Origin: an uncultured Bacteriovoracaceae bacterium
GTDB taxonomy: Bacteria > Bdellovibrionota > Bacteriovoracia > Bacteriovoracales > Bacteriovoracaceae
Direction of reading: 5' to 3'
Assembly: GCA_950054155.1 (NCBI GenBank)
Contig: CATLOT010000006.1
Coordinates: 62,001-126,000, forward strand
Length of the DNA: 64,000 nucleotides
Shown: in pieces, positions 1-64,000 of the stretch
Layout: each line of letters begins with the position of its first letter
How positions within the stretch are numbered: position 1 is the stretch's first letter
The notes under the pieces: model-generated
The model's input: only the letters and a program-made list of their open reading frames with translations
Told to the model about the DNA's origin: nothing
Database searches by the model: none
Translations under genes and position numbers: made by a program

Positions 1-17
1 GTTGATCACTCATCGCC

Positions 18-2678
18 CTACTGATTTTTAAGAGCAGCCTGAGCCGCCGCTAATCGGGCAATTGGGACACGAAAGGGACTACAGCTTACGTAATCGAGAC
101 CATTTCTATGGCAAAACTCAATTGAGCGTGGCTCTCCTCCATGTTCACCACAGATTCCCATATGCATCGAAGAGTTAGTCTTTCTTCCTTCCCTCACAGC
201 ATGGGAAACAAGGAAGCCTACCCCTTCTTGATCCAATGATACAAAGGGATCTCCCGCCATTAATTCTTTATTTTGATAATCGGGAAGAAACTTACCGGCG
301 TCATCACGTGAAAGGCCATAAGTAGTCTGCGTAAGGTCATTCGTTCCAAAAGAAAAGAAATCAGCATGATCGGCAATCTGTGCGGCCGTAATCGCGGCCC
401 TTGGAAGCTCGATCATGGTTCCAATTTTCGTTTCCACTTCAATGCCAGTTGATTTGAAAACTTCAGCTAAGATGTTTTCAGTTTCTTTTCTTAGAAGCTT
501 CAATTCACCGGCAAGACCAACGAGAGGAATCATAATTTCAGGCTTCACCACAACACCACTTTTTTGAGACTCACAAGCTGCTTCAGCAATAGCTCTCACT
601 TGCATGCGATAAATCTCAGGGTAAGTCACGGCGAGACGACAGCCTCTATGCCCAAGCATGGGATTAAACTCATGAAGTTTTTCCGCACGCTTTTCCACTT
701 CTTCAATATCAATACCAAGGTGCTCGGCAAGTTCTCTCTTTTCATGCTCTTGATGAGGAAGAAACTCGTGAAGAGGAGGATCAAGGAGGCGAATGTTAAC
801 GGGCTTTCCGTCCATCGCCTTAAAGATTCCAAGAAAGTCTTCTCTTTGAAAAGGGAGAAGTTTTTCTAAAGCCTTTTCTCTGTGGGCCTGATCTTGAGCA
901 AAGATCATCTCGCGTACAGCAAGAATCCTCTCTGCTTCAAAGAACATATGTTCTGTTCGACAGAGACCAATTCCCTCAGCACCAAACTTAAGAGCAACTT
1001 CTGAATCCTCTGGATTATCAGCATTTGTGCGGATTCCAAGAGTTCGATACTCATCAGCCCATCTCATAAAACTTGCGAATTCATCACTTATCTTAGCGGC
1101 GATAGTAGGAACGATCCCCTCCATCACCTCACCGGTACCACCATCAATTGTAATAGGGTCACCATCACTAAAGACTTTACTTCCAACAGAGAGAGTTTGA
1201 GAGCCATAGTTGATATGAAGGTCACTACAACCGGCAACACAAGGCTTACCCATCCCACGCGCAACAACGGCAGCATGAGAAGTCATGCCCCCACGGGCCG
1301 TCAGAATTCCCTCAGCGGCAATCATTCCCGTAATATCTTCAGGGCTCGTCTCTTGACGAACGAGCATCACTTTTTGCCCCTCTTCTGCTCTTTGAGCGGC
1401 ACTCTCACTTGTAAAACAAATTATTCCCGATGCAGCCCCAGGCGAAGCCGGTAGTCCAGATGTTAAGACATTCTTTTCGGCCTTAGGATCAAGTGTCGGG
1501 TGAAGGAGCTGATTAAGATCTTCAGGGTTTACTCTAAGGATCGCCTCTTGCTTATTCAAAATGCCTTCATTTACGAGGTCAGCAGCGATTTTTACAGCAG
1601 CTGCCGCCGTTCTCTTACCGTTACGGGTTTGGAGAATATAGAGGTTCCCTTTTTCAATGGTAAATTCGATATCTTGCATGTCTTTGTAGTGCTCTTCAAG
1701 ACTTTGATAAATATCAACAAGCTTATCGTATGTTGGTTTTTGAACCTCTTCTAAGGTTTTTAAATTCTTATTCGATTCATTCTTTGAGTACTCGTTAATG
1801 GGTGCTGGAGTTCTAATTCCCGCCACAACATCTTCTCCCTGAGCATTCATCAGATACTCACCAAAGAAAATCTTCTCACCGGTGCTGGGATCACGAGTAA
1901 AGCAAACACCTGTTCCCGAGTCTTCTCCCATATTTCCAAAAACCATCGACTGAACATTAACAGCTGTTCCCCACTCATGGGAAAAATTATTAATCTCGCG
2001 ATACTTAATGGCACGAGGATTATTCCACGAGCCAAAGACTGCGGCAATCGCTTGCCAAAGCTGATCAAGAGGATTCTCAGGAAATGATTTGCCCGTTTCC
2101 TCTAAAATAATTTTCTTATAAACGCTGACGAGTTCTTCAAGGTCTTCAGCACTGAGTTCAGTGTCTTCTTTGACCCCTCTCGCTTCTTTAAGGTCTTCGA
2201 GTGTCGACTCAAGAAGAGAGATATTAAAGCCCATCACAACATTGGCATACATTTGAATGAAGCGACGATAACTGTCCCAAGCAAAACGAGGATTTTCAGT
2301 TAAGCGAGCTAGGCCTTGAACAGACTTATCATTCATTCCCAAATTGAGAACCGTATCCATCATCCCAGGCATCGAAACACGAGCCCCCGAGCGAACGGAA
2401 AAGAGAAGTGGATTTTCATTGTCTCCAAACTTCTTTCCAGTGACTTTCTCAACAGTCGCTAGTGCCTCTTTAACTTGAGTTTGAATGGGTTCAGAAATTT
2501 TCTTTCCGCTCTTATCATAATCGAGGCAGGCCTCAGCGGTAACAGTAAATCCAGGAGGCACAGGAAGTCCAAGAGAGCTCATCTCAGCGAGGTTTGCCCC
2601 CTTACCACCGAGAAGATCCTTCATGCCACGGGAGCCCTCAGTCTCTTGCGAGTTAAAACTATAAACCCACTTAGTCAT
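18..2678 (-). CDS. ppdK: Pyruvate, phosphate dikinase
   Basis: Interconverts pyruvate + ATP + Pi with PEP + AMP + PPi in the cytoplasm, linking glycolysis and gluconeogenesis. The 886 residues match the usual PPDK length of about 870-890. The N-terminal ATP-grasp part starts with GGKGANLAEM near residues 24-33. The mobile phosphohistidine domain has GGMTSHAAVVARGMGKPCVAG-type sequence with the catalytic His near 467. The C-terminal PEP/pyruvate TIM barrel carries GICGEHGGEP with the conserved Cys near 843. The ATG at 2678 has AAGGA six bases upstream. The gene lies 19 bp after glyS and is probably the last gene of that leftward operon. A PPDK regulatory protein gene is not visible here. Confidence 0.97.
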   Translation of the reverse strand: MTKWVYSFNSQETEGSRGMKDLLGGKGANLAEMSSLGLPVPPGFTVTAEACLDYDKSGKKISEPIQTQVKEALATVEKVTGKKFGDNENPLLFSVRSGARVSMPGMMDTVLNLGMNDKSVQGLARLTENPRFAWDSYRRFIQMYANVVMGFNISLLESTLEDLKEARGVKEDTELSAEDLEELVSVYKKIILEETGKSFPENPLDQLWQAIAAVFGSWNNPRAIKYREINNFSHEWGTAVNVQSMVFGNMGEDSGTGVCFTRDPSTGEKIFFGEYLMNAQGEDVVAGIRTPAPINEYSKNESNKNLKTLEEVQKPTYDKLVDIYQSLEEHYKDMQDIEFTIEKGNLYILQTRNGKRTAAAAVKIAADLVNEGILNKQEAILRVNPEDLNQLLHPTLDPKAEKNVLTSGLPASPGAASGIICFTSESAAQRAEEGQKVMLVRQETSPEDITGMIAAEGILTARGGMTSHAAVVARGMGKPCVAGCSDLHINYGSQTLSVGSKVFSDGDPITIDGGTGEVMEGIVPTIAAKISDEFASFMRWADEYRTLGIRTNADNPEDSEVALKFGAEGIGLCRTEHMFFEAERILAVREMIFAQDQAHREKALEKLLPFQREDFLGIFKAMDGKPVNIRLLDPPLHEFLPHQEHEKRELAEHLGIDIEEVEKRAEKLHEFNPMLGHRGCRLAVTYPEIYRMQVRAIAEAACESQKSGVVVKPEIMIPLVGLAGELKLLRKETENILAEVFKSTGIEVETKIGTMIELPRAAITAAQIADHADFFSFGTNDLTQTTYGLSRDDAGKFLPDYQNKELMAGDPFVSLDQEGVGFLVSHAVREGRKTNSSMHMGICGEHGGEPRSIEFCHRNGLDYVSCSPFRVPIARLAAAQAALKNQ

Positions 2679-2697
2679 ACGAAATCCTTTTTACGAG

Positions 2698-4023
2698 TTA
2701 AAAGTTAAGCTTGTCTTTTAAGTAAGCTGCAACGTTTTCCATCGGAACTCGCTCCTGAGTCATAGCGTCTCGGTCGCGAATCGTTACAGTCCCGTCATCC
2801 TTGGTTTCGTAATCAATTGTTACGCAGTAAGGTGTCCCAATTTCGTCTTGGCGACGGTAACGCTTGCCAATCGATCCCGCCACGTCAAATTCTGCCATAT
2901 AATCTTTTTGAAGATCAGCGAAGAGGTTTCTCGCCTTCTCTTCAAGTCCATCTTTTTTCATCAGAGGAAGAACGGCTACTTTAATAGGAGCAACCTTGGG
3001 GTCAAACTTAAGGACCACACGCTCTTTCTCTTTGTCGCCTTCAAACTCTTTGCGGTAAGCATCGCACATTACAGCGAGCGTACAACGGTCAAGCCCAACT
3101 GAAGTTTCAACAACGTAAGGAATATATTTCTTATTACCATCGGCCTGATCGACATACTTCTGTGATTTACCAGAAAATTCCTCATGGCGGCCAAGGTCAA
3201 AGTCGGTACGAGAGTGAATCCCCTCCATCTCATCCCAGCCTTGAGGGAATTCGTATTCAATATCAAAGGCACGGTCAGCATAGTGAGCTAGCTCATTCCC
3301 TTTGTGCTCATGCCAACGAAGCTTTGTCGCTCTCACACCGTTTGAAAGATGCCATTGGTAACGAATCTCTTGCCACTTTTCAAAAGCTTCAACTTGCGTG
3401 TCTGGCTTAACAAAGTATTGCATTTCCATTTGTTCGAATTCACGCATACGGAAAATGAAGTTTCCTGGTGTGATTTCATTTCTAAAAGCTTTTCCAACCT
3501 GAGCAATTCCAAAAGGAAGTTTCATACGCATGGACGACTGAACATTTGAAAAGTTCGTGAAAATTCCTTGGGCCGTCTCTGGTCTTAGATAAACAGTCGA
3601 TGAAGAATCTTGCACAGGCCCCATTTGCGTTGCAAACATGAGGTTAAAGTCTCTTGGCTCAGTAAATTGATCTTTTGCCCCACAATTTGGACAAGGCTTT
3701 GAAACATCAATTTTATCTTCGCGGTAGCGGCTCTTACACTCTTTACAATCAACCATGGGATCAGAAAAACCATCCACGTGACCAGAAGCTTTCCACACCA
3801 TAGGGTTCATTAAAATTGATGCATCGATTCCCACCACATCTTCACGATATGTCATGGCCTTCCACCAACGATTTTGAAGATTCTTCTTGAGCTCAATTCC
3901 TAGAGGACCGTAGTCATAGCAACCACCAACGCCTCCATAGATTTCCGAACTTTGAAATAAAAAACCACGACGCTTACATAGACTTGATAGGTCTGCCATT
4001 GACTTGAGATTGGATTCTGACAC
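2698..4023 (-). CDS. glyS: Glycyl-tRNA synthetase, single-chain class II type
   Basis: Charges tRNA-Gly. The 441 residues match the homodimeric (alpha2) form rather than the GlyQ/GlyS heterotetramer. Visible are the N-terminal LCKRRGFLFQSSEIYGG and YDYGPLGIELK class II start, paired CxxC motifs (CKEC and CPNC, about residues 92-116), and motif 2 around FRNEITPGNFIFRMREFEQME near 181. The C-terminal anticodon-binding domain contains VAVLPL. The start is a GTG at 4023 with GAGGAG six bases upstream. It lies between the ABC exporter and ppdK in one leftward run. A functional link with ppdK is not obvious. Confidence 0.97.
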   Translation of the reverse strand: MSESNLKSMADLSSLCKRRGFLFQSSEIYGGVGGCYDYGPLGIELKKNLQNRWWKAMTYREDVVGIDASILMNPMVWKASGHVDGFSDPMVDCKECKSRYREDKIDVSKPCPNCGAKDQFTEPRDFNLMFATQMGPVQDSSSTVYLRPETAQGIFTNFSNVQSSMRMKLPFGIAQVGKAFRNEITPGNFIFRMREFEQMEMQYFVKPDTQVEAFEKWQEIRYQWHLSNGVRATKLRWHEHKGNELAHYADRAFDIEYEFPQGWDEMEGIHSRTDFDLGRHEEFSGKSQKYVDQADGNKKYIPYVVETSVGLDRCTLAVMCDAYRKEFEGDKEKERVVLKFDPKVAPIKVAVLPLMKKDGLEEKARNLFADLQKDYMAEFDVAGSIGKRYRRQDEIGTPYCVTIDYETKDDGTVTIRDRDAMTQERVPMENVAAYLKDKLNF

Positions 4024-4085
4024 AGTGCTCTCCTCACGAATTAAACTTACCGCGACTATACCTTAAGAGCAGGAGAGAGAAAACT

Positions 4086-5798
4086 TTATTTCTGGCTAAG
4101 CTCATAGAGCTTCGAGTACTCACCGCGAGCTGCAATAAGCTCCTGATGGTTGCCTTGCTCAACGAGGTGACCTTCGTGAAGAACGTAAATGCGATCAAAG
4201 TCTTGAATAGTTGAAAGGCGATGGGCCACAGCGATAACTGTTTTATCCCCCGCAATATTTTCAAGGGCTTTCTGTACAACCTTCTCGGATTCATTATCAA
4301 GAGCTGAAGTCGCTTCATCAAAGAGAAGAATCGGGCTCTCCTGAAGGTAAGCCCGCGCAATGGTAATTCGCTGCTGCTGGCCACCAGACAAGCGAGTGCC
4401 GCGATCCCCAACAATCGTTTCTAGTCCATCACTCAGCTTATCAATAAACTCATGGCAATAAGCGACATCAAGAGCTTCTTTAATCTGCTCGTCACTAAAG
4501 TCCTTTCCAAGACAGAGGTTATTTCGAATCGTGTCGTTAAAGAGGAAAATATCCTGACTGACGAGACCAAAGAGAGTCCTTAGGGCGAAGAGGTTGTATT
4601 GAGAAATCTCTTCGCCATCGATTGTTATTTTATTTTTTGAAACCGGATAAAGACCTAGAAGAAGATTGATAAGAGTCGATTTCCCAGAGCCACTTAAACC
4701 GACAAGCGCAACCTTCTCACCTCTTTTCACTTCCATGGAGAAGTTCTTAAGAACGTCACCTTCTCCATAGCTAAAAGTAAGATCATCAACTTTGATCTCG
4801 TCTTTAAAACTGGCCTCAACAATTTGACCATCATCGACTTCTTCAGGTGTTTCAAGAAGCTTGTGAATTCTGTCACTCGCTGCTTGAGACTGAGAAAGGT
4901 GAACATTAGCTTGAGAAAATTTACGAATGGGGTCCATAAAAAGAGCGAGGGCTGCAATGAAGGAGACAAATTCACCGACACTCGTCTCACCCGATTGAAT
5001 GCGATAGTGAGCGAAGACAATCACACCAGAAAAGGCAATCGCACCAACCACTTCGACAAAGGGATGGGCCATCTCTTCAACAAAAGTTGTCCTCATTTGT
5101 GCATTAAAGTAATCGTCCTGAGTTTTCTTAAATCTGCTAAAGACAAATTTTTGGAGGTTAAAGGCCTTGGTGATTTTGTTGGCAGCAATCCCTTCAGCAA
5201 TACTATGGGTGAGTTCACCTTGCTCTCTTTGAACACTTCCCTGGTTATTCTTAACCTTCTTGCCACTGATTCCAAAAATCAAAATAAGAAAAGGCGCAAT
5301 AACAAAAATGACAATTGTCAGCTGCCAATCTGCCCAAAACGCCATTCCCAAATAGACGATGGCCTTCATCGGTTCACGAATAAGATCCACACAAGCCTTA
5401 AAGCCCTGAGAGAAAATGATGGTGTCATTAATAATGTGAGAAATTAAATCCCCTTGCTTACTCTTTCCAAAGAAAGGTGTCGGTAAACGCATCAGCTTTT
5501 CAAAAATATCATCTCGAACCTTGCACATGGCCCGATCTTTTACATAGCGAAGCCAGTAAAAGTGAAAGAAACGACAGGGAAAATTCAGAAGTCCAAGCCC
5601 GAGGAGTTGTCCCGCAAGAATCCACGCCTCTCTTTCGGTTCCGTCAGCACTAAGACCTTTATCAAAGAGAGGTTTAACGAGGGAAACTTGATAACCCCCA
5701 ATCGCCGCAAGCACAAAGGAGAGGAGTATGGAGCCAATGACCTTTGTTTTATGAGGCTTGATATAGGGAAAAAGGCGGTTTGTTAAAAGATCGATCAT
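4086..5798 (-). CDS. MsbA-like ABC exporter, fused membrane and ATPase domains
   Basis: A half-size ABC exporter of 570 residues, expected to dimerise in the inner membrane. Residues 1-320 form a six-helix transmembrane domain. The nucleotide-binding domain has Walker A GLSGSGKST near 369, signature LSGGQQQR near 471, Walker B ILLFDEATSALD near 491 and the switch His in AVAHRLST near 524. Domain order and length match MsbA lipid A-core flippases and related lipid/multidrug exporters; substrate cannot be read from sequence. The ATG at 5798 has AGGAG close upstream. Its stop is 62 bp before the glyS start, and recO lies 24 bp upstream, so it looks co-transcribed with both. Confidence 0.93.
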   Translation of the reverse strand: MIDLLTNRLFPYIKPHKTKVIGSILLSFVLAAIGGYQVSLVKPLFDKGLSADGTEREAWILAGQLLGLGLLNFPCRFFHFYWLRYVKDRAMCKVRDDIFEKLMRLPTPFFGKSKQGDLISHIINDTIIFSQGFKACVDLIREPMKAIVYLGMAFWADWQLTIVIFVIAPFLILIFGISGKKVKNNQGSVQREQGELTHSIAEGIAANKITKAFNLQKFVFSRFKKTQDDYFNAQMRTTFVEEMAHPFVEVVGAIAFSGVIVFAHYRIQSGETSVGEFVSFIAALALFMDPIRKFSQANVHLSQSQAASDRIHKLLETPEEVDDGQIVEASFKDEIKVDDLTFSYGEGDVLKNFSMEVKRGEKVALVGLSGSGKSTLINLLLGLYPVSKNKITIDGEEISQYNLFALRTLFGLVSQDIFLFNDTIRNNLCLGKDFSDEQIKEALDVAYCHEFIDKLSDGLETIVGDRGTRLSGGQQQRITIARAYLQESPILLFDEATSALDNESEKVVQKALENIAGDKTVIAVAHRLSTIQDFDRIYVLHEGHLVEQGNHQELIAARGEYSKLYELSQK

Positions 5799-5822
5799 GA
5801 TGCTCCTATGCTATCACCTGAG

Positions 5823-6632
5823 TTAGAAACTCAAAACCATTTTTAAGGTTTTAAGGCGCTTCATATCCAGATGCAGCTGATAGCAAGAGTAATTTAAGAG
5901 TGTATGGCAGACATTGCGGTCTTGAAGGGTTAACTCCTTTAAAGCTTGATAGCGCTGATTGGCCACACTTCCAAGAAGTTCCCATAATTCTCGCCCCTCA
6001 CCGGCAGAACTTAAAATGGCTTCTTCTAGCTGAGACACACAATCACTACAGCCAAAGCCACCATGATCTGTGACAAGAGAAATACGGGCCAACTTTTCAA
6101 GGGGGATATCACAAAAGGCGCAATTTTCTCGACTCGGAAAAACTCCCTGCTCCACCAAGAGCTTACCCAGAAAAATCACCATCTCACTCTTTGGATCACA
6201 GCGCCCTACTTTAAGGCGCTCTTCAAGATGAACAACAGCATTTGAGAGTACACGAAAGAGACCCACCATCGACTCATCAAAGTCAGAGTGCTGATCAAAG
6301 ATATCTTCTTCAGGGGCAATATTACTCACCATCTCAAGATAGAAGCACATGGTAGTAAAGGCCTTATGATTGAGGCGAATATGCTCATAACTCCACAGAG
6401 GAAGCCACTCTTTTGCGCGATGAAGTTCGGCATTCTTCTTACTTTGAGAGAGCTCAATCTTCATCATGTAACCAAGCTCGAGGGTTGAGGCCTTATGCTT
6501 TTTTCCACCACCTTGGCCACCGTAGAAGAGAACCGAAAGAGTGCGGCCACTTCTGAGTAAGAGCGTTCCAATAACGTGACGGTCCTGATAAGGGACTTTT
6601 CGAATGAGGATTCCCTCGATTTTTGTCTTCAC
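5823..6632 (-). CDS. recO: DNA repair protein RecO
   Basis: RecO helps RecR load RecA on SSB-coated single strands in gap repair. The 269 residues match family length. The N-terminal OB fold begins MKTKIEGILIRKVPYQDRHV. The zinc-binding cysteines are present as CAFC near 172 and GCSDC near 194. The start is a GTG at 6632 with GAGGT about 12 bases upstream. It is flanked by an unknown gene whose 3' end runs 140 nt into recO in another frame, and by the ABC exporter 24 bp downstream. The recO-glycyl-tRNA synthetase neighbourhood is common in bacteria and supports the call. Confidence 0.93.
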   Translation of the reverse strand: MKTKIEGILIRKVPYQDRHVIGTLLLRSGRTLSVLFYGGQGGGKKHKASTLELGYMMKIELSQSKKNAELHRAKEWLPLWSYEHIRLNHKAFTTMCFYLEMVSNIAPEEDIFDQHSDFDESMVGLFRVLSNAVVHLEERLKVGRCDPKSEMVIFLGKLLVEQGVFPSRENCAFCDIPLEKLARISLVTDHGGFGCSDCVSQLEEAILSSAGEGRELWELLGSVANQRYQALKELTLQDRNVCHTLLNYSCYQLHLDMKRLKTLKMVLSF

Positions 6633-7296
6633 GAGATGATCTTACCTCGAAGTAGTCATGATGTCCTAAAAGCCAGGAGAGGAAGCCAGTAGACAAACAA
6701 CTGCCTGAAATTGAGGTGATAGCAGCGATTTTATGACGATGGCCCAAAGCATATAAATAAGAGTGTTCCTCAAGCGCAAAGGGGATAAAAAGAAAATTCT
6801 GTTTTTGAGTAGGCCATTTCTTGACCCCCTCAAGGAGAATAGGGCCATCGATTCCAAGAGAATCTATTCCCTCCCACAGCGCGCGCACCTTACCTCTTCC
6901 CTTTAAAAGAGGAAGGGATTTCAAGCGCTCCCTCCAGAGGATCTTTATCTCTTCTTCAAAGAGAAAGTCATTTAAGGCCTTGGCTTCCCCTTTAAAAGAA
7001 AAAGACTGGCTGAGGTAAACGAGAGAAAATTCACTAAAAAGATAAAAACGTAATTCTTTAAATCTATCACTCATTAAACTTGGCCATTGATCAATCCACA
7101 ACACTGTATCTTCTTCAATGAGCCCGTATTTTGAGGCCTTAAAAGGATTGAGAACTAAAATGTGAGAGCTTTGAGTAAATGCCGCTCTTCTGTAGGGACA
7201 ACAACTCACAAAGACCAAACTTCCACAAGTCTGGGCCAGACTTTCGATAAATTCACACTCATTTAAGAGCCAAGGGGATTGCAGCAAATACTTCAT
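6493..7296 (-). CDS. Hypothetical protein overlapping recO
   Basis: I do not recognise this 267-residue protein. There is no signal peptide or clear transmembrane segment. The first 220 residues look like an ordinary alpha/beta protein, rich in Leu, Phe and Trp (SPWLLNECEFIESLAQTCGSL at the start). The last 46 residues are translated across the recO 5' end and are basic, Pro- and Trp-rich and low in order, so the C-terminus may be an accident of a lost stop. The ATG lies 69 bp from the divergent rsmE TTG start, so both promoters must sit in that gap. It heads the recO-ABC-glyS-ppdK operon. Confidence 0.6.
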   Translation of the reverse strand: MKYLLQSPWLLNECEFIESLAQTCGSLVFVSCCPYRRAAFTQSSHILVLNPFKASKYGLIEEDTVLWIDQWPSLMSDRFKELRFYLFSEFSLVYLSQSFSFKGEAKALNDFLFEEEIKILWRERLKSLPLLKGRGKVRALWEGIDSLGIDGPILLEGVKKWPTQKQNFLFIPFALEEHSYLYALGHRHKIAAITSISGSCLSTGFLSWLLGHHDYFEVRSSREDKNRGNPHSKSPLSGPSRYWNALTQKWPHSFGSLLRWPRWWKKA

Positions 7297-7365
7297 CTAC
7301 TTGGCTCTTTTTCATGAGGCCGATAAGCTAGAAGCTCCTTAACTCTTTAAAAGAAGGAACCTTTC

Positions 7366-8094
7366 TTGAACCGCGTAGTCCTCGATGAATCTCTCAAAAG
7401 TGCAACTCAACCCGGTTGCTATGAAATAACTGATCCTCAAGTGATTGATCACCTCATCAATCACTTGCAAATTAAGCCTCGCAAGAAGCTAAAAGCTATT
7501 TTTATTGGAGAAAGCCTAGGCGTCGTCGATGTGGTCTCCCTTGAAGAAGGCAAGGTCACCCTTAAGCCTGTTATTCAGCAGCCCGCCTTTCCTCAACGCT
7601 ACACCCTTCTCGTTGCCACTTCTCGTCCGCCGACAATGAAGAAAATTATCGAGCACGGTACAAGTATGGGTGTAAGTCGCTTCATTTTTTTCACAGGACT
7701 TCTTTCGGAAAAGTCTTACCTTACAAGCAAAGTTCTCGAACTCGATGAGATGAAAAAGCTAGCGCGGTTAGGCCTTGCTCAAGGTGCTAATTTTTGCCAG
7801 GATCCCGAGTTCATCAAAGTCCAAACAATTGAAGAAGCCATTCCCTATGTCCAGGGAATCCCCGCTCTCCTCTCTTTAGAAGAGGGTCAGTCCTTTCGTA
7901 TTCTCGATGGTAATATTGATAAGAAGCCACCGATCACCCTTGCCATTGGCCCAGAAAGAGGTTGGACAATGGAAGAGGAAGAGTTTCTCAAAGCCAAGAA
8001 TTTCATCCCTTTTAAATTGAGCCCCCACACGCTGAGGGTAGAGATTGCGACCTTTGCAGCCCTTGGGCAGCTTGAAATGCTCTACAATGGCTAG
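7366..8094 (+). CDS. rsmE: 16S rRNA (uracil1498-N3)-methyltransferase RsmE
   Basis: Methylates N3 of U1498 in 16S rRNA using SAM. The 242 residues match RsmE. The N-terminal PUA-like part is followed by a SPOUT knot domain with LAIGPERGWTMEEEEF near residue 195, corresponding to the family GPEGGFSxxE motif, and LSPHTLRVEIATFAALG at the C-terminus, corresponding to LGxRILRxETA. The start is TTG at 7366 with GAAGGA upstream; an ATG in a better position is not available. It is divergent from the unknown gene at 6493-7296 and precedes the NifU-like gene by 62 bp. Confidence 0.92.
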   Translation: MNRVVLDESLKSATQPGCYEITDPQVIDHLINHLQIKPRKKLKAIFIGESLGVVDVVSLEEGKVTLKPVIQQPAFPQRYTLLVATSRPPTMKKIIEHGTSMGVSRFIFFTGLLSEKSYLTSKVLELDEMKKLARLGLAQGANFCQDPEFIKVQTIEEAIPYVQGIPALLSLEEGQSFRILDGNIDKKPPITLAIGPERGWTMEEEEFLKAKNFIPFKLSPHTLRVEIATFAALGQLEMLYNG

Positions 8095-8156
8095 CTTTTC
8101 CTGCTTTGTGTTAGTATAAGAGAAGCTCGAGGTATTTTTAAAAAAGGCTTTTCCCT

Positions 8157-8414
8157 ATGATGAGACAAGTAGAGAAACTATTTGATGACATGATCCGTCC
8201 TGCTCTAGCAGCTCACGGTGGCAATATTGAACTCATAGATATTGATAATAATACCATCTATGTGAAGATGACCGGTGGTTGTCAGGGCTGTTCAAGCTCA
8301 CAGGCCACGCTTACTGATGGCGTTGAGAGGCTGATTAAACAACATTATCCAGAAATAGAGAAAGTCGTGGATATGACTGATCATGATTCTGGAGACAACC
8401 CCTACTACTCTTAG
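8157..8414 (+). CDS. NifU-like C-terminal-domain Fe-S scaffold (Nfu)
   Basis: A minimal Nfu protein of 85 residues, expected to carry a 4Fe-4S cluster at a dimer interface and deliver it to client proteins. The whole protein is one NifU C-terminal domain: VEKLFDDMIRPALAAHGGNIEL at the start, then MTGGCQGCSSSQATL with the cluster-binding CxxC at Cys42 and Cys45. There is no A-type or NifU N-terminal domain. The start at 8157 is followed by a second ATG, and either may be used. A bidirectional terminator lies just downstream. Confidence 0.93.
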   Translation: MMRQVEKLFDDMIRPALAAHGGNIELIDIDNNTIYVKMTGGCQGCSSSQATLTDGVERLIKQHYPEIEKVVDMTDHDSGDNPYYS

Positions 8415-8423
8415 CGATTCATA

Positions 8424-8457
8424 GAAAAGGGAGCGCGGTTATTCTCACTCCCTTTTT
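8424..8457. terminator. Bidirectional intrinsic terminator between nfu and the DUF2799-like gene
   Basis: Inverted repeat AAAAGGGAG (8425-8433) and CTCCCTTTTT (8448-8457), with T-runs on one side and A-runs on the other. It lies between converging genes whose stops are at 8414 and 8467, so it can end both transcripts. Confidence 0.75.
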
Positions 8458-8466
8458 ATCCCATTG

Positions 8467-9348
8467 CTAAACGCCAACAGCACCTTCAATACGATAGGTT
8501 TCTTTTTCAAGAAGAGATCTTCTCTCGTTATTTTCTGTCACCTCTTTTTGAAGGTAAGAGCGAAGATCTGTGCTTGTGGCAGGATCGTCAATTTTCGTTT
8601 GAAGCTCTGAAATCTTTGTATCGATATCAAGAATTTGCTTCTTAATATTTTTATATTCAAGGCCTTTCTTATAGCCAAAAGAAAAGTTATTACGATATTT
8701 ACTCGGACAAACTTTCGTATTGATATCGTTCCCATTTTTCCCAAAGTTAAAGCCATTGGCTTTTGTACAGTAAGTGGCAATTCCTTTGTCGTAGTAAGAC
8801 AGGAAAGTTGATCTCAGAGTTGAAGGGCATAGTGAGCCGAGATGACCCGTCCCTTGTTTACCTAAAATCTCAGCATTCTCTTTAGTGCAGTAAGCTTTGA
8901 TACCGACATTCCATCCCTCTTTGTACTTTGCAAGGGGCTTACAAGTATCAGGCGCATGCTTTGTATTGGCAGCCTTTCCGCCCTCAACACCTTTGTTGTA
9001 GCAGAATTGACCATAACCCACTTTTCTTGCTGTCGTGTATTCCTTAGAGCCTGTGCATACTGAGGGAGTGTTATTCATTTGGCCTGCAACACCGTGAGCT
9101 TCACCAGTCTTATGGCAATAAGTCACAATTCCCTGTGAGCGGCCATTGAAGTATTGGCCAGCATCAACTGTTACACCATACTCAGAGCAAGCTTTTTGAT
9201 GACTCTCAAGGCGGCTTTCGCTCATCCCTCGTTCACCATCTCTTTTTCCAATTTCGGACCAATTACCAGTTGTACAATCTTTTTCAGAAAGTGATGCGCA
9301 AGAGGATGCAAAGGCGACGATTAAAGCATAGCGCCATAAGTTCTTCAT
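8467..9348 (-). CDS. DUF2799-like lipoprotein with Cys/Gly repeats
   Basis: A probable lipoprotein of 293 residues. The start chosen is the ATG at 9348, which has AAGGAG six bases upstream and gives MKNLWRYALIVAFASSCASL, a clean lipobox at ASSC; the longer reading frame adds 22 residues with no export signal. The mature part contains about five copies of a 35-40-residue unit with a pattern like G..YC.K.G...G..G....VC (for example GIVTYCHKTGEAHGVAGQ and GIKAYCTKENAEILGKQG). This resembles the DUF2799 family of unknown function. The last 60 residues are a charged coiled coil (KKQILDIDTKISELQTKID). It converges on nfu; its upstream neighbour on the same strand is the PP2C gene. Confidence 0.8.
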   Translation of the reverse strand: MKNLWRYALIVAFASSCASLSEKDCTTGNWSEIGKRDGERGMSESRLESHQKACSEYGVTVDAGQYFNGRSQGIVTYCHKTGEAHGVAGQMNNTPSVCTGSKEYTTARKVGYGQFCYNKGVEGGKAANTKHAPDTCKPLAKYKEGWNVGIKAYCTKENAEILGKQGTGHLGSLCPSTLRSTFLSYYDKGIATYCTKANGFNFGKNGNDINTKVCPSKYRNNFSFGYKKGLEYKNIKKQILDIDTKISELQTKIDDPATSTDLRSYLQKEVTENNERRSLLEKETYRIEGAVGV

Positions 9349-9416
9349 AGAGGACTCCTTGAGAAAGTAAAAAAATTTTCTAGAAGTATTCCACAAAGAT
9401 TCTAAAAAGAGCAAAT

Positions 9417-9435
9417 ACCAAACTCAACCTGGCAC
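9417..9435 (-). repeat. 19-bp RAYT-associated repeat, copy A
   Basis: Exact copy of GTGCCAGGTTGAGTTTGGT read on the minus strand. It starts downstream of the PP2C stop codon and is in the same orientation as that gene. It is the only copy of the five preceded by a 13-bp tandem duplication. See the RAYT at 27173-27784. Confidence 0.85.
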
Positions 9436-9456
9436 CTTTAGGAGGCACCTTTAGGA
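9431..9456 (-). repeat. 13-bp tandem duplication over the PP2C stop codon
   Basis: TCCTAAAGGTGCC occurs twice head to tail on the minus strand (plus-strand GGCACCTTTAGGA at 9431-9443 and 9444-9456). The first unit contains the PP2C TAA; the second runs into repeat copy A. It looks like slippage or a duplication made when copy A arrived. Confidence 0.85.
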
Positions 9457-10233
9457 GCGAATCTTTCTTAAGAAAATAAAGGAAATGTCATCGTCTTTAC
9501 GCCACTGATCCTGATGTTCAGTGAAAAATGAGCAAAGCTCTTTAAAACCCTCTTCAAAAGAACCTTTTCCAACTTTTTCACTAAGTTCTTCATGGGTGAC
9601 ATTATCAAAGAGACCATCAGAGCCCACAAGAACAGAGTAACCTTTCTTCAGTTGGACCCTTGAGGCGACTTCAATACGTAAAAGTTCATCACCAAGAAGA
9701 TTATTAACGAGGTTACGATCATTGTGGTCAAGTGCCTCTTCTTGGGACATGTAACCGGCTTCGACGGCGTAGCCTACGGGCGATTGCGGGATATTATTGT
9801 AGATGGTTTCACCTGTACTATTAAAGTACTGAATCTCACTATCTCCGACAGAGTAGGAGCGTAACTCCGTCTCAAAGAGGGCACCAAAAGCAAGTGTGGT
9901 AAAAGCACTTGGGTACTTTTCACGAACTTTGAAATTCGCCTCTTCAATTAGACTAATGAGTTGAACATCTTGGGCCTTCTTAGTGCGAACATATTGAAAG
10001 ATGGTTTCACCTACCGAATAACTCGCTTCCCTTCCATGAGGATGACCTCCAGCTCCATCGGCCACACCAAAGAGACAGAAGTCTTCTTTTCCAATAAAGA
10101 AGAGGGTGTCTTGATTCGTTTCCCCCTTACTTTGATTCTTCTGAATGAAGTAACCTATTCTGTAGTCATTCCAATCAAAAATATCCTGTTCTTTTTCTTC
10201 AATATTGTGGAGGAAGATCTCTTTGCTATCCAT
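9451..10233 (-). CDS. PP2C-family protein serine/threonine phosphatase
   Basis: A soluble metal-dependent phosphatase of about 260 residues. The metal-binding motifs are visible: GVADGAGGHPHGREAS (the family DGMGGH motif), VGDSEIQYF, VLVGSDGLFDNV and KDDDISFIFL near the end. It overlaps the 3' end of the kinase-like gene by 8 bp (ATGGATAG), so the two are likely translationally coupled, and it probably reverses phosphorylation by that kinase. The start is uncertain: the ATG at 10233 has a G-run almost touching it, while a TTG at 10257 would add eight residues but has no Shine-Dalgarno. It is the last gene of the ugd operon; a 19-bp repeat follows the stop. Confidence 0.88.
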   Translation of the reverse strand: MDSKEIFLHNIEEKEQDIFDWNDYRIGYFIQKNQSKGETNQDTLFFIGKEDFCLFGVADGAGGHPHGREASYSVGETIFQYVRTKKAQDVQLISLIEEANFKVREKYPSAFTTLAFGALFETELRSYSVGDSEIQYFNSTGETIYNNIPQSPVGYAVEAGYMSQEEALDHNDRNLVNNLLGDELLRIEVASRVQLKKGYSVLVGSDGLFDNVTHEELSEKVGKGSFEEGFKELCSFFTEHQDQWRKDDDISFIFLRKIRS

Positions 10234-10957
10234 TCTCCCCCCAATTGAGTGTCTCAAGATGAACTCTTAAATGAGAAACTGTTTTAAATTCTTTGAGAAT
10301 GAGACTTCTCTTAAGGCCTTTAAGAATATGCTTAATTTCTGCAGGATGGTTTTTGTAGGCTTTATGAGAACCGAGACATTCGTGAAAGAGGTGCATCATC
10401 TTTATAATATCCTCATCACGATTATCTTTCTTCGAATCCCCCCAATGATGCATATCAATCACCTTGAGATCAAAACCAAGACCAGCCCTTCTAATAATAA
10501 TATTATCGAGATGAAGGTCACCATGATATTCACCATTGAGGTGAATACTTTCTACACCGAGGGCCAGAGCATAAAGAAGGTGAAGTCCCTGAAAGACGCC
10601 AATTCGTCCCCCTCTATGACGTTTGATAAAATTAGAGAGAATCTCCCCTTCAATAAACTCACTCACCAGACAGGCCACCTTAAAGCCTTTTATATTGAGG
10701 ATCTCTTGACTGTGATAATTCATCACAATGGGACAATTATTAAGTTTATTGAGTTTTCTCGCATAGCGAGTAGAGACTTTTAATTTTTCGTTACGGTGGG
10801 GATAGAAAAGTTTAGCGGCCCTCATAATCCCCGTATGCATTTCTTGGACTTTATAAACTTCGCCTTCCCAACCAGATCCTAGTTTTTCAACAACGGTGTA
10901 GCGTCCAGCTATAGTGCGCCCCTCTTTAAAGGCGAATTCTTCAATTCTATTTTTCAT
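10226..10957 (-). CDS. Ser/Thr protein kinase-like protein
   Basis: A 243-residue kinase fold without membrane segment or accessory domain. The glycine loop is LGSGWEGEVYKV (26-37), the ATP-lysine is Lys49 in RAAKLF, the catalytic loop is YHGDLHLDNIII near 145-154 (HGD in place of HRD), and the metal motif is VIDMHHWG near 167 (DMH in place of DFG). The Lys, both Asp and the Asn are retained, so activity is plausible. The C-lobe is short, which resembles lipopolysaccharide/aminoglycoside-type small kinases as well as Hanks kinases. It overlaps the nitrilase gene by 4 bp (ATGA) and the PP2C gene by 8 bp, forming a kinase-phosphatase pair. Confidence 0.82.
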   Translation of the reverse strand: MKNRIEEFAFKEGRTIAGRYTVVEKLGSGWEGEVYKVQEMHTGIMRAAKLFYPHRNEKLKVSTRYARKLNKLNNCPIVMNYHSQEILNIKGFKVACLVSEFIEGEILSNFIKRHRGGRIGVFQGLHLLYALALGVESIHLNGEYHGDLHLDNIIIRRAGLGFDLKVIDMHHWGDSKKDNRDEDIIKMMHLFHECLGSHKAYKNHPAEIKHILKGLKRSLILKEFKTVSHLRVHLETLNWGENG

Positions 10958-11760
10958 TTAAAAACCTTTACGGATTTTCGAATTTCATTAATTCGCTCAA
11001 GATCAATGTCGACGATAAAGTGACCAGTTTCCTCTTTAGCATCGAGAAGGATGTCACCCCAAGGATCAATCACAAGTGAATGCCCATAGGTAATAATGCG
11101 CTCATTATGTTTTCCAACTTGAGCACTTGCCACAACGAAACACTGATTCTCAATAGCTCTTGCTCTTAAGAGAGTATGCCAATGGGCCCGTCCTGTCGGG
11201 ACTGTAAAGGCGGCTGGATAAGTCAATATTTGAGCGCCCTCTTTAACATACTGGCGAGACATTTCAGGGTAGCGCAGATCAAAGCAAATCCCAAGGCCGA
11301 TTCGAACACCTTGGCAATCAATCACCTGAGGAGTCATACCGGCAGTATAAATATCCGCTTCATCAATGGCCTTACGCTCACCTTTTCTCTCAATATCACA
11401 GCTAAAGAGATTCATCTTATCGTAGTGAGGAAGCTCAGTGCCTTCGCTCGTGAAATTAAAAGCGCGATTAACAACTTGCTCACCAAACCTCGTGGCAGCT
11501 GATCCCCCGATGAGGTTGAGATTAAAGTCACGAGCAATATTTTGAATCTCTTTATAATTGGGATCATCGGTTTTTTTGACCTGATCCCCTTCGACAAGAT
11601 ACGGACTTGGCTTTAGTCCATTACTCATGGAATAGAAACATTCGGGGAGGAAGAGAAACTCTGCCCCCTCATCCTTTGCCTTTTTCGCGTGCTCCCTTAT
11701 AAAAGCAATATTCTTCTTAGGGTCTAGTTCCGAAGTCAATTGAATGAGGGCGATCTTCAA
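10954..11760 (-). CDS. Nitrilase-superfamily carbon-nitrogen hydrolase (Nit1/Nit2-like)
   Basis: Hydrolyses a C-N bond of an amide through a Glu-Lys-Cys triad. Glu40 in FLPECF, the Lys in YDKMNLFSCDI near 114 and the Cys in GLGICFDLRYPEMSR near 157 are all present. The 268 residues and the sequence KMNLFSCDIE closely resemble the Nit1/Nit2 branch, known to deaminate damaged or side-product amides such as deaminated glutathione and omega-amides. The substrate here is inferred only from that branch. The start is ATG at 11760, 11 bp after the ugd stop; the 3' end overlaps the kinase start by 4 bp. Confidence 0.88.
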   Translation of the reverse strand: MKIALIQLTSELDPKKNIAFIREHAKKAKDEGAEFLFLPECFYSMSNGLKPSPYLVEGDQVKKTDDPNYKEIQNIARDFNLNLIGGSAATRFGEQVVNRAFNFTSEGTELPHYDKMNLFSCDIERKGERKAIDEADIYTAGMTPQVIDCQGVRIGLGICFDLRYPEMSRQYVKEGAQILTYPAAFTVPTGRAHWHTLLRARAIENQCFVVASAQVGKHNERIITYGHSLVIDPWGDILLDAKEETGHFIVDIDLERINEIRKSVKVFK

Positions 11761-11771
11761 AGAGCGTATCC

Positions 11772-13100
11772 TTAGTTGATGTGCTTACCAATAGCGTAGT
11801 ACTTAAAACCTGCTTCAATCGTTTTAGCAGTATCAAAAAGATTTCTCGCATCAAAAACCACATGAGTTTTAAGAAGATTTTGCATCTGCTTATAATCTGG
11901 GTTTTTAAACTCACGCCACTCTGTCATGGTCACAAGCCCATCACAGTCTTTCATCACTTCATACATGTCATCAACACGATGAAGTTTCCCTTCAGTTTCA
12001 GGATATTCTTTCATCACTTTTTGATAATTCTCTGAAGCAACAGGATCATAGAATCTAACCTCTGCTCCTGCCTTAGAAAGAGCACGGGCCATAGCAATGG
12101 CAGATGTTTCACGAACATCATCAGTGTTGGCCTTAAAAGCAACTCCCCAGAAAGCGAAAGTCTTACCCTTGAGGTCGCCTGCAAAGTGGTCATTCATTTT
12201 ATTAAACATGATGGTTTTTTGATAATCATTCACATCTTCTGCTGCTTGGACAATATGAAGGTTAGTATCGTATTCCTTTGCGGTGTAGATAAGGGCTTTC
12301 ACATCTTTTGGAAAACAAGAGCCACCATAACCAGGACCCGGATAAAGGAAATGCTTCCCAATACGAATATCTGAAGAAATCCCCTTTCTCACCTCTTCAA
12401 CATCAGCGCCCGTGCGATCGCAGAGATTCGCTATTTCATTGATAAAAGAAATTTTCGTCGCGAGAAAGCAGTTGGCTGCGTACTTAGTCATCTCTGCTGA
12501 AAGGTTACTCATATGATAAATAGGATTTCCTTGACGCACGAGAGGCGCATAGAGTTCATCCATTTGCTTAGCTGCAAAGTCTTCTTTAGAACCAATGATG
12601 ACACGATCTGGTCTCATGAAGTCTTCAATGGCAGAGCCTTCTTTTAAAAATTCTGGATTATTCACAAGGTGGAATTTCTTAGAAGTATTTTCGCTAATGA
12701 GTTTTTCAATGCGCGCCCCTGTTCCTACGGGAACAGTAGACTTAATCACAACGACAGCATCATCACTTAATGTTTCTGCGACACTCTTTGCTGCGCTATC
12801 AAGATAACTTAAGTCAGCACTGCCATCATCACCACTTGGTGTCCCCACTGCGAGGAAGATAATATCTGATTGAGAACAGGAGTCATAACCAGTAGAAAAA
12901 TGCAGACGATTCGCTTTAATATTTCTTTCAAGAAGGTCATTAAGGCCTGGCTCATAAATTGGGGATTCACCCGCACGGAGCATCTCAATTTTCTTGGGGT
13001 CAATATCAATACAGGTCACTTGGTGACCGATCTCAGCGAAACAGGTCCCACTTACTAAACCAACATATCCAGTACCAATTACAGAAACTTTCATCGTCAT
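11772..13100 (-). CDS. ugd: UDP-glucose 6-dehydrogenase
   Basis: Oxidises UDP-glucose to UDP-glucuronate with two NAD+, feeding surface polysaccharides. The N-terminal Rossmann motif is MKVSVIGTGYVGLVSG, followed by GTPSGDDGSADLSYL and KSTVPVGT. The catalytic Cys is in PGYGGSCFPKDV near residue 260. The C-terminal domain contains FWGVAFKANTDDVRETSA. About 442 residues, as expected. The ATG at 13100 is chosen because GGAGG stands about ten bases upstream; a reading frame nine codons longer lacks support. It heads a tight four-gene operon with the nitrilase, kinase and PP2C genes. Confidence 0.96.
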   Translation of the reverse strand: MTMKVSVIGTGYVGLVSGTCFAEIGHQVTCIDIDPKKIEMLRAGESPIYEPGLNDLLERNIKANRLHFSTGYDSCSQSDIIFLAVGTPSGDDGSADLSYLDSAAKSVAETLSDDAVVVIKSTVPVGTGARIEKLISENTSKKFHLVNNPEFLKEGSAIEDFMRPDRVIIGSKEDFAAKQMDELYAPLVRQGNPIYHMSNLSAEMTKYAANCFLATKISFINEIANLCDRTGADVEEVRKGISSDIRIGKHFLYPGPGYGGSCFPKDVKALIYTAKEYDTNLHIVQAAEDVNDYQKTIMFNKMNDHFAGDLKGKTFAFWGVAFKANTDDVRETSAIAMARALSKAGAEVRFYDPVASENYQKVMKEYPETEGKLHRVDDMYEVMKDCDGLVTMTEWREFKNPDYKQMQNLLKTHVVFDARNLFDTAKTIEAGFKYYAIGKHIN

Positions 13101-13125
13101 TTTCTTTTCTCCTCCGTTTTGTGGC

Positions 13126-13131
13126 ATTATA
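13126..13131 (-). promoter_or_regulatory. Probable -10 box of the ugd operon promoter
   Basis: A perfect TATAAT on the minus strand, 26 bp upstream of the chosen ugd start. The matching -35 region (TGGTGA at 17 bp) is weak. It lies in the divergent gap with the gene starting at 13174. Confidence 0.5.
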
Positions 13132-13173
13132 GTAGGAAACTCACAACTTCACCATGGGCAAAGGGATACACAA

Positions 13174-14172
13174 TTGCGCAACTGGTTAAAAATGGGCCTC
13201 AAACTCGCTCTGGCCTTTCTTATTATTTTTTGGCTTTTACGAAGCGGAAAGCTCGACTTCAGTCTTATTAACCAATCTTTTAAGTTAGGTTATAACTGGC
13301 TCTTCGCTCTCGGTATTCTCGTCCTGCAAGATGCTCTCTCCGGCCTGCGCTGGCGCTGGCTTCTTAAGGCCAATAGTAATAACGACTTCCCTTACAAAGA
13401 CATGGTGCGTGTGACCTGGATCGGTCTCTTTTTTAATTCGTTCTTACCGGGTGCGGTAACAGGAGACTTTATTAAACTTCTCTATGTTCGCGACCTTGAT
13501 CCTGAAATGAGCAAGACCTATCTTGTCACCTCTGTGCTCCTTGACCGTATCATTGGGCTCGTCGGGCTTCTCCTCATTCTAGGCTTTGGGACTCTCCTCA
13601 ATTACAGCACCCTTATAGAACTTTCTGAGCAAATGGCCAACCTCATTCACTTCAATCTCCTTCTCTTTGCTGGGGCTTTAGGAGTTTTGGTCTTTCTCTT
13701 TGCGCCTCGAAAAATACAAGAGCAACTTCTTTCTCTCACCAACTCCATTCCCGTCATTGGCACTAAAGTCCATAAGACGTTAGAGAGTGTGTGGATCATT
13801 GGAGATAATAAAGCTGTTCTCTTTAAATGTGTGACGCTTTCTATACTTCTTCAGTTTCTTAATTTTGCGGCCTTCTATCTCTTTAGTTCACCTTTTTTCA
13901 CAAAGCCCTTTCCTTTTACTTATGTTCTCACTCTCATCCCCATTGGATTTATGGCGGTGGCAGTGCCCATATCTCCTGCGGGCCTTGGTGTAGGCCATGT
14001 TATCTTTGATAAACTCTTTGGTTTTGTTGGAATCAGTGGCGGAGCAAACTACTTCAACCTCTACTTCGTAGGACTTGTCTTTATTAATAGTTTTGGCATC
14101 ATTCCCTACCTTCTCAGTGGTAAGAAACATTCACTAAAAGAGGCGGAAAAATTCGAGGAAAACTTAACTTAG
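13174..14172 (+). CDS. LPG-synthase-TM / UPF0104-like integral membrane protein
   Basis: A polytopic inner-membrane protein of 332 residues with about eight hydrophobic helices. It resembles the transmembrane flippase domain of lysylphosphatidylglycerol synthases (LPG_synthase_TM). The family-like segments are ALSGLRWRWLL near 50, LFFNSFLPGAVTGDFIKLLYV near 90 and AVPISPAGLGVGHVIFDKLFG near 270. The soluble aminoacyl-transferase domain of MprF is absent. Related proteins act in lipid or polyprenyl-sugar flipping; the substrate here is unknown. The start is TTG at 13174 with AAGGGA upstream; an in-frame ATG at 13192 is the alternative. It is tail-to-tail with the next gene, overlapping 9 bp. 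Confidence 0.8.
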   Translation: MRNWLKMGLKLALAFLIIFWLLRSGKLDFSLINQSFKLGYNWLFALGILVLQDALSGLRWRWLLKANSNNDFPYKDMVRVTWIGLFFNSFLPGAVTGDFIKLLYVRDLDPEMSKTYLVTSVLLDRIIGLVGLLLILGFGTLLNYSTLIELSEQMANLIHFNLLLFAGALGVLVFLFAPRKIQEQLLSLTNSIPVIGTKVHKTLESVWIIGDNKAVLFKCVTLSILLQFLNFAAFYLFSSPFFTKPFPFTYVLTLIPIGFMAVAVPISPAGLGVGHVIFDKLFGFVGISGGANYFNLYFVGLVFINSFGIIPYLLSGKKHSLKEAEKFEENLT

Positions 14173-14805
14173 ACGGTTTTGAGGGAAGACAAAAATCTTT
14201 TCAACATCGATGTGACCATAGCGCTGCCACTTTGTTTTGAGGGCCTCTGTAAAAAAGAGAAACTCAAGATCGTGGCGCTTTTCATGAAGCTTTCGCACTC
14301 TCTTGGCTTCCTTTGCCATAGGCTTTCTGGCTTCCTTTGGCATCATTCTTAATCCATTAAAGAGATAATGCTCATTACGATAAAAGGCCGTTCTGCCAAT
14401 AAAGATATCACCCTTAACCATAGAAGGGGCACTATGCTCCTTAGCGAGGGTGAGTTTCTTATCATGGAGGATATCTTTTAGGACATGGAGTCCTCTAAAG
14501 TTTGTTCCTAGGTATTCAAAGAGACTGTGATTAACTTCATTAATCGCTTGCTCAAGTTCAGCGAGCACAGAATGCTCAAGAATATATTTTTGAAAGAAGG
14601 TTTTACCTGTTTCATCGGGACGATACTGTAAGCAGTACCAATCATTGAAAGAGGCCATGCGGGATTCGTAATCTTCATCCTCTTCGAAGGCCTTTCCTGT
14701 TTTAGAAAAGTAATCATCCTTCGCTTGGAGAAGAGTTTCGTAAAAGTCTCCGCTTGAATAATGAGAAAGCACTTTTTCTAATAAGTAGCGCAGACTCTCA
14801 TGCAT
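14164..14805 (-). CDS. Hypothetical protein downstream of lepA
   Basis: I do not recognise this 213-residue, probably cytoplasmic protein. It has no signal peptide or transmembrane segment. It is charged and predicted largely helical ([25 protein letters not shown]). A central segment with FNDWYCLQYRPDETGKTFFQKYI and GDIFIGRTAFYRNEHYLFNGLR may be the core fold, and the C-terminal half is basic (MAKEAKRVRKLHEKRHDLEF). The start overlaps the lepA stop by one base (TAATG), so translation is coupled to lepA, hinting at a role near translation, but that is only context. Confidence 0.7.
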   Translation of the reverse strand: MHESLRYLLEKVLSHYSSGDFYETLLQAKDDYFSKTGKAFEEDEDYESRMASFNDWYCLQYRPDETGKTFFQKYILEHSVLAELEQAINEVNHSLFEYLGTNFRGLHVLKDILHDKKLTLAKEHSAPSMVKGDIFIGRTAFYRNEHYLFNGLRMMPKEARKPMAKEAKRVRKLHEKRHDLEFLFFTEALKTKWQRYGHIDVEKIFVFPQNRLS

Positions 14806-16604
14806 TAATCATCCACCTTTAATACGGCGAGGAATGCTTCTTGGGGAACCTCTACGGCACCAACCATCTTCATTCTCTTCTTACCGGCCTTCTGCTTTTC
14901 AAGAAGCTTTCTCTTACGCGAAATATCCCCGCCATAACATTTGGCGAGAACGTTCTTTCTTAAGGCCTTCACTGTTTCTCTTGCTACAATTTTAGCACCA
15001 ATTGCCGCTTGAATTGCAATATCAAATTGCTGTCTATCGATAAGTTTTTGAAGCTTTTGAGTAAGATCACGCCCTTTATAGAATGCATTTGAGCGGTGAC
15101 AAATAAGAGAAAGAGCGTCAACTTTATCGCCGTTAAGGAGGACATCAACCTTAACAAGGTCTGCCGCCTCATATCCTTTAAACTCATAATCCATAGAGGC
15201 ATAACCCTTACTCATGGACTTGAGTTTGTCATAGAAATCAAAAACCATTTCACTCAGGGGAAGATCATAGAAGAGCTGAACACGCTCTTCAGTCAGATAC
15301 TTCATATCTGTTTGGCGGCCACGTCTTTCTTCACAGAGTTTAATGATTGAACCAACAAACTCGTTGGGAAGGTGGATCGATAGAGACACAACAGGCTCTT
15401 CAATTTTTTCAATCTCACCAACATCAGGCATTTCAGAGGGATTAGAAATACGAATTTCCTCTCCGTCTGTTTTTAGGACACTATAATTCACAGAGGGTGC
15501 GGTAGAGATAAGGCTTAGACCAAATTCTCTTTCAAGACGCTCTTGAATGATATTCATGTGAAGAAGACCTAAGAAGCCACAGCGAAAACCAAAACCAAGA
15601 GCGGCTGACGTTTCAGGCTCATAAGTAAAGGATGAGTCATTGAGAGCAAGTTTCTCAAGGGCATCTTTGAGGTCTTCATATTCATTGGATTCAACGGGAA
15701 AGATCCCACAGAAAACCATCGGCTTAATTTCGGTATAACCAGGTAGGGCCGGTGTATCTTTCTTACTCGCAAGAACGACAGTATCACCAATCTCAACATC
15801 ACGAATGGTTTTAATGCCGCAAATAAGCATTCCGACATCACCTGCTTCAAGAACATCGAGCTCTTTAAAGAAAGGAGCATTCACACCCATGCTTAAGACT
15901 TCATACTCTCCACCTGACATTTTAAGGTGAATTTTTTGGCGCTTCTTAAGACTTCCACTCATCACCCTCACAAGAACGACAACGCCTTTATAGGGGTCAA
16001 ACCATGAATCAAAAATCATCGCTTGAAGATCAGAACTTCTATCACCCTCAGGAGCAGGAATTCTCTTTACGATCGTTTCACAAAGATCTTCGATGCCAAT
16101 TCCAGACTTCGCCGAAACCATGTCAGCATCCATCGCTTCAATACCGATAATATCTTCAATTTCAGTTTTTACTTTATCGGCATCCGCATGGGGAAGATCG
16201 ATCTTATTAAGAACAGGAACAATTTCAAGATCATTCTCAATGGCCATATAAACATTGGCCAGTGTCTGCGCTTCTACGCCTTGACTAGCATCAACAACAA
16301 GCAAAGCCCCATCACAAGAGGCAAGCGAGCGGCTTACTTCATAGGTGAAGTCAACGTGCCCGGGAGTATCGATCAAATTAAAGTAATAAGTATTTCCATC
16401 TTTCGCTTTATAAGTAAGGCGAACCGTTTGGGCCTTAATGGTAATCCCACGTTCTTTTTCGAGATCCATATTATCGAGAAGACGATCTTTCATCTCACGA
16501 TTGGTGACAGTTCCAGTGGCCTCAAGCAGACGATCGGCAAGAGTCGACTTACCGTGGTCAATGTGGGCAATAATAGAGAAATTACGAATAAACTTTTGAT
16601 CCAT
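14805..16604 (-). CDS. lepA: Elongation factor 4 (LepA)
   Basis: A ribosomal GTPase that acts in translation and 30S biogenesis under stress. The G1 motif is AHIDHGKST near the start, then RGITI (G2), DTPGHVDF (G3), NKIDLP (G4) and the G5 SAK motif. The C-terminal LepA-specific domain is present ([23 protein letters not shown]). 599 residues match the family. The ATG at 16604 is preferred because LepA proteins start near [18 protein letters not shown]; an upstream TTG at 16625 would add seven residues. It follows the HAMP/PAS gene by 36 bp and is coupled to the unknown gene at 14164. Confidence 0.97.
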
Positions 16605-16640
16605 AGCAGGGCTTCTAGTGGGCAAAGGCGCCGCACAAAA

Positions 16641-17864
16641 TTACATAAATACTTCTTTGGACAGTACCATAAGGTAGTAATCTAGGGAACTTTCTTTTCC
16701 GCGAATCGGAATAACATTGGCGTAACCCTCATAAACATATTCGGGTTCTTTTTCTTGAGCAGCTATATCCTCTTCACTTGGTGCATCAATCACCTCACCT
16801 TCAAGAACATTGGAGTCTTCTTCTTCCTCTTCCTCTTCTTGACGCTTCGCTAGGATCTTAATCTCATTATTTTCAATCTTTGAGCGGCGCTTAAGAGCAA
16901 GCTCGAAGGTCTCAATGATGGTGGTCGGGATAACGGCTTCCGTCATTTCCTTACCAATAACGTCTTCCGATTGCACCTGAAGCAAGCTGTAGGTTTGATT
17001 ATTAAGATAAATGAGAGAACCACTGGTGTTAGCAACAAGAACTGGCCTTCTCACAAGGTTGGCAAGAGCATCAAACTTTCTATTTTCCACAGAAATACGA
17101 TCGGCCCGCAATTCTTCAAAGACTTTAAATGAGTAGATCATTTTATTCATCTCACGGGCAATTTCACCGATCTCATCTTCTTGAGAGTAATAGATACTGA
17201 CGTCAAAGTTACAATCTTGAAGCTCGCGAATAGCATCCTTGATCTTCTTAAAGGGAAGAGCAATCTTACCAGGAATCACGAGGGCAAGAATAATCGTCGA
17301 AAGAAAGCCAATAATCAGAACGATCATCATATGTCTTTTGGTGTCACTAATGATGTCTTTGATCTTACGGTCTCTCTCCACCGTTTCAAAATACTGAATA
17401 TCTTGAAACTCTGAGAAGGAATCAAGAATCTTATCGGAGAGATCGCCGATCGTCGTCATCCCTGCTCCCCCTCTACTAAAAAGTGCCCCTTTACTGAGAA
17501 CAAGCTTCAAAGAGTCCACGTAGGAGAGCATTTGACCAACCACTTTCTTAGCGTCTGGATTTTGATAGAGAGAATCAAGGGTGTGAAGTTGTGAAGTGAA
17601 GCCTTCACAGAGACTAATAATTTTATCCACCTGCTGAGGAGTGGGCTTCTTTGTGAGAAGTTTTCTTTGGTACTTAAGGAGGGAGACTGCAGAGATACGA
17701 ATCTCATCCGTAAGAAGGGCCACCCTATTAGATTTAACGGTGATTTGTTCAATATCTTTGTTGAGGTTATCGAGATAATAGAAAACCACAAAAGTTAGCG
17801 CCACCACCACAACATTGGCGATGATAAAACTCCATTTCACTCTTCCCTTAAGGGATAAATTCAC
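16641..17864 (-). CDS. Membrane HAMP-PAS receptor-like protein without output domain
   Basis: A 407-residue sensor-like protein. A transmembrane helix at 12-32 and a second near 180-200 (MIVLIIGFLSTIILALVI) bracket a periplasmic helical region of about 145 residues. Then come a HAMP domain (KIALPFKKIKDAIRELQ to EIGEIAREMNKMIYSF), and a PAS-like domain (PVLVANTSGSLIYLNNQTYSLLQV). An acidic linker (KRQEEEEEEED) and a tail ending in SKEVFM follow. There is no histidine kinase, cyclase or methyl-accepting region. The start is GTG at 17864 with AGGT close upstream, 11 bp after trkA. Its place between trkA and lepA suggests sensing linked to potassium or osmotic state; this is inference. Confidence 0.72.
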   Translation of the reverse strand: MNLSLKGRVKWSFIIANVVVVALTFVVFYYLDNLNKDIEQITVKSNRVALLTDEIRISAVSLLKYQRKLLTKKPTPQQVDKIISLCEGFTSQLHTLDSLYQNPDAKKVVGQMLSYVDSLKLVLSKGALFSRGGAGMTTIGDLSDKILDSFSEFQDIQYFETVERDRKIKDIISDTKRHMMIVLIIGFLSTIILALVIPGKIALPFKKIKDAIRELQDCNFDVSIYYSQEDEIGEIAREMNKMIYSFKVFEELRADRISVENRKFDALANLVRRPVLVANTSGSLIYLNNQTYSLLQVQSEDVIGKEMTEAVIPTTIIETFELALKRRSKIENNEIKILAKRQEEEEEEEDSNVLEGEVIDAPSEEDIAAQEKEPEYVYEGYANVIPIRGKESSLDYYLMVLSKEVFM

Positions 17865-17875
17865 GCACTACCTCG

Positions 17876-18568
17876 TTAATCTGCAAGCTCAGCAAAAAGC
17901 TTATTAAAATTCTTCTCACTTCCCACAAGCACCACGATGTCATCGGCTTCAATAACATCCATGGGCATAGGACAATCGTTAATTTCAGTTCTAAAGGCGG
18001 CTTTACCGTCCTCAGAAATATAGGGCACCTTCTTTTGAAGGGCGACAATATTGAGGGAATAGTTCTGGCGGATCTTACTCTCTACCAGCGTTCTGCCCTC
18101 AAACTTCTTGCCAAGCTTAAGTTCAACAATCGAATAGCCGGCTGCGAAGTTATAGCGCTGAAGAACGTGGGGAGCGACAATTTTGGAAGCGATAATCTCC
18201 CCCATCTCATCTTCCACTTTAATAATCTCAGAGGCACCGATTTCATGGAGAACGTGCTCATGAATAACGGACGTGGCCCTGGCAATCACTCGACCAACAC
18301 CAAGCTTTCTCAGCATCGTCACGGCCATAATCGACTGCTCAATATGATCACCAATGGCGACAACGGCCACATCAACGTCAGAAATATTTTGAGAACGAAG
18401 AGATCGCTCATCTGTTACATCGAGGTTAACAGCATGAGTAACCCTATCTTTGATTTTATCCACAAGGGATTCTTCTTTATCAATGGCAATGACTTCTGCA
18501 CCCTTTTCGTAGAGGCGAATAGCTGTCTTTGCACCAAATGTTCCAAGCCCGATAACGGCCACAATCAT
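17876..18568 (-). CDS. TrkA/KtrA-family potassium channel regulatory subunit
   Basis: The cytoplasmic gating ring of a Trk/Ktr potassium uptake system. The N-terminal RCK domain has the dinucleotide motif VIGLGTFGAKTA and AIDKEE after strand 2. The C-terminal RCK_C domain covers about residues 140-225 (AAGYSIVELKLGKKFEGRTL to ADDIVVLVGSE). With 230 residues and one RCK pair it matches KtrA rather than the doubled TrkA. ATG at 18568 with AGGAG upstream. Lies 85 bp after the trkH-like gene. Confidence 0.93.
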   Translation of the reverse strand: MIVAVIGLGTFGAKTAIRLYEKGAEVIAIDKEESLVDKIKDRVTHAVNLDVTDERSLRSQNISDVDVAVVAIGDHIEQSIMAVTMLRKLGVGRVIARATSVIHEHVLHEIGASEIIKVEDEMGEIIASKIVAPHVLQRYNFAAGYSIVELKLGKKFEGRTLVESKIRQNYSLNIVALQKKVPYISEDGKAAFRTEINDCPMPMDVIEADDIVVLVGSEKNFNKLFAELAD

Positions 18569-18653
18569 AGAGAATTCTCCTGTATTATTAAGGTATTATA
18601 CCGCAAACGAAAAAGCTATTTTAGCCATAAGCGGTGGGGGGAAAAGCTTTCCT

Positions 18654-20387
18654 CTACCCGATCATAATCCTTCCATCTGGATATTGATAATTTCCTTTGG
18701 ACTTGTCTTGCTGTCCAATAGCAAGAATAAGAGTTAGTGGACCAATTCGCCCCGAGAACATAAGCATGGAAACGCAAATCTTCCCCGCTGCTGACAAGAA
18801 CGGCGTTATTCCCAGGGAGAGACCAACCGTTCCTGAGGCAGAAATAACTTCAAAGAAAATCCCCAAGAAACTTTGATTAGGCTCAAAGCGCATAAGGACC
18901 AAAATAAAGAAGCTTGTAATGAGTATAGAGATAAACATAAGAGCTGTGGCCCTTACAACAATGGGAGCAGGAATCGTCCGGTCAAAAATAGTCACCCCTT
19001 TTTCCCCTTTAAGGGTGGAAGTGATGGACTGAACAAGAATCGCGAGAGAGGTCGTCTTCACCCCACCAGCAGTAGAGCCTGGAGAGCCGCCAATGAACAT
19101 TAATAATGTCATCGCATAAAGAGTATAAGTATGAAGACCTGTAAGAGGAACACTATTAAAGCCCGCCGTTCTTAAGGTTACAGACTGAAAGAGAGAAACC
19201 TGAAACTTCTCCCAGATCGTGTAGCTATCAAAGGCATGAAGAAACTCACCAAAGAAAATAAAGAGTGTGCCCGCAGCGGTGAGAAGAAAAGAAGTCACAA
19301 GAACGACCTTTGTGTGCACCCCTAAACGCACAAACTTCTTTCCCGTCGTAAGAACTTCTTTAAGTTCCTTAAGCGCCACAAAACCAATCCCTCCCAAAGT
19401 AATCAAAACCATAATTGGTCCTGTCACCATAAGATTGGTTGCATAGGACTCTAGAGAAGTGTCAAAGAGTGAAAACCCAGCGTTACAAAAAGCGGAGATT
19501 GAATGAAAGAAGCCATAGTAAATGGCCTGACCAAACTCGAAACCATCAAAGGTAAAGGCAATCGTCAGAACAATGGCACCCCATAATTCGATAATAAAAG
19601 TGTATTTCACAATGTCGATCACCATCTCAAGAAGCTCTTCAGTACTTGAGACATCGAGGAGGTCTTGCATAATGATTCGATCTTTCATTCCAAGTGAGCG
19701 ACCAAGAAGAATCGTCATTGAAGAATAGAGAGTCATGATCGAAAGACCACCAATTTGAATAAGAAAGAGAATCACGATTTGGCCAAAGAGAGTGAAGTCT
19801 GTGGCCAGTGACATAGTTCCAAGACCTGTTACACAGGTCGCGCTTGTCGCCATGAAAAGCGCATCCACAAAGCCGATGGATTCCTCCCCTGCACTTGAAA
19901 AGGGTAACATTAAAAAGAAAGTTCCCAGAAGGATAACCGCAGAAAAGGAAAGGAGAACCAACTGGGCCGGCTTTAATTTGAGTGCGGAGAAGATTCCTTC
20001 TTTAAGTCGATCGACCTCAAAAGAGTTCTTCGATTGCCCATCGTCGTCATAGAGAGAGAGAACGGAACTTAGAAGATGAGCGGAAGCAAGCCACCAGGCA
20101 AAGAGCTCATCACCCCAGGTGATGGCCAAGGGGATCATTACAGTGAGGGAGAAGATATGTTTTCTAAAAAAGAGTTCAAGATCTTTAAGGCTCAGGAGTT
20201 GAATTACAATAGTAATGAACACCACAACAGGTACGGCATAAGTACCATAGGAAATAATTTTTTCTACTAACTCTGGGCTCCACCCTACGGGAAGACGTCC
20301 CATCGAGCGCAACGAATAAAAGAGGATAAATGTACCATTTACAAAAAGCTCTATGAGAAATGGTATTCTTTGCCACAATGGTTTCAT
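18654..20387 (-). CDS. TrkH/KtrB-family potassium transporter
   Basis: The ion-conducting subunit of the Trk/Ktr uptake system, partner of the RCK protein downstream. Repeated pore loops are visible: ATSATCVTGLGTM, SAFCNAGFSLF, VTLRTAGFNSVPL and SASGTVGLSLG. MFIGGSPGSTAGGVKTTSLAI near 430 is the conserved TrkH/KtrB intramembrane segment. At 577 residues it is longer than KtrB (about 450), because of about 150 N-terminal residues with four extra hydrophobic helices and a charged loop (YDDDGQSKNSFEVDRLKEG). ATG at 20387; no strong Shine-Dalgarno. It heads the leftward cluster with trkA, the HAMP gene and lepA. Confidence 0.93.
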   Translation of the reverse strand: MKPLWQRIPFLIELFVNGTFILFYSLRSMGRLPVGWSPELVEKIISYGTYAVPVVVFITIVIQLLSLKDLELFFRKHIFSLTVMIPLAITWGDELFAWWLASAHLLSSVLSLYDDDGQSKNSFEVDRLKEGIFSALKLKPAQLVLLSFSAVILLGTFFLMLPFSSAGEESIGFVDALFMATSATCVTGLGTMSLATDFTLFGQIVILFLIQIGGLSIMTLYSSMTILLGRSLGMKDRIIMQDLLDVSSTEELLEMVIDIVKYTFIIELWGAIVLTIAFTFDGFEFGQAIYYGFFHSISAFCNAGFSLFDTSLESYATNLMVTGPIMVLITLGGIGFVALKELKEVLTTGKKFVRLGVHTKVVLVTSFLLTAAGTLFIFFGEFLHAFDSYTIWEKFQVSLFQSVTLRTAGFNSVPLTGLHTYTLYAMTLLMFIGGSPGSTAGGVKTTSLAILVQSITSTLKGEKGVTIFDRTIPAPIVVRATALMFISILITSFFILVLMRFEPNQSFLGIFFEVISASGTVGLSLGITPFLSAAGKICVSMLMFSGRIGPLTLILAIGQQDKSKGNYQYPDGRIMIG

Positions 20388-20437
20388 AGACCTATGTTAA
20401 ACCAAAGATTTAGCGAAACCTAGAGGGTATAGTTTTT

Positions 20438-21547
20438 ATGGGTAAGCGCACCCCCTTTGACATTATTCGAATGGACCCCTTAGGCCAGGGTGTTTCTTTA
20501 TTAGATGAAAAAGTCACTTTCATTCCTAAAACTCTCCCCGGAGAAAAGGGAGAGGCCATCATAACCGAGACAAAGGGAAAGAAAGTGCAATTTGCGCAGC
20601 TTGACTCCCTTAGTCAACCTTCTCCAAAACGTGAGAAAAGCCCCTGCCCCCATTTTGACCACTGCCAAGGCTGTAGTTTTCTTCACACCAGTTATGATGA
20701 AGAGCTTAAACATAAGCACGCGGCCTACTCTTTTCTCTATAAAAACTTTTTGCCTGCCGAAGAAATTAAAATTATTCAATCCGAGCAAAGACTCCATTAT
20801 CGCAATCGGATCCAACTTCATTACGAAGGGCTCCAACTCGGAATGCAAAGTCGAGAAGGCCTTCTTGAGGTTAAAAACTGTCAACTCCCTCACCCCTTAA
20901 TCGCCAAAAAACTACAAGAAATCTATGAGGACCCTAACTTTTTAAAGTCGCGAAACCTCCCTAATAAAGGTCATCTCGAGCTCTCCCTTCGTGGCGAAGA
21001 GGTTAATCTTCATTTTGATGAGCGCTACTCTAGTGGTGGTTTTCGCCAAGTGAATGAAAAGATGGGACACCTCGCCGCAAAGGAAATTGAGCACGCTCTT
21101 CTCCCCTTTCTTGATGACGACACTATTCTCATCGATCTCTTTGGAGGAAGTGGTTACCTTAGTCACTTCTTTGCCGGTGAGCGCCTGGTTGTTGATCAAG
21201 GGGAACAAGTCCAGAATGACTTTGAGTACTCATTCTTAGATATCAATCTCTATTCAAAATTTGCTGCCGAAAAAGTAGAGAAGGCCATCAAAAAGAAAAA
21301 CTGGACCTCCCGAGACCAAGTTATCATCCTCGATCCCCCTCGCTCGGGACTTAAGAACTGTGATGAATTTCTTAAGAATGAAAATATCAAGGCCATCGCT
21401 TATCTTTCTTGCAATCCTCATAGCCAAGTTCGTGACCTCAAAAAAATCCACGAATCCTCTTCATGGAAGATCAGTGAAATTACATTTCTCGACTTTTTTC
21501 CCGCAACGCACCATCTCGAGTCTTTAGTTGTCTTAAAACGCCCTTAG
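20438..21547 (+). CDS. TrmA/RlmC/RlmD-family RNA (uracil-5-)-methyltransferase
   Basis: A SAM-dependent RNA m5U methyltransferase. An Fe-S cluster motif CPHFDHCQGC near residues 70-79 and a fourth Cys in KNCQLPH near 148 are seen, as in RlmD/RlmC. The methyltransferase domain has LIDLFGGSGYLSHFF (SAM loop), ILDPPRSGL, and the catalytic Cys in AYLSCNPHSQVRDL near 325. The TRAM domain is short. 369 residues is near RlmC size. Whether it acts on 23S rRNA or tRNA cannot be settled by reading. ATG at 20438 with GAGGG ten bases upstream. Confidence 0.9.
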   Translation: MGKRTPFDIIRMDPLGQGVSLLDEKVTFIPKTLPGEKGEAIITETKGKKVQFAQLDSLSQPSPKREKSPCPHFDHCQGCSFLHTSYDEELKHKHAAYSFLYKNFLPAEEIKIIQSEQRLHYRNRIQLHYEGLQLGMQSREGLLEVKNCQLPHPLIAKKLQEIYEDPNFLKSRNLPNKGHLELSLRGEEVNLHFDERYSSGGFRQVNEKMGHLAAKEIEHALLPFLDDDTILIDLFGGSGYLSHFFAGERLVVDQGEQVQNDFEYSFLDINLYSKFAAEKVEKAIKKKNWTSRDQVIILDPPRSGLKNCDEFLKNENIKAIAYLSCNPHSQVRDLKKIHESSSWKISEITFLDFFPATHHLESLVVLKRP

Positions 21548-21550
21548 AAG

Positions 21551-21579
21551 TTGATAAAAAGCAGCTATTTAACTACAAT
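21551..21579 (+). promoter_or_regulatory. Sigma70-type promoter of the TPR lipoprotein-rodZ pair
   Basis: TTGATA (21551-21556), 17-bp spacer, TACAAT (21574-21579). Each hexamer differs from consensus at one position. Transcription would start near 21586, giving about 57 nt of leader before the ATG at 21643. Confidence 0.65.
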
Positions 21580-21642
21580 TTAAGGAGGTTTGGACACTTT
21601 TATAACAACATGCAAAAACATGTGAATACCAGGGAAGGATTC

Positions 21643-22536
21643 ATGGTCAAACACCTCATCCTCATTTCGCTCTTTATCGTCATCCAAGGATGCGCAACTC
21701 ATCAAGATGAAGGCGGCCTTAAAGTTAAAGACCCCACGCTAAAAAAGGCAGAACTCTACTATGACTATGGCACCAACGCTCTGGTCAACAAAGATTACAC
21801 AAAAGCTCTCATCAACCTTAAAAATGCCGTTGACCTTGTTGATGACAATAGCCATTTTCAAAATAATTTAGGAATGGCCTACTACTTTAAAGGCGACATC
21901 ACCAAGGCCATTCACCATCTCAAATTAGCTGTTGAACACGATGGAAAAAATAGCGACGCCAAAAATAATCTCGCTAGTATTTATTTTCATCAAGGCCGCA
22001 TGAGTGAATCAAAAGCTCTTTACCAAGAAATTTTAAGAGACCTTGAGTACACCAAGCAATTTAGAGTTTACTACAACTTGGGTCTTATTCTTCTCAGAGA
22101 AAAAAGAACGAACAAAGCGATAAGCATGTTTAATAAATCAATCCAAGAGAATAAGAGCTATTGTCCAGCCCACTACCAGCTCGGAGTTATGGCGATGGAG
22201 GGACATCGCTACCACCAAGCAACACTCCACTTTGAGAATGCTTACTCTGGAACCTGTAATGAAAATCCTGATCCCTATCTCAAGGAAGCCCTTTCCTATC
22301 TCAACATGGGAGAATATGGCAAAGCCTTGGTGAAGATGGAAAAGCTCGTTGAGAAATTTCCGAAGTCAAAAGAAGCTGTGCTCGCGCGGAGAAGAATACA
22401 AAGTATTAAAGTGAATGAACTCAGAAGAAATGAAAAGCAAGCCCTTCAATATCAGATGGATAAGCTGAGAAATAAACTTGAAGAAAGCAAAGCTAAGGAG
22501 ACTGAAGAGAAGAAAGTTGATTCTCTTCAATTTTAA
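21643..22536 (+). CDS. TPR-repeat lipoprotein, PilF/NlpI-like
   Basis: A 297-residue lipoprotein with tetratricopeptide repeats. The ATG at 21643 is chosen because GGAAGGA lies just upstream and it gives MVKHLILISLFIVIQGCATH, with lipobox IQGC. About five TPR units follow (YYDYGTNALVNKDYTKALI, FQNNLGMAYYFKGDITKAI, AKNNLASIYFHQGRMSESK, YYNLGLILLREKRTNKAI, AHYQLGVMAMEGHRYHQA). The tail is a charged coiled coil (LRRNEKQALQYQMDKLRNKLEE). PilF is the type IV pilus pilotin and NlpI a hydrolase scaffold; which role fits cannot be decided. It lies 3 bp before rodZ. Confidence 0.85.
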   Translation: MVKHLILISLFIVIQGCATHQDEGGLKVKDPTLKKAELYYDYGTNALVNKDYTKALINLKNAVDLVDDNSHFQNNLGMAYYFKGDITKAIHHLKLAVEHDGKNSDAKNNLASIYFHQGRMSESKALYQEILRDLEYTKQFRVYYNLGLILLREKRTNKAISMFNKSIQENKSYCPAHYQLGVMAMEGHRYHQATLHFENAYSGTCNENPDPYLKEALSYLNMGEYGKALVKMEKLVEKFPKSKEAVLARRRIQSIKVNELRRNEKQALQYQMDKLRNKLEESKAKETEEKKVDSLQF

Positions 22537-22539
22537 ATA

Positions 22540-23895
22540 ATGGCAAAGAAAAAAAGATCACATAAGAAAAAGCATCAACGACAAGATCATTCTCAAGAAG
22601 ACTTCTTAGCTGAAGCTCCTGAGAGGCAGGCTTTCCAGGATGAAGAAGTTGAAGAACCTGAGCAAGTGCAAGCTCAGGAACCGGAAGAAATTGTCGAAGA
22701 AATAACAGAGACTCCCCAACAAGAGAGCACTTCTCCAGAACCTCAAACTGAAGAAGAGATCACTGAAGAGCCTCAGCAAGAATCATCTTTCAGCCTTGGA
22801 AACTTTCTTAAACAAGAAAGAGAGTCCAAGGGAATTAATATCAAAAGTGTGAGTCAATCAACAAAGATCAGCACGACCAACCTTGAATATTTGGAGGAGG
22901 ACAACCTTGCTGCTCTTCCCGATAAGGCCTATGTTATCGGCTACGTAAAAAGTTACTCACGCCTCCTCGGTCTTGACGTAAACTTTTGCCTTGAACTCTT
23001 AAATAAGACTTACCAAGCTCAAGGGAGTGCTCCAAGCGATCCGCAAATTGTTATCCCTCAAGCGCAAAACTCGCCTCAAATGGATGAGCAAGCCCCTGTT
23101 GGTAAGATCGTTGCGATCGTCGTCATGGTTATCATCCTTCTCGGACTGAGCTGGTTCTTCATGAACCGCAGTGGAGAAACTCCAGAAACGAAAGAGGAAG
23201 TGATAACAGAAGTTTCAGAAGATCAAAGTGAAGCTGAGGTTGTTCAAACTCTCAACGCCGACACTCCTTTACAAGACGATATTTCAGATCAACCCATAGG
23301 CGAAGCGACCCCGGCGCCGAAAGAAGAAATTGAAGAGCCGATCGAAGAAGAGCCTCTTAAAGAAGAACCGGTCAAAGAAGAACCAAAGGTTACAGAGACT
23401 AAGAAAGAAGAACCCAAAGAAGAAGAGGAAAAGAAAGAAGAAGACCAACCAAAAGAAGAGCGTAAGTTCTATAAAATGGTCATGCCCCTCTATTCGAAAG
23501 ACACCACCATGACGGCTCAAACTAAAGAGGAACTTCTTCCCGATAATTTTAAGGTAGTCCCTCAGGAGGGAATTCAAGCTGTCTTCATCACCGCTACTAA
23601 TGGTGACAGCTGGCTTACTTATAAGAGTGACAATGATCCGATTAAGAAGTTTGTCCTTCGCAAAGGGCGCTCCCTTCTCTTTCGCGCTAAAGAAGCTCAG
23701 GTTTTTCTCGGTAACCTAAGTGCCGTTAAGATCTTTCTCAACAATGAGCCTCTCAACGTCACAAGCCCCTCTGGTGTGAAAAGTTTAATCTTCCCGCAAG
23801 AGAAGGCCGGTGACTATGTCACACCTCTTTTCATTTACAAGAAAAATGGCAGTGTCATCACATCTAAAGAGTGGATTGAACAAAACCAACCTTAA
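22540..23895 (+). CDS. rodZ: RodZ-like cell-shape protein with long acidic linker
   Basis: RodZ links the MreB cytoskeleton to the membrane. The 451-residue protein has a basic start (MAKKKRSHKKKHQRQ), an acidic stretch to about 85, then a Xre-type helix-turn-helix (LGNFLKQERESKGINIKSVS to YVIGYVKSYSRLLGLD). One transmembrane helix (VGKIVAIVVMVIILLGLSWFF) lies near 190-210. A Glu/Lys/Pro-rich linker (EEPLKEEPVKEEPK and similar) follows, and then a DUF4115-type beta domain (FITATNGDSWLTYKSDNDPIKK onward). The order matches RodZ. ATG at 22540 directly follows the TPR gene, with no clear Shine-Dalgarno, suggesting coupling. Tail-to-tail with the LptF-like gene, 4-bp overlap. Confidence 0.9.
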   Translation: MAKKKRSHKKKHQRQDHSQEDFLAEAPERQAFQDEEVEEPEQVQAQEPEEIVEEITETPQQESTSPEPQTEEEITEEPQQESSFSLGNFLKQERESKGINIKSVSQSTKISTTNLEYLEEDNLAALPDKAYVIGYVKSYSRLLGLDVNFCLELLNKTYQAQGSAPSDPQIVIPQAQNSPQMDEQAPVGKIVAIVVMVIILLGLSWFFMNRSGETPETKEEVITEVSEDQSEAEVVQTLNADTPLQDDISDQPIGEATPAPKEEIEEPIEEEPLKEEPVKEEPKVTETKKEEPKEEEEKKEEDQPKEERKFYKMVMPLYSKDTTMTAQTKEELLPDNFKVVPQEGIQAVFITATNGDSWLTYKSDNDPIKKFVLRKGRSLLFRAKEAQVFLGNLSAVKIFLNNEPLNVTSPSGVKSLIFPQEKAGDYVTPLFIYKKNGSVITSKEWIEQNQP

Positions 23896-25097
23896 GATTG
23901 CCAGTCTAATTTCTTATAAAGATAGGCCCCTAAAATCATTGAAGCGATTGATGGGGCAAAGACAACAATAGAGGCGGGTGCAATCCCCTTTCTCGCAAGG
24001 CTCACTCCCCCAAAAAAGAGCACGTAGTAGCCAATCAGAAAGAAGAGTCCCATGGAGCCTGAGCTTTTAGTGCGCCCCCGTCCTTTTTTAATTCCAATAC
24101 TAAAACCTAAGAAAATAAAAAGGAGAACTTGAATCGGTGTATTGTAACGACTCCAAAACTCGAGCTGACTCTTAGGAAGATCCCTCTTAATCGCATCTCG
24201 CTCGCGTGCCTCTTCAGGAGTGATATTTCCCTTAGCCTCAATTTCAGTAAGACGTGCCTGACGCTCATTAATGACGGCACGGAGTTCTTTATTTGAGCGC
24301 ATACTATCTTTGGTGACGAGACCAGGAAGTCCACCGCCATCAACAATGGGAAAGTCATATTGAGAAAAGAGAATTTTCTCAATCTTTCCATTATTAAAAT
24401 TCTTCATGATATTGCCTTCACTGAGATGAAGTCTCAGCGTCGGCGCACGCAACTCACCAAGGGACTGCTTAATAAGAACTCCCCTCTTGGCCATAATCAC
24501 CTGCTCTTCTTCGCCCTTTGTTTGAATGATAAAAACATTCCCCAGACGGTTACCATCCTCACTTACGGAGTCAGCAAAGAGAGTGATCCCAGGAATCTCT
24601 GTAAAGAACTGGCCTTCTTTTATATTCGTCAGATTCCCCTGTGAGGTCAGGGTAATGATCGTATTTTTAAAGAGTGTTTTGGAATGAGGAATCAGGTTTC
24701 GATTGAGAACAAAAATAGCACTTGCGATTAAAAGCCCCATGAAAATAAAGGGGGTCATAAGATTTCTCTTTGTTAGACCAAAAGACCTCATCGCCACAAT
24801 CTCAGAATCCTCTGACAATTTATTCAGAGTAAACACTGCAGCAAAAAGAGAGGCTAAGGGCACTGCCATGGGAAGAAAGGAGACACCGATATGCCCCATC
24901 AGCTCAAAGAGGACCGAAAGCTCAACGTCCTTGTCTGTCACAATCCTTATCAGGCGAAAGAGCTGAAAGGTCAGCAGGAAGATCACAAAGAAGCTTGAGG
25001 CCAAAATAAAGGGTGCCACAAAGTTTGCTGCAAGATAGCGCTGGATGACACCAACAGGAAGGTAGTCCTTTAATTTATGCCACGCTGCCTGATAAAT
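23892..25097 (-). CDS. LptF/LptG-family lipopolysaccharide export permease, apparent ATT start
   Basis: An inner-membrane permease of the LptB2FG lipopolysaccharide exporter (YjgP/YjgQ family). N-terminal helices cover VIQRYLAANFVAPFILASSF and following, a periplasmic beta-jellyroll lies in the middle, and three helices sit at the C-terminus (TPIQVLLFIFLGFSIGIKKGRG onward). The first standard start in frame is a GTG at 25019, but it would fall inside the first helix. Upstream the frame stays open to a TAG at 25128 with no ATG, GTG or TTG. An ATT at 25097-25095 has AAGGAG exactly six bases upstream and restores the full N-terminus (401 residues), so I choose it. The partner LptF/LptG paralogue is not adjacent. 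Confidence 0.82.
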   Translation of the reverse strand: MYQAAWHKLKDYLPVGVIQRYLAANFVAPFILASSFFVIFLLTFQLFRLIRIVTDKDVELSVLFELMGHIGVSFLPMAVPLASLFAAVFTLNKLSEDSEIVAMRSFGLTKRNLMTPFIFMGLLIASAIFVLNRNLIPHSKTLFKNTIITLTSQGNLTNIKEGQFFTEIPGITLFADSVSEDGNRLGNVFIIQTKGEEEQVIMAKRGVLIKQSLGELRAPTLRLHLSEGNIMKNFNNGKIEKILFSQYDFPIVDGGGLPGLVTKDSMRSNKELRAVINERQARLTEIEAKGNITPEEARERDAIKRDLPKSQLEFWSRYNTPIQVLLFIFLGFSIGIKKGRGRTKSSGSMGLFFLIGYYVLFFGGVSLARKGIAPASIVVFAPSIASMILGAYLYKKLDWQS

Positions 25098-25170
25098 AGT
25101 AGACTCCTTTAGACAAATAATTGTGCCCTATGCTAAAAGCTCTATACATATTAATACAGAAGGAGCCTCT

Positions 25171-26682
25171 ATGAAAATTACTTTAAATCTTGGTGCCAAC
25201 GCCCCAAGTATCGCAGACGTTATCGTACTTGGAACTTTCTCTAAAAAAGAGAAGAAAGGGAAAAAGGAAGTTACGACTCCTTCTTTTTCAAATTGGGCTA
25301 AAGACTGTAAGGATGCCTTCCTTGCTCTTGGTGCTGCAAAGTCATTTACTGGCGACGCTGGAACTCAAATCACTTTTGATTGGGAAGGACAAAGAGTTCT
25401 TGCTATCGGTCTCGGTGACAAATCAGCTTATGATAATGAAGCGGCGAGAAGAGCGGCTTCTTCAGTAGCAACTGCCCTCAAAGCAACTGCTGAAACTGTG
25501 GCCATCAACCTTGATACTGTTGCTGTAAAAGGCAATGTTGAAGTGACGGCTGGTCTTTTCACTGAAGGTCTTGCTCTAACGATCTACGAATTCGACAAGT
25601 ACCTCTCTGCTAAGAAAACACCAAAAACAAAAACAATTACTTTTGATTCAAAAGCAAAGAAGACAGGTCAAAAGAAAGTTCAAAAAGCAATTGATGAAGC
25701 ACTCATTACTTGTGAGTCCATCAATGTCGCTCGTGACTTTGTTAATGAACCACCAAATGTTCTTAACTCTGAAACATATGCTAAGGCCGTTGTTAATGAC
25801 ATCAAAGGAACAAAAGGTGTTAAAGCTAAGGTTCTCGGAAAAGCAGAACTTAAGAAACAAAAAATGGGCATGTTCCTTTCCGTTAATGCGGGTTCAGCTT
25901 TCGCTCCTCAACTTGTTCACCTAACGTACACGCCTTCAAAAGTGACAAAGAATACTAAGCACATTGCTCTCGTTGGTAAGGGTCTTACTTTCGATACTGG
26001 TGGTTACTCTCTTAAGCCTGGCGCGGCCATGGTTAACATGAAGTTTGATATGGCGGGATCAGCAACAGTTTACGGTGCCTTCCGCGCTATCGCTAAACTT
26101 GGTCTTCCTGTAAAAGTTTCTTGCTTCCTCGGAATGACAGACAACGCGATTAACTCTCTAGCGACAATGCCTGATTCAATCGTAACAGCGAAGAATGGTA
26201 AAACAGTTGAGATCCTTAACACTGACGCTGAAGGGCGCCTGGTTCTTGGTGACGTTCTTACTTACGCTTCTGAGCAAAAACCTGATTGCATCATCGATGC
26301 AGCGACTCTAACAGGTGCTTGTCTTGTTGCACTTGGTACAGAAGTTTGTGGCCTTATGGGTAACGACAAGAAACTTTCTGACTCCATCAAGAAAGCAGCA
26401 GCTTCTACAGATGAGTACATCTGGGAACTTCCCATCATGAAAGAGTGGCGTGACGATATGAAATCAAATATCGCTGACCTTAAAAATATCGGTTCAAACA
26501 GATTTGCAGGAACGCCAAAAGCAGCAGCATTTCTCGAGAACTTCGTAGGCGAAGGCATCGCTTGGGCCCACCTCGACATCGCAGGTTGTGGTGACTCACA
26601 AGCCCACCTCCCCTACTGCCCCAACAAAGGCGCCTCTGGCCTCATGGTCAGAACCCTCGTCAACCTCGCCAAAAACCAATAG
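25171..26682 (+). CDS. pepA: Leucyl aminopeptidase, M17 family
   Basis: A hexameric two-metal aminopeptidase releasing N-terminal residues in the cytoplasm. The C-terminal catalytic domain shows VGKGLTFDTGGYSLKP, MKFDMAGSATVYGA and the signature NTDAEGRLVLGD. The N-terminal macro-like domain is divergent, with a Lys-rich insert (FSKKEKKGKKEVTT). ATG at 25171, giving MKITLNLGANAPS, is chosen because GGAG lies just upstream; the frame upstream to 25123 has no support. 503 residues is typical. Codon usage is unusually regular (high-expression look). The 19-bp repeat copy B begins right after its TAG stop. Confidence 0.95.
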   Translation: MKITLNLGANAPSIADVIVLGTFSKKEKKGKKEVTTPSFSNWAKDCKDAFLALGAAKSFTGDAGTQITFDWEGQRVLAIGLGDKSAYDNEAARRAASSVATALKATAETVAINLDTVAVKGNVEVTAGLFTEGLALTIYEFDKYLSAKKTPKTKTITFDSKAKKTGQKKVQKAIDEALITCESINVARDFVNEPPNVLNSETYAKAVVNDIKGTKGVKAKVLGKAELKKQKMGMFLSVNAGSAFAPQLVHLTYTPSKVTKNTKHIALVGKGLTFDTGGYSLKPGAAMVNMKFDMAGSATVYGAFRAIAKLGLPVKVSCFLGMTDNAINSLATMPDSIVTAKNGKTVEILNTDAEGRLVLGDVLTYASEQKPDCIIDAATLTGACLVALGTEVCGLMGNDKKLSDSIKKAAASTDEYIWELPIMKEWRDDMKSNIADLKNIGSNRFAGTPKAAAFLENFVGEGIAWAHLDIAGCGDSQAHLPYCPNKGASGLMVRTLVNLAKNQ

Positions 26683-26701
26683 GTGCCAGGTTGAGTTTGG
26701 T
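26683..26701 (+). repeat. 19-bp RAYT-associated repeat, copy B
   Basis: Exact GTGCCAGGTTGAGTTTGGT beginning at the base after the pepA stop codon, sense to pepA. It fills most of the 30-bp gap to the trmL start, which lacks a recognisable Shine-Dalgarno, and is followed by a partial echo, AGTGCCAA. Confidence 0.9.
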
Positions 26702-26712
26702 AGTGCCAACTT

Positions 26713-27162
26713 ATGATTAATATCGTTTTAGTGGAGCCGGAAATTCCTGGGAATACCGGCTCCCTTGGACGAACCGCCCTCGCTCTTGGCGCTCGTCTTC
26801 ACCTCATCCACCCCTTAGGCTTTGATCTCAGTGAAAAATCTGTCCGCCGTGCGGGCCTCGATTACTGGAAACATGTCGACCTCATTGAGCACCAGTCCTA
26901 CGAAGACTTTCTTAAGAAAGAAAACCCAAAGCACCTCTACTTCTTCACGGCCCACGCAAAGAAATCCCTCTTCGATGCTCAATTCAATGAAAACTCTTAT
27001 CTTGTGTTTGGAAAAGAGAGCGAAGGGCTCCCTCAAGAACTTTGCCCGGAAGAGGCTAGTTATAAACTGCCGATCCTAAGCCCTCACATTCGAAGCCTTA
27101 ACCTTGCTAGCTGTGCTACTGCTGCTGCTTATGAGTGCTATCGCCAAAATGTGCCAGGTTGA
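26713..27162 (+). CDS. trmL: tRNA (cytidine/uridine-34-2'-O)-methyltransferase TrmL
   Basis: Methylates the ribose of the wobble base of tRNA-Leu isoacceptors using SAM. A small SPOUT protein: VLVEPEIPGNTGSLGRTALALG at the start, PLGFDLSEKSVRRAGLDYW, LVFGKESEGLP, and the trefoil-knot end LPILSPHIRSLNLASCATAAAYE. 149 residues against about 155 usual. The last codons (GTG CCA GGT TGA) are bases of repeat copy C, so the repeat provides the final three residues VPG and the stop codon. Copy B occupies its upstream gap and no Shine-Dalgarno is seen, so translation may depend on pepA. Confidence 0.94.
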   Translation: MINIVLVEPEIPGNTGSLGRTALALGARLHLIHPLGFDLSEKSVRRAGLDYWKHVDLIEHQSYEDFLKKENPKHLYFFTAHAKKSLFDAQFNENSYLVFGKESEGLPQELCPEEASYKLPILSPHIRSLNLASCATAAAYECYRQNVPG

Positions 27163-27169
27163 GTTTGGT
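27151..27169 (+). repeat. 19-bp RAYT-associated repeat, copy C (left flank of RAYT)
   Basis: Exact GTGCCAGGTTGAGTTTGGT. It overlaps the 3' end of trmL and supplies its TGA stop. With copy D it forms an inverted pair bracketing the RAYT gene. Confidence 0.92.
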
Positions 27170-27172
27170 AGT

Positions 27173-27784
27173 TTAAAATAAAGTCGGAAGCTTTTCTTTT
27201 TCTCGCGTAACCCTATTAACGGGGGCATCAAAGAACTTCCTTCGCATGCCTTTGCGAATAAGCCCCCTCTCATTTTCCCCTTTCTTTTCATTAAAGAACT
27301 TCAATTGTTCTTCCCTTTCATAGTCCAGAAGATCATGAAGCTTAAACGGAAAACGATTCAAAGAGCTATAGGGAAAGTCCTCCACTTTAGCGACAATTCC
27401 TGCATCCACAGGATTGCGATAAATATAACGATAAACAGTTGAGAGATAATAGTGGTCCTTCACGAGAGACCACTTGTAACGACCACCAAAGATCTGATTT
27501 ATTCGCCCCGAATTTTGGCGAACAAGCTCGCTAAACTTTCGATTAAATTCGAACATAAACTTATCAATATTCGCATCTGGCGTTGTAACGAGAAGATGAT
27601 AGTGATTACTCATTAAAACAAACGCATTAATCTCTACGGGATACTTCTCCATCGCAAAAGCAAAAGAATTCAATGCGATCTTCCACATAGTTTTCATCGG
27701 CAGATCATACCAATCCCGATTACGAGAACGACAGACAATGTGGTAAGGGAAATCAGCGGTTCTAATAAGAAGTTTTCTAGGCAT
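27173..27784 (-). CDS. REP-associated tyrosine transposase (RAYT), Y1/IS200-like
   Basis: A single-strand-DNA HUH transposase of 203 residues. The start MPRKLLIRTADFPYHIVCRSRNRDWYD is typical of RAYTs. The HUH motif is in VLMSNHYHLLVTTP near residues 56-69, and the catalytic Tyr is in YLSTVYRYIYRNPVDAGIV near 120. RAYTs are usually single-copy domesticated enzymes that spread short palindromic repeats rather than themselves. Here both ends carry the 19-bp repeat in inverted orientation, so these are the likely substrates. ATG at 27784. Reading toward trmL, its stop lies 4 bp from copy C. Confidence 0.9.
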   Translation of the reverse strand: MPRKLLIRTADFPYHIVCRSRNRDWYDLPMKTMWKIALNSFAFAMEKYPVEINAFVLMSNHYHLLVTTPDANIDKFMFEFNRKFSELVRQNSGRINQIFGGRYKWSLVKDHYYLSTVYRYIYRNPVDAGIVAKVEDFPYSSLNRFPFKLHDLLDYEREEQLKFFNEKKGENERGLIRKGMRRKFFDAPVNRVTREKEKLPTLF

Positions 27785-27839
27785 AAACGCCTTAAAACAA
27801 AACTATCTCAAAAGAACCACTCCTATTTCAAAAAAGAAA

Positions 27840-27858
27840 ACCAAACTCAACCTGGCAC
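27840..27858 (-). repeat. 19-bp RAYT-associated repeat, copy D (right flank of RAYT)
   Basis: Exact copy on the minus strand, 18 bp downstream of the stop of the giant lipoprotein gene and sense to it. Inverted partner of copy C. Confidence 0.9.
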
Positions 27859-27876
27859 TTTATGGAAAGCGACAGC

Positions 27877-30800
27877 TTAGAGGTAATCAAATCCATTAAC
27901 AAGGGTACTTGTCTGTCCATCAGGGTTTGTTAAAACAACATCGTATGTACCGACACTATTTGATCCCGTCATACACGAAACTTCAGTACTACTGACAAAA
28001 GTAATTGAGGAGCAAGGAACACCGCCGATATCGATACTAGAAGGTGGACTTTGAAAGTCGGAGCCATAGATGGTTATAGTTGTACCACCCACTGCGGGTC
28101 CACTCGTTGTAGAAAGACTTGCAATGCTAGGAGGTGGATTATATGTGTATGCCCCTGGTAGTACTCCGGTTTCTCCGTATTCATTATTAATAATGATATC
28201 GTATGTACCCGCAACCCCTATGCCAGTTGTACAATTAAGAGAAGTGTCAGAAATCTCTACTAAGCTAGAACACTCATAAGGACCAATGAAGACTGAGGAT
28301 ATCCCAACGAGATTATTTCCATCAATAACCAATGATGTCCCTCCAGTTTCAGGACCATTTGTAATATCGACCGTCGTTGGATTAGGAGAGAGCGCATTAC
28401 CTGTTGAAGATGGGGCACCTCCTTGAACGAGCTCAATATATTCTAGGATTTCAGGATACTCGAGATACTGTTCCGTTCTCACCAGCCATGTGGAATAGGA
28501 GTTCCCGGTCTCTTCTTCCCAAACATTTCCCATATCCCAGTCACCAACGTCCCAGCCTAAAGTAGAGGCGTAAAAGTCAGGAAAGTTTGTATCATCAAAA
28601 GTCATCGTAGTATCGGGAATATAGAGATTAAAAGAAGTGGCAGCTGGGGCGTAGGGCACAGTCGTCGTAGGTATATCATTTCCTGGCACAGTACCGGAAG
28701 GCATGAAAGAGTACTGGCCGAGTCCAAGTCTATAATTTGAATCGAGTCCGTAGGAGGAGAGGTCTGTCGGGGTATCGGTTGCAACCAAAGTTGAGCCGTC
28801 CCATTGCGCCGTATCTACAATCTCATTGAGAAAATTGCCGGTCATTGTTCTGTGAATAAAGAAATTATTATCCACCCCAGCATTGGCTAGAAAATCATTT
28901 GCTCCATTAAAATTCAATTCTCCCTCAAATACTGAATTCCTTACGGGACTAGCCGACTCAGAGTAGCCGACAAAGTAACCAAAATTGTCTCCAAAGTACT
29001 CTAAGATCGAGTATTCAGAATTTTGATGAACAAAGGCATTTTCAATAGAGCCCGATGATGAATTATAACCCGCAATAAAGCCTACATTGATAAAGGGGGA
29101 TATAATCGTCGTTGTAGGGATACCAGGTTGATATCCACTTCCACTAGGGTCTGAAGTTGGTATTCTTATAGGATTGGCCGTACCTGCGCGATAAATCAAA
29201 TCTCCAGCAACCCAATCTTGATCGATGGACCCACTAATCGGTTGCGTCGAAGCCCCCGTTCCTATTGTGAATATGGTATTTGCCCCAATAGTGTCTGGCA
29301 CAGAGGCATCAAAGAGAGTACTATCGTAGCCAGGATCGCCATCTAAATTGAGATCAAGCTTTCCATAGAGAGAAACATTCTTAATAACCCCCTCATTCCT
29401 ACCGGCTACAAGACCAGCATTGTAAAAGACAGCTCTATCTGTGGCTAAAGGCCCATACTTAGTCGTGAGTTCACCAGAAAAAGATGTCTGACGAATATCT
29501 CCGTTATAACTAAAGACCTCATTATTCACATTATCTGTGAAACTCTTCACACCATTATAGGGAGTATTTTCTCCAACAATACCACCGATAAGTCTTCCCA
29601 AGCGATTGGCATCAGCCGGACTAACACTTCCTTTCGCCTGACTATAGAGGATGAGGCCGCCTCTATTCCACCCAGCAAGGCCACCAACTCTAAGGTGCCC
29701 TTTTACTTTTACATAGGATTCAATACCTGCCATAACACCGTTATTTTTTCCAACAACACCTCCAATAACAGGATTAGGTGAGTTATTAACAATATTAGTA
29801 CCATCAACAAGCCCAAAGGCTTTCACTCTTTCGACTAGACCTTTATTTTTACCAGCCACTAAACCTACAGTTCTTGCATTAGCAACAGTGCTGGAAAATT
29901 GGCCAATTACTGCAAAATCTTTTAAGACACCATTAACACCGATAACAGAAAATAACCCTGCAGGTGCTGCTTGTACATTTAGTTGAATGAGTCCTACATT
30001 ATTAATAAAGTGACCATTTCCATCGAAAACACCTTGAAACTCTTTACCCGCATTAGCTGAATTAGGAAGAAAGATACCATTCGTCTGTGAAGCTCCAACC
30101 ATGTCGATAGGTCGAGCCAACTTATAATGAAAATTTTGATCAAAATTTGTGCTCATATTAATAAACTGTTGAGCGCTACAAATAAGGTAGGGATCATCTG
30201 ATGTGCCACTTCCACCAGCAAAAGATCCAGTAAACTTACCGCTGCAAAAGCGAGGAGCTTCCCAGTCTAGAATAGGTATATCATAACCACTGTCATCAAT
30301 TCTCCATCCATTAGCAGAAGTGAACCCTTGACCGACCATGTAATTACCAACATTTCTAAAATTATCGTACTCTGCAGATGTTGGAACAAGAGCTGCAGCA
30401 CTGGTAGCACCACCACCACCGGCACCAATAGCCTCAAATCCAAAATCAGAGTTAACGCGAGTGGGATCACTTTTCGGATTAGCAACAGTCCCAATAGTGT
30501 GAAAGACACGATCTACGGCTATCCCCGTACCTCCACCAACAACTCCCACAACACCACCAGTGTTACCTTCTCTCGTAGAATCTGCAGTCCCAGCAAGTAC
30601 CTTAGTGCCAAGAACTGTCATCACAGAATAACTATTATTAAGTGTACCGGCATCGGCGAATCCAATAAGACCACCATTATCAGTACCACCGACAAGAAGT
30701 CCCTTACTGGTAGACTGAGAAATATTACTCAGAACCGACTTTCCTACGAGACCTCCAAAACCTTCAAAGGAGAGATTGGTGGTACACCCTCCCCAGTATT

Positions 30801-32457
30801 CAGTTGGATCTTGACAAAAACCCTCATCATTTTCATTTGAGTCAATCTCAACACGACCTTCAAATTCTGTAAATGTTATGTCAGAACTAGAAGCATATCC
30901 CGTGATACCACCAACAAAACGGCTTCCTTCGACTTCAGAATCAATAGAATCTAAAAAGTTTAGGGTTGCACTCGATTCAATACGACCAGCAAAGAGGCCC
31001 ACTTCCTCACGGCCTTCAACCATACCATGAATAATACTAATATCCTCTAAAGTTCCACCTGACACCGTTCCTGCAGCAATTCCAAGACGTTTATGGTCCT
31101 CCTCCTCATCTGCCATAATCTCAGGAAGAATAAAAGTGAGGTTCTTTACCGTACCAGATAGGCGACGAACAAATCCAATATCAGAGACCGCGACAGCATT
31201 ACCTTCAATGTCAATTCTCATTCCCGTGATGATCATTCCATTTCCATCAAAAGTACCGGAATAAGCTACGCTACTAGCTTCATTGCCAGTAAAGGCATCT
31301 CCGATCATCGGAAAATTAGAAACACTCGGTGGGCTTGAAGGAGAAATATTTTGACCCGCAAAATAGTTAATATCGCTAAAGAGATGAAAATTCTTATTAT
31401 AAAATTGTCGTCCCGTTGTAAATTCAGCTGGTATTAAAGCAAACTGTTCTTTATTACATATTCCATACTCAGTTAAGGTTCCAGCTAATACGACTGAAAA
31501 ATCTGTGGTTAATCCCCCACGAGGTGGTGCACAAGCAAGACTCTCAGGAGTAAAAATAGCGACTTCCCTATTTGTCTCATCAAGGCGAATATTTCCCGAC
31601 CCTGCTTTAAGTCCGTTAGGAACGATGAAGTTGGTAAGTCCCCTACCAGAGTCGTCACAATTATCTTTATAAAAAGCTTGAATATTAAAAGGGATGCCTT
31701 TTCCAGCTGCTGGTCCCCAAGGAAAATGAATATCTGGAGAGAGAGCATCAATGGGATCAACAACCGATAGTAAGGTGTCTGAACCGCCACTCCCCTTAAG
31801 GCAAACACTTCCAAGAGAGTTCCCATTTTCAAACTGAACTCCCTCACCAGGAAATTGCTTAAAAGGAGTGATCAGGACTCTTGCTGAATGAATGAGCCCT
31901 CGTGCCTCATCCGTCATACAGTCACTAGAGCTTGTCACTTCACTCAAAGGCTTTCTACAGTGAAAGAAATTTGTCTGGACAAATTTATTAATACTTCGCC
32001 CGTAACCATCATCCTCCATCGGTGTTCCCCATATAGGGTCAGCACAATTCCCATTATTCGCAGTGAGCGCAACAGTAAGGTCTGAACCATCAAGAAGATT
32101 ACTAGGACTAGAACCACAACGAACAATCCCTGTAAAAGCAGGAGTTCCATCAGCGAAGGAGCCATCAGCATCGTGATCCCCATCCCACATGATCACATGA
32201 AAATCCCAAGTTCCGTTGGGAAGCTCAAGAGAGAGGGTGTCGCTATTGTCATTATCAATTCGTTTGAGAAAACTCCCCGTTCCATCAACTTGAGTTCCGA
32301 TGAGGAAAGCGCCCCCTGCGGAATATTGATTGAGTGCCGTAAGGCCCGCGATTTTCACATCAAAATCCGTAAGGGATTCAGACTTACCCGCACACCCTAA
32401 TAAGGTGAGAAAGAGACAACAATGAATAAGGAGTTCTTTGAATTTTAGTTTTTCCAT
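27877..32457 (-). CDS. Giant surface lipoprotein with GLUG-like repeats and two IPT/TIG domains
   Basis: A predicted lipoprotein of 1526 residues (MEKLKFKELLIHCCLFLTLLGCAGKS, lipobox LLGC). After about 330 residues without recognised fold, residues 390-1150 carry repeated beta-helix-like units. At least eight match the GLUG pattern (FGGLVGKSVLSNISQ, GGLIGFADAGTLNNSY, VGLVAGKNKGLVERV, IGGVVGKNNGVMAGI, VGGLAGWNRGGLILYS, IGGIVGENTPYNGVK, AGLVAGRNEGVIKNV). The C-terminus has two tandem IPT/TIG immunoglobulin-like domains (TNGPETGGTSLVIDGNNL and TSGPAVGGTTITIYGSDF). Such proteins are usually surface adhesins; function here is inference. Base composition is more AT-rich than neighbours by eye. ATG at 32457. 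Confidence 0.85.
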   Translation of the reverse strand: MEKLKFKELLIHCCLFLTLLGCAGKSESLTDFDVKIAGLTALNQYSAGGAFLIGTQVDGTGSFLKRIDNDNSDTLSLELPNGTWDFHVIMWDGDHDADGSFADGTPAFTGIVRCGSSPSNLLDGSDLTVALTANNGNCADPIWGTPMEDDGYGRSINKFVQTNFFHCRKPLSEVTSSSDCMTDEARGLIHSARVLITPFKQFPGEGVQFENGNSLGSVCLKGSGGSDTLLSVVDPIDALSPDIHFPWGPAAGKGIPFNIQAFYKDNCDDSGRGLTNFIVPNGLKAGSGNIRLDETNREVAIFTPESLACAPPRGGLTTDFSVVLAGTLTEYGICNKEQFALIPAEFTTGRQFYNKNFHLFSDINYFAGQNISPSSPPSVSNFPMIGDAFTGNEASSVAYSGTFDGNGMIITGMRIDIEGNAVAVSDIGFVRRLSGTVKNLTFILPEIMADEEEDHKRLGIAAGTVSGGTLEDISIIHGMVEGREEVGLFAGRIESSATLNFLDSIDSEVEGSRFVGGITGYASSSDITFTEFEGRVEIDSNENDEGFCQDPTEYWGGCTTNLSFEGFGGLVGKSVLSNISQSTSKGLLVGGTDNGGLIGFADAGTLNNSYSVMTVLGTKVLAGTADSTREGNTGGVVGVVGGGTGIAVDRVFHTIGTVANPKSDPTRVNSDFGFEAIGAGGGGATSAAALVPTSAEYDNFRNVGNYMVGQGFTSANGWRIDDSGYDIPILDWEAPRFCSGKFTGSFAGGSGTSDDPYLICSAQQFINMSTNFDQNFHYKLARPIDMVGASQTNGIFLPNSANAGKEFQGVFDGNGHFINNVGLIQLNVQAAPAGLFSVIGVNGVLKDFAVIGQFSSTVANARTVGLVAGKNKGLVERVKAFGLVDGTNIVNNSPNPVIGGVVGKNNGVMAGIESYVKVKGHLRVGGLAGWNRGGLILYSQAKGSVSPADANRLGRLIGGIVGENTPYNGVKSFTDNVNNEVFSYNGDIRQTSFSGELTTKYGPLATDRAVFYNAGLVAGRNEGVIKNVSLYGKLDLNLDGDPGYDSTLFDASVPDTIGANTIFTIGTGASTQPISGSIDQDWVAGDLIYRAGTANPIRIPTSDPSGSGYQPGIPTTTIISPFINVGFIAGYNSSSGSIENAFVHQNSEYSILEYFGDNFGYFVGYSESASPVRNSVFEGELNFNGANDFLANAGVDNNFFIHRTMTGNFLNEIVDTAQWDGSTLVATDTPTDLSSYGLDSNYRLGLGQYSFMPSGTVPGNDIPTTTVPYAPAATSFNLYIPDTTMTFDDTNFPDFYASTLGWDVGDWDMGNVWEEETGNSYSTWLVRTEQYLEYPEILEYIELVQGGAPSSTGNALSPNPTTVDITNGPETGGTSLVIDGNNLVGISSVFIGPYECSSLVEISDTSLNCTTGIGVAGTYDIIINNEYGETGVLPGAYTYNPPPSIASLSTTSGPAVGGTTITIYGSDFQSPPSSIDIGGVPCSSITFVSSTEVSCMTGSNSVGTYDVVLTNPDGQTSTLVNGFDYL

Positions 32458-32598
32458 AGCGTCTGTAAATCGGGTTAAAAATGAATTGAATTTAGGCTAT
32501 ACCCAATTATTTGATTCAGCCGGCAAAGACCGCCTTCCGTAATAAAATCAGAAACTTACATGAGAAAAATTAAGATTCACTTTTGAAACCAAAAAGAG

Positions 32599-32624
32599 AA
32601 AATGCCTCCACAAAGAGGCATTTT
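32599..32624 (-). terminator. Intrinsic terminator of the lysozyme-like gene
   Basis: Perfect inverted repeat AAAATGCCTC (32599-32608) and GAGGCATTTT (32615-32624), loop of six, followed on the minus strand by a T-rich run. It directly abuts the stop of the gene at 32625. Confidence 0.8.
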
Positions 32625-33533
32625 TTAAAGATCTGTATGGCGTTGGCGGCAAGCGGCCGTGCAACAACCAGCGGCGCCAATATGCTTAAAAAACTGCAAA
32701 CGATCGCGAGTGGATTTTGAACAGTGACGATTAGATCCCCATGAACTCGACTTGCCCCAAGGAGCAAAGCCACCGCGCTCTTTATAGAGAGTCATCGCAC
32801 ACTTGGCATTATCAAGAATCACCTCATCATCAAGGTAGCGATCACTTACTTTAATTTCATCCCCATTACCATCTCTCACGATTGCCTTACTTGGATAACA
32901 AAGACCATCATAGGGCAAAGTCCGAGTCTTCCCATCAAGAAAAGCCCGCGTGCCCTTTCTTTGGTTGTGGGCTGGGTGAATCCCCCAGGGCCCTCGTCCT
33001 CCCATTCCAATGTTTCTGGTCCCAAAAACAGACTCGGAATTTGAGATACAGAGAAAGTGGTGAAGTACATCTTGAGAACTTTGAATATTAATGGAGTTAA
33101 AGTTTTGCCTTTTCACAGGAAGATCACAAACACCAGCTTCCTGGAGAGCATTGGCCAATTTCTTGAGTTGCCTTACCGTCTTATGATTATCACCAAGATT
33201 ATTAAATTCATTCACACGATAATAAACGCGCTCAAAACACGGCTTAACCTCGTCCTGACTATAAGGACTCGCTTGCTTAAGCTTAATCAAATCCTGAGGT
33301 GTAACCCTAGCCACAAACTCCTCAGCACTCACCATCTTAACCCCCATCTCCTCTAGGCCCACAACGGCCTCATGAGCAAGAATAGGCAGCACCTCTTGAT
33401 AGTGAACCTCACCATGCTCAAAGTCCTTACACATAAAAACAGACTTCTCCGAGTGGGTCTCATCAAGCACACAGATCTGTTCCGCTTGAGCAAAGGAAAT
33501 ACAAAAAATCATCATCGCTAGTAGTTTTCTCAT
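32625..33533 (-). CDS. Secreted lysozyme/SLT-fold-like protein, cysteine-rich
   Basis: A 302-residue exported protein with signal peptide MRKLLAMMIFCISFAQAEQ. The N-terminal half has no family I recognise. The C-terminal half looks like a lysozyme/transglycosylase fold: NSESVFGTRNIGMGGRGPWGIHP matches the SLT pattern with catalytic Glu followed by Ser (Glu167) and then the G.xGxxQI-like strand, and LDNAKCAMTLYKERGGFAPWG matches the later A...Y...G...W helix. About ten Cys in the mature part suggest disulfides and an extracellular location. The sequence ends in a cysteine cluster (AAGCCTAACRQRH). A peptidoglycan substrate is inferred, not shown. Confidence 0.65.
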   Translation of the reverse strand: MRKLLAMMIFCISFAQAEQICVLDETHSEKSVFMCKDFEHGEVHYQEVLPILAHEAVVGLEEMGVKMVSAEEFVARVTPQDLIKLKQASPYSQDEVKPCFERVYYRVNEFNNLGDNHKTVRQLKKLANALQEAGVCDLPVKRQNFNSINIQSSQDVLHHFLCISNSESVFGTRNIGMGGRGPWGIHPAHNQRKGTRAFLDGKTRTLPYDGLCYPSKAIVRDGNGDEIKVSDRYLDDEVILDNAKCAMTLYKERGGFAPWGKSSSWGSNRHCSKSTRDRLQFFKHIGAAGCCTAACRQRHTDL

Positions 33534-33570
33534 ACTCCTCTTATCGGCTCTCCTTTTTAAAAACCTAAAA

Positions 33571-33595
33571 AAAAAGGGCCCCCGAAGGAGCCCTT
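33571..33595 (-). terminator. Intrinsic terminator of the first outer-membrane protein gene
   Basis: Stem AAGGGC (33574-33579) with GCCCTT (33590-33595), extended by inner CC/GG pairs, followed on the minus strand by nine T. It lies 31 bp after the stop at 33626. Confidence 0.8.
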
Positions 33596-33625
33596 AATTT
33601 ACTCTAATTAATTGATTTTATTAGA

Positions 33626-34987
33626 CTAGAAGCTGTAAACCATACCTACACGAGCAAGGAGTCTGTCCATATCAAAAACGCCTCTTTCGTTTGTACTAGG
33701 AGCTGTTGTAGAGATTTGGCCATTTGTCCCACCTAAACCTAACAGTCCATCAATCTTTAAGTTTCCAAACGTTAAAGTTGCACCAGCTCTAACATCTGTT
33801 GAGTTAGTAATTGTAGCTTTTACACCGTTTGTATCAGAGCCAAAAACTGATAGTGCTGCTTGATATCCAGACAAAGAAAGCTTTTCATAGTTATTATTTT
33901 CGCGATAACCATAAATATTTTGAGTCACTGAACCACGAAGTGTTAGCCAATCGTTAGTTTTATGTTCATACCCAACAGTGAGGGGAACCTTAACTGTTTT
34001 ACCTTCGGCTTTTGTCGTGTAGTCTACTTCGATTTGTGTGTATCTATACTCGATATTTGTAAAAAGTGTCCCTTTTCCATTTTCATACTGGTTTCCATAA
34101 CCGATCGCATATGTCGTAAAACCACCATCAACTGTACCAAGTTGCCCTCTTCCATTAGCATCCGTGATTCCAATTGCTGTACCATGGCTAGCACCTGTAG
34201 TTATACCAGCAGTCGCTCCAATGCTATCAAATTGTTCCCAGTCGAACTTTTTAAAAAGACCATAAACCTTACCGGTTTTTGTTAGTTGGTATCCACCACC
34301 TAGTTGAATTCCAAGCTTTCCATCGAATGTATAAAGATGCTCTTGTCCATTAGCAGTAGAACCACCAGAAACAGCAACTGTATTTCTTCTGTGTGACTTA
34401 CTTCCTACAGAGAGATTCAACAGAGCATCCCACTTCTCACCGATTAATCCACCTCTAATAGCGTATCCATAATCCTGAGACTTTACTGATGCATCATTAT
34501 CAGCAGTATAAACACCATTTACAGCCCACTTTACTGAAGAGTTTTCCCCACCAAAAAACAGGTCAATTTGATTGTCTGAACCATAAAGCATAGCTCCCGC
34601 AGTAAAATTAGCAGCAGAATAAGCCCCAGTAGCAACACCCCTTAAAAGAGCGGAGGTATTTGATTCGTTACCAAGATATAGTCCGTAAACAAAGTCACCA
34701 TGAGACTTAATTACACCACCCTTTGCCTTGGGGCTGTAATATTCATCTGTCTGAAGTGTTGAACCATTAAAATTATTCCCATTTGCACCCCACTCTAAAA
34801 TAACCGTATCTTTATAGTTATTTATATTGGCGACATTTAGAAAAATATTTCTATCATCTTGGATATAATAAGAGCCTTCATTATCAGTTTCACTCATACC
34901 TAGAGCCTGAAGACGTGCAATAGTTGCATTCGCTGGAATCATTGAAAGTGCCGAAAGCGCGGCAATCCCTAATAGTTTCTTTGCCAT
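33626..34987 (-). CDS. Outer-membrane beta-barrel protein, paralogue 1
   Basis: A 453-residue exported protein. The ATG at 34987 follows GGGAGAG and gives signal peptide MAKKLLGIAALSALSMIPANA; the longer frame adds 23 residues and is rejected. The mature start IARLQALGMSETDNEGSYYIQDDRNIF is similar to the next gene. The body alternates short polar and aromatic strands and ends in GMVYSF; a terminal Phe is the outer-membrane assembly signal. It is probably a porin or structural barrel; no ligand is visible. Its own terminator follows, and a strong terminator separates it from the upstream paralogue. Confidence 0.82.
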   Translation of the reverse strand: MAKKLLGIAALSALSMIPANATIARLQALGMSETDNEGSYYIQDDRNIFLNVANINNYKDTVILEWGANGNNFNGSTLQTDEYYSPKAKGGVIKSHGDFVYGLYLGNESNTSALLRGVATGAYSAANFTAGAMLYGSDNQIDLFFGGENSSVKWAVNGVYTADNDASVKSQDYGYAIRGGLIGEKWDALLNLSVGSKSHRRNTVAVSGGSTANGQEHLYTFDGKLGIQLGGGYQLTKTGKVYGLFKKFDWEQFDSIGATAGITTGASHGTAIGITDANGRGQLGTVDGGFTTYAIGYGNQYENGKGTLFTNIEYRYTQIEVDYTTKAEGKTVKVPLTVGYEHKTNDWLTLRGSVTQNIYGYRENNNYEKLSLSGYQAALSVFGSDTNGVKATITNSTDVRAGATLTFGNLKIDGLLGLGGTNGQISTTAPSTNERGVFDMDRLLARVGMVYSF

Positions 34988-35055
34988 AATAAACTCTCCC
35001 TCAAGTTTAAATTTTTCTTTAAATATTATTGTTAGGGAGCAGTTAGGTATCGTCA

Positions 35056-35090
35056 AATAAAAAAGCCCCGCACTAGGGCGGGGCTTTCAT
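35056..35090 (-). terminator. Strong intrinsic terminator between the two barrel genes
   Basis: Perfect 10-bp inverted repeat AAAGCCCCGC (35062-35071) and GCGGGGCTTT (35078-35087), loop of six, then TTTTTTATTT on the minus strand. Ends transcription of the gene at 35133. Confidence 0.9.
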
Positions 35091-35132
35091 TAATTTGCTT
35101 TTATCTAGCTAACTAATTTAATCGAGAATCGA

Positions 35133-36326
35133 TTAGAACCAGTAGTGAACAGCAACTTGAGTAAGGATACGATCAGTATCAAGAACACCATTAGTGGCAT
35201 TTGTGTTTTGACCGTTAACACCGTTAGTACCAATCATACCGTCGATCATTAGCTTACCAAAGTTAAGAGTAGCACCTGCTGATACGTTTGTTGTATTAGC
35301 AATAGTACCTTTTCTCTCTGGGTTCGTTCCAAGAGTTTCTTTCTGGCTGTTGATGAAAACATTTTGAGAGATTGAACCTCTAACTGTTAACCAAGAAGTT
35401 GCATCTGTTTCAAAACCAACAGTTACAGGAAGAGTACTTCTCTTAACTTCAAGATTGTTTCCTGCAGTCGTTCCATCAGTATCTTCTAGCTTTCTGCTTT
35501 TGAAAGAGATGTCAGCGAACATTCTAGATGTAGAAGAAACCTCTTTTGTGTAACCAGCACCTACAGTAAGAGTAGAGTCTTCTGTAGTGTTTGCAGCAAC
35601 ACCAGTACCACCAACATACTCAAGACCTTTCTTGTCGTAATCTACGAAGAAAGTGTAATCCATCCACTTATAACCAACACCAAGGTTCATTGTACCGTCA
35701 TTTTCAGCAGTAAAACCTGTAGCAGCTGTACCAATGTTTTCGTATTCATCATTGATAACGTAGTTAACATAAGCGTTAAGGTCACCCATTACCATACCAA
35801 GACCTAGCTCAAGAGCAGAGTGCTTAGTTTCTAGTGCTGTACCACCTTGCTCATTTTTAGAGTTAGAGTACTTAAGACGTGCACCCCACTCAACGCCCAT
35901 ATCTCCACCAAAGAAAAGATCTAGGTCATTAGAGCGCTTTTGAAAACCAGTGTTCCCAAATAATGTTCCAGAAGTTTGTGCTGAAATAGCATCTGCGAAC
36001 CCATCAGTGTTAACATCAGCATTAAGATTAGTAATGTTGTTACCAAGGTAAACACCATAATTGAATGATCCAGCATTCTTAAAGAAACCACCTTCAGCAT
36101 TAGGAGCAGTTACAGAGTTTGTACTTGAAGAAGTACCCCACTCAGTAAGAGCATAGTTGTTAGTTTGATTAACACGAGCAGCGTTACGGAAAACGTTACG
36201 AGTGTCGTTGATGTAGAATGAACCACGGTCTTGAGCTTGCCCAAGTGCATTCATTCTAGCTCTTGTTGCGTACGCACTAGTCGTCGCAAGCGTTGCAATA
36301 GATGCAAGTACGATTTGCTTTTTCAT
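35133..36326 (-). CDS. Outer-membrane beta-barrel protein, paralogue 2
   Basis: A 397-residue exported protein paralogous to the gene at 33626. The ATG at 36326 has AAGGAG seven bases upstream (the frame also has a TTG just before). Signal peptide MKKQIVLASIATLATTSAYA is followed by RARMNALGQAQDRGSFYINDTRNVF; compare the paralogue's GSYYIQDDRNIF. It ends in QVAVHYWF, with the terminal aromatic expected of outer-membrane barrels. Codon usage is biased as in a highly expressed gene, and the gene has its own promoter and terminator, so it may be a major outer-membrane protein. Pore specificity cannot be read. Confidence 0.84.
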   Translation of the reverse strand: MKKQIVLASIATLATTSAYATRARMNALGQAQDRGSFYINDTRNVFRNAARVNQTNNYALTEWGTSSSTNSVTAPNAEGGFFKNAGSFNYGVYLGNNITNLNADVNTDGFADAISAQTSGTLFGNTGFQKRSNDLDLFFGGDMGVEWGARLKYSNSKNEQGGTALETKHSALELGLGMVMGDLNAYVNYVINDEYENIGTAATGFTAENDGTMNLGVGYKWMDYTFFVDYDKKGLEYVGGTGVAANTTEDSTLTVGAGYTKEVSSTSRMFADISFKSRKLEDTDGTTAGNNLEVKRSTLPVTVGFETDATSWLTVRGSISQNVFINSQKETLGTNPERKGTIANTTNVSAGATLNFGKLMIDGMIGTNGVNGQNTNATNGVLDTDRILTQVAVHYWF

Positions 36327-36428
36327 CAATCTTCTCCTTGAAAAAGATGATCACATTAATAATTAACGTAATCGAATTTTCTGTTATTAAAACAAAACTT
36401 AACTTAATTAGTTATCTCAATTAATTAA

Positions 36429-36457
36429 ATTCTCAAATCAAACCGTATAAAAGTCAA
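36429..36457 (-). promoter_or_regulatory. Candidate promoter of barrel gene 2
   Basis: On the minus strand TTGACT (36457-36452), 17-bp spacer, GAGAAT (36434-36429), in a very AT-rich 190-bp gap. It would leave a leader of about 95 nt before the ATG at 36326. Confidence 0.45.
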
Positions 36458-36516
36458 CAACTTGAAAACAGGTTTTTAAGAAATTTTTTTTAATTGTCTC
36501 AACTTTTAATTGTTTC

Positions 36517-37659
36517 TTAACTAAGAGAGTTAAGAACTTCCTGATGGCGAACGGCCGCACGTGCTAGGTTATTGACGCTACTCCATGAATCCTCGAAGCT
36601 GCCCTGCTCCTGAGTTAAATGCTCAAGAGGTCCATTATAGCTAGCGATCTTCAATTGACCGACTTCGTCACTCACCTTTACAAAGAGATTGTCGTCAAAA
36701 TTCAGACATGGAGACTGCGTTGTGACTTTAATGAACTCATCACTAATAAGACCCGCAGAATCCCCAAAAATTTTTTCTAAATTTTTTTTCAAAAGACGAA
36801 TTTTTTTTGAAATTTCGTCCTCATTTGTGTGGTCCATATCCATAAAAGTGACAAATTCTGCCTTCTGCTTACCATTTTTATCGCTTGAAAACTCACCAAC
36901 AAAATGGCCCCATTCATGGGTATAAGAAAGAGGAATAAAGATCGTCTCTCTCTTATCAGTAATAGGTTTTTCAAAGACCAGTTGAACTAATAAAGCTGAA
37001 GGAGATTCAGCGTGCTCACAATAAGTAATAAACTCATCACTAAGCTCTTTCTTATCGTTAAAGGCACTTAAGAGATCCCCTGGACCCAAGCCCCAATAGA
37101 GGTTTTCACACTTTAAGAGGTCATTATTTGAGAGCTCTATTTGAAAGTTCGCGGGCTCTGCAAGATCATCTGGTGTCATTTTAAGAAGGTTCTTAACACT
37201 AAAATCAAAGCGTGCCTTCTCAAGCCTCTCATAAAGCCCCTCTTCCTTAAGAAAAGGGAAGAGCTCTTCAAAGTCGATTTCACCACGCTTTTGCGTGTAA
37301 AACTCTTCATTCCACAGGAGTTTCTCAGACTTTGCTCTCCCCCCAAATTGACGCCACTTAAGCTCTTTAAAGAACTCGCTCGGCGCTTCAAACTCTTCAA
37401 CAGTCACATCAGGAAAGAAGCGTTTAAAAGCCGCAATATTATGCTCTCCACGTAAAAGTGAAGGCCCAATAGGAAGGAGGTCTTTTTCATTCACCGGACG
37501 AGGAGAAACCCATGTCACCTGACCTTCACCATACTTCTTTTGAAGTTCATGAAAGAGAGCGATACTGAAAAGATCCTCTCCCACAACCACATGACGAAAG
37601 TAGTGAGTAGTTACATTTGATTCTTCAACTTTTTTTAAACTAAGAAGGTCAAAACCCAT
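36517..37659 (-). CDS. Hypothetical protein with FAD-fold-like N-terminus
   Basis: I do not recognise this 380-residue protein. Residues 18-50 (THYFRHVVVGEDLFSIALFHELQKKYG then VTWVSPR) look like the first beta-alpha-beta unit of an FAD/NAD-binding oxidoreductase. The glycine-rich motif is degenerate (VVGEDLFS), so cofactor binding is doubtful. Later parts include LYWGLGPGDLLSAF and SYTHEWGHFVGEFSS. There is no signal peptide. ATG at 37659 has a G-run about ten bases upstream. It is alone on the minus strand between mltD and the barrel genes. Confidence 0.65.
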   Translation of the reverse strand: MGFDLLSLKKVEESNVTTHYFRHVVVGEDLFSIALFHELQKKYGEGQVTWVSPRPVNEKDLLPIGPSLLRGEHNIAAFKRFFPDVTVEEFEAPSEFFKELKWRQFGGRAKSEKLLWNEEFYTQKRGEIDFEELFPFLKEEGLYERLEKARFDFSVKNLLKMTPDDLAEPANFQIELSNNDLLKCENLYWGLGPGDLLSAFNDKKELSDEFITYCEHAESPSALLVQLVFEKPITDKRETIFIPLSYTHEWGHFVGEFSSDKNGKQKAEFVTFMDMDHTNEDEISKKIRLLKKNLEKIFGDSAGLISDEFIKVTTQSPCLNFDDNLFVKVSDEVGQLKIASYNGPLEHLTQEQGSFEDSWSSVNNLARAAVRHQEVLNSLS

Positions 37660-37722
37660 TTTGACGAAACCCCCGATGAATACTGAGGTTCAATCAAATC
37701 ATAGATTTTTCACAATGGCGAT

Positions 37723-39234
37723 TTATTTTACAGCGAGGCGATCCCCAGCACGAATACGACGGCGCTTAAGGATATGGTAGTTAGAGACAATGAGGGTATC
37801 TAAGCTCGTTCCCGTCTTTCGCGACACTGTCCACAAGGAGTCACCTTTTTGCACTTGATAGTAACGTGAAGGTGAAGCAATCTTTCGGCCCTTTCTAAGA
37901 GCGCGGCGGATACGCTTCTTCCAAGCTCTTCTGAGTCGAACCGCTTTGCGAGGTTTTTCATAGAGATCCGCGTACATATTGGCACGAATATTTTGACCTT
38001 GTTTAAACGGAAGCAAAACAACCTGCCCTTGCTTAAGCCTACCCGTGTAAGAGATACCGTTAAGCCAAGTAAGAACAGTCTTATCTTTAATTTTAAACTT
38101 TCTCGCCACATCACTTAAGCGTGAACGACGACCGCGTACTTTGTAGGGACGAAAGTCTGTCGCAAGAAAACCTTTGGGATTATTTTCCATGTAGGTTGTG
38201 AGTAGAGACTTCTTACCAACAGGTACACGAAGAGGATAACCGCCAACAGGTGGGGTGAACCATCTTAAGACTTCAGGATTTAAGCGCTGAATTTCTTCAA
38301 AATCAACTTCAAGAGCTTGAGCAACTTTAAAAAGGTCAGTGGCAGGACCCACTTCCACTTCTTGAAAATCAAGAGGCTCGTGAAAGTCGATTTCTTCAAA
38401 GCCAAATGACTTTAAGTTCTTCCCGATAATGGCCAAGGCCATAATTTTAGGAACATAATTCTTCGTTTCACTTTTTAAGTAGCGACCTTTTCTGATACGC
38501 CAAAAGTTCTCAGTCTTGTAACGACGAATGGCACGGCCAACTTTCCCCTCACCAGCGTTGTAAGCGGCAGCGGCCAATTCCCAAGAACCAAAGTCTTTAT
38601 AGAGTTTTGTCAGATAGCGACTTGCTGCGATCGTGGCCTTAATAGGATCACGCCTCTCATCCACATACCAATCAATCTTTAGGCCAAAGCGCTTACCTGT
38701 GTAAGGCATGAACTGCCAAGGTCCAACCGCGCGGGCCCAAGACTTAGCCTTCGTTTGAAAACCACTCTCCGCCATCGCAAGAAAAATAAGGTCACGAGGA
38801 AGACCGTGTTCTTCAAGAATCTTTCCAAGGATCGGAGCGTAACGACCGGCACGCGCGCCATAGCGCTCAAAGAATCCGCGCCCACGATTAAGAAAGTAAT
38901 TCATCCACTTCTTAACTGCGTCGTTATAAACAACGGGGATATCAAAGTAATAATTTTCTAAATTAAGATGTTCGGCACCATAGAGAAAATAAGTCTTCTT
39001 ATCGTACTCATGAGGCTTATCGATAACGGCTGCACCGATAATACTGGTTTGATTATTCGCTTCTTCTGCTTGGCGAGCGGCTTCAATTGCCTTTTTTCGC
39101 ATCTCACTTGAAACAACAATATGCTCTTTTTGAGCAGCTTCGTTAGTGGCAATTGAGTCTTTCTTACTTTGAGTCGTACACGATGATGCCCCAATAATAA
39201 GAGCACCAATAGTGAGTAATGATGGCAATTTCAC
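37723..39234 (-). CDS. mltD: Membrane-bound lytic transglycosylase D-like lipoprotein with LysM
   Basis: Cleaves glycan strands of peptidoglycan, leaving anhydro ends. The GTG at 39234 is chosen because AGGAG lies nine bases upstream; it gives a lipoprotein signal with lipobox GASSC (the frame from TTG 39255 does not). The SLT domain has GLPRDLIFLAMAESGFQTKA with catalytic Glu in AESGF, then RAVGPWQFMPYTGKRFGL and AAAYNAGEGKVGRAI. Two LysM modules follow at about 370-420 (RLSDVARKFKIKDKTV) and 455-503 (YYQVQKGDSLWTVSRKTGTS), joined by a very basic segment. 503 residues is close to MltD (about 450). Confidence 0.93.
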   Translation of the reverse strand: MKLPSLLTIGALIIGASSCTTQSKKDSIATNEAAQKEHIVVSSEMRKKAIEAARQAEEANNQTSIIGAAVIDKPHEYDKKTYFLYGAEHLNLENYYFDIPVVYNDAVKKWMNYFLNRGRGFFERYGARAGRYAPILGKILEEHGLPRDLIFLAMAESGFQTKAKSWARAVGPWQFMPYTGKRFGLKIDWYVDERRDPIKATIAASRYLTKLYKDFGSWELAAAAYNAGEGKVGRAIRRYKTENFWRIRKGRYLKSETKNYVPKIMALAIIGKNLKSFGFEEIDFHEPLDFQEVEVGPATDLFKVAQALEVDFEEIQRLNPEVLRWFTPPVGGYPLRVPVGKKSLLTTYMENNPKGFLATDFRPYKVRGRRSRLSDVARKFKIKDKTVLTWLNGISYTGRLKQGQVVLLPFKQGQNIRANMYADLYEKPRKAVRLRRAWKKRIRRALRKGRKIASPSRYYQVQKGDSLWTVSRKTGTSLDTLIVSNYHILKRRRIRAGDRLAVK

Positions 39235-39266
39235 GCGATTATTCTCCTCGCACAAGATAAGGGGTT

Positions 39267-39296
39267 ATTTTACCCTAAAATCAATTCTTCTCTCAA
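39267..39296 (-). promoter_or_regulatory. Sigma70-type promoter of mltD
   Basis: On the minus strand TTGAGA (39296-39291), 18-bp spacer, TAAAAT (39272-39267); each hexamer is one mismatch from consensus. The start of transcription would be about 25 nt before the mltD GTG. Confidence 0.6.
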
Positions 39297-39322
39297 GTGA
39301 ATATAAAGTGTTGTAAATACAT

Positions 39323-40576
39323 TTACCCTTGCACTTCTTTTTCGCTCAAAAATGAGTCAACTACAATTGTCCCAACGGCATCGCCAAAGACATTCACAGT
39401 CGTTCTAAACATATCAAGAAGACGATCAACGGCTAATATAAGCCCAATTCCCTCTAAAGGAAGTCCCACCGCACCTAAGACAATCGACATCGTGATCAGC
39501 CCTGCTCCCGGAATGGCCGCAGCACCAATAGCAGCGAGAGAAGCTGTCATAAATATAATCACTTGTTGCCCAAGACCGAGGTCAATGCCATAAGCTTGCG
39601 CAATAAAGATGGCTGCCACAGATTCGTATAGGGCTGTTCCATCCATATTTATTGTTGCCCCAAGAGGAAGAACAAATTTCGCCGTGTCTCTTCTGACTCC
39701 AAGATTCTCTTCAACCGCCGTCATTGTAATAGGAAGGGTCGCCGCAGAAGATGAAGTTGAAAAGGCCGTAAGAAGCGGAGCACTTACTCCCTTAAGAATG
39801 TGAAGAGGTGATTTCTTTAAGCGGGCCGAGGCCACAATAGTGAGAAAAACAGCATGCAAACTCAGACCAAGAACAACCGTAAGGATGTACTTACTGAGAG
39901 AAACAATCGCACTTGTCCCCGACTTTGCCATCACATCAAGCATGAGAACAAAGATCCCAATGGGAGCAAATTTCATAATTCCATGGGTAAGAAAGAGCGA
40001 CATCTCTTCAAGGGAGGCCATAACATTAGTAATCGCTTGTGACTTCTCTTTTGTATAAAGAGCAACAATTCCCATAAAGATCGCAAAGACGATAATCTGC
40101 AGGATATTAGCTCCGGCCAAGGCCTCAGCTGGATTTGTAGGAATGGCATTAATCATCACGCCCAAAATGGTTTCATAGAGACCCTTTTGCTCACTGACTT
40201 TCGTCGCCATATCACCACTTAATTCTTGAAGACCAGCGGTCCCCAAATCAGCCCCAATTCCAGGATTAATAATATTCACCAAAATAAGACCAAAGAAAAC
40301 GGCAATAACAGTCGTCGCAAAGTAATAGCCAACGGCCTTTCTCCCCATTGAGCCAAGGGCTTCGGGCGTTCCAAGATTGGTCATCGACATATAAATGGAA
40401 GAGAAAACGAGAGGAACAATCACCATCTTTAAAAGATTAATAAAGACCGTTCCAATCGGCTTAATATAATTTACGTAGTGGGCCTGGCCCGTTGAGTGAA
40501 TAATTAAACCAATAATAAGTCCGCCCACCATGGCGTAACCAATTCTTTGTGCCTCTTTCTTCGATGCTTCCTGCAT
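39323..40576 (-). CDS. Dicarboxylate/amino acid:cation symporter (DAACS family)
   Basis: Sodium- or proton-driven uptake of glutamate, aspartate or C4-dicarboxylates across the inner membrane. About 417 residues with the family features: a serine-rich re-entrant loop (LTAFSTSSSAATLPITM), the NMDGT motif in PLGATINMDGTALYESVAAIFIAQ, and GAAAIPGAGLITM near 365. ATG at 40576 with GGGG upstream is chosen over TTG at 40594. GltP and DctA cannot be told apart by reading. Monocistronic; its 3' end faces the mltD promoter. Confidence 0.93.
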   Translation of the reverse strand: MQEASKKEAQRIGYAMVGGLIIGLIIHSTGQAHYVNYIKPIGTVFINLLKMVIVPLVFSSIYMSMTNLGTPEALGSMGRKAVGYYFATTVIAVFFGLILVNIINPGIGADLGTAGLQELSGDMATKVSEQKGLYETILGVMINAIPTNPAEALAGANILQIIVFAIFMGIVALYTKEKSQAITNVMASLEEMSLFLTHGIMKFAPIGIFVLMLDVMAKSGTSAIVSLSKYILTVVLGLSLHAVFLTIVASARLKKSPLHILKGVSAPLLTAFSTSSSAATLPITMTAVEENLGVRRDTAKFVLPLGATINMDGTALYESVAAIFIAQAYGIDLGLGQQVIIFMTASLAAIGAAAIPGAGLITMSIVLGAVGLPLEGIGLILAVDRLLDMFRTTVNVFGDAVGTIVVDSFLSEKEVQG

Positions 40577-40658
40577 GAATTGCCCCTTTAACAACAGCGC
40601 TCTTTCTTTAAGTTAAAATACATTTAGAGTATTGTAACGAAATCAAGTTCTTAACGGT

Positions 40659-41219
40659 ATGCAAAAGCCTTTTTTTCTCCCTTTCTTCTTAAAAACTCTT
40701 TTGTTCCTGACAATTGCTGTCGGAATGAACCCTGCTTTAAGCGAGGTAGAGCCTCCTAACTACAACTTTAGCCTCGATACACTTAAAGATTTTTACCCGG
40801 GTAAAACCCTCGGGGAAATTAAAACAAAGTACAAGAATGTGACGTTAGAATTTGATAAGGGTGCTTCAAAAATTTATAAGACCTATATCACTCATATCCG
40901 TTACAAATTTCCGATTTACTTTCGTATTTTTGAAGATAAAACCGTGAGCTTATTTGCACGCCTTCCTAGCTACTTTCTTCACGACGTTTTCCACCAGAGC
41001 TTAATCAATCGTTATCAAAAACAAGACGAATACAATAAAGTCGGAAACACTGCGGTTTATATCTGGAAGGACAAAGAGAACCTTAAACTCACCTACCAAG
41101 GTCAGTGCACGATAACTTGTTTTCCGATGTATCTGAGTGTCGAGATGGTAAAAGCTCCCGAAGGTTTTCCCGGAGAAACGGGAATTCTAGGAGAGCTTTC
41201 AAACTTTCAATTTAAATAA
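40659..41219 (+). CDS. Secreted hypothetical protein
   Basis: Unrecognised 186-residue protein with an export signal (MQKPFFLPFFLKTLLFLTIAVGMNPALSE). The mature part has YNFSLDTLKDFYPGKTLGEIKTKYKN and then mixed beta sequence (THIRYKFPIYFRIFEDKTV, YIWKDKENLKLTYQGQCTITCFPMY) with one likely disulfide (CTITC). It is probably periplasmic. It is divergent from the symporter and tail-to-tail with lgt with no gap between stops. Confidence 0.72.
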   Translation: MQKPFFLPFFLKTLLFLTIAVGMNPALSEVEPPNYNFSLDTLKDFYPGKTLGEIKTKYKNVTLEFDKGASKIYKTYITHIRYKFPIYFRIFEDKTVSLFARLPSYFLHDVFHQSLINRYQKQDEYNKVGNTAVYIWKDKENLKLTYQGQCTITCFPMYLSVEMVKAPEGFPGETGILGELSNFQFK

Positions 41220-42011
41220 TTAGTTCTCTAACTTCTTTTGCTTGGCCATAACCATGGCAGCCACTCCGACAAGAACCATGATCATACAAAGAATCTGACC
41301 CATCGTTGTGGTGCCACCAAAGTAGTAACCAAGCTGAGCATCAGGCTCTCTAAAGAACTCTACAATGTAGCGAAAGACACCATAGCCAGCCAGAAAAGTC
41401 GCCGCAAGATAACCGTAGTGCTTCACGCGAGGAAGAAGCATCCAAAGAATTCCGCTTAGAAGAATACCTTCAAGTACACCTTCATAGAGCTGAGAAGGAT
41501 GACGAGCATAAGGACCTCCGGCCGGAAAGATCATGCCAAAAGCACTATCGGTTACACGGCCATAGAGCTCACCATTGATGAAATTACCCATCCGCCCAAA
41601 GAAGAGCCCGGGTGCCCCAGCGAGTGCAACATTATCCATCACCTGTGCCCAGGAAATTCCATTCTTCTTAGCAAAGATATAACCCCCAACGAGGAGTCCT
41701 GCGAGAGCGCCATGAAAACTTAAGCCCCCTTTCCAAACAGCAAAGAGTTCTCCGATATGGTTTTGATAGTAGCCCCAATTATAAATAAAGACATAAGCGA
41801 GGCGGGCACCGATAAACATACACACAAACATGATGGTAATGAGAGCGTCGATTTGCTCCTTGGCCACTTTAAAAAACCCGCGCTCAACAAGCTTCTTAAG
41901 AAGAAAGTTGGCGAGGACAAACCCTACGACATACATCATGCCGTACCAGCGAACCTGGAGGGGACCTAGTGTAAAAATATTGGGATCAAATTCGATAACG
42001 GGGGCACTCAT
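41220..42011 (-). CDS. lgt: Prolipoprotein diacylglyceryl transferase
   Basis: Transfers diacylglycerol from phosphatidylglycerol to the lipobox Cys of prolipoproteins at the inner membrane. 263 residues with seven hydrophobic helices. The family signature is FGRMGNFINGELYGRVTD, and other conserved stretches are VRWYGMMYVVGF, GGLSFHGALAGLLVG and ARHPSQLYEGVLEG. The ATG at 42011 has AAGGA upstream. The several lipoproteins in this window would be its substrates. It lies 71 bp after the unknown gene at 42083. Confidence 0.97.
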   Translation of the reverse strand: MSAPVIEFDPNIFTLGPLQVRWYGMMYVVGFVLANFLLKKLVERGFFKVAKEQIDALITIMFVCMFIGARLAYVFIYNWGYYQNHIGELFAVWKGGLSFHGALAGLLVGGYIFAKKNGISWAQVMDNVALAGAPGLFFGRMGNFINGELYGRVTDSAFGMIFPAGGPYARHPSQLYEGVLEGILLSGILWMLLPRVKHYGYLAATFLAGYGVFRYIVEFFREPDAQLGYYFGGTTTMGQILCMIMVLVGVAAMVMAKQKKLEN

Positions 42012-42082
42012 GAGGCTTCCTTGCTTTTTCTCTTGTGTTTATCAAGATTAGTTTAAAGAAAGGAAGTGCTCATGAAAAGGAC

Positions 42083-42892
42083 TTATAACGTTTCTTCGCG
42101 CGATTGAAAGGACTCGCGCGGATGAATAACTCCTTCAGCAGAGCGCGAAAGCGCCTGAAGAAGCTGCCTCATCGGACGACTATGCCCCTGAGGATCAAGA
42201 AAGCTCGTATGCACAGAGAGAAAACTCAGAAGCTCTTCACTCGTCATGCGGATATTTTTATTCTTAATTTTATTATCAAGCCTCAAGATACGAAATCTTA
42301 GTGGCTGAGATTTAGCGCCATCCATCGAAAGAACTTTTCTCTTTGAAAGATCCACAAAGACAACCTCTCCCTGGCTTTCTTTTTGTTTGAGAATGACCAT
42401 CCCCTCTTTGACGGGCACGCCCCAAAAACCAATGACACCATGGGGAACAAGGGCCCAACTTAAAAAACGATTCACAATCGTTCGCGCAGCAAAGATACCC
42501 TCTTCTTCTTGCCCAAAGTATTCGCTGACACCACACTCCCAAGAATTGGCGGCGTAGGAGTAAACCATCAAGGCATAGTCGCGATAGCGATAAACTTTAT
42601 ATCCCGTCTTCGGTAAGACAGATTCTGATCCATAGCGATCGGAATGGCTGGCCGATTCAATCTGCGCCATGACCTTACTTGAAGCAGGCTTTAATTCAAG
42701 AAGACGAGCATGAGGTGTCGCTGAAAGAGTCTTTTGAACTTCATCAGCTTCACGCCCAGTAAGCTCACGAAATTTCATTTGCTCAAGTAGCTTTGTCACA
42801 GCATCCGACGCCTCAAGCTCATTTAGGCTCACGAAAATCGGGTATGACTCTTGATCATGATACTGAAACACTGCAATATTTTGATCATCCAT
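42083..42892 (-). CDS. Hypothetical protein upstream of lgt
   Basis: Unrecognised 269-residue protein. The ATG at 42892 is chosen because GGAGG lies exactly six bases upstream; it gives MDDQNIAVFQYHDQESYPIFV. The longer frame adds 19 residues that contain no export signal. There are no transmembrane segments. Sequence such as KTGYKVYRYRDYALMVYSYAANSWECGVSEYFGQ and GFWGVPVKEGMVILKQKES suggests a soluble alpha/beta protein. The C-terminal 70 residues are helical and basic. Likely co-transcribed with lgt. Confidence 0.7.
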   Translation of the reverse strand: MDDQNIAVFQYHDQESYPIFVSLNELEASDAVTKLLEQMKFRELTGREADEVQKTLSATPHARLLELKPASSKVMAQIESASHSDRYGSESVLPKTGYKVYRYRDYALMVYSYAANSWECGVSEYFGQEEEGIFAARTIVNRFLSWALVPHGVIGFWGVPVKEGMVILKQKESQGEVVFVDLSKRKVLSMDGAKSQPLRFRILRLDNKIKNKNIRMTSEELLSFLSVHTSFLDPQGHSRPMRQLLQALSRSAEGVIHPRESFQSREETL

Positions 42893-43047
42893 TGAAAACC
42901 TCCACACGAGGACCATTTCCTCAATAAACCTCATCGGAATAACGCTCAAAAGCCTAACTTAACGCCTCGCAAATCGCCCATGGGGAAAAAATTATCCCTA
43001 AATCGAGAAATCTTTGCCTAACCCCCTGTTTAAAGTACCCTCAACCG

Positions 43048-43076
43048 TTGACATTAGGCCCAAAATGGCCTAAAAA
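43048..43076 (+). promoter_or_regulatory. rplU-rpmA promoter with an inverted repeat in the spacer
   Basis: Perfect -35 TTGACA (43048-43053), 17-bp spacer, -10 TAAAAA (43071-43076). The spacer holds the inverted repeat TTAGGCC (43054-43060) / GGCCTAA (43067-43073), which overlaps the -10 and could be an operator. A leader of about 100 nt precedes rplU. Confidence 0.65.
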
Positions 43077-43185
43077 TCCTCTCTGATTAGACTAAATCTT
43101 AGGGCATCAAGCGCCCATTTACGGCTAACCGATGGGTTATTCGTGAGTGCGCCCCCACGATTTGTCACAACTTTAAGGAGTAAAA

Positions 43186-43548
43186 ATGTACGGAGTAGTA
43201 GAAATTGGTGGACATCAGTACCGTGTTCAAGCTGGAGATGTTCTCGACGTGCAAAAACTAACAGATGAAGCTGGTCAAACTGTTGAACTCGACAAGGTTC
43301 TTTTCGTAGGTGGAGAGAAAGCTGTTGTTGGAACACCAGTTGTAAGCGGAGCTAAAGTAACTGCAAAAGTAATCAAGCATGATCGTTCAAGAAAGGTCAT
43401 CGTTTTCAAGAGAAAGCCAGGTGCTTACCGTCGTAAGAATGGTCACCGTCAGCATTACACTTCTCTTCTCATCACTGAAATCAATGATGGACAAGGGAAT
43501 ACTGCAAAGATCGACGCTGACTCTAAGAACGCGAAGAAATTTTTATAA
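43186..43548 (+). CDS. rplU: 50S ribosomal protein L21
   Basis: A structural protein of the large subunit that binds 23S rRNA. It starts MYGVVEIGGHQYRVQAGDVLDVQKL and contains the L21 signature region KVIVFKRKPGAYRRKNGHRQ near residues 70-90 followed by YTSLLITEI. 120 residues with a slightly longer C-terminal tail than the 103 of E. coli. ATG with AAGGAG upstream. First gene of the rplU-rpmA transcript, 48 bp before rpmA. Confidence 0.98.
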   Translation: MYGVVEIGGHQYRVQAGDVLDVQKLTDEAGQTVELDKVLFVGGEKAVVGTPVVSGAKVTAKVIKHDRSRKVIVFKRKPGAYRRKNGHRQHYTSLLITEINDGQGNTAKIDADSKNAKKFL

Positions 43549-43596
43549 GAACGAACTTTTAATAAAATAATAAATATATAAAGAAAGGAAATCGTC

Positions 43597-43851
43597 ATGG
43601 CACATAAGAAAGCTGGTGGTTCAACGAATAACGGTAGAGATTCAAATGCAAAGATGCGTGGAGTGAAGCTCTTCGGTGGACAAAGTGTAGTTCCAGGAAA
43701 CATTATCGTACGTCAGTGTGGTACTAAGTTTCACGCTGGTAAGAACGTAGGCATGGGAAAAGACTTCACTCTTTTTGCTAAGGCAGAAGGTAAAGTTGAA
43801 TTCTCTTGGTTCAACAAAACGACTAAAATCGTTTCTGTTATTCCTGCTTAA
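43597..43851 (+). CDS. rpmA: 50S ribosomal protein L27
   Basis: A large-subunit protein whose N-terminus reaches the peptidyl transferase centre. [20 protein letters not shown] is typical, as is [19 protein letters not shown]. No N-terminal extension of the Firmicutes cleavage type. 84 residues. Strong AAGGA upstream. A terminator follows directly. Confidence 0.98.
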
Positions 43852-43882
43852 TTCTACTAATTAAAAAAGAATAAAAATAAAG

Positions 43883-43910
43883 AGGGGAATCTTCATGGAT
43901 TCCCCTTTTT
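43883..43910 (+). terminator. Intrinsic terminator after rpmA
   Basis: Perfect stem AGGGGAATC (43883-43891) / GATTCCCCT (43898-43906), loop TTCATG, followed by a T run to 43910. The next gene, obgE, starts 26 bp later, so it relies on read-through or an internal promoter. Confidence 0.85.
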
Positions 43911-43935
43911 ATTATCAAACGGAAAAAATACTCAG

Positions 43936-44931
43936 ATGAGATTTATCGACGAAGTTCAAATTATTATCAGCTCCGGAAACGGAGGAGACGGCTGCGCAGG
44001 ATTCAGGCGCGAAAAGCACGTTCCCCTCGGCGGTCCCGATGGTGGTGATGGCGGTGACGGCGGTAATATCTACGTCCAAGCCGATGAAGGCCTTAACACC
44101 CTTCTTAATTTTCGCGGAAAAAAATTTTACCGAGCAGAGCACGGAGAGCAAGGCCGAGGCTCACGCTGTAACGGTAGAAATGGCGAGGACCTCGTCCTTA
44201 AAGTTCCTGTGGGAACCCTTGTAAGACTTGCTGAAAATAACCAAGTTATTGCCGACCTCACAGAGCATGGCCAAAAAATCCTTCTCGCTGAAGGTGGTCG
44301 CGGCGGACTTGGGAACTATAATTTTAAAACATCAACCAACCAAGCTCCCAATAAAGCGACGCCTGGAAAAGAAGGTGTTGAACTTGAAATTGAGCTTGAG
44401 CTAAAGCTTATCGCTGATATCGCTCTCATTGGTATGCCCAATGCTGGAAAGTCGACCCTCATTAGTGTTCTTTCAGCAGCAAAACCAAAGATTGCGGACT
44501 ACCCTTTTACGACTCTTGAGCCAAATCTTGGTGTGGTAAAAATGGGCGCAGACAGCTCTCTTGTGATTGCTGATATTCCAGGTCTTATCGAAGATGCTTC
44601 TGAAGGTAAGGGCTTAGGGATTAAATTTCTTAAGCATATCGAAAGAACCAAGGCCTTCATTCATCTTGTCGATGTTTCATGGTGCCTTGAAGAGTACGAA
44701 GCTTTTGAGCAGTATGTGACCATTAGAGATGAACTTGGTAAGTACAACGAAGATATGTTGAATAAGAAAGAGCTTGTGTGTCTGACTAAGATAGATGCGA
44801 TGACTGAAGAAGAGATTCAAAAGTTTGTGAGCTTCTTTGAAGAAAATTTAGATAGAAAAGTGCTTCCTATTTCCGCCGTTTCAGGACGCGGAATTGATGA
44901 GCTAAGAGGTCTTCTCACTCGCCTTCTCTAG
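43936..44931 (+). CDS. obgE: GTPase ObgE/CgtA
   Basis: A conserved GTPase in late 50S assembly and stress control. The Obg fold at the N-terminus is Gly-rich (SGNGGDGCAGFRREKHVPLGG, DGGDGGDGGNIY). The G domain has G1 GMPNAGKSTL, G2 DYPFTTLEP, G3 DIPGLIEDASEGKGLG and G4 TKID. 331 residues; the optional OCT domain is absent. No Shine-Dalgarno close by apart from GGAAA. Order rplU-rpmA-obgE is widely conserved. Confidence 0.97.
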   Translation: MRFIDEVQIIISSGNGGDGCAGFRREKHVPLGGPDGGDGGDGGNIYVQADEGLNTLLNFRGKKFYRAEHGEQGRGSRCNGRNGEDLVLKVPVGTLVRLAENNQVIADLTEHGQKILLAEGGRGGLGNYNFKTSTNQAPNKATPGKEGVELEIELELKLIADIALIGMPNAGKSTLISVLSAAKPKIADYPFTTLEPNLGVVKMGADSSLVIADIPGLIEDASEGKGLGIKFLKHIERTKAFIHLVDVSWCLEEYEAFEQYVTIRDELGKYNEDMLNKKELVCLTKIDAMTEEEIQKFVSFFEENLDRKVLPISAVSGRGIDELRGLLTRLL

Positions 44932-44964
44932 AGAATAGAGAGTGAGTGAAAGAAGGAGAAAATT

Positions 44965-45435
44965 ATGTCCAGAGAATTTGTAGACGCAGAGATTGATAAG
45001 ATCGTTAATGACAAGGAACTTGAGTATCCCAAGAATATGGCCATGGCCGCTGCTTGGATTCTTGGGAACCTAAAAGGGATCAACCTTAAGTGCTTTGATG
45101 TTAGTCATACGAGCTCACTTTCAGACTTCTATGTTTTGGCCTCAGCGACAAATACGACTCAAGCCTCGGCGATGGCAGAAGATGTCATGAGAACCCTTAA
45201 AAGAAATGGCATGAGCATTCTTTCTAAAGAAGGAGTCAACGGTTCTGACTGGATTCTTCTTGATGCTGGTGACATTCTTGTTCACATCTTTCTTGAGTCT
45301 GCACGCGATGTGTACGGCCTTGAAGAACTGTGGACGGAAGCTAAACCTGTTGGCATTCCAAACTCATATTACTTTTCAAGCGAAGACGCCGAGTCTGCAG
45401 AGAAGCTTGACGATAAAGGCCGCGACTTCTTTTAA
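44965..45435 (+). CDS. rsfS: Ribosomal silencing factor RsfS
   Basis: Binds L14 and blocks subunit joining when nutrients are short. Family stretches are SSLSDFYVLASATNTTQASAMAEDV, and GSDWILLDAGDILVHIFLESARDVYGLEELW, where LLDAGDVVVHIF and YxLExLW are diagnostic. At 156 residues it has an extra N-terminal helix (about 40 residues, SREFVDAEIDKIVND) compared with 105 in E. coli. ATG at 44965 with GAAGGAG upstream. 3 bp before rlmH. Confidence 0.95.
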   Translation: MSREFVDAEIDKIVNDKELEYPKNMAMAAAWILGNLKGINLKCFDVSHTSSLSDFYVLASATNTTQASAMAEDVMRTLKRNGMSILSKEGVNGSDWILLDAGDILVHIFLESARDVYGLEELWTEAKPVGIPNSYYFSSEDAESAEKLDDKGRDFF

Positions 45436-45438
45436 ATC

Positions 45439-45879
45439 ATGAAGTCGCTCCATCTCATAGTTGTTGGAAAGAACAAAGATAAGAACTATCTTGCCCTGGA
45501 AGCGGAATACCTTAAACGAATCCGTACCTTTAAACTTCATATTCACGAAGTAAAGTCCCACCAAGAAGACCTTGATCTTGAAGCTCGTGAGGTTCTTAAA
45601 AAGCTTTCCTCTCTCGATTCTCCACCCTACTACCTTCTTACTGAGCGAGGCAAGGCCTATGACTCCCTCTCTTTTTCCAAAAAGTGCCAGGTTGAGTTTG
45701 GTGATTTTGCCCTTATCATCGGTGGTGCTTCTGGACATGGAGAGGAGCTCTACAAAGGCTGTAAGGGAGAGATTAGTCTATCGCCTCTCACTCTTCCCCA
45801 TAAAATGGCCCGTCTTGTTCTGATTGAACAAATCTATCGTGCCGAAACAATAATTTTGGGACACCCTTACAATAAGTAA
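45439..45879 (+). CDS. rlmH: 23S rRNA (pseudouridine1915-N3)-methyltransferase RlmH, with embedded repeat
   Basis: Methylates pseudouridine 1915 in helix 69 of 23S rRNA. A SPOUT protein: KSLHLIVVGKNKDKNYLALEAEYLKRI at the start, YYLLTERGKAYDSLSFSKK, then FALIIGGASGHGEELY and the knot end SLSPLTLPHKMARLVLIEQIYRAETI...HPYNK. 146 residues against about 155 usual. Residues 83-88 (CQVEFG) are encoded by an exact copy of the 19-bp repeat, just before the conserved strand that leads to IIGG. The frame is kept and all motifs survive. Starts 3 bp after rsfS; overlaps the convergent E2-like gene by 13 bp. Confidence 0.95.
   Translation: MKSLHLIVVGKNKDKNYLALEAEYLKRIRTFKLHIHEVKSHQEDLDLEAREVLKKLSSLDSPPYYLLTERGKAYDSLSFSKKCQVEFGDFALIIGGASGHGEELYKGCKGEISLSPLTLPHKMARLVLIEQIYRAETIILGHPYNK
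45684..45702 (+). repeat. 19-bp RAYT-associated repeat, copy E, inside rlmH
   Basis: Exact GTGCCAGGTTGAGTTTGGT lying in frame in the rlmH coding sequence and sense to it. Similarity to copy C continues for a few bases (GATTT against AGTTT). Confidence 0.9.
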
Positions 45880-46706
45880 TCCTGAGGGTTTCTAAAACAC
45901 TCTTTTATTTCAGCAGCAATGGCCGCCGCCTGAGCGCCATCAATAAAGCGATGATCAAAAGTCACACAAAGTGGAAGAAGAGGTCGGACAACAGGTGCGC
46001 CATTTTCTGCAACAACCTGATCTGAAACCTTCCCAACAGCGATTAACAAAGGTACTCGGGAATAAGGGACCAGAGGCGCCCAAGCTTTATCAACACCAAG
46101 GGAGCCAATATTTGTGATCATAACAGAGCCAAAAGGGTCACGCGGCAGCCCCGCCCACGTCATATTTAAATTAAGGCCGTACATCAGAAAACTTCCTAAA
46201 TTGAGATACCAACGGGTGAGAAACCAAGGAATAAATTTAAAGAGATTCATATTCTTTTTGAGAACCTTATCTCTTCCTTCTCTCACCTTTTGAGCTCGCT
46301 CCCGAAGTTCCTCAGAAATTTCGATGACACTCTTATTCTCTGCTTTCTCGATAGTAATTCCTGAAAGATTGGCCTTTTCAACTCCATCCTTTCCGCCAGG
46401 AATATTAACTTGATAAAAGAGAGTTACGAATTCTCGTAAATAGAGACGACTGCCACGAATCATGCCGTTGAGCTCTGGCCTCTTTTTTAGGGCGACTGCA
46501 ATTGCCTTTCCAACAAGATGAGCTGGAGTGAGACTCACCCCCTCTTCACTTTCGATCCTTTCAATCAAGGTCTGTGCTTTAGTCATTTCTATTTCAAGAA
46601 GACCATAAACACTCGGGTCAGCAGCACTTTTCCAAGTGCCAATCGCCATTTTACGAAAGGTGCTTGCCTCGCGAACTTTCTTAAGATTTAAGTTCTTCAG
46701 ACTCAC
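45867..46706 (-). CDS. 2-oxoacid dehydrogenase E2-like acyltransferase, catalytic domain only
   Basis: An acyltransferase of the dihydrolipoamide E2 / chloramphenicol acetyltransferase fold. The active-site motif VTFDHRFIDGAQAA near residue 255 keeps His and Asp of DHRxxDG. The 279 residues comprise only the catalytic domain: no lipoyl domain and no E1/E3-binding domain. It is therefore unlikely to be the core of a normal dehydrogenase complex; an acyl-CoA acyltransferase role is possible. The middle (FKFIPWFLTRWYLNLGSFLMYGLNL) is unusually hydrophobic. The ATG overlaps the stop of the Lrp-type regulator by 4 bp, so that regulator probably controls it. Confidence 0.82.
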   Translation of the reverse strand: MSLKNLNLKKVREASTFRKMAIGTWKSAADPSVYGLLEIEMTKAQTLIERIESEEGVSLTPAHLVGKAIAVALKKRPELNGMIRGSRLYLREFVTLFYQVNIPGGKDGVEKANLSGITIEKAENKSVIEISEELRERAQKVREGRDKVLKKNMNLFKFIPWFLTRWYLNLGSFLMYGLNLNMTWAGLPRDPFGSVMITNIGSLGVDKAWAPLVPYSRVPLLIAVGKVSDQVVAENGAPVVRPLLPLCVTFDHRFIDGAQAAAIAAEIKECFRNPQDYLL

Positions 46707-47185
46707 TCTTCAACCTTAGGAAGTGAAGGATCTCTCCTTACCGGGTTATCGAGAGAGATGAGAGTTTCTGTTGAACTAATCTCTTTAATTACTTGAAGCT
46801 TCTCTATCAAAAAGAGGTGTAGTTCACGCGTAGAAGAAGTGACGACTTTAACAAAGAGTGAATACCCACCCGTGGTGTAGTGAACTTCAGTAATCTCAGG
46901 TAGCTTTTTAAGTTTAGGAAGAACCGTCTGATAGTCCTTTGCACTTCCTAAATTAATTCCCACAAAGGCCGTGACTTCTAAACCTAGTTTTTGAAAATCG
47001 ACAATCAAGCGCGAGCCTTGAATGACTCCCGCCTCTTTCATTTTGTTTGTGCGCACGTGGATAGTACCGCCAGAGACGATGAGTTCACGCGCAATTTCTT
47101 GATATGATTTTCGAGAGTCAGCGAGAAGTCTACTTAGAATCTCGCGATCAACTTTGTCGATATGATAAGTTTCACTGTCTTTCAT
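46703..47185 (-). CDS. Lrp/AsnC-family transcriptional regulator
   Basis: A DNA-binding regulator responding to an amino acid or related ligand. The N-terminal helix-turn-helix is VDREILSRLLADSRKSYQEIARELIVSGGTIHVRTNKMKEAG; the C-terminal RAM domain covers VTAFVGINLGSAKDYQTVL to VHYTTGGYSLFVKV. 160 residues. A 13-bp inverted repeat overlies its start codon and is a candidate autoregulatory site. It overlaps the E2-like gene by 4 bp and lies 61 bp after trpS. Confidence 0.92.
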   Translation of the reverse strand: MKDSETYHIDKVDREILSRLLADSRKSYQEIARELIVSGGTIHVRTNKMKEAGVIQGSRLIVDFQKLGLEVTAFVGINLGSAKDYQTVLPKLKKLPEITEVHYTTGGYSLFVKVVTSSTRELHLFLIEKLQVIKEISSTETLISLDNPVRRDPSLPKVEE

Positions 47186-47231
47186 TATGATATCCTTAAA
47201 AAGTACCCAAGTCCTTTAAAGGATATCATAA
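47185..47231 (-). promoter_or_regulatory. 13-bp inverted repeat at the Lrp-type gene start
   Basis: TTATGATATCCTT (47185-47197) and AAGGATATCATAA (47219-47231), a perfect inverted repeat with 21 bp between arms. No T run follows, so an operator is more likely than a terminator. One arm reaches the start codon. Confidence 0.6.
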
Positions 47232-47246
47232 ATAAAAAGAGCCTTC

Positions 47247-48248
47247 TTAGCGACGGTAAATTAGACCCGTGGTCTCGTAAACCTTCTTTAAAGTATCAGC
47301 AGCTCTAAGACGAGCTTTTTGAGCACCTTTCTCCATAAGGGCCTCAAGGTGATCCTTATTCTTCATAAGATCCTCATACTTTTCTTGTACGGGCTTTAAG
47401 GTATCCACAACAAGGTCAGCAAGGTCCACCTTAAGATGACCGTACATCTTCCCTTCATAGTCCTTACAGATCTCTTCAATACTTCTTTCAGAAAGTACCG
47501 AGTAGATTGTAAGGAGATTAGCAAGACCCGGCTTATTTTCAGGATCGTAATTTACAACAGTATCCGAATCAGTTTGAGCTGATTTGATTTTCTTTTGAAT
47601 CTTCTTAGGTGAATCGATGATAGAAACAAAGTTCTTTTCATTGTCGTCAGACTTACTCATTTTCTTAGAAGGGTCCTGAAGCGCCATTACACGGGCTCCC
47701 GCCTTTCCAATATAGGCTTCAGGCATTTTGAGAATACCTTCGCCATAACGATTTTCAAAAAAGACAACAAGGTCTCGACACAGTTCCATGTGCTGGCGCT
47801 GATCCTCACCCACGGGAACAACATCCGCTTGATAGAGCAAAATATCTGAAGCCATGAGAGTCGGATAAGTAAAAAGTCCTGCATTAATATTTTTCGTTCG
47901 CGATGACTTATCTTTGAATTGAGTCATGCGATTGAGATTCCCCATCGGAGTCAAGCACGTCAAAATCCACGCCAGCTCGGCATGCTCATGAATGTGGGAT
48001 TGAACAAAGATGGTGTTCTTTTCAGGATCAAGACCAAGGGCCAGGTACTGAGCAAAGAAACTAAAGCAGCGCTCACGCAAGGCCTTAGGGTCTTGGGCGA
48101 CAGTCAGGGCATGAAGGTCAGCAATAAAGTAGTGGCAGTTGTATTCTTCCTGGAGCTTACGCCAGTTATTCATAGCTCCAATATAGTTACCTAGAGTGAG
48201 GTCACCCGTTACTGTTGAGCCTGAGAGAATTACTTTTTTATCTGCCAT
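47247..48248 (-). CDS. trpS: Tryptophanyl-tRNA synthetase
   Basis: Charges tRNA-Trp; class I enzyme. The HIGH-equivalent is in SGSTVTGDLTLGNYIGAMNNW and the KMSKS motif is in SKKMSKSDDNEKN near residue 195. 333 residues match the family. Other conserved stretches are YFIADLHALTV and LYQADVVPVGEDQRQHMEL. ATG at 48248. It follows the QTMAN-like gene by 21 bp and precedes the Lrp-type gene. Confidence 0.97.
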   Translation of the reverse strand: MADKKVILSGSTVTGDLTLGNYIGAMNNWRKLQEEYNCHYFIADLHALTVAQDPKALRERCFSFFAQYLALGLDPEKNTIFVQSHIHEHAELAWILTCLTPMGNLNRMTQFKDKSSRTKNINAGLFTYPTLMASDILLYQADVVPVGEDQRQHMELCRDLVVFFENRYGEGILKMPEAYIGKAGARVMALQDPSKKMSKSDDNEKNFVSIIDSPKKIQKKIKSAQTDSDTVVNYDPENKPGLANLLTIYSVLSERSIEEICKDYEGKMYGHLKVDLADLVVDTLKPVQEKYEDLMKNKDHLEALMEKGAQKARLRAADTLKKVYETTGLIYRR

Positions 48249-48269
48249 TTTGATTCCTTTTAGAGGAGT

Positions 48270-49400
48270 TTACACCTTTTTTATCAAATCGTGCCACGCC
48301 TTGCCAATAGCCTCACTTTCAAAGCGTTTGTGATGATCCCCTAAAGTCCTCCACTCCTCTTCACAAAGCCCTTCCTCTATAAGCTCCGAGCAGCGCTTCA
48401 CAAGATCGTCAGTCGATTCTTGATCGGAGTAAATCAATTTATGCTGTAGAGTGTCTGGTATAAGCTCTGGATAAACCATTCTTCTAGGCAGCAAAGGAAC
48501 AACGCCACAGTGAATGGCCTCAAGAACTGAGAGCCCAAGAAAGTCATGATGGGAGGTCACAAAGAGAAGTCGTCCTTCATTAAGATGCTGCCAATAATCA
48601 TCACGCTTTTGATGGCCAAAGGTGACAACCTGATTTCCAAAGTCTTTATGAAATTGATCAAATACGCTGTCATACTGACCACGGGCTTCCCCCATGATTG
48701 CAGCCTGAAGATCTGATTCCTTCGTAAAGAGAGCTCTCATCACTTTAAAAAAGTCGCGAGGGTTTTTATCAAATTCCCAGCGATGATTCCAAATGATCTT
48801 CTTTGGTCGCTCCTTAAATTTTAGCCCAACACTATCACCTTTAAAGCCCGTGATAGGAATAACGTGGGCCTCTTCTTCTTTTTTCTTTAGAGAGCTCACT
48901 TCAATTTTTTCTTGGCGCGAACTCAACCATGACTGAACCTTAGAAAAGGTATCGCTCTTACAAAAAGCTGAATTAAAAACTGTGACATCACTCGCAAGAA
49001 TCTGATTAAGGTGAATGAGAGGATAGAAGTGATCACGATAATTTTGAGAAAAGGCAACCCCAGGAGACTTAGGGTTTAAGGGATAGCTCATTTGATTCTC
49101 ATGAAAGTAAGTCACAATCTTACAATCGCGAAGCTTCCCCCTGAGTTGAGACTTAAAAGCAGAGACATCCATCAAACTATTGGTAATAATTATACTCTTC
49201 TCATCATGACCTTTTAATTCATTACACATTTGAGCGAGGGAGAGATGGCCCGTCAAAAAACGTAAACGCCAGTGACGAGGAGAAAGAGAGACAAGATCAA
49301 CAACTGCCCCCGAAAAGCTCTCCTTCAAGTACCCCATTAATGTCGCATTAAAATAGTGATGAGAACCACCATCATAAGGCTCTACTAAAATGAACTTCAT
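48270..49400 (-). CDS. QTMAN-like tRNA-queuosine glycosyltransferase (DUF3524 / GTDC1 family)
   Basis: A GT-B glycosyltransferase of 376 residues. N-terminal ILVEPYDGGSHHYFNATL and later VTYFHENQMSYPL, IIWNHRWEFDKNPRDFFKVM and HDFLGLSVLEAIHCGVVPLLP match the DUF3524/GTDC1 family. The vertebrate member is the enzyme that mannosylates queuosine in tRNA-Asp (QTMAN). By family, the substrate here is probably queuosine-tRNA, but that is not shown. Position directly upstream of trpS and 141 bp downstream of the initiator tRNA gene is compatible with an RNA role. ATG at 49400. Confidence 0.82.
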   Translation of the reverse strand: MKFILVEPYDGGSHHYFNATLMGYLKESFSGAVVDLVSLSPRHWRLRFLTGHLSLAQMCNELKGHDEKSIIITNSLMDVSAFKSQLRGKLRDCKIVTYFHENQMSYPLNPKSPGVAFSQNYRDHFYPLIHLNQILASDVTVFNSAFCKSDTFSKVQSWLSSRQEKIEVSSLKKKEEEAHVIPITGFKGDSVGLKFKERPKKIIWNHRWEFDKNPRDFFKVMRALFTKESDLQAAIMGEARGQYDSVFDQFHKDFGNQVVTFGHQKRDDYWQHLNEGRLLFVTSHHDFLGLSVLEAIHCGVVPLLPRRMVYPELIPDTLQHKLIYSDQESTDDLVKRCSELIEEGLCEEEWRTLGDHHKRFESEAIGKAWHDLIKKV

Positions 49401-49419
49401 CCACTTTCCCTTCTTATGA

Positions 49420-49463
49420 AAATTGGTTGCGGGAGCACTGAATGCGAAAGCATTCAGCGAACC
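49420..49463 (-). pseudogene. Partial copy of the initiator tRNA 3' end with an inserted palindrome
   Basis: On the minus strand, GGTTCG is followed by the perfect palindrome CTGAATGCTTTCGCATTCAG (49438-49457) and then TGCTCCCGCAACCAATTT (49420-49437). The true tRNA has GGTTCG, AATCC, then the same 18 bases. So the T-arm/acceptor end is duplicated about 118 bp downstream, with a stem-loop in place of AATCC. The upstream half of a tRNA is not recognisable. Confidence 0.7.
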
Positions 49464-49541
49464 ATATAAAGACCGAATCCTGCCTTCTTAACGGATACCA
49501 TACTATGAGAATTTCAGGGAGAACTTAAATCAAAAAGAAAT
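49464..49541. other. Spacer between the tRNA and its 3' partial copy
   Basis: No gene is seen. On the minus strand it contains AAGGCAGGATTCGG, faintly like the tRNA T-arm. The wider gap 49401-49814 holds only the tRNA, its partial copy and two short spacers. Confidence 0.5.
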
Positions 49542-49618
<77 letters not shown>

Positions 49619-49814
49619 TCTGATTTAAGTAAGGCTCACTTTAATATACCTTGGTGGCTTTGTCCAGTAATGTCCTCAAATTATCGAAATTAAATAGAGC
49701 GGCAAATAAAGAGTTTTGGTCAATCTTAAATATCTAAAATTATGTGAAGAATTGGCGATAAGCCATTACTAACGCTGGTAAGCATTATCGAACCAATTAT
49801 TTAGAGGAACTGTC
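49619..49814. other. Divergent intergenic region between tRNA-Met and a small gene
   Basis: 196 bp, AT-rich. It must hold the tRNA promoter on one strand and that of the 104-residue gene on the other; I see no hexamer pair good enough to name. An imperfect inverted repeat lies around 49754-49794 (GGCGATAAGCC and GGTAAGC). Confidence 0.4.
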
Positions 49815-50129
49815 ATGATTATCAAACCTGCAAACCAACAAAAGATATTCATTGAGATCGATACGACGGAGATGAGCGCATCTCAAATTCGTATGATCAA
49901 AACCCTTAATTCACTTCTTAGCCACGTGCTTGTGACTGAGTCTGAAGGTGAATACTTTGATAACTCTGCAGAAGTGATGAGAATGGCCGCTGCGCTTATT
50001 AAGCAAGCAAACTTTATTAGTGATATGAAAGCAAATGATATTCCGTACGCGGAACAGGTCCTGGAATACAGCTTAGACGTCCTCCAAGACCAAATGAGTC
50101 TTTCTAAGGTTGTAAGTTACGACAATTAA
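49815..50129 (+). CDS. Small hypothetical protein
   Basis: Unrecognised cytoplasmic protein of 104 residues, acidic and mostly helical (MIIKPANQQKIFIEIDTTEMSASQIRMIKTLNSLLSHV; later RMAAALIKQANFISDMKANDIPYAEQVLEYSLDVL). No signal peptide, metal site or DNA-binding motif. ATG at 49815 with GAGGA upstream. Its own strong terminator and clean codon usage support a real, separately transcribed gene. Confidence 0.78.
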   Translation: MIIKPANQQKIFIEIDTTEMSASQIRMIKTLNSLLSHVLVTESEGEYFDNSAEVMRMAAALIKQANFISDMKANDIPYAEQVLEYSLDVLQDQMSLSKVVSYDN

Positions 50130-50174
50130 TTTGTCTCACATTACAACTAGGAAGGAGATCACCTTGTCTTAACT

Positions 50175-50205
50175 GAGCCCCGAGAAATCGGGGCTCTTTT
50201 TTTTT
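50175..50205 (+). terminator. Intrinsic terminator after the 104-residue gene
   Basis: Perfect stem GAGCCCCGA (50175-50183), GAAA loop, TCGGGGCTC (50188-50196), then nine T. Confidence 0.92.
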
Positions 50206-51238
50206 ACCACTTAAGAATTTGAGCGTGAACAGACTTCTTCTTATCGTTCTTTTTCTTCTGACGAAGCTTCTTTTTAAACTGACGTTTCTTATGAGCTTCC
50301 TCACGCACGCGAAAGGCTTCCATTCTCTCTTCTTCTTTCATACGCGCTTTCTTCTCGCTAATTTCTTTAATAGAAGAGAAATAAGTATCCTTACGATAGA
50401 TCGTAAAGGCCTGATCATCCGCTGATGAACAAGGCTGAGCGCCTTTCATTCGCAAATTGATCGATTTCTTTGGTGATTGGTATTCATACTCCGTTACCAC
50501 ATTCCCCTTCTCATCAATTCCGATCAGATTGAGAAGTTGCTTCTTCGTAAGAACTCGGTAACCCGCAGGCTTAATTCCCTCAACAGCGAGACCACCGATA
50601 GCAACACGCTTAAGTTTATCAACTGTTAGACCACAGGCCTCACAGAGACGACGAATCTCACGGTTTCTTCCATCAGTCAGTCTAAACTCAAGCCAAGTCT
50701 TAAGCTTAAGCTGCTTGATCACGCGTACACTCTTTGGCTTTAAAAAACCAACTTCAGACTGCACACCATTTCTAAGTTTCTTTAAAATCTCAGGAGTAAT
50801 CGCCCCAAAGACCTTCACTTCATAAACTTTTGAGATATTCCCACTGGGGTGAATGATGGAGTTAGCAACCTCACCATCATTGGTCATCAGAAGAAGACCT
50901 TCAGAAAGATAATCAAGTCTTCCAACCGGATAGATCCTTTCGGTGATATCTTTAACAAGATCCATCACAGTTTCACGTCCTTCTGGATCGCTCACTGTTG
51001 TCATGACGCCACGAGGTTTATTAAGGACAAGATAGAGTTTTTCTCTTTGTCCAAGATCAATGGCCTCATCATCAATCGAAACCACATCTTCAGCAGGATC
51101 AACTTTTGTTCCTAGCTCACGAACTGTGCTTCCATTAACCGCAACGCGGCCTTGGATAATAAGATCTTCTGCTTTTCTTCTTGAGGTGATGCCGGCATCG
51201 GCGATGACTTTTTGTAGTCGAATAGCGACTGCTTTCAT
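50204..51238 (-). CDS. RluB/RsuA-family pseudouridine synthase with basic tail
   Basis: Isomerises uridine to pseudouridine in rRNA. The S4 domain is RLQKVIADAGITSRRKAEDLIIQGRVAVNG; the catalytic domain has GRLDYLSEGLLLMTNDG with the catalytic Asp near residue 100 and LTDGRNREIRRLCEACGL. ATG at 51238 is chosen because AAGGAG lies five bases upstream. The last 60 residues (EEAHKKRQFKKKLRQKKKNDKKK) are strongly basic and probably bind RNA. The context M50-scpA-scpB-rluB is common and favours RluB. Confidence 0.93.
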   Translation of the reverse strand: MKAVAIRLQKVIADAGITSRRKAEDLIIQGRVAVNGSTVRELGTKVDPAEDVVSIDDEAIDLGQREKLYLVLNKPRGVMTTVSDPEGRETVMDLVKDITERIYPVGRLDYLSEGLLLMTNDGEVANSIIHPSGNISKVYEVKVFGAITPEILKKLRNGVQSEVGFLKPKSVRVIKQLKLKTWLEFRLTDGRNREIRRLCEACGLTVDKLKRVAIGGLAVEGIKPAGYRVLTKKQLLNLIGIDEKGNVVTEYEYQSPKKSINLRMKGAQPCSSADDQAFTIYRKDTYFSSIKEISEKKARMKEEERMEAFRVREEAHKKRQFKKKLRQKKKNDKKKSVHAQILKW

Positions 51239-51288
51239 GACTGCTCCTTTATCTGTCTCACGACTGTTATTAGGCATTTAAATTGTGC

Positions 51289-51316
51289 CTCGCACCTTAT
51301 AGAGAAAAGGTGCGAG
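51289..51316 (-). other. 10-bp stem-loop between scpB and the rluB-like gene
   Basis: Perfect inverted repeat CTCGCACCTT (51289-51298) / AAGGTGCGAG (51307-51316), loop of eight. No T tract follows on the minus strand, so attenuation or mRNA processing is more likely than simple termination. Confidence 0.65.
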
Positions 51317-51332
51317 AGTCAAGAGGTCCTCT

Positions 51333-52856
51333 CTACTGATCAGTAGTATTTTCAGAGGACTCCTCTGTAACATCTTGATTTTCAACAAGAAAATCAAGAT
51401 CCAGATCAAGGTCCTTGGCCTCTTTTGAGATCTGATCAACCTTCTGGAGAAGTTCATCTTCTTTTTGATCGAGGTTGTCTTCACGAAGTCCAAGTTCACC
51501 CTCTAGAGAATCACCAGTGAGTTTTTCAAAGGCTTCATCAAGAGCACGAGCAAGCTCGGCGGCTTCATCTTCACCACTCTTTAGGAGATCTTCTCCAACG
51601 ATTTCATCGTCAACAATGGGTAGACCTGTATCAAGGTCGATCATTTGGAATTCTTCTTCCTCTTCTTCCTCAGGCTCAGGTGTATTAAATGGACCCGCTG
51701 TGAGATCACTAATCACTTGAGGATCAGCTGAGGTCGACATCATCTCAGACTCAGTGGCCTCAGTGTTGATGTTGATGATGAGTTGTTTTGAAACATAGTC
51801 TTCAAGAATATCAAAAGCTGTTCTTGGAGTTGCCTTCTCTGCTTCTTCACCTTGAGGTTCAGCACTACCCTTAAGCTTAGCCTTCTCTTGGCTTTTAAGA
51901 GCTGCAGTAAAGTCAGTATCAGCCTGAATATTCTTAATAGAGTTCGCGAGATCATCAAGTTCACCGATCTCATCAAAGACAAAGCGCTCTTTGTCGCCAT
52001 CGTGAACAATATTTTTGATATCAGAAATCTTGCCTACATTATTTTCAATTTGCTCTTCAAGCTCATGCTCGGGTGGCAACTCGTCAAGATTGGCAAGATT
52101 GAAGACTTCAAGAAATTCAGGTGTCGTTCCATAAAGAACGGGGCGACCCATCTCGTTTGAGCGACCAACAACTCTCACGAGACGCTTATCCATGAGACCG
52201 CGCACGATGTGACCAGAGTCAACCCCACGAATCTTATCAACTTCAGTTTTAGAAACAGGCTGCTTGTAAGCGATGATCGCAAGAACTTCCAGAGCTGTCG
52301 GAGACAGAACAAGTGAATTTACTTTGAAGAGGTCTTGAACATATTTAGAGTAAGTTGCTTTAGTTCTAAATTGGTAACCCTCTGCAACCTCAACGAGGCG
52401 AAGACCGTGATGACGGCTTTCATACTCTTCTTGAAGACGCGTAAGTGACTCGTGAATCACTCTTAAAGGCATATCTTCATCGATGAGCGCTTTAATTTTA
52501 TTAATGGCCACAGGCTTATCGCTCATGAAAATCACAGTTTCAATCGCACCACAGAGAGTCTCAAAATCAAGACCTGTACGTGCCTGCCACAATTTATCTT
52601 CTTGTTTATCATCATCAAGATAATCCAATTCCATTTCAAGCATCTCTTGACCTGGATAGAGAAGATCTTCATCAGAGGGAAAAGCTGGATGAAGCTCCCA
52701 TTCCTCGGGAGCTTCATCCAATGCCTCTATATCCTGTTGCTGTTGGGGGGCCTCGATAATCTCTTCATTTTGAACAGTATCAAGAGAGTCCCTCATCAGT
52801 GCGGCATCTGTTTGAGTCGATTCGTTTGTGTTTGATTCTTCAGTTGTGTGTTCCAT
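51333..52856 (-). CDS. scpB: Segregation and condensation protein ScpB with long acidic extensions
   Basis: Binds ScpA and SMC in chromosome condensation. The conserved winged-helix part spans about residues 95-280: LCGAIETVIFMSDKPVAINKIKA, LRLVEVAEGYQFRTKATYSKYVQ, LSPTALEVLAIIAYKQPVSKTEVDKIRGVDS. The 507 residues are far longer than the usual 180-200. There is an acidic N-terminal region of about 90 residues and a C-terminal acidic tail of about 220 (PEPEEEEEEEFQMIDLD and GELGLREDNLDQKEDELLQKV). The tail looks disordered. ATG at 52856, 19 bp after scpA. Confidence 0.9.
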   Translation of the reverse strand: MEHTTEESNTNESTQTDAALMRDSLDTVQNEEIIEAPQQQQDIEALDEAPEEWELHPAFPSDEDLLYPGQEMLEMELDYLDDDKQEDKLWQARTGLDFETLCGAIETVIFMSDKPVAINKIKALIDEDMPLRVIHESLTRLQEEYESRHHGLRLVEVAEGYQFRTKATYSKYVQDLFKVNSLVLSPTALEVLAIIAYKQPVSKTEVDKIRGVDSGHIVRGLMDKRLVRVVGRSNEMGRPVLYGTTPEFLEVFNLANLDELPPEHELEEQIENNVGKISDIKNIVHDGDKERFVFDEIGELDDLANSIKNIQADTDFTAALKSQEKAKLKGSAEPQGEEAEKATPRTAFDILEDYVSKQLIININTEATESEMMSTSADPQVISDLTAGPFNTPEPEEEEEEEFQMIDLDTGLPIVDDEIVGEDLLKSGEDEAAELARALDEAFEKLTGDSLEGELGLREDNLDQKEDELLQKVDQISKEAKDLDLDLDFLVENQDVTEESSENTTDQ

Positions 52857-52875
52857 GTCTCTATATCCTAATATC

Positions 52876-53727
52876 CTATTGGATCACGGAAGCAGCTTCG
52901 TCAATCGTTGCCTTCAGCTCTTCCTCACTTGGTGTGTTATTCCCATCTTCTTCATCAAAACCATTGGCGCTTTCTACATCGAAGTCTTCAAGCGACTTAA
53001 TAACTTGCACGTAGATCGTTCCAAAACCTTCATTTTGAAAAACGGTTAGTCTCTTAAGACGGGCAAGTTCAAGAAGAGAGATAAAGGTAATAACGGTGTT
53101 ATCAACAGTCTTTCCCCCATCCTTTTCAAGGAGGGTTTCAAAGTCAGACTTCTCGCCTTCCTTAAGAAAGGACTTAAGGAATTGCAACTTCTCTTTAATG
53201 GAAAGCTTGTCTCTTCTTACAACAGTGTATTTACGTTTTTCTTTGATAATGAAATCAATCATCGCCTCAGTCAGTTTCTCAACTTCCATAGGCACAAGAA
53301 TTGAGTTAACGATCGCCTTGCGATTAATCTTTGGTTTAACAAAGATCTCATGTCCCTTCTTATCGAGGGCCCAAAGCTTCTCACCCATTCTTTGATAATG
53401 CTGAAGCTCTTCCAGTCTCTTAATAAGGTCAGCTTCAGAGGTGATATTAAGATCTGTATCTGCATTTTCTTTAAGGCGCGCCACCTCTTCTTCTGTAATA
53501 GCTGTTTTAGATTTCAGATGAAGAAGGGTTGCCGCAAGAAAAAGGTAATCACCAGCAACGTCAAAGTTAAGTTCTCTCATCTGCGAGAGGTATCCTAAGT
53601 ACTGCTGAGTAATTTTCGTAAGGTTAAGCTTACGAATATCCATCTCTTCTTTTTGAACAAGAAGAAGGAGAAGACCAAGAGGTCCATCAAAGTGATCTGT
53701 CTTTACCTGTATCGTCGTATCGAGCAT
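52876..53727 (-). CDS. scpA: Segregation and condensation protein ScpA
   Basis: The kleisin bridging the SMC dimer. 283 residues with the N-terminal FDGPLGLLLLLVQKEEMDIRKLNLTKITQQYLGYL and AGDYLFLAATLLHLKSKTAI, and the C-terminal winged helix VITFISLLELARLKRLTVFQNEGFGTIYV. ATG at 53727 with AAGGA upstream. 9 bp after the M50 gene and 19 bp before scpB. Confidence 0.95.
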   Translation of the reverse strand: MLDTTIQVKTDHFDGPLGLLLLLVQKEEMDIRKLNLTKITQQYLGYLSQMRELNFDVAGDYLFLAATLLHLKSKTAITEEEVARLKENADTDLNITSEADLIKRLEELQHYQRMGEKLWALDKKGHEIFVKPKINRKAIVNSILVPMEVEKLTEAMIDFIIKEKRKYTVVRRDKLSIKEKLQFLKSFLKEGEKSDFETLLEKDGGKTVDNTVITFISLLELARLKRLTVFQNEGFGTIYVQVIKSLEDFDVESANGFDEEDGNNTPSEEELKATIDEAASVIQ

Positions 53728-53736
53728 AGTTCCTTC

Positions 53737-54390
53737 TTACGAGAGCATCGTGATGAACATATTCATCATCTTTTCACCAAACCAAATGGCAGGGTAAAGT
53801 AAGTAGCTAAAAATATTCGTAAACCAAAGCACAAGAAGAAAGACAAAGCTGTAGCGCTGAAGCTCTTCGTACTTTCTTGCTTGGTTGTAATCTAAGAAGG
53901 ACGTCACCATCTTGGAACCATCAAGAGGGGGAAAGGGAATTAAATTAAAGACCGCTAAAACGAGATTCATCAGAATCGAGTTTCGAGTCATGTCGTAAGC
54001 GAGGCGGTAGTACTCGCTTGATTGAGGCATCATTGTCACAACTGCTGCGAAGGCAAGTGCCGAAACAACACTCAATAAAATATTTGCCCCTGGACCCGCA
54101 AAGCTTACCCAGAAAACACCAGAGCGGTGATTCTTAAAACGACGAGGATCAACAGGAACGGGACGGGCCCAACCAAACATGATTCCACCCATGGCCGCGC
54201 CAATGAGAGGGAAAACGAGAGTTCCGATGGGGTCCGCGTGAACGGCTGGGTTGAAGGTCAAACGGCCATCTCTATAGGCGGTGTCATCACCGAACCATAG
54301 GGCGACGCGAGCGTGGGCCCACTCGTGGAAAACAATGGCCAATAAAAAGGCCGGAAGGTTGATGGCAACGTTATAGACAAATTCCTGCAT
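53737..54390 (-). CDS. Site-2 protease family (M50) membrane metalloprotease
   Basis: An integral membrane zinc protease-like protein of 217 residues, of the short cyanobacterial/FPN-like group. The zinc motif is IVFHEWAHARVALWFGD near the N-terminus; the third ligand is in AVFNLIPFPPLDGSKMV near 160. Four to five hydrophobic helices. The ATG at 54390 is chosen by family pattern; the upstream TTG at 54429 adds 13 residues and neither has a strong Shine-Dalgarno. No PDZ domain. Heads the scpA-scpB-rluB operon, a conserved arrangement of unknown meaning. Confidence 0.9.
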   Translation of the reverse strand: MQEFVYNVAINLPAFLLAIVFHEWAHARVALWFGDDTAYRDGRLTFNPAVHADPIGTLVFPLIGAAMGGIMFGWARPVPVDPRRFKNHRSGVFWVSFAGPGANILLSVVSALAFAAVVTMMPQSSEYYRLAYDMTRNSILMNLVLAVFNLIPFPPLDGSKMVTSFLDYNQARKYEELQRYSFVFLLVLWFTNIFSYLLYPAIWFGEKMMNMFITMLS

Positions 54391-54458
54391 AGACCAATAA
54401 AGGTACCATCTCGCTACACAGAGTGACAATTACCAACGCATCCCATCAAGTATATAAA

Positions 54459-54503
54459 AACACCCGAAGAAGACGAAATTCCTATTCAACTTCTTCGGGT
54501 GTT
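54459..54503 (-). terminator. Intrinsic terminator of the hydrolase-PilZ gene
   Basis: Perfect 14-bp arms AACACCCGAAGAAG (54459-54472) / CTTCTTCGGGTGTT (54490-54503), loop of 17, followed on the minus strand by TTTTTATATA. Confidence 0.85.
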
Positions 54504-54565
54504 CCCTATGGCACAGAGCCCCCAAAAGACAAATTTAATTATCCCCTCCGAACCATAGAAATTAT

Positions 54566-55795
54566 TTAGGCTGCATAAGCAGAACTGCAGGTATCAGAAA
54601 CTTTATTAATAAATACTTCAAACTTTTGGGTCACCTCGAAAGTGTTGTGCTTGAAGATGCCACGAAAGTGACCACTCTCCGTTTGTTTAAAGAGGATGAC
54701 ATCTACTTGCATGTCCTCACTTGGAATATGCAAAATAAATTTCTTATCTCTTCTTAGAGAGCGGTGATCTGAAAATGAGGTGAAGAGGCGGCATCCAAAA
54801 TTATTGATGTCCACAATATTAACGGGAACAAAAACCCCATTGCCGTTATCAAGAAAACCGACATCATTAAGAAGCCAGCGCGGCTCCATTCTGATTTTTT
54901 CGCGAGGAAATTCATTCTTAGGAAAAACATCAACGTCTTTCATGCGATTTAAAGGAAGATCAGCAAGAAAGCGTTTAAAGACTCTTTGATACACATCGGC
55001 CTTCTCATGAGTGCCAAGATGATCAGCTCCCTTTATAACGATGTATTCTCCATTGGGGCAATTGCGCGCGATTTGAAAGTTTTCATAAGGAGTCGTGAAA
55101 TTATCAAACTCCCCTGAGATCACGAGTACTGGACACTGGGGAGCTCGGCGATCTAGCTTTTGCTCGATCATTCTTAAAAAAGTCGCCTTGTAACGGGCCT
55201 TATCTTCTTCTTCAAAAGTACGAAGATGATGAAAAAGACTACGATTCACACTTTGAGCGCAAGCGACATTCCTTCTTTGACTAAAGTTCATAACATTGAG
55301 GGCGAGCCCACTGGCAAAGCGGTCCATTTCATTCTTCACAAGATAGTGCAAACTCTCTTCAAGAAGATGGCGTACCGATTCACGCAGCTCCTTCGTCACT
55401 CCACACAGAATGATTTTCTTTACCCTCTCTTCGTAGAGGCTTCCAAAAGTGAGCGCAATGGAAGTGGAATAACTTTGAGCGATTAATGAAGCGCTATCAA
55501 TCCCAAGATTATCGAAAAAGGTTCTTAAGATAAGAGAATAATCTTCCTCATTCATTCCGGCGACATATTGCTTAGAGCTCCCAAGACCTGGCAAGCTCAC
55601 CAAATAAACGGGATTTTCCTTAGCCAAAATCTGAGCGTCTTTCATCATACTGCCCATACTGTGAAAGGCCCCACCAAGAAGAATGACCGGAGTCTTGTGG
55701 GCATTAATAGGTTGAGTAAAGGTCAAGTATTGCACCTCACACTCTCCTATGATCATGACCTTGGGAACGACTGCTTTAGATTCCTGACCAAACAT
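54566..55795 (-). CDS. Alpha/beta hydrolase fused to a PilZ-like domain
   Basis: Two domains in 409 residues. Residues 15-260 form an alpha/beta hydrolase: PVILLGGAFHSMGSM, a nucleophile elbow AQSYSTS (Ala in place of the first Gly), VLVISGEFDNF with the acid, and ADHLGTHE with the His. The C-terminal 120 residues look like PilZ: RMEPR (RxxxR) and later PVNIVDINNFGCRLF (D.N..G, near DxSxxG), the two c-di-GMP contact motifs. So hydrolase activity may be controlled by c-di-GMP. ATG at 55795 with GAGGAG six bases upstream is chosen over TTG 55816. Confidence 0.78.
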   Translation of the reverse strand: MFGQESKAVVPKVMIIGECEVQYLTFTQPINAHKTPVILLGGAFHSMGSMMKDAQILAKENPVYLVSLPGLGSSKQYVAGMNEEDYSLILRTFFDNLGIDSASLIAQSYSTSIALTFGSLYEERVKKIILCGVTKELRESVRHLLEESLHYLVKNEMDRFASGLALNVMNFSQRRNVACAQSVNRSLFHHLRTFEEEDKARYKATFLRMIEQKLDRRAPQCPVLVISGEFDNFTTPYENFQIARNCPNGEYIVIKGADHLGTHEKADVYQRVFKRFLADLPLNRMKDVDVFPKNEFPREKIRMEPRWLLNDVGFLDNGNGVFVPVNIVDINNFGCRLFTSFSDHRSLRRDKKFILHIPSEDMQVDVILFKQTESGHFRGIFKHNTFEVTQKFEVFINKVSDTCSSAYAA

Positions 55796-55950
55796 AAACG
55801 ACTCCTCAAATGACAAACGCTAAGATGATTCAGATTAACAAAAATACGCATCGCATCAAGGCGCCCTATCGGCCAAAAAGAGGCCACCTAGTTTTAGAAA
55901 GTTATGCCGCTCTTGCCATGACTAATGGGCACTTCTGCTACAATAGAGGT

Positions 55951-57000
55951 ATGAAAAAGACCCTTTTCCTTCTTATTCTCCTTAGCCTAGGCAATACACC
56001 TTTGGCGCAATCTAATGAAGTTGATGACTTTATTGGTAACGGTTCAAGCGGGGTCTATATCGACCTAGAAGAAGAAACGAGCGCTCAGTTTAATACGGTT
56101 GACCAATTAACGGAGAGAGAAAAGAAACTTGAGGAGGCCCTCTATATTCCTCCTAAATTTGATAAGGCCCGCGAGGTGGTCGACATTCCCCCCTACAAAG
56201 CACAGCTCTTAGAGGGGTCGATTCTCACAAGTCTTGATGGCAAGAAACAGGTTCGTGTCTCACGAAACGTTCTTGTGAGAGCGAAGGAATTAGCTCCCGG
56301 AAGTAAGAAAGTTTTTATCCTCGATACCGAAGGTAAAAAGCGTTACACCACAAGTACTCATAATGCTCTTAATATAAATGCCGTTGTTGAGATTGAGCCT
56401 AAAATTAATCCCCTCACGGTTTACACAGATAAGCCCACCTATGGAAGCTCTGACAAAGAGGCGCACTTTAGCCACTTCTTTAGCATTCACCTTGAGTCGA
56501 TTTCAACTCCCTACTACGCGACGATTTTTAGAGGTGAGCGCCAAAGTGCGAATGCCACCACTTTTCAGTTAAAGAACTACATGATGACTAAGAACTTCCC
56601 TATTCAAGTGGGTTTTAATCTGTCTTCTCAGATTGGTTTTTGGGAAGACCCTGTTCTTGGGACGGTCACTTGGAATGCGCTCTTCTTTGGCCCTTCGATT
56701 ATGAGAACCTTTTGGCAAAAAGATGAGAGTCGTTGGAATTTTCACCTCAGTGTTTTCAAATCTCTTCTTCATCAATCAGAAAAGGACCCGGACACGCATA
56801 AGTTTAGCACTCTTGGTATCCAAGGTGAGATTGAAAAAGAGTTTGATACCGACCTAGGCCCTATCACCTTAGGCCTCAATTATCGCTTTAGTAAATCTTC
56901 ACTCAAAGAGAGCACTGAATACTTAGAAAATGAAGCTATTAAAGGTGATGTTACGGCCTTTGGCGCTTATATTAGTTATCGCTTTAACTGGACACTATAA
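55951..57000 (+). CDS. Secreted barrel-like hypothetical protein
   Basis: An exported protein of 349 residues (signal MKKTLFLLILLSLGNTPLAQ). The ATG at 55951 is chosen because it starts the signal peptide; the frame upstream to 55810 adds 47 residues without export features. The first 130 mature residues are charged with a small beta domain (LLEGSILTSLDGKKQVRVSR, SKKVFILDTEGKKRY). The rest alternates like an outer-membrane barrel and ends GAYISYRFNWTL. I do not recognise the family. Directly abuts the next gene (no gap). Confidence 0.72.
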   Translation: MKKTLFLLILLSLGNTPLAQSNEVDDFIGNGSSGVYIDLEEETSAQFNTVDQLTEREKKLEEALYIPPKFDKAREVVDIPPYKAQLLEGSILTSLDGKKQVRVSRNVLVRAKELAPGSKKVFILDTEGKKRYTTSTHNALNINAVVEIEPKINPLTVYTDKPTYGSSDKEAHFSHFFSIHLESISTPYYATIFRGERQSANATTFQLKNYMMTKNFPIQVGFNLSSQIGFWEDPVLGTVTWNALFFGPSIMRTFWQKDESRWNFHLSVFKSLLHQSEKDPDTHKFSTLGIQGEIEKEFDTDLGPITLGLNYRFSKSSLKESTEYLENEAIKGDVTAFGAYISYRFNWTL

Positions 57001-58053
57001 ATGATTAAGATTCTCCTCTTAAGTTTCTTTACTCTTAAATCCTTCGCAGGTGTTGGAATCGTTACCACTCTTGAAGCTCCAATCGTAAGAAGCCTAGAGG
57101 TGGACTCCCCTACAGTCATGACTAAGAGAAAAGGCGAGAAAATTTATATTCATGATCGTTATTTTAAGAATGGTCCCAATGAAATTATCTTTGTTCAAGA
57201 CGATGAAACGAAAGAAGCAAGTTTCAGCCAAATGGAAAATGACGAGGGCTATGAGAAGTTCTACGAGACCATTGATAAGAATGGCCAAAAGGCCTATATC
57301 TCCCGCTATTATGTGAAACTCATCACCCACGATGCACGAGAGTTTACTCAAAACATCACTCCCTTCGTCCCTGATCCCAATGACTATCGTCTCGAAGAGC
57401 CCTTGCCTGAGGGCTACCCAATAAGAAAACCAGAAATGGGAAGAGCGAGAGTGAGCTTTTCTTTTGGCCCGGATCTTAAATCAAACTACAACTATAATAG
57501 CGTTCTCACTGAAGAAGACTTTTCCAATCGCTATGGATTTGAAATCTCCTTTGGCAAGAAAGCAAACTGGGATAACGAAGACCGCTTTTATTTTGGTGGA
57601 ATCTTTCAGGGTTGGACAAGTGAAGCACGATTCAAGTTATTCGATGATCGAACAACGAGAGAAACACGCTCTCAACTTAGTCTTGGCCCCTATATAAGCT
57701 ATGACCCATGGAGAAACAAAGATTTTAAACTCACCTTGGAAACAGCACTCTTAATTAGTTACACAAGAAACCTCGTCAACCAAGCTGACGACTTCGGCTT
57801 TGAAGAAGAGCGTCTCTTCTCAGGTATTGGAGTTCACCCTCGCTTTTCTAGCTTCATTCAAATGAATACAAAAGTTCAGGACTTAAAGGTCATTGCGGGT
57901 TTTGACGTTCAATTCTACCTGCCTCAGAGTCTCACCAATAAATCAGAACCCATTAGTGACTATTGGAATGAAGTGGCCACTGATGAGGATAATATCAATA
58001 TTCCTTTTAGTGCCCACTACGCCCTCTTTCTTGGAATTCAGACCGACTACTGA
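57001..58053 (+). CDS. Secreted protein with SH3-like start and barrel-like C-terminus
   Basis: An exported protein of 350 residues (MIKILLLSFFTLKSFAGV). Residues 20-110 look like an SH3-type module (APIVRSLEVDSPTVMTKRKGEKIYIHDRY to DKNGQKAYISRYYVKLI). From about 145 (GRARVSFSFGPDLKSNYNYN) on, alternating strands ending in HYALFLGIQTDY suggest an outer-membrane barrel. The ATG immediately follows the stop of the previous gene, so the pair forms an operon and may be structural partners. Its 3' end overlaps the convergent SGNH gene by 7 bp. Confidence 0.72.
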   Translation: MIKILLLSFFTLKSFAGVGIVTTLEAPIVRSLEVDSPTVMTKRKGEKIYIHDRYFKNGPNEIIFVQDDETKEASFSQMENDEGYEKFYETIDKNGQKAYISRYYVKLITHDAREFTQNITPFVPDPNDYRLEEPLPEGYPIRKPEMGRARVSFSFGPDLKSNYNYNSVLTEEDFSNRYGFEISFGKKANWDNEDRFYFGGIFQGWTSEARFKLFDDRTTRETRSQLSLGPYISYDPWRNKDFKLTLETALLISYTRNLVNQADDFGFEEERLFSGIGVHPRFSSFIQMNTKVQDLKVIAGFDVQFYLPQSLTNKSEPISDYWNEVATDEDNINIPFSAHYALFLGIQTDY

Positions 58054-59084
58054 TTAAGGGCTTCAACCTGCCTTTTGATTATAGGATAAATAGCGTCTGC
58101 TACTTTCTCTCGCCCCTTATCATTGATGTGAACATCATCCCTAAAGGGGCTCTTCTCTTTATCAAAGAATCCACTTAAGTCTTTATATTGGAATTCCTCT
58201 TTTCGTGGATCACCCATTAAAAGATTAAACATCCTTTTAAAGGACTTATGATGTTCATTTTTACCATCATCTTGAGCCAGATAGTCAGGATGCCCTAAGA
58301 AAACAGGCTGAAAAAAAACCATCGTCTTATAACCAAAGGCCTTCTCCATCCTTTTGACTTTCTCAAGAGAGTTCCAATAATCATTAACGATATCCTGCTC
58401 CCACTGCGAAGAGAATTTATCCACCTCTCTTCCATACACTTTTTTATTAAGTACAAGCTCCTCAAGCTCCTCCAAGAAATACTCGCGAATGATTGAACTT
58501 CTTAAAAGAAGACTTTTCCAAATCGGAAAATCATCCGCTTTTCGTACATTCAATGGATTGTTTTCAGTGATCCAAAAATTAAAGGGATAACCAACACGAG
58601 GGTCTCCGTAGAGATGATTCATAAGCTCATTAAAACCATGATAAAAAATAATCAGATCAGGCCCATGCTCTGCGATCTCATGAACAATTCGACTCAAGTC
58701 TTGCCTGAGAGCAGATGAGACAACTCCCCTATTATAAATCTCAACAGACAAACCATCTGCATCGAACTTCTCTTGAAGTAGTTCAGATAAAGTCTTCATC
58801 CCATTAACCAAAGAGGAACCTCCCAGCATGAAGATGCGTGGTCCACGAGAGAGTTCATTTGCCACAGGAACTTTTCCTCTATATCCATCTTCATTATAAA
58901 AGCTCTTACTAGGCTCTCCCTTAAAAGCAATATAGGGATGAGGGAAGTATTCGGAGTTTGAGCGAGAGCCATCAAATGACTCCTTTTCTGTATAAAAAAA
59001 GCGTTCATGAATGACATGAACAATGAGGACTAAACCAACAAAAACCATCAGGTTAATGGCCACTAAAGAGATGAACTTTTTCAT
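58047..59084 (-). CDS. Membrane-anchored SGNH/GDSL-family hydrolase
   Basis: 345 residues with an N-terminal helix (FISLVAINLMVFVGLVLIVHVI) that likely anchors it outside the inner membrane. SGNH blocks are visible: Ser in FMLGGSSLVNGM, Gly in YNRGVVSSALRQD, Asn in FYHGFNELMNH, and Asp/His in FRDDVHINDKG near the end. The family includes acyl esterases acting on glycans or lipids; the substrate here is unknown. It is convergent with the barrel-pair operon; ATG at 59084 lacks a clear Shine-Dalgarno. Confidence 0.85.
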   Translation of the reverse strand: MKKFISLVAINLMVFVGLVLIVHVIHERFFYTEKESFDGSRSNSEYFPHPYIAFKGEPSKSFYNEDGYRGKVPVANELSRGPRIFMLGGSSLVNGMKTLSELLQEKFDADGLSVEIYNRGVVSSALRQDLSRIVHEIAEHGPDLIIFYHGFNELMNHLYGDPRVGYPFNFWITENNPLNVRKADDFPIWKSLLLRSSIIREYFLEELEELVLNKKVYGREVDKFSSQWEQDIVNDYWNSLEKVKRMEKAFGYKTMVFFQPVFLGHPDYLAQDDGKNEHHKSFKRMFNLLMGDPRKEEFQYKDLSGFFDKEKSPFRDDVHINDKGREKVADAIYPIIKRQVEALNQ

Positions 59085-59158
59085 AAATCAATTTAACCAC
59101 AAAAGTAGCCATTTGGTGTTATTTCAACAACTTAGTGCAGCAAAAAATGTCTAAAGTT

Positions 59159-59188
59159 TTGACACCCAGCTCCGATTAGATAATTAAT
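59159..59188 (+). promoter_or_regulatory. Promoter of the small-protein/DegT operon
   Basis: Perfect -35 TTGACA (59159-59164), 18-bp spacer, then ATTAAT (59183-59188). The -10 is weak; GATAAT at 59079+100 (59179-59184) is closer to consensus but only 14 bp away. Confidence 0.5.
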
Positions 59189-59231
59189 AAGGCCAAAGGC
59201 AAATCACAGCGACACAATCCAGGAGGGAGTC

Positions 59232-59447
59232 ATGTCAAAACAAACACAATCAATTGAAAACGAAGTTCTTTTCCAAAAGCTTGGATCAACTTGGTATATC
59301 TTTACAGAAATTGCTGGTGACGTTGTTTACTCACAACTTCCAGAAGGCATGGACCCCCACACAACAAAACTTGAGCTTTATGATGTGATTGAAGATCACA
59401 TGATGCGTGTTTCTAAGCAAAGAAGAGCTCCTGAGACAGCAGCTTAA
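59232..59447 (+). CDS. Small acidic hypothetical protein
   Basis: Unrecognised 71-residue protein (MSKQTQSIENEVLFQKLGSTWYIFTEIAGDVVYSQLPEGM). No export signal or known motif; a beta-rich start and a charged helical end (LYDVIEDHMMRVSKQRRAPETAA). A strong AGGAGG Shine-Dalgarno and a promoter upstream support expression. 2 bp before the next small gene. Confidence 0.75.
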   Translation: MSKQTQSIENEVLFQKLGSTWYIFTEIAGDVVYSQLPEGMDPHTTKLELYDVIEDHMMRVSKQRRAPETAA

Positions 59448-59449
59448 TT

Positions 59450-59641
59450 ATGAGCGCTGCACGTAAGTTTAAAGAACTTTTTACGAAGAAGCCTGAGCAG
59501 GCTCCTACTCGACAAAAAGTAGACTCTAAACAAGAGAAGCTTAAGATTGAGCAACTCCAAAAAGCGATTCAAGAGCGCATAAAGAAGGATCCCAAGGCCG
59601 CAAAGAAAGCGGCCATGATCCTAGAAAAGATGCTGAAATAA
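59450..59641 (+). CDS. Small basic helical protein
   Basis: Unrecognised 63-residue, Lys-rich, mostly helical protein (MSAARKFKELFTKKPEQAP; KIEQLQKAIQERIKKDPKAAKKAAMILEKML). It may bind nucleic acid or a partner protein. It starts 2 bp after the previous stop, so translation is likely coupled, and is followed 64 bp later by the DegT gene. Confidence 0.68.
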   Translation: MSAARKFKELFTKKPEQAPTRQKVDSKQEKLKIEQLQKAIQERIKKDPKAAKKAAMILEKMLK

Positions 59642-59705
59642 GTAATGCAAGGTTCTCCCATAGAAGTTAAGATGAGGGTCATAAACTCTATCGAGGACTT
59701 AATGT

Positions 59706-60812
59706 ATGGGTGTACCCTTTTATAATTTTCACGACCTTCATCATGATTCCTTTAAAACTGAAGTTAAAAAGAGAATCAATGACATCATCGACAACAATGC
59801 CTTTGTTGAAGGTGAATATAATCAAAAATTTGAAGTTGAATTTGCTCAAAAGCAAAAGTCTAACCACTGCCTCCTAGTGGCCAACGGTACAGATGCTCTC
59901 GAGATTGCCCTTCTCGTGCATGGTGTAGGTGCTGGCGATAAAGTTGGTGTCCCAGGAATAACTTTCTACGCGACAGCAGAAGCCGTTCTCAATGTTGGTG
60001 CAACTCCAGTATGGATTGACGTCGACGAGAAAGCGGGACTTCTCTGCCCAGACTCCTTAAAAAGAGTTCACGAAAAACATAACCTCAAGGCCGTTATGCC
60101 CGTTCATATCTATGGACTTCCCTGCCCCATGGATGAAATCAATTCTTTTTGTTCAGAAAAAGGGATAGCTGTAATCGAAGACGCGGCTCAAGCTCAAGGG
60201 ACGTATTATAAAGAAGGCTCACCTGTTGGTGATGGTCCTAATCTTGTGACCTTTTCTTTTTATCCCACTAAGAACTTAAGTGCTTTTGGTGATGCGGGTT
60301 GTATTTTAACGAATGATGAGAAGCTTGCGAAGAAAGTCATTACCATTCGCAATCATGGACGCGGCGATGAAGCGGCCATGGGAAGAAACTCTCGCTGCGA
60401 TCATATGCAAGCCGCTGTTCTTCACGCCAAGCTCGAAGAAGTCGATCAGTTCAATAAGCAAAGAAAAGAAGTTGCCGCTCTTTATCACAAGGGCCTTGCC
60501 TCACTTCCCTTTGGTCTCTTACCAGAGAAGTTCTTGGCCCTTTCAAGCTGGCACCTCTATCCCATTCAGCTGCCTTCTATTAAGCACAGAGAGGAGCTGA
60601 TGAACCTTCTCAGAAGTAAAGATATTGGCTGTACACCATTTTATGAGAAAGCCCTTTCTCAAGAAGAAGCCCTCCAGGGCTATGAGGGAGAGGATACTAA
60701 CGCTAAGAATTTCGCAGGAAGAACACTCTGTCTTCCTATGAATCCTTTCTTGTCACAAAGTGATGTCGATGAAGTTGTCGGCGTTATTTGTGAATATGCC
60801 AACAAGCTCTAA
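59706..60812 (+). CDS. DegT/DnrJ/EryC1/StrS-family sugar aminotransferase
   Basis: A PLP-dependent aminotransferase acting on nucleotide-linked keto-sugars for surface glycans. MGVPFYNFHDLHHDSFK and NNAFVEGEYNQKFEVEFAQ begin the fold. The PLP-binding Lys is in FSFYPTKNLSAFGDAGCILTND near residue 188, and EDAAQAQGT precedes it. 368 residues match the family. GAGGA lies upstream. Its 3' end overlaps the convergent metalloprotease-like gene by 29 bp. The neighbouring SGNH hydrolase may share a glycan substrate, but that is inference. Confidence 0.92.
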   Translation: MGVPFYNFHDLHHDSFKTEVKKRINDIIDNNAFVEGEYNQKFEVEFAQKQKSNHCLLVANGTDALEIALLVHGVGAGDKVGVPGITFYATAEAVLNVGATPVWIDVDEKAGLLCPDSLKRVHEKHNLKAVMPVHIYGLPCPMDEINSFCSEKGIAVIEDAAQAQGTYYKEGSPVGDGPNLVTFSFYPTKNLSAFGDAGCILTNDEKLAKKVITIRNHGRGDEAAMGRNSRCDHMQAAVLHAKLEEVDQFNKQRKEVAALYHKGLASLPFGLLPEKFLALSSWHLYPIQLPSIKHREELMNLLRSKDIGCTPFYEKALSQEEALQGYEGEDTNAKNFAGRTLCLPMNPFLSQSDVDEVVGVICEYANKL

Positions 60813-62616
60813 AGTTTGGACGCGAGGGTGAATTCTTAAGCTCATCCTCGCAAACTTTCGGAAGCATTTCCCCTGTATACAACTGACCATGGAGGAGGCG
60901 ATAAAAACTCGAACTATGCTTCGGGTTATAGGGATCATCTTCTAAGATATTCTCTTCCCCTTTCCAGCCCTCTCCGTCATTAAAGAACGCGCAAGGCCCA
61001 TTCTTTACTTCAGGGGCAAAGTAAAAAGCAAAGAGATCAGCAAAATCTTCTTCCATTCTCATATGGGATGAGTCTTGGTTCTTTTGACCAACAACACACT
61101 CTCTTGTCGATTGATAGGCACTCTTAGATTTCTTTGAGCCCTCTTCATCAATCACTGCTGATACAAGGTGACCAACTTCGTGAGCATAAATCCACAGGCC
61201 ATTCTTATCAAAGTCGTGAAGAGTCAGAGCACCCATTGTAATCGAGTGCTGATGACCTGAGCTATTCCAAATCGAGCGTTCACTGGCATTACCCATAAGA
61301 TTCAAAGGAAGCGTACAGGCATCCTCTGCTAACTGAATGGTATTCTTTGCACTATAGCTAGGAACAGAGCCTAGAAACTTATCTCCGACTGCATTGATCA
61401 TGCCTGCTTGTTCAAAGAGAAGAGACTCCATCTTTGAAAGATACTCTTCTTTTGAGGGAGGAAGAGAAGCGAGCTCAGCTTTTAAATTCTTTTCAAGAAT
61501 CGCTCGTGTTTCATCAGAAACCATGCCCTTTAATCGCTTTGTCATATTCACAGTTAGAGCAGAGATTTTTTCTTCAACTTGTTTCTTCTCATCACTACTT
61601 ATGAGGTGTGTTGCCTGATTAGCAATCGCATATTCACAAGCACTCTTAAAGAGCTCTTCTTCACTTCCTGTCACAAACTCATCATAGAGGGTGAAGTTAG
61701 AAGACTTATCAACTTCACCTTTAAACTTATTAGCCAGAACTAAAGAGTACGGATCCCCTGTCAACTTTTCGGCAAGAAAGAGCTCCTGAGACAGCCACAG
61801 AAGTTCATTGTGATGAACATCAGAGAGTTGATCTCCACCAATCATATTACTATTTTGAAGTTTTTGAATATTTTGAAAGATAGCAAGCTTCTTTGGATAA
61901 GTTTCGGGAAGCTCCCTCACACGGGCCTCTAGCTTTCCGAGATGAAGGCGTCTCGCATCAGCACTCATAACCTTATCGTAGAAGCCTGTAAATTCCTCTG
62001 AAGTGCGATACTGATCAGAAACACCTTTAGATATTGCATAGAGCTCTCTAACCTTATTCTCATCCCAACCATAAAAGATGCTTGAAGCTTGAGCCTTAAG
62101 TTCTCCCCAGGTCTCCGGCAACTCAACAGAGCCCGTAGCTTGAGAATAGTTAAAGCGAAAGTCATCCATAGAATCAAGAAGCCATTGATAAGCGCGAGCA
62201 TTATCAGCAACAGCAGGAAAATCGACCAGGTCTTTCTTCGCTTTTTGACCAAGGCCTTTATAGGCTTCAAAGAGTTTTTGAATTTGGGGTGCAAAGTTCT
62301 TCTTAACCTCAGCTGTTTCAGTATCAGTCTCTAGAGAAACCTGCGCAAGATTGCGCCCTAAGTTTGATTCAGCATTCTCTTTACAGATCTCTTTCACACA
62401 CGCTTGAAAAGGAACGGGCTCAAAAGCCTCCATTTCCCAAGACTCTGTGCCGCAGCTTTGCTTCTCTTGATCACAATCCCCTTGATCCAAATTATCAAGC
62501 ACACACTGAATAGACTCAACAAAGGCAGCTGAATCTGGCGGTAACTCTTCTGCACCTGAGCTCTCAAGCTTAAAAACCAAAAGAAATGTGAGTCCTAGAA
62601 TTTTCACTGAGGACAT
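60784..62616 (-). CDS. Secreted zinc-metalloprotease-like protein
   Basis: A 610-residue exported protein (MSSVKILGLTFLLVFKLESSGAEE). The zinc motif HEVGH is in GLWIYAHEVGHLVSAVIDEEG near residue 475, and an acidic motif EEDFADLFAFYFAP about 45 residues later could provide the third ligand, as in gluzincin-like enzymes. The first 400 residues are helical with many Lys/Glu and no recognised domain. Eight or more Cys suggest disulfides. It overlaps the start of the next-upstream gene by 13 bp, so expression is coupled. Peptidase function is inferred from the motifs alone. Confidence 0.75.
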   Translation of the reverse strand: MSSVKILGLTFLLVFKLESSGAEELPPDSAAFVESIQCVLDNLDQGDCDQEKQSCGTESWEMEAFEPVPFQACVKEICKENAESNLGRNLAQVSLETDTETAEVKKNFAPQIQKLFEAYKGLGQKAKKDLVDFPAVADNARAYQWLLDSMDDFRFNYSQATGSVELPETWGELKAQASSIFYGWDENKVRELYAISKGVSDQYRTSEEFTGFYDKVMSADARRLHLGKLEARVRELPETYPKKLAIFQNIQKLQNSNMIGGDQLSDVHHNELLWLSQELFLAEKLTGDPYSLVLANKFKGEVDKSSNFTLYDEFVTGSEEELFKSACEYAIANQATHLISSDEKKQVEEKISALTVNMTKRLKGMVSDETRAILEKNLKAELASLPPSKEEYLSKMESLLFEQAGMINAVGDKFLGSVPSYSAKNTIQLAEDACTLPLNLMGNASERSIWNSSGHQHSITMGALTLHDFDKNGLWIYAHEVGHLVSAVIDEEGSKKSKSAYQSTRECVVGQKNQDSSHMRMEEDFADLFAFYFAPEVKNGPCAFFNDGEGWKGEENILEDDPYNPKHSSSFYRLLHGQLYTGEMLPKVCEDELKNSPSRPNFRACWHIHK

Positions 62617-63032
62617 AATTTCTTTCCAAGGTTCATCAGACGAAAGATCTTCGTTTGCAGATGGGCAAAAGGTGAACTCTTAAAAGAGTCTTTATTCACT
62701 TTGTAGTGAGCACCGCTAATTTTGATTCCCGCATAATCGGGTACAGCAGCAGGATTTCTTTTTAAACTCTTGGGCTGGCGAGCAAAAGCGATTGTCGACT
62801 TTTTAACTTCATCTTCAAGCGCTTCAACAACCTTGGCATGACATGACTTCATATAGAAACCAACTTCTTGGCCGAGGGCACGAAAGCGCAAGTAGCGTCC
62901 TTGAGTGGCCAATTCATAATTCACATCTGGGCTTGAAACGGCAAAGTTTAAGTCCACATCTTTGCCATGCACACTGCAAAAAAGCAGTGAGGGCATTAAT
63001 GTAAAAAGGAATATTATTGGTCTCCATTTCAT
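62604..63032 (-). CDS. Small secreted hypothetical protein coupled to the metalloprotease-like gene
   Basis: Unrecognised exported protein of 142 residues (signal MKWRPIIFLFTLMPSLLFCSVHG). The mature part has YELATQGRYLRFRALGQEVGFYMKSCHAK and ends GKKLCPQ; Cys in CHAK and at the end could pair. It precedes the metalloprotease-like gene with a 13-bp overlap, which suggests a chaperone, inhibitor or subunit role; that is inference from position. Confidence 0.68.
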   Translation of the reverse strand: MKWRPIIFLFTLMPSLLFCSVHGKDVDLNFAVSSPDVNYELATQGRYLRFRALGQEVGFYMKSCHAKVVEALEDEVKKSTIAFARQPKSLKRNPAAVPDYAGIKISGAHYKVNKDSFKSSPFAHLQTKIFRLMNLGKKLCPQ

Positions 63033-63139
63033 TACTAATATTTTCGGTCATTTACAGACTAAATATGAGAACTTTTTTTTGGCCAAAATCTCAATCTTTT
63101 TGATAAGTTGCGTCTTCTATTCCAAGGGTAATAAGCAAA

Positions 63140-63850
63140 ATGAGTAAAAAGAACGACCATCTTTATCAGAAAGATTTCGAATATAAGCACCGTAATCCCT
63201 ATCATGAAAAGTTGAGTGAATTTGACGAGTTTGTCATGCGCGACAACGAGAGTGAGAAGTATCCTGGTGTTTGGAATAAAGAAGTCTTTGACCGTGAGGC
63301 CCCTCTCTGTGTTGAGATTGGTACCGGCTATGGTCACTTCATGCTTGATTACTGTGAGCAAAATCCTGACGTCAATTTTGTTGGCATGGACTTTCGCTTT
63401 AAGCGCTCTTACAACCTTGCAAGAAAACTTGCGAAGCACCCTCACAAAAACTTCAAGTACCTTCGTGCGCGAGGAGAAAGAATTCAGTTTATGTTTGAAG
63501 AAGGTGAAGTTGATAAGCTCTTCTACTTCTTTCCTGATCCATGGCCAAAGAAGCGTCACCACAAGAAGAGACTCTTTCAACAGCCTTTCCTAGAGGCGGC
63601 CTATAAAGTTTTAAGACCAGGTGGCACTCTCTTTGTAAAAACAGATCACTCTGGTTATGCCGATTGGATGGTTGAGGTTATGGACAAGCCAGAAGCCTTA
63701 GAGCTCTTTGACATTCGCCTCAAAACCCTTAACCTCTATGAAGAGGCACCAGAACATTATTTGGCGAGCTTCCAGACCAAATTTGAAAAGATCTTCCTTC
63801 AAAAAAATGATCGGATAAAGGCCTTCGAGCTCGTATCCAAGAAACAATAG
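63140..63850 (+). CDS. trmB: tRNA (guanine46-N7)-methyltransferase TrmB
   Basis: Makes m7G46 in the tRNA variable loop from SAM. CVEIGTGYGHFMLDYCEQNPDVNFVGMDFRFKRS is the SAM-binding region; FFPDPWPKKRHHKKRLFQQPFLE is the diagnostic TrmB motif. 236 residues match the family. A basic N-terminal stretch (KNDHLYQKDFEYKHRNPYHEK) may contact tRNA. ATG at 63140 with weak Shine-Dalgarno. 22 bp before dnaG. Confidence 0.97.
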   Translation: MSKKNDHLYQKDFEYKHRNPYHEKLSEFDEFVMRDNESEKYPGVWNKEVFDREAPLCVEIGTGYGHFMLDYCEQNPDVNFVGMDFRFKRSYNLARKLAKHPHKNFKYLRARGERIQFMFEEGEVDKLFYFFPDPWPKKRHHKKRLFQQPFLEAAYKVLRPGGTLFVKTDHSGYADWMVEVMDKPEALELFDIRLKTLNLYEEAPEHYLASFQTKFEKIFLQKNDRIKAFELVSKKQ

Positions 63851-63872
63851 TATTGCCCGAGGAAACCAACGA

Positions 63873-64000
63873 GTGGCAGGAACGATTGACGAACTTATTG
63901 CGCGCATAAAAGATCTTCCGGTTTCGGAAATCATAGGTCGCTACGTCCATACGGTTAAGAAAGGTACGCAAACCTTAGCGGTTTGTCCCTTTCACGATGA
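63873..64000 (+). CDS. dnaG: DNA primase (partial, N-terminal zinc domain)
   Basis: Only the first 42 codons are in the window; too short to appear as a complete frame. GTG at 63873 is chosen: GAGG lies upstream and it gives MAGTIDELIARIKDLPVSEI. The next residues IGRYVHTVKKGTQTLAVCPFHD match the N-terminal zinc-ribbon of DnaG (family pattern ...YVxLKKxGxxxxxxCPFHxEKTPSF), with first zinc ligands Cys and His visible. It would synthesise lagging-strand primers. Confidence 0.85.
   Translation, partial: MAGTIDELIARIKDLPVSEIIGRYVHTVKKGTQTLAVCPFHD

Follow-up and report, generated by a model that had tools for sequence, protein, structure and literature searches.

IS200/IS605 elements are bounded by distinct left-end and right-end hairpins. 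In canonical REPs a hairpin is combined with a foot of the GTAG type (PMC8266576, PMC3733652); the characterised RAYTs require such a hairpin, and evolutionary evidence of RAYT mobility has been reported as lacking (PMC8266576). A different arrangement, the TIRYT/TIRtron, was described in 2013 by Di Nocera et al. (PMC3733652). It comprises a RAYT-like gene flanked by terminal inverted repeats (TIRs) that are also found dispersed. The TIRs are unrelated to GTAG REPs, form moderately abundant dispersed families in some genomes, occur also as dimers and, in many published examples but not all, share the motif GGGGWSAS (PMC3733652). Among the 26 examples those authors gave, 20 belong to TnpAY1 subclass 2.1 (Quentin et al. 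2018, PMC6006769), which corresponds to RAYT group 1 of Bertels and is characterized by NH[YF]H, YIELNP or Y[IV]HLNP, and a C-terminal HTH-like domain (PMC6006769). The substrate of this subclass, the closest group to the enzyme described below, has been obscure so far, since REP-like repeats were not found for it by Quentin et al. 2018 (PMC6006769).

The present analysis concerns a RAYT and a short repeat in a 64-kb window (the whole stretch of DNA analyzed) of a Bdellovibrionota genome. The repeated 19-mer probably forms the core of 27-bp repeats that terminate the RAYT unit, and its dispersed copies would then be short non-autonomous elements relying on the RAYT now or in the past.

Distribution, extent and folding of the repeat

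A pattern count in the window found the 19-mer GTGCCAGGTTGAGTTTGGT in five exact copies, at 9417 (-), 26683 (+), 27151 (+), 27840 (-) and 45684 (+), exactly where the original prediction had placed them, and no copies with 1-3 mismatches. The expectation by chance (mean over shuffles) was ~0.01 matches, and a chance origin of the repeat was therefore rejected. The copies at 27151 and 27840 do bracket the Y1 transposase gene as inverted repeats, and the other three are solo, as had been claimed, although the one at 26683 lies just 468 bp from the near repeat of the RAYT unit (Table 1).

Table 1. Features of the window discussed in the text
Feature	Position	Strand	Remarks
Whole RAYT unit	27144..27865	-	722 bp; gene and two inverted terminal repeats
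RAYT	27173..27784	-	203-aa Y1/HuH transposase; NHYH at 60-63, putative catalytic Tyr120 in YIYRNP
Terminal repeat, 3' side of RAYT	27144..27170	+	TGA at 27160-27162 is the trmL stop codon
Terminal repeat, 5' side of RAYT	27839..27865	-	~55 bp ahead of the RAYT ATG
trmL, SpoU-family tRNA methyltransferase	26713..27162	+	RAYT unit set in its 3' end
Solo copy between pepA and trmL	26676..26702	+	Head CCAATAG holds the pepA stop codon (26680-26682)
Solo copy	9416..9442	-	Second tandem head CTCCTAAAGGTGC at 9445-9457
Solo copy in rlmH	45677..45703	+	In frame; KKCQVEF in place of ten congener residues
rlmH with in-frame copy	45439..45879	+	Orthologues in 6/6 congeners

The genome of the window (G000; 3.52 Mb, 61 contigs) was then covered by pattern search. 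It holds 20 copies matching the core GTGCCAGGTYGASTTTGG, namely 13 exact 19-mers, five with another final base, and two of the form GTGCCAGGTCGACTTTGGC; the exact 18-mer core occurs 18 times, so the family is present outside the window and not confined to it. The reversed-pattern control gave 0 matches in this genome. Core identity aside, none of the G000 copies is visibly recent.

An alignment of 45 copies from five congeners showed that the repeat unit measures ~27 bp and can be written as CCAAAAR-GTGCCAGGTTGAGTTTGG-TA. A 7-bp head, CCAAAAR (C-5 in 43/45 copies, C-6 in 38/45), precedes an almost invariant core of 18 bp, which is followed by a T/C-A tail. The edges of conservation are sharp at -7 and +21, and the element was delimited there because the positions beyond look random. 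The copies were gathered by a core pattern that leaves out head and tail, so that the constancy of the initial core positions is in part a product of the search. The 19-bp repeat of the original prediction is thus real as a core, but its length was underestimated, the head having been overlooked.

Neither the 19-mer (z 0.17) nor the 27-mer (z=0.14) has more structure than its shuffled versions, which bears out the earlier remark that the hairpin is weak, also for the extended copies. Only rare variants and doublets fold: a variant ending in TTTGGCAC (z=-2.6) and an inverted doublet of the congener G003 (z=-10.4). Since single copies do not fold and the conserved positions include the would-be loop, the data favor recognition by sequence (head and core) rather than by hairpin shape, although a weak hairpin stabilized by the bound protein may be compatible with the same data. 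The 45 aligned copies begin with CCAAAAR-GTGCC in place of a GTAG foot, and the GGGGWSAS motif is absent from the window repeat class in this alignment. A canonical GTAG-hairpin REP was ruled out, there being no GTAG foot and no fold in single copies.

Pairing of repeats and RAYTs within the genus

The exact 18-mer is as abundant in G003 (20 copies), whose RAYT is 70% identical to that of the window, as in G000 (18 copies). In the congeners lacking an orthologous RAYT it is rare or missing (G002, 1; G004, 0; G005, 2; G006, 0), and it is found in 0/53 genomes outside the genus. The repeat is consequently not equally common in relatives without the RAYT, with the exception of G001, in which an orthologous RAYT (67% identity) is present, yet only two exact 18-mers and 2-3 copies in all. 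G002 and G005, which have no window-type RAYT, keep a few copies, several of them decayed; one copy occupies the identical gene end in both, suggesting old age or gene transfer. The repeat family is thus almost private to lineages with a window-type RAYT.

G006 and G005 carry other RAYTs (46-47% identity), flanked by different repeats. The class flanking the G006 RAYT, CCAAAAGTGCATGGCACC, has 12 copies in G006, and that flanking the G005 RAYT, CCAAAAGTATCCACGTACC, seven in G005; neither was found in other congeners, though a few such repeats occur in other genera. Comparison with the repeats of related RAYTs, in these two genomes and across the phylum (see below), therefore showed that each enzyme pairs with its own, different repeat. 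As the RAYTs of relatives each have a private repeat, the window pair is a lineage-specific variant of a known gene-repeat partnership.

A composite of ~80 bp, in which a window-class repeat is joined to an inverted AAAAAGTACCACGTACCTTTTTT, occurs in three copies (L024 in G002; L030 and L047 in G003). It resembles a miniature element with two unlike ends, AAAAAGTACCACGTACCTTTTTT being another repeat class.

RAYT-flanking repeats across Bdellovibrionota

A contig scan yielded 80 RAYT loci, 79 of them usable for flank comparison. Nearly all loci with a named group come from Bdellovibrionota lineages (Bacteriovoracaceae, Bdellovibrio and others), and a few are labelled just Proteobacteria or Deltaproteobacteria, which is the old placement. 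The best inverted match between the two flanks exceeded the 95% level of mismatched-pair controls at 63/79 loci, and the control maximum at 55/79. The matched flanks share the plan AAAAGGT[AG]CC ... CTTTT, often with GCG further in. Taking genus and phylum together, the plan of the cognate repeats is a CAAAAG or AAAAGG head, then GTGCC or GTACC, often with CTTTT at the close.

A generalized pattern, AAAAGGTRCCN{0,12}CCTTTT, was searched in 192 Bdellovibrionota genomes. It was found 444 times in 116 RAYT-positive genomes, compared to 14 times in 76 RAYT-negative ones (perfect palindromes being counted on both strands in these totals). Two or more copies were present in 27 RAYT-positive genomes versus one RAYT-negative genome (Fisher 5e-6; as the genomes are related, P values overstate independence). 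The pattern has 0 matches in G000, since the window class keeps the first half (head and GTGCC) and has diverged in the second.

Palindromes with a double foot, for example AAAAGGTACCAGGTACCTTTT or AAAAGGTGCCAGGCACCTTTT, were seen in five RAYT-positive genomes of other Bdellovibrionota families (G077, G089, G121, G138, G153), with 40-74 strand-counted matches per genome.

The RAYT protein

The RAYT matches Pfam Y1_Tnp (PF01797, E=5.7e-10) and is the only protein of G000 to do so. It scores 68.7 bits with the NCBIfam model REP_Tyr_transpos, under the cut-off of 80, and far under the cut-off of the IS200 model. Among PDB entries it matches TnpAREP 4er8 by sequence (E=1.2e-6). An AlphaFold2 model built from 35 sequences (pLDDT 93.5) gave a predicted fold whose best match is likewise 4er8 (E=4.4e-10), followed by IS608 and ISDra2. 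Residues H61, H63, Y120, N124 and P125 are invariant in 35 homologues. In the 4er8 alignment Y120 falls on the first tyrosine of YIY-NP, which we take to be catalytic, as in the 4er8 family.

The hallmarks of RAYT/TnpAREP proteins are therefore present: HuH, a single putative catalytic tyrosine, Y-x3-NP and a TnpAREP-like predicted fold. Low copy number and vertical inheritance (one gene in G000, a common trmL site, 67-70% identity) also fit a RAYT. With regard to the subclass 2.1 traits, NHYH is present, the tyrosine motif YIYRNP differs, and no HTH was detected by Pfam.

The RAYT unit at trmL and its empty site

The gene into whose end the unit is set was identified as trmL by Pfam PF00588 (E=2.5e-28); TIGR00185 gave 154 bits, under its curated cut-off. 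The same site holds a RAYT in G000, in G003 and, at a contig break, in G001, the genes having diverged to 67-70% identity. The G003 gene, like the window gene, is located downstream of trmL; it is enclosed by perfect 26-bp inverted repeats.

G002 lacks a 731-bp unit (RAYT and both repeats) at the site orthologous to that of G003. The junction reads GGCAAAT-TAATCAATAAAGAG in G002 and CGCCAAAT-[731 bp]-TAATCGATGAAGAGG in G003. Orthology of the two sites is secure, because the far-side flanks are 90% identical over 1.2 kb. Against the intact empty site of G002, the ends of the G003 unit are clean, and the comparison revealed no target duplication of at least 2 bp. A small tree of three proteins places G002 as the sister of G003, and G000 in a group with G001 and G005; the distribution of the unit therefore implies either a single gain and later exact losses, or more than one gain at this site. 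An unoccupied allele brought in by recombination, rather than transposition, could have produced an identical difference between G002 and G003.

When similar RAYT loci were compared for other moved units, one suggestive inversion was found (L170/L179), near contig ends. At L170, L179 and L182, all near contig ends, RAYT units whose TIRs resemble each other (GGTGTCAGTCTCC...) appear in opposite orientation or on a different side of one and the same neighbor gene.

The window unit is adjoined by a gene at 27877-32457 (-) for a 1526-aa protein with C-terminal TIG/IPT domains. A gene related to it stands beside trmL in G005.

Solo copies and gene ends

The solo copy at 26683 is shared with G001 and missing from the pepA-trmL junction in G002-G006. 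The in-frame copy in rlmH is absent from the gene in 6/6 congeners (tblastn): RlmH reads FSKKCQVEF-GDFALIIGG in the window and FSEFLDKTFSHQ-GDFALIIGG in G001, the remaining protein being conserved.

The head is tandemly repeated upstream of some copies, in the window (9445-9457) and at L026, L029, L052 (G001) and L124 (G003). Examples are CTCCTAAAGGTGC twice, CCAAAAGGTGC twice and AGCAAAA arrays, which look as if insertion or slippage had occurred repeatedly at the head.

In G000, 13/20 copies overlap the stop codon of a co-oriented gene or come within 20 bp of it, as do 6/18 in G003, compared to two copies in each genome at the stop codon of an opposite-strand gene only. This bias, and a core that is nearly invariant even in its would-be loop, would be expected of a host regulatory or RNA signal acting on the sense strand after stop codons, which the RAYT carries or between two copies of which it inserted. 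Such a signal is nevertheless an unlikely explanation: the repeat is restricted to the genus and absent from 2/6 congeners, the other RAYTs of the genus use other repeats in the same role, one copy sits inside rlmH, and inverted placement at RAYT ends recurs throughout the phylum.

Discussion

The window locus resembles the TIRYT/TIRtron in having a Y1 gene between TIRs unrelated to GTAG REPs (a perfect 26-bp TIR in G003), TIRs dispersed in 18-20 copies, doublets in G003 and the HuH motif NH[YF]H. It departs from many TIRtrons in that its class lacks GGGGWSAS, seen only in the distant phylum member L073, and from TIRtron/subclass 2.1 proteins in its tyrosine motif (YIYRNP; YI/VY[QR]NP in the family), which is neither YIELNP nor Y[IV]HLNP. 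The repeat plan AAAAGG/CAAAAG plus GTRCC also differs from that of published TIRtrons.

With the REPtron or TnpAREP-REP systems of E. coli, S. maltophilia and Marinomonas (PMC8266576, PMC3733652) it shares a single-copy Y1 transposase with cognate dispersed repeats, inverted doublets, an extragenic bias and the 4er8 fold, predicted here. It differs from them in lacking a GTAG/GTGG tag and a stable hairpin in single copies, in having ~20 copies rather than hundreds, and in the sense-strand stop-codon bias. Like REPINs (Bertels and Rainey 2011, PMC3116915), two doublets in G003 consist of inverted repeats 51 bp apart with a related spacer; unlike REPINs, doublets are rare here, G000 having only one, which is imperfect (L014).

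Because a single copy folds like shuffled DNA, the pair is of the TIR type ('TIRtron') and not a GTAG-hairpin REP. Its closest category is a Bdellovibrionota variant of the TIRtron kind, the main TIRtron features being present. The original claim of a RAYT-linked repeat other than the usual strong palindrome was accordingly upheld by the lack of a hairpin and by copy numbers that follow the RAYT. The epithet 'undescribed' holds for the repeat itself and for Bdellovibrionota in the literature searched, but not for the category, known since 2013 (PMC3733652). The openly accessible literature that was searched yielded no report of such repeats in Bdellovibrionota. Papers retrieved with the repeat words had no link to RAYTs in their titles and abstracts, and RepRanger 2025 contains no mention of the words or of RAYTs.

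A second alternative is an ordinary IS200/IS605-like insertion sequence that left solo ends behind, rather than a domesticated RAYT. The window unit shares with IS608 and ISDra2 the predicted fold, the clean insertion without target duplication and the intact empty site; it differs in its single copy per genome, the RAYT-type tyrosine motif and the perfect terminal inverted repeats of G003. Such an insertion sequence is very unlikely, given that TnpAREP is the best match by both sequence and fold, that the motif is Y-x3-NP and not Y-x3-Q, that the IS200 model is so poorly matched, and that the diverged RAYTs of G000, G001 and G003 stand at a common trmL site. That a short word recurred by chance or was duplicated during assembly, as the local clustering of five copies in 64 kb might suggest, can be dismissed almost entirely in view of the shuffling expectation, the empty reversed-pattern control and the distinct flanks of the copies (20 in G000, 18 in another species).

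Under the favored reading of the 19-mer as part of a RAYT-unit terminal repeat, the HuH/Tyr enzyme would bind single-stranded repeat DNA through the head and core sequence, cut at the foot of the repeat and rejoin the ends in the manner of IS200/IS605 enzymes. Single repeats, doublets and, rarely, the whole unit might thereby be moved or copied. Copies would persist mainly just past stop codons, the least harmful location, and could themselves provide the stop codon. For this pair we infer that single strands are cut and rejoined, that the solo copies depend on the enzyme and that the whole unit is mobile. A broader proposal is more tentative, and on balance doubtful: that a Bdellovibrionota-wide RAYT clade reads a linear head-tagged repeat (CAAAAG plus GTRCC) without a hairpin in each repeat, and that whole units still excise or insert precisely.

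These findings extend RAYT-repeat partnerships to Bdellovibrionota, a phylum of predatory bacteria for which none had been described in the literature searched. With many independent enzyme-repeat pairs built on one plan, three of them within one genus, the phylum is suited to tests of the co-evolution of Y1 transposases and their repeats. The clean empty site makes RAYT mobility testable, and precise excision or insertion of the unit, if true, would be evolutionary evidence of it.
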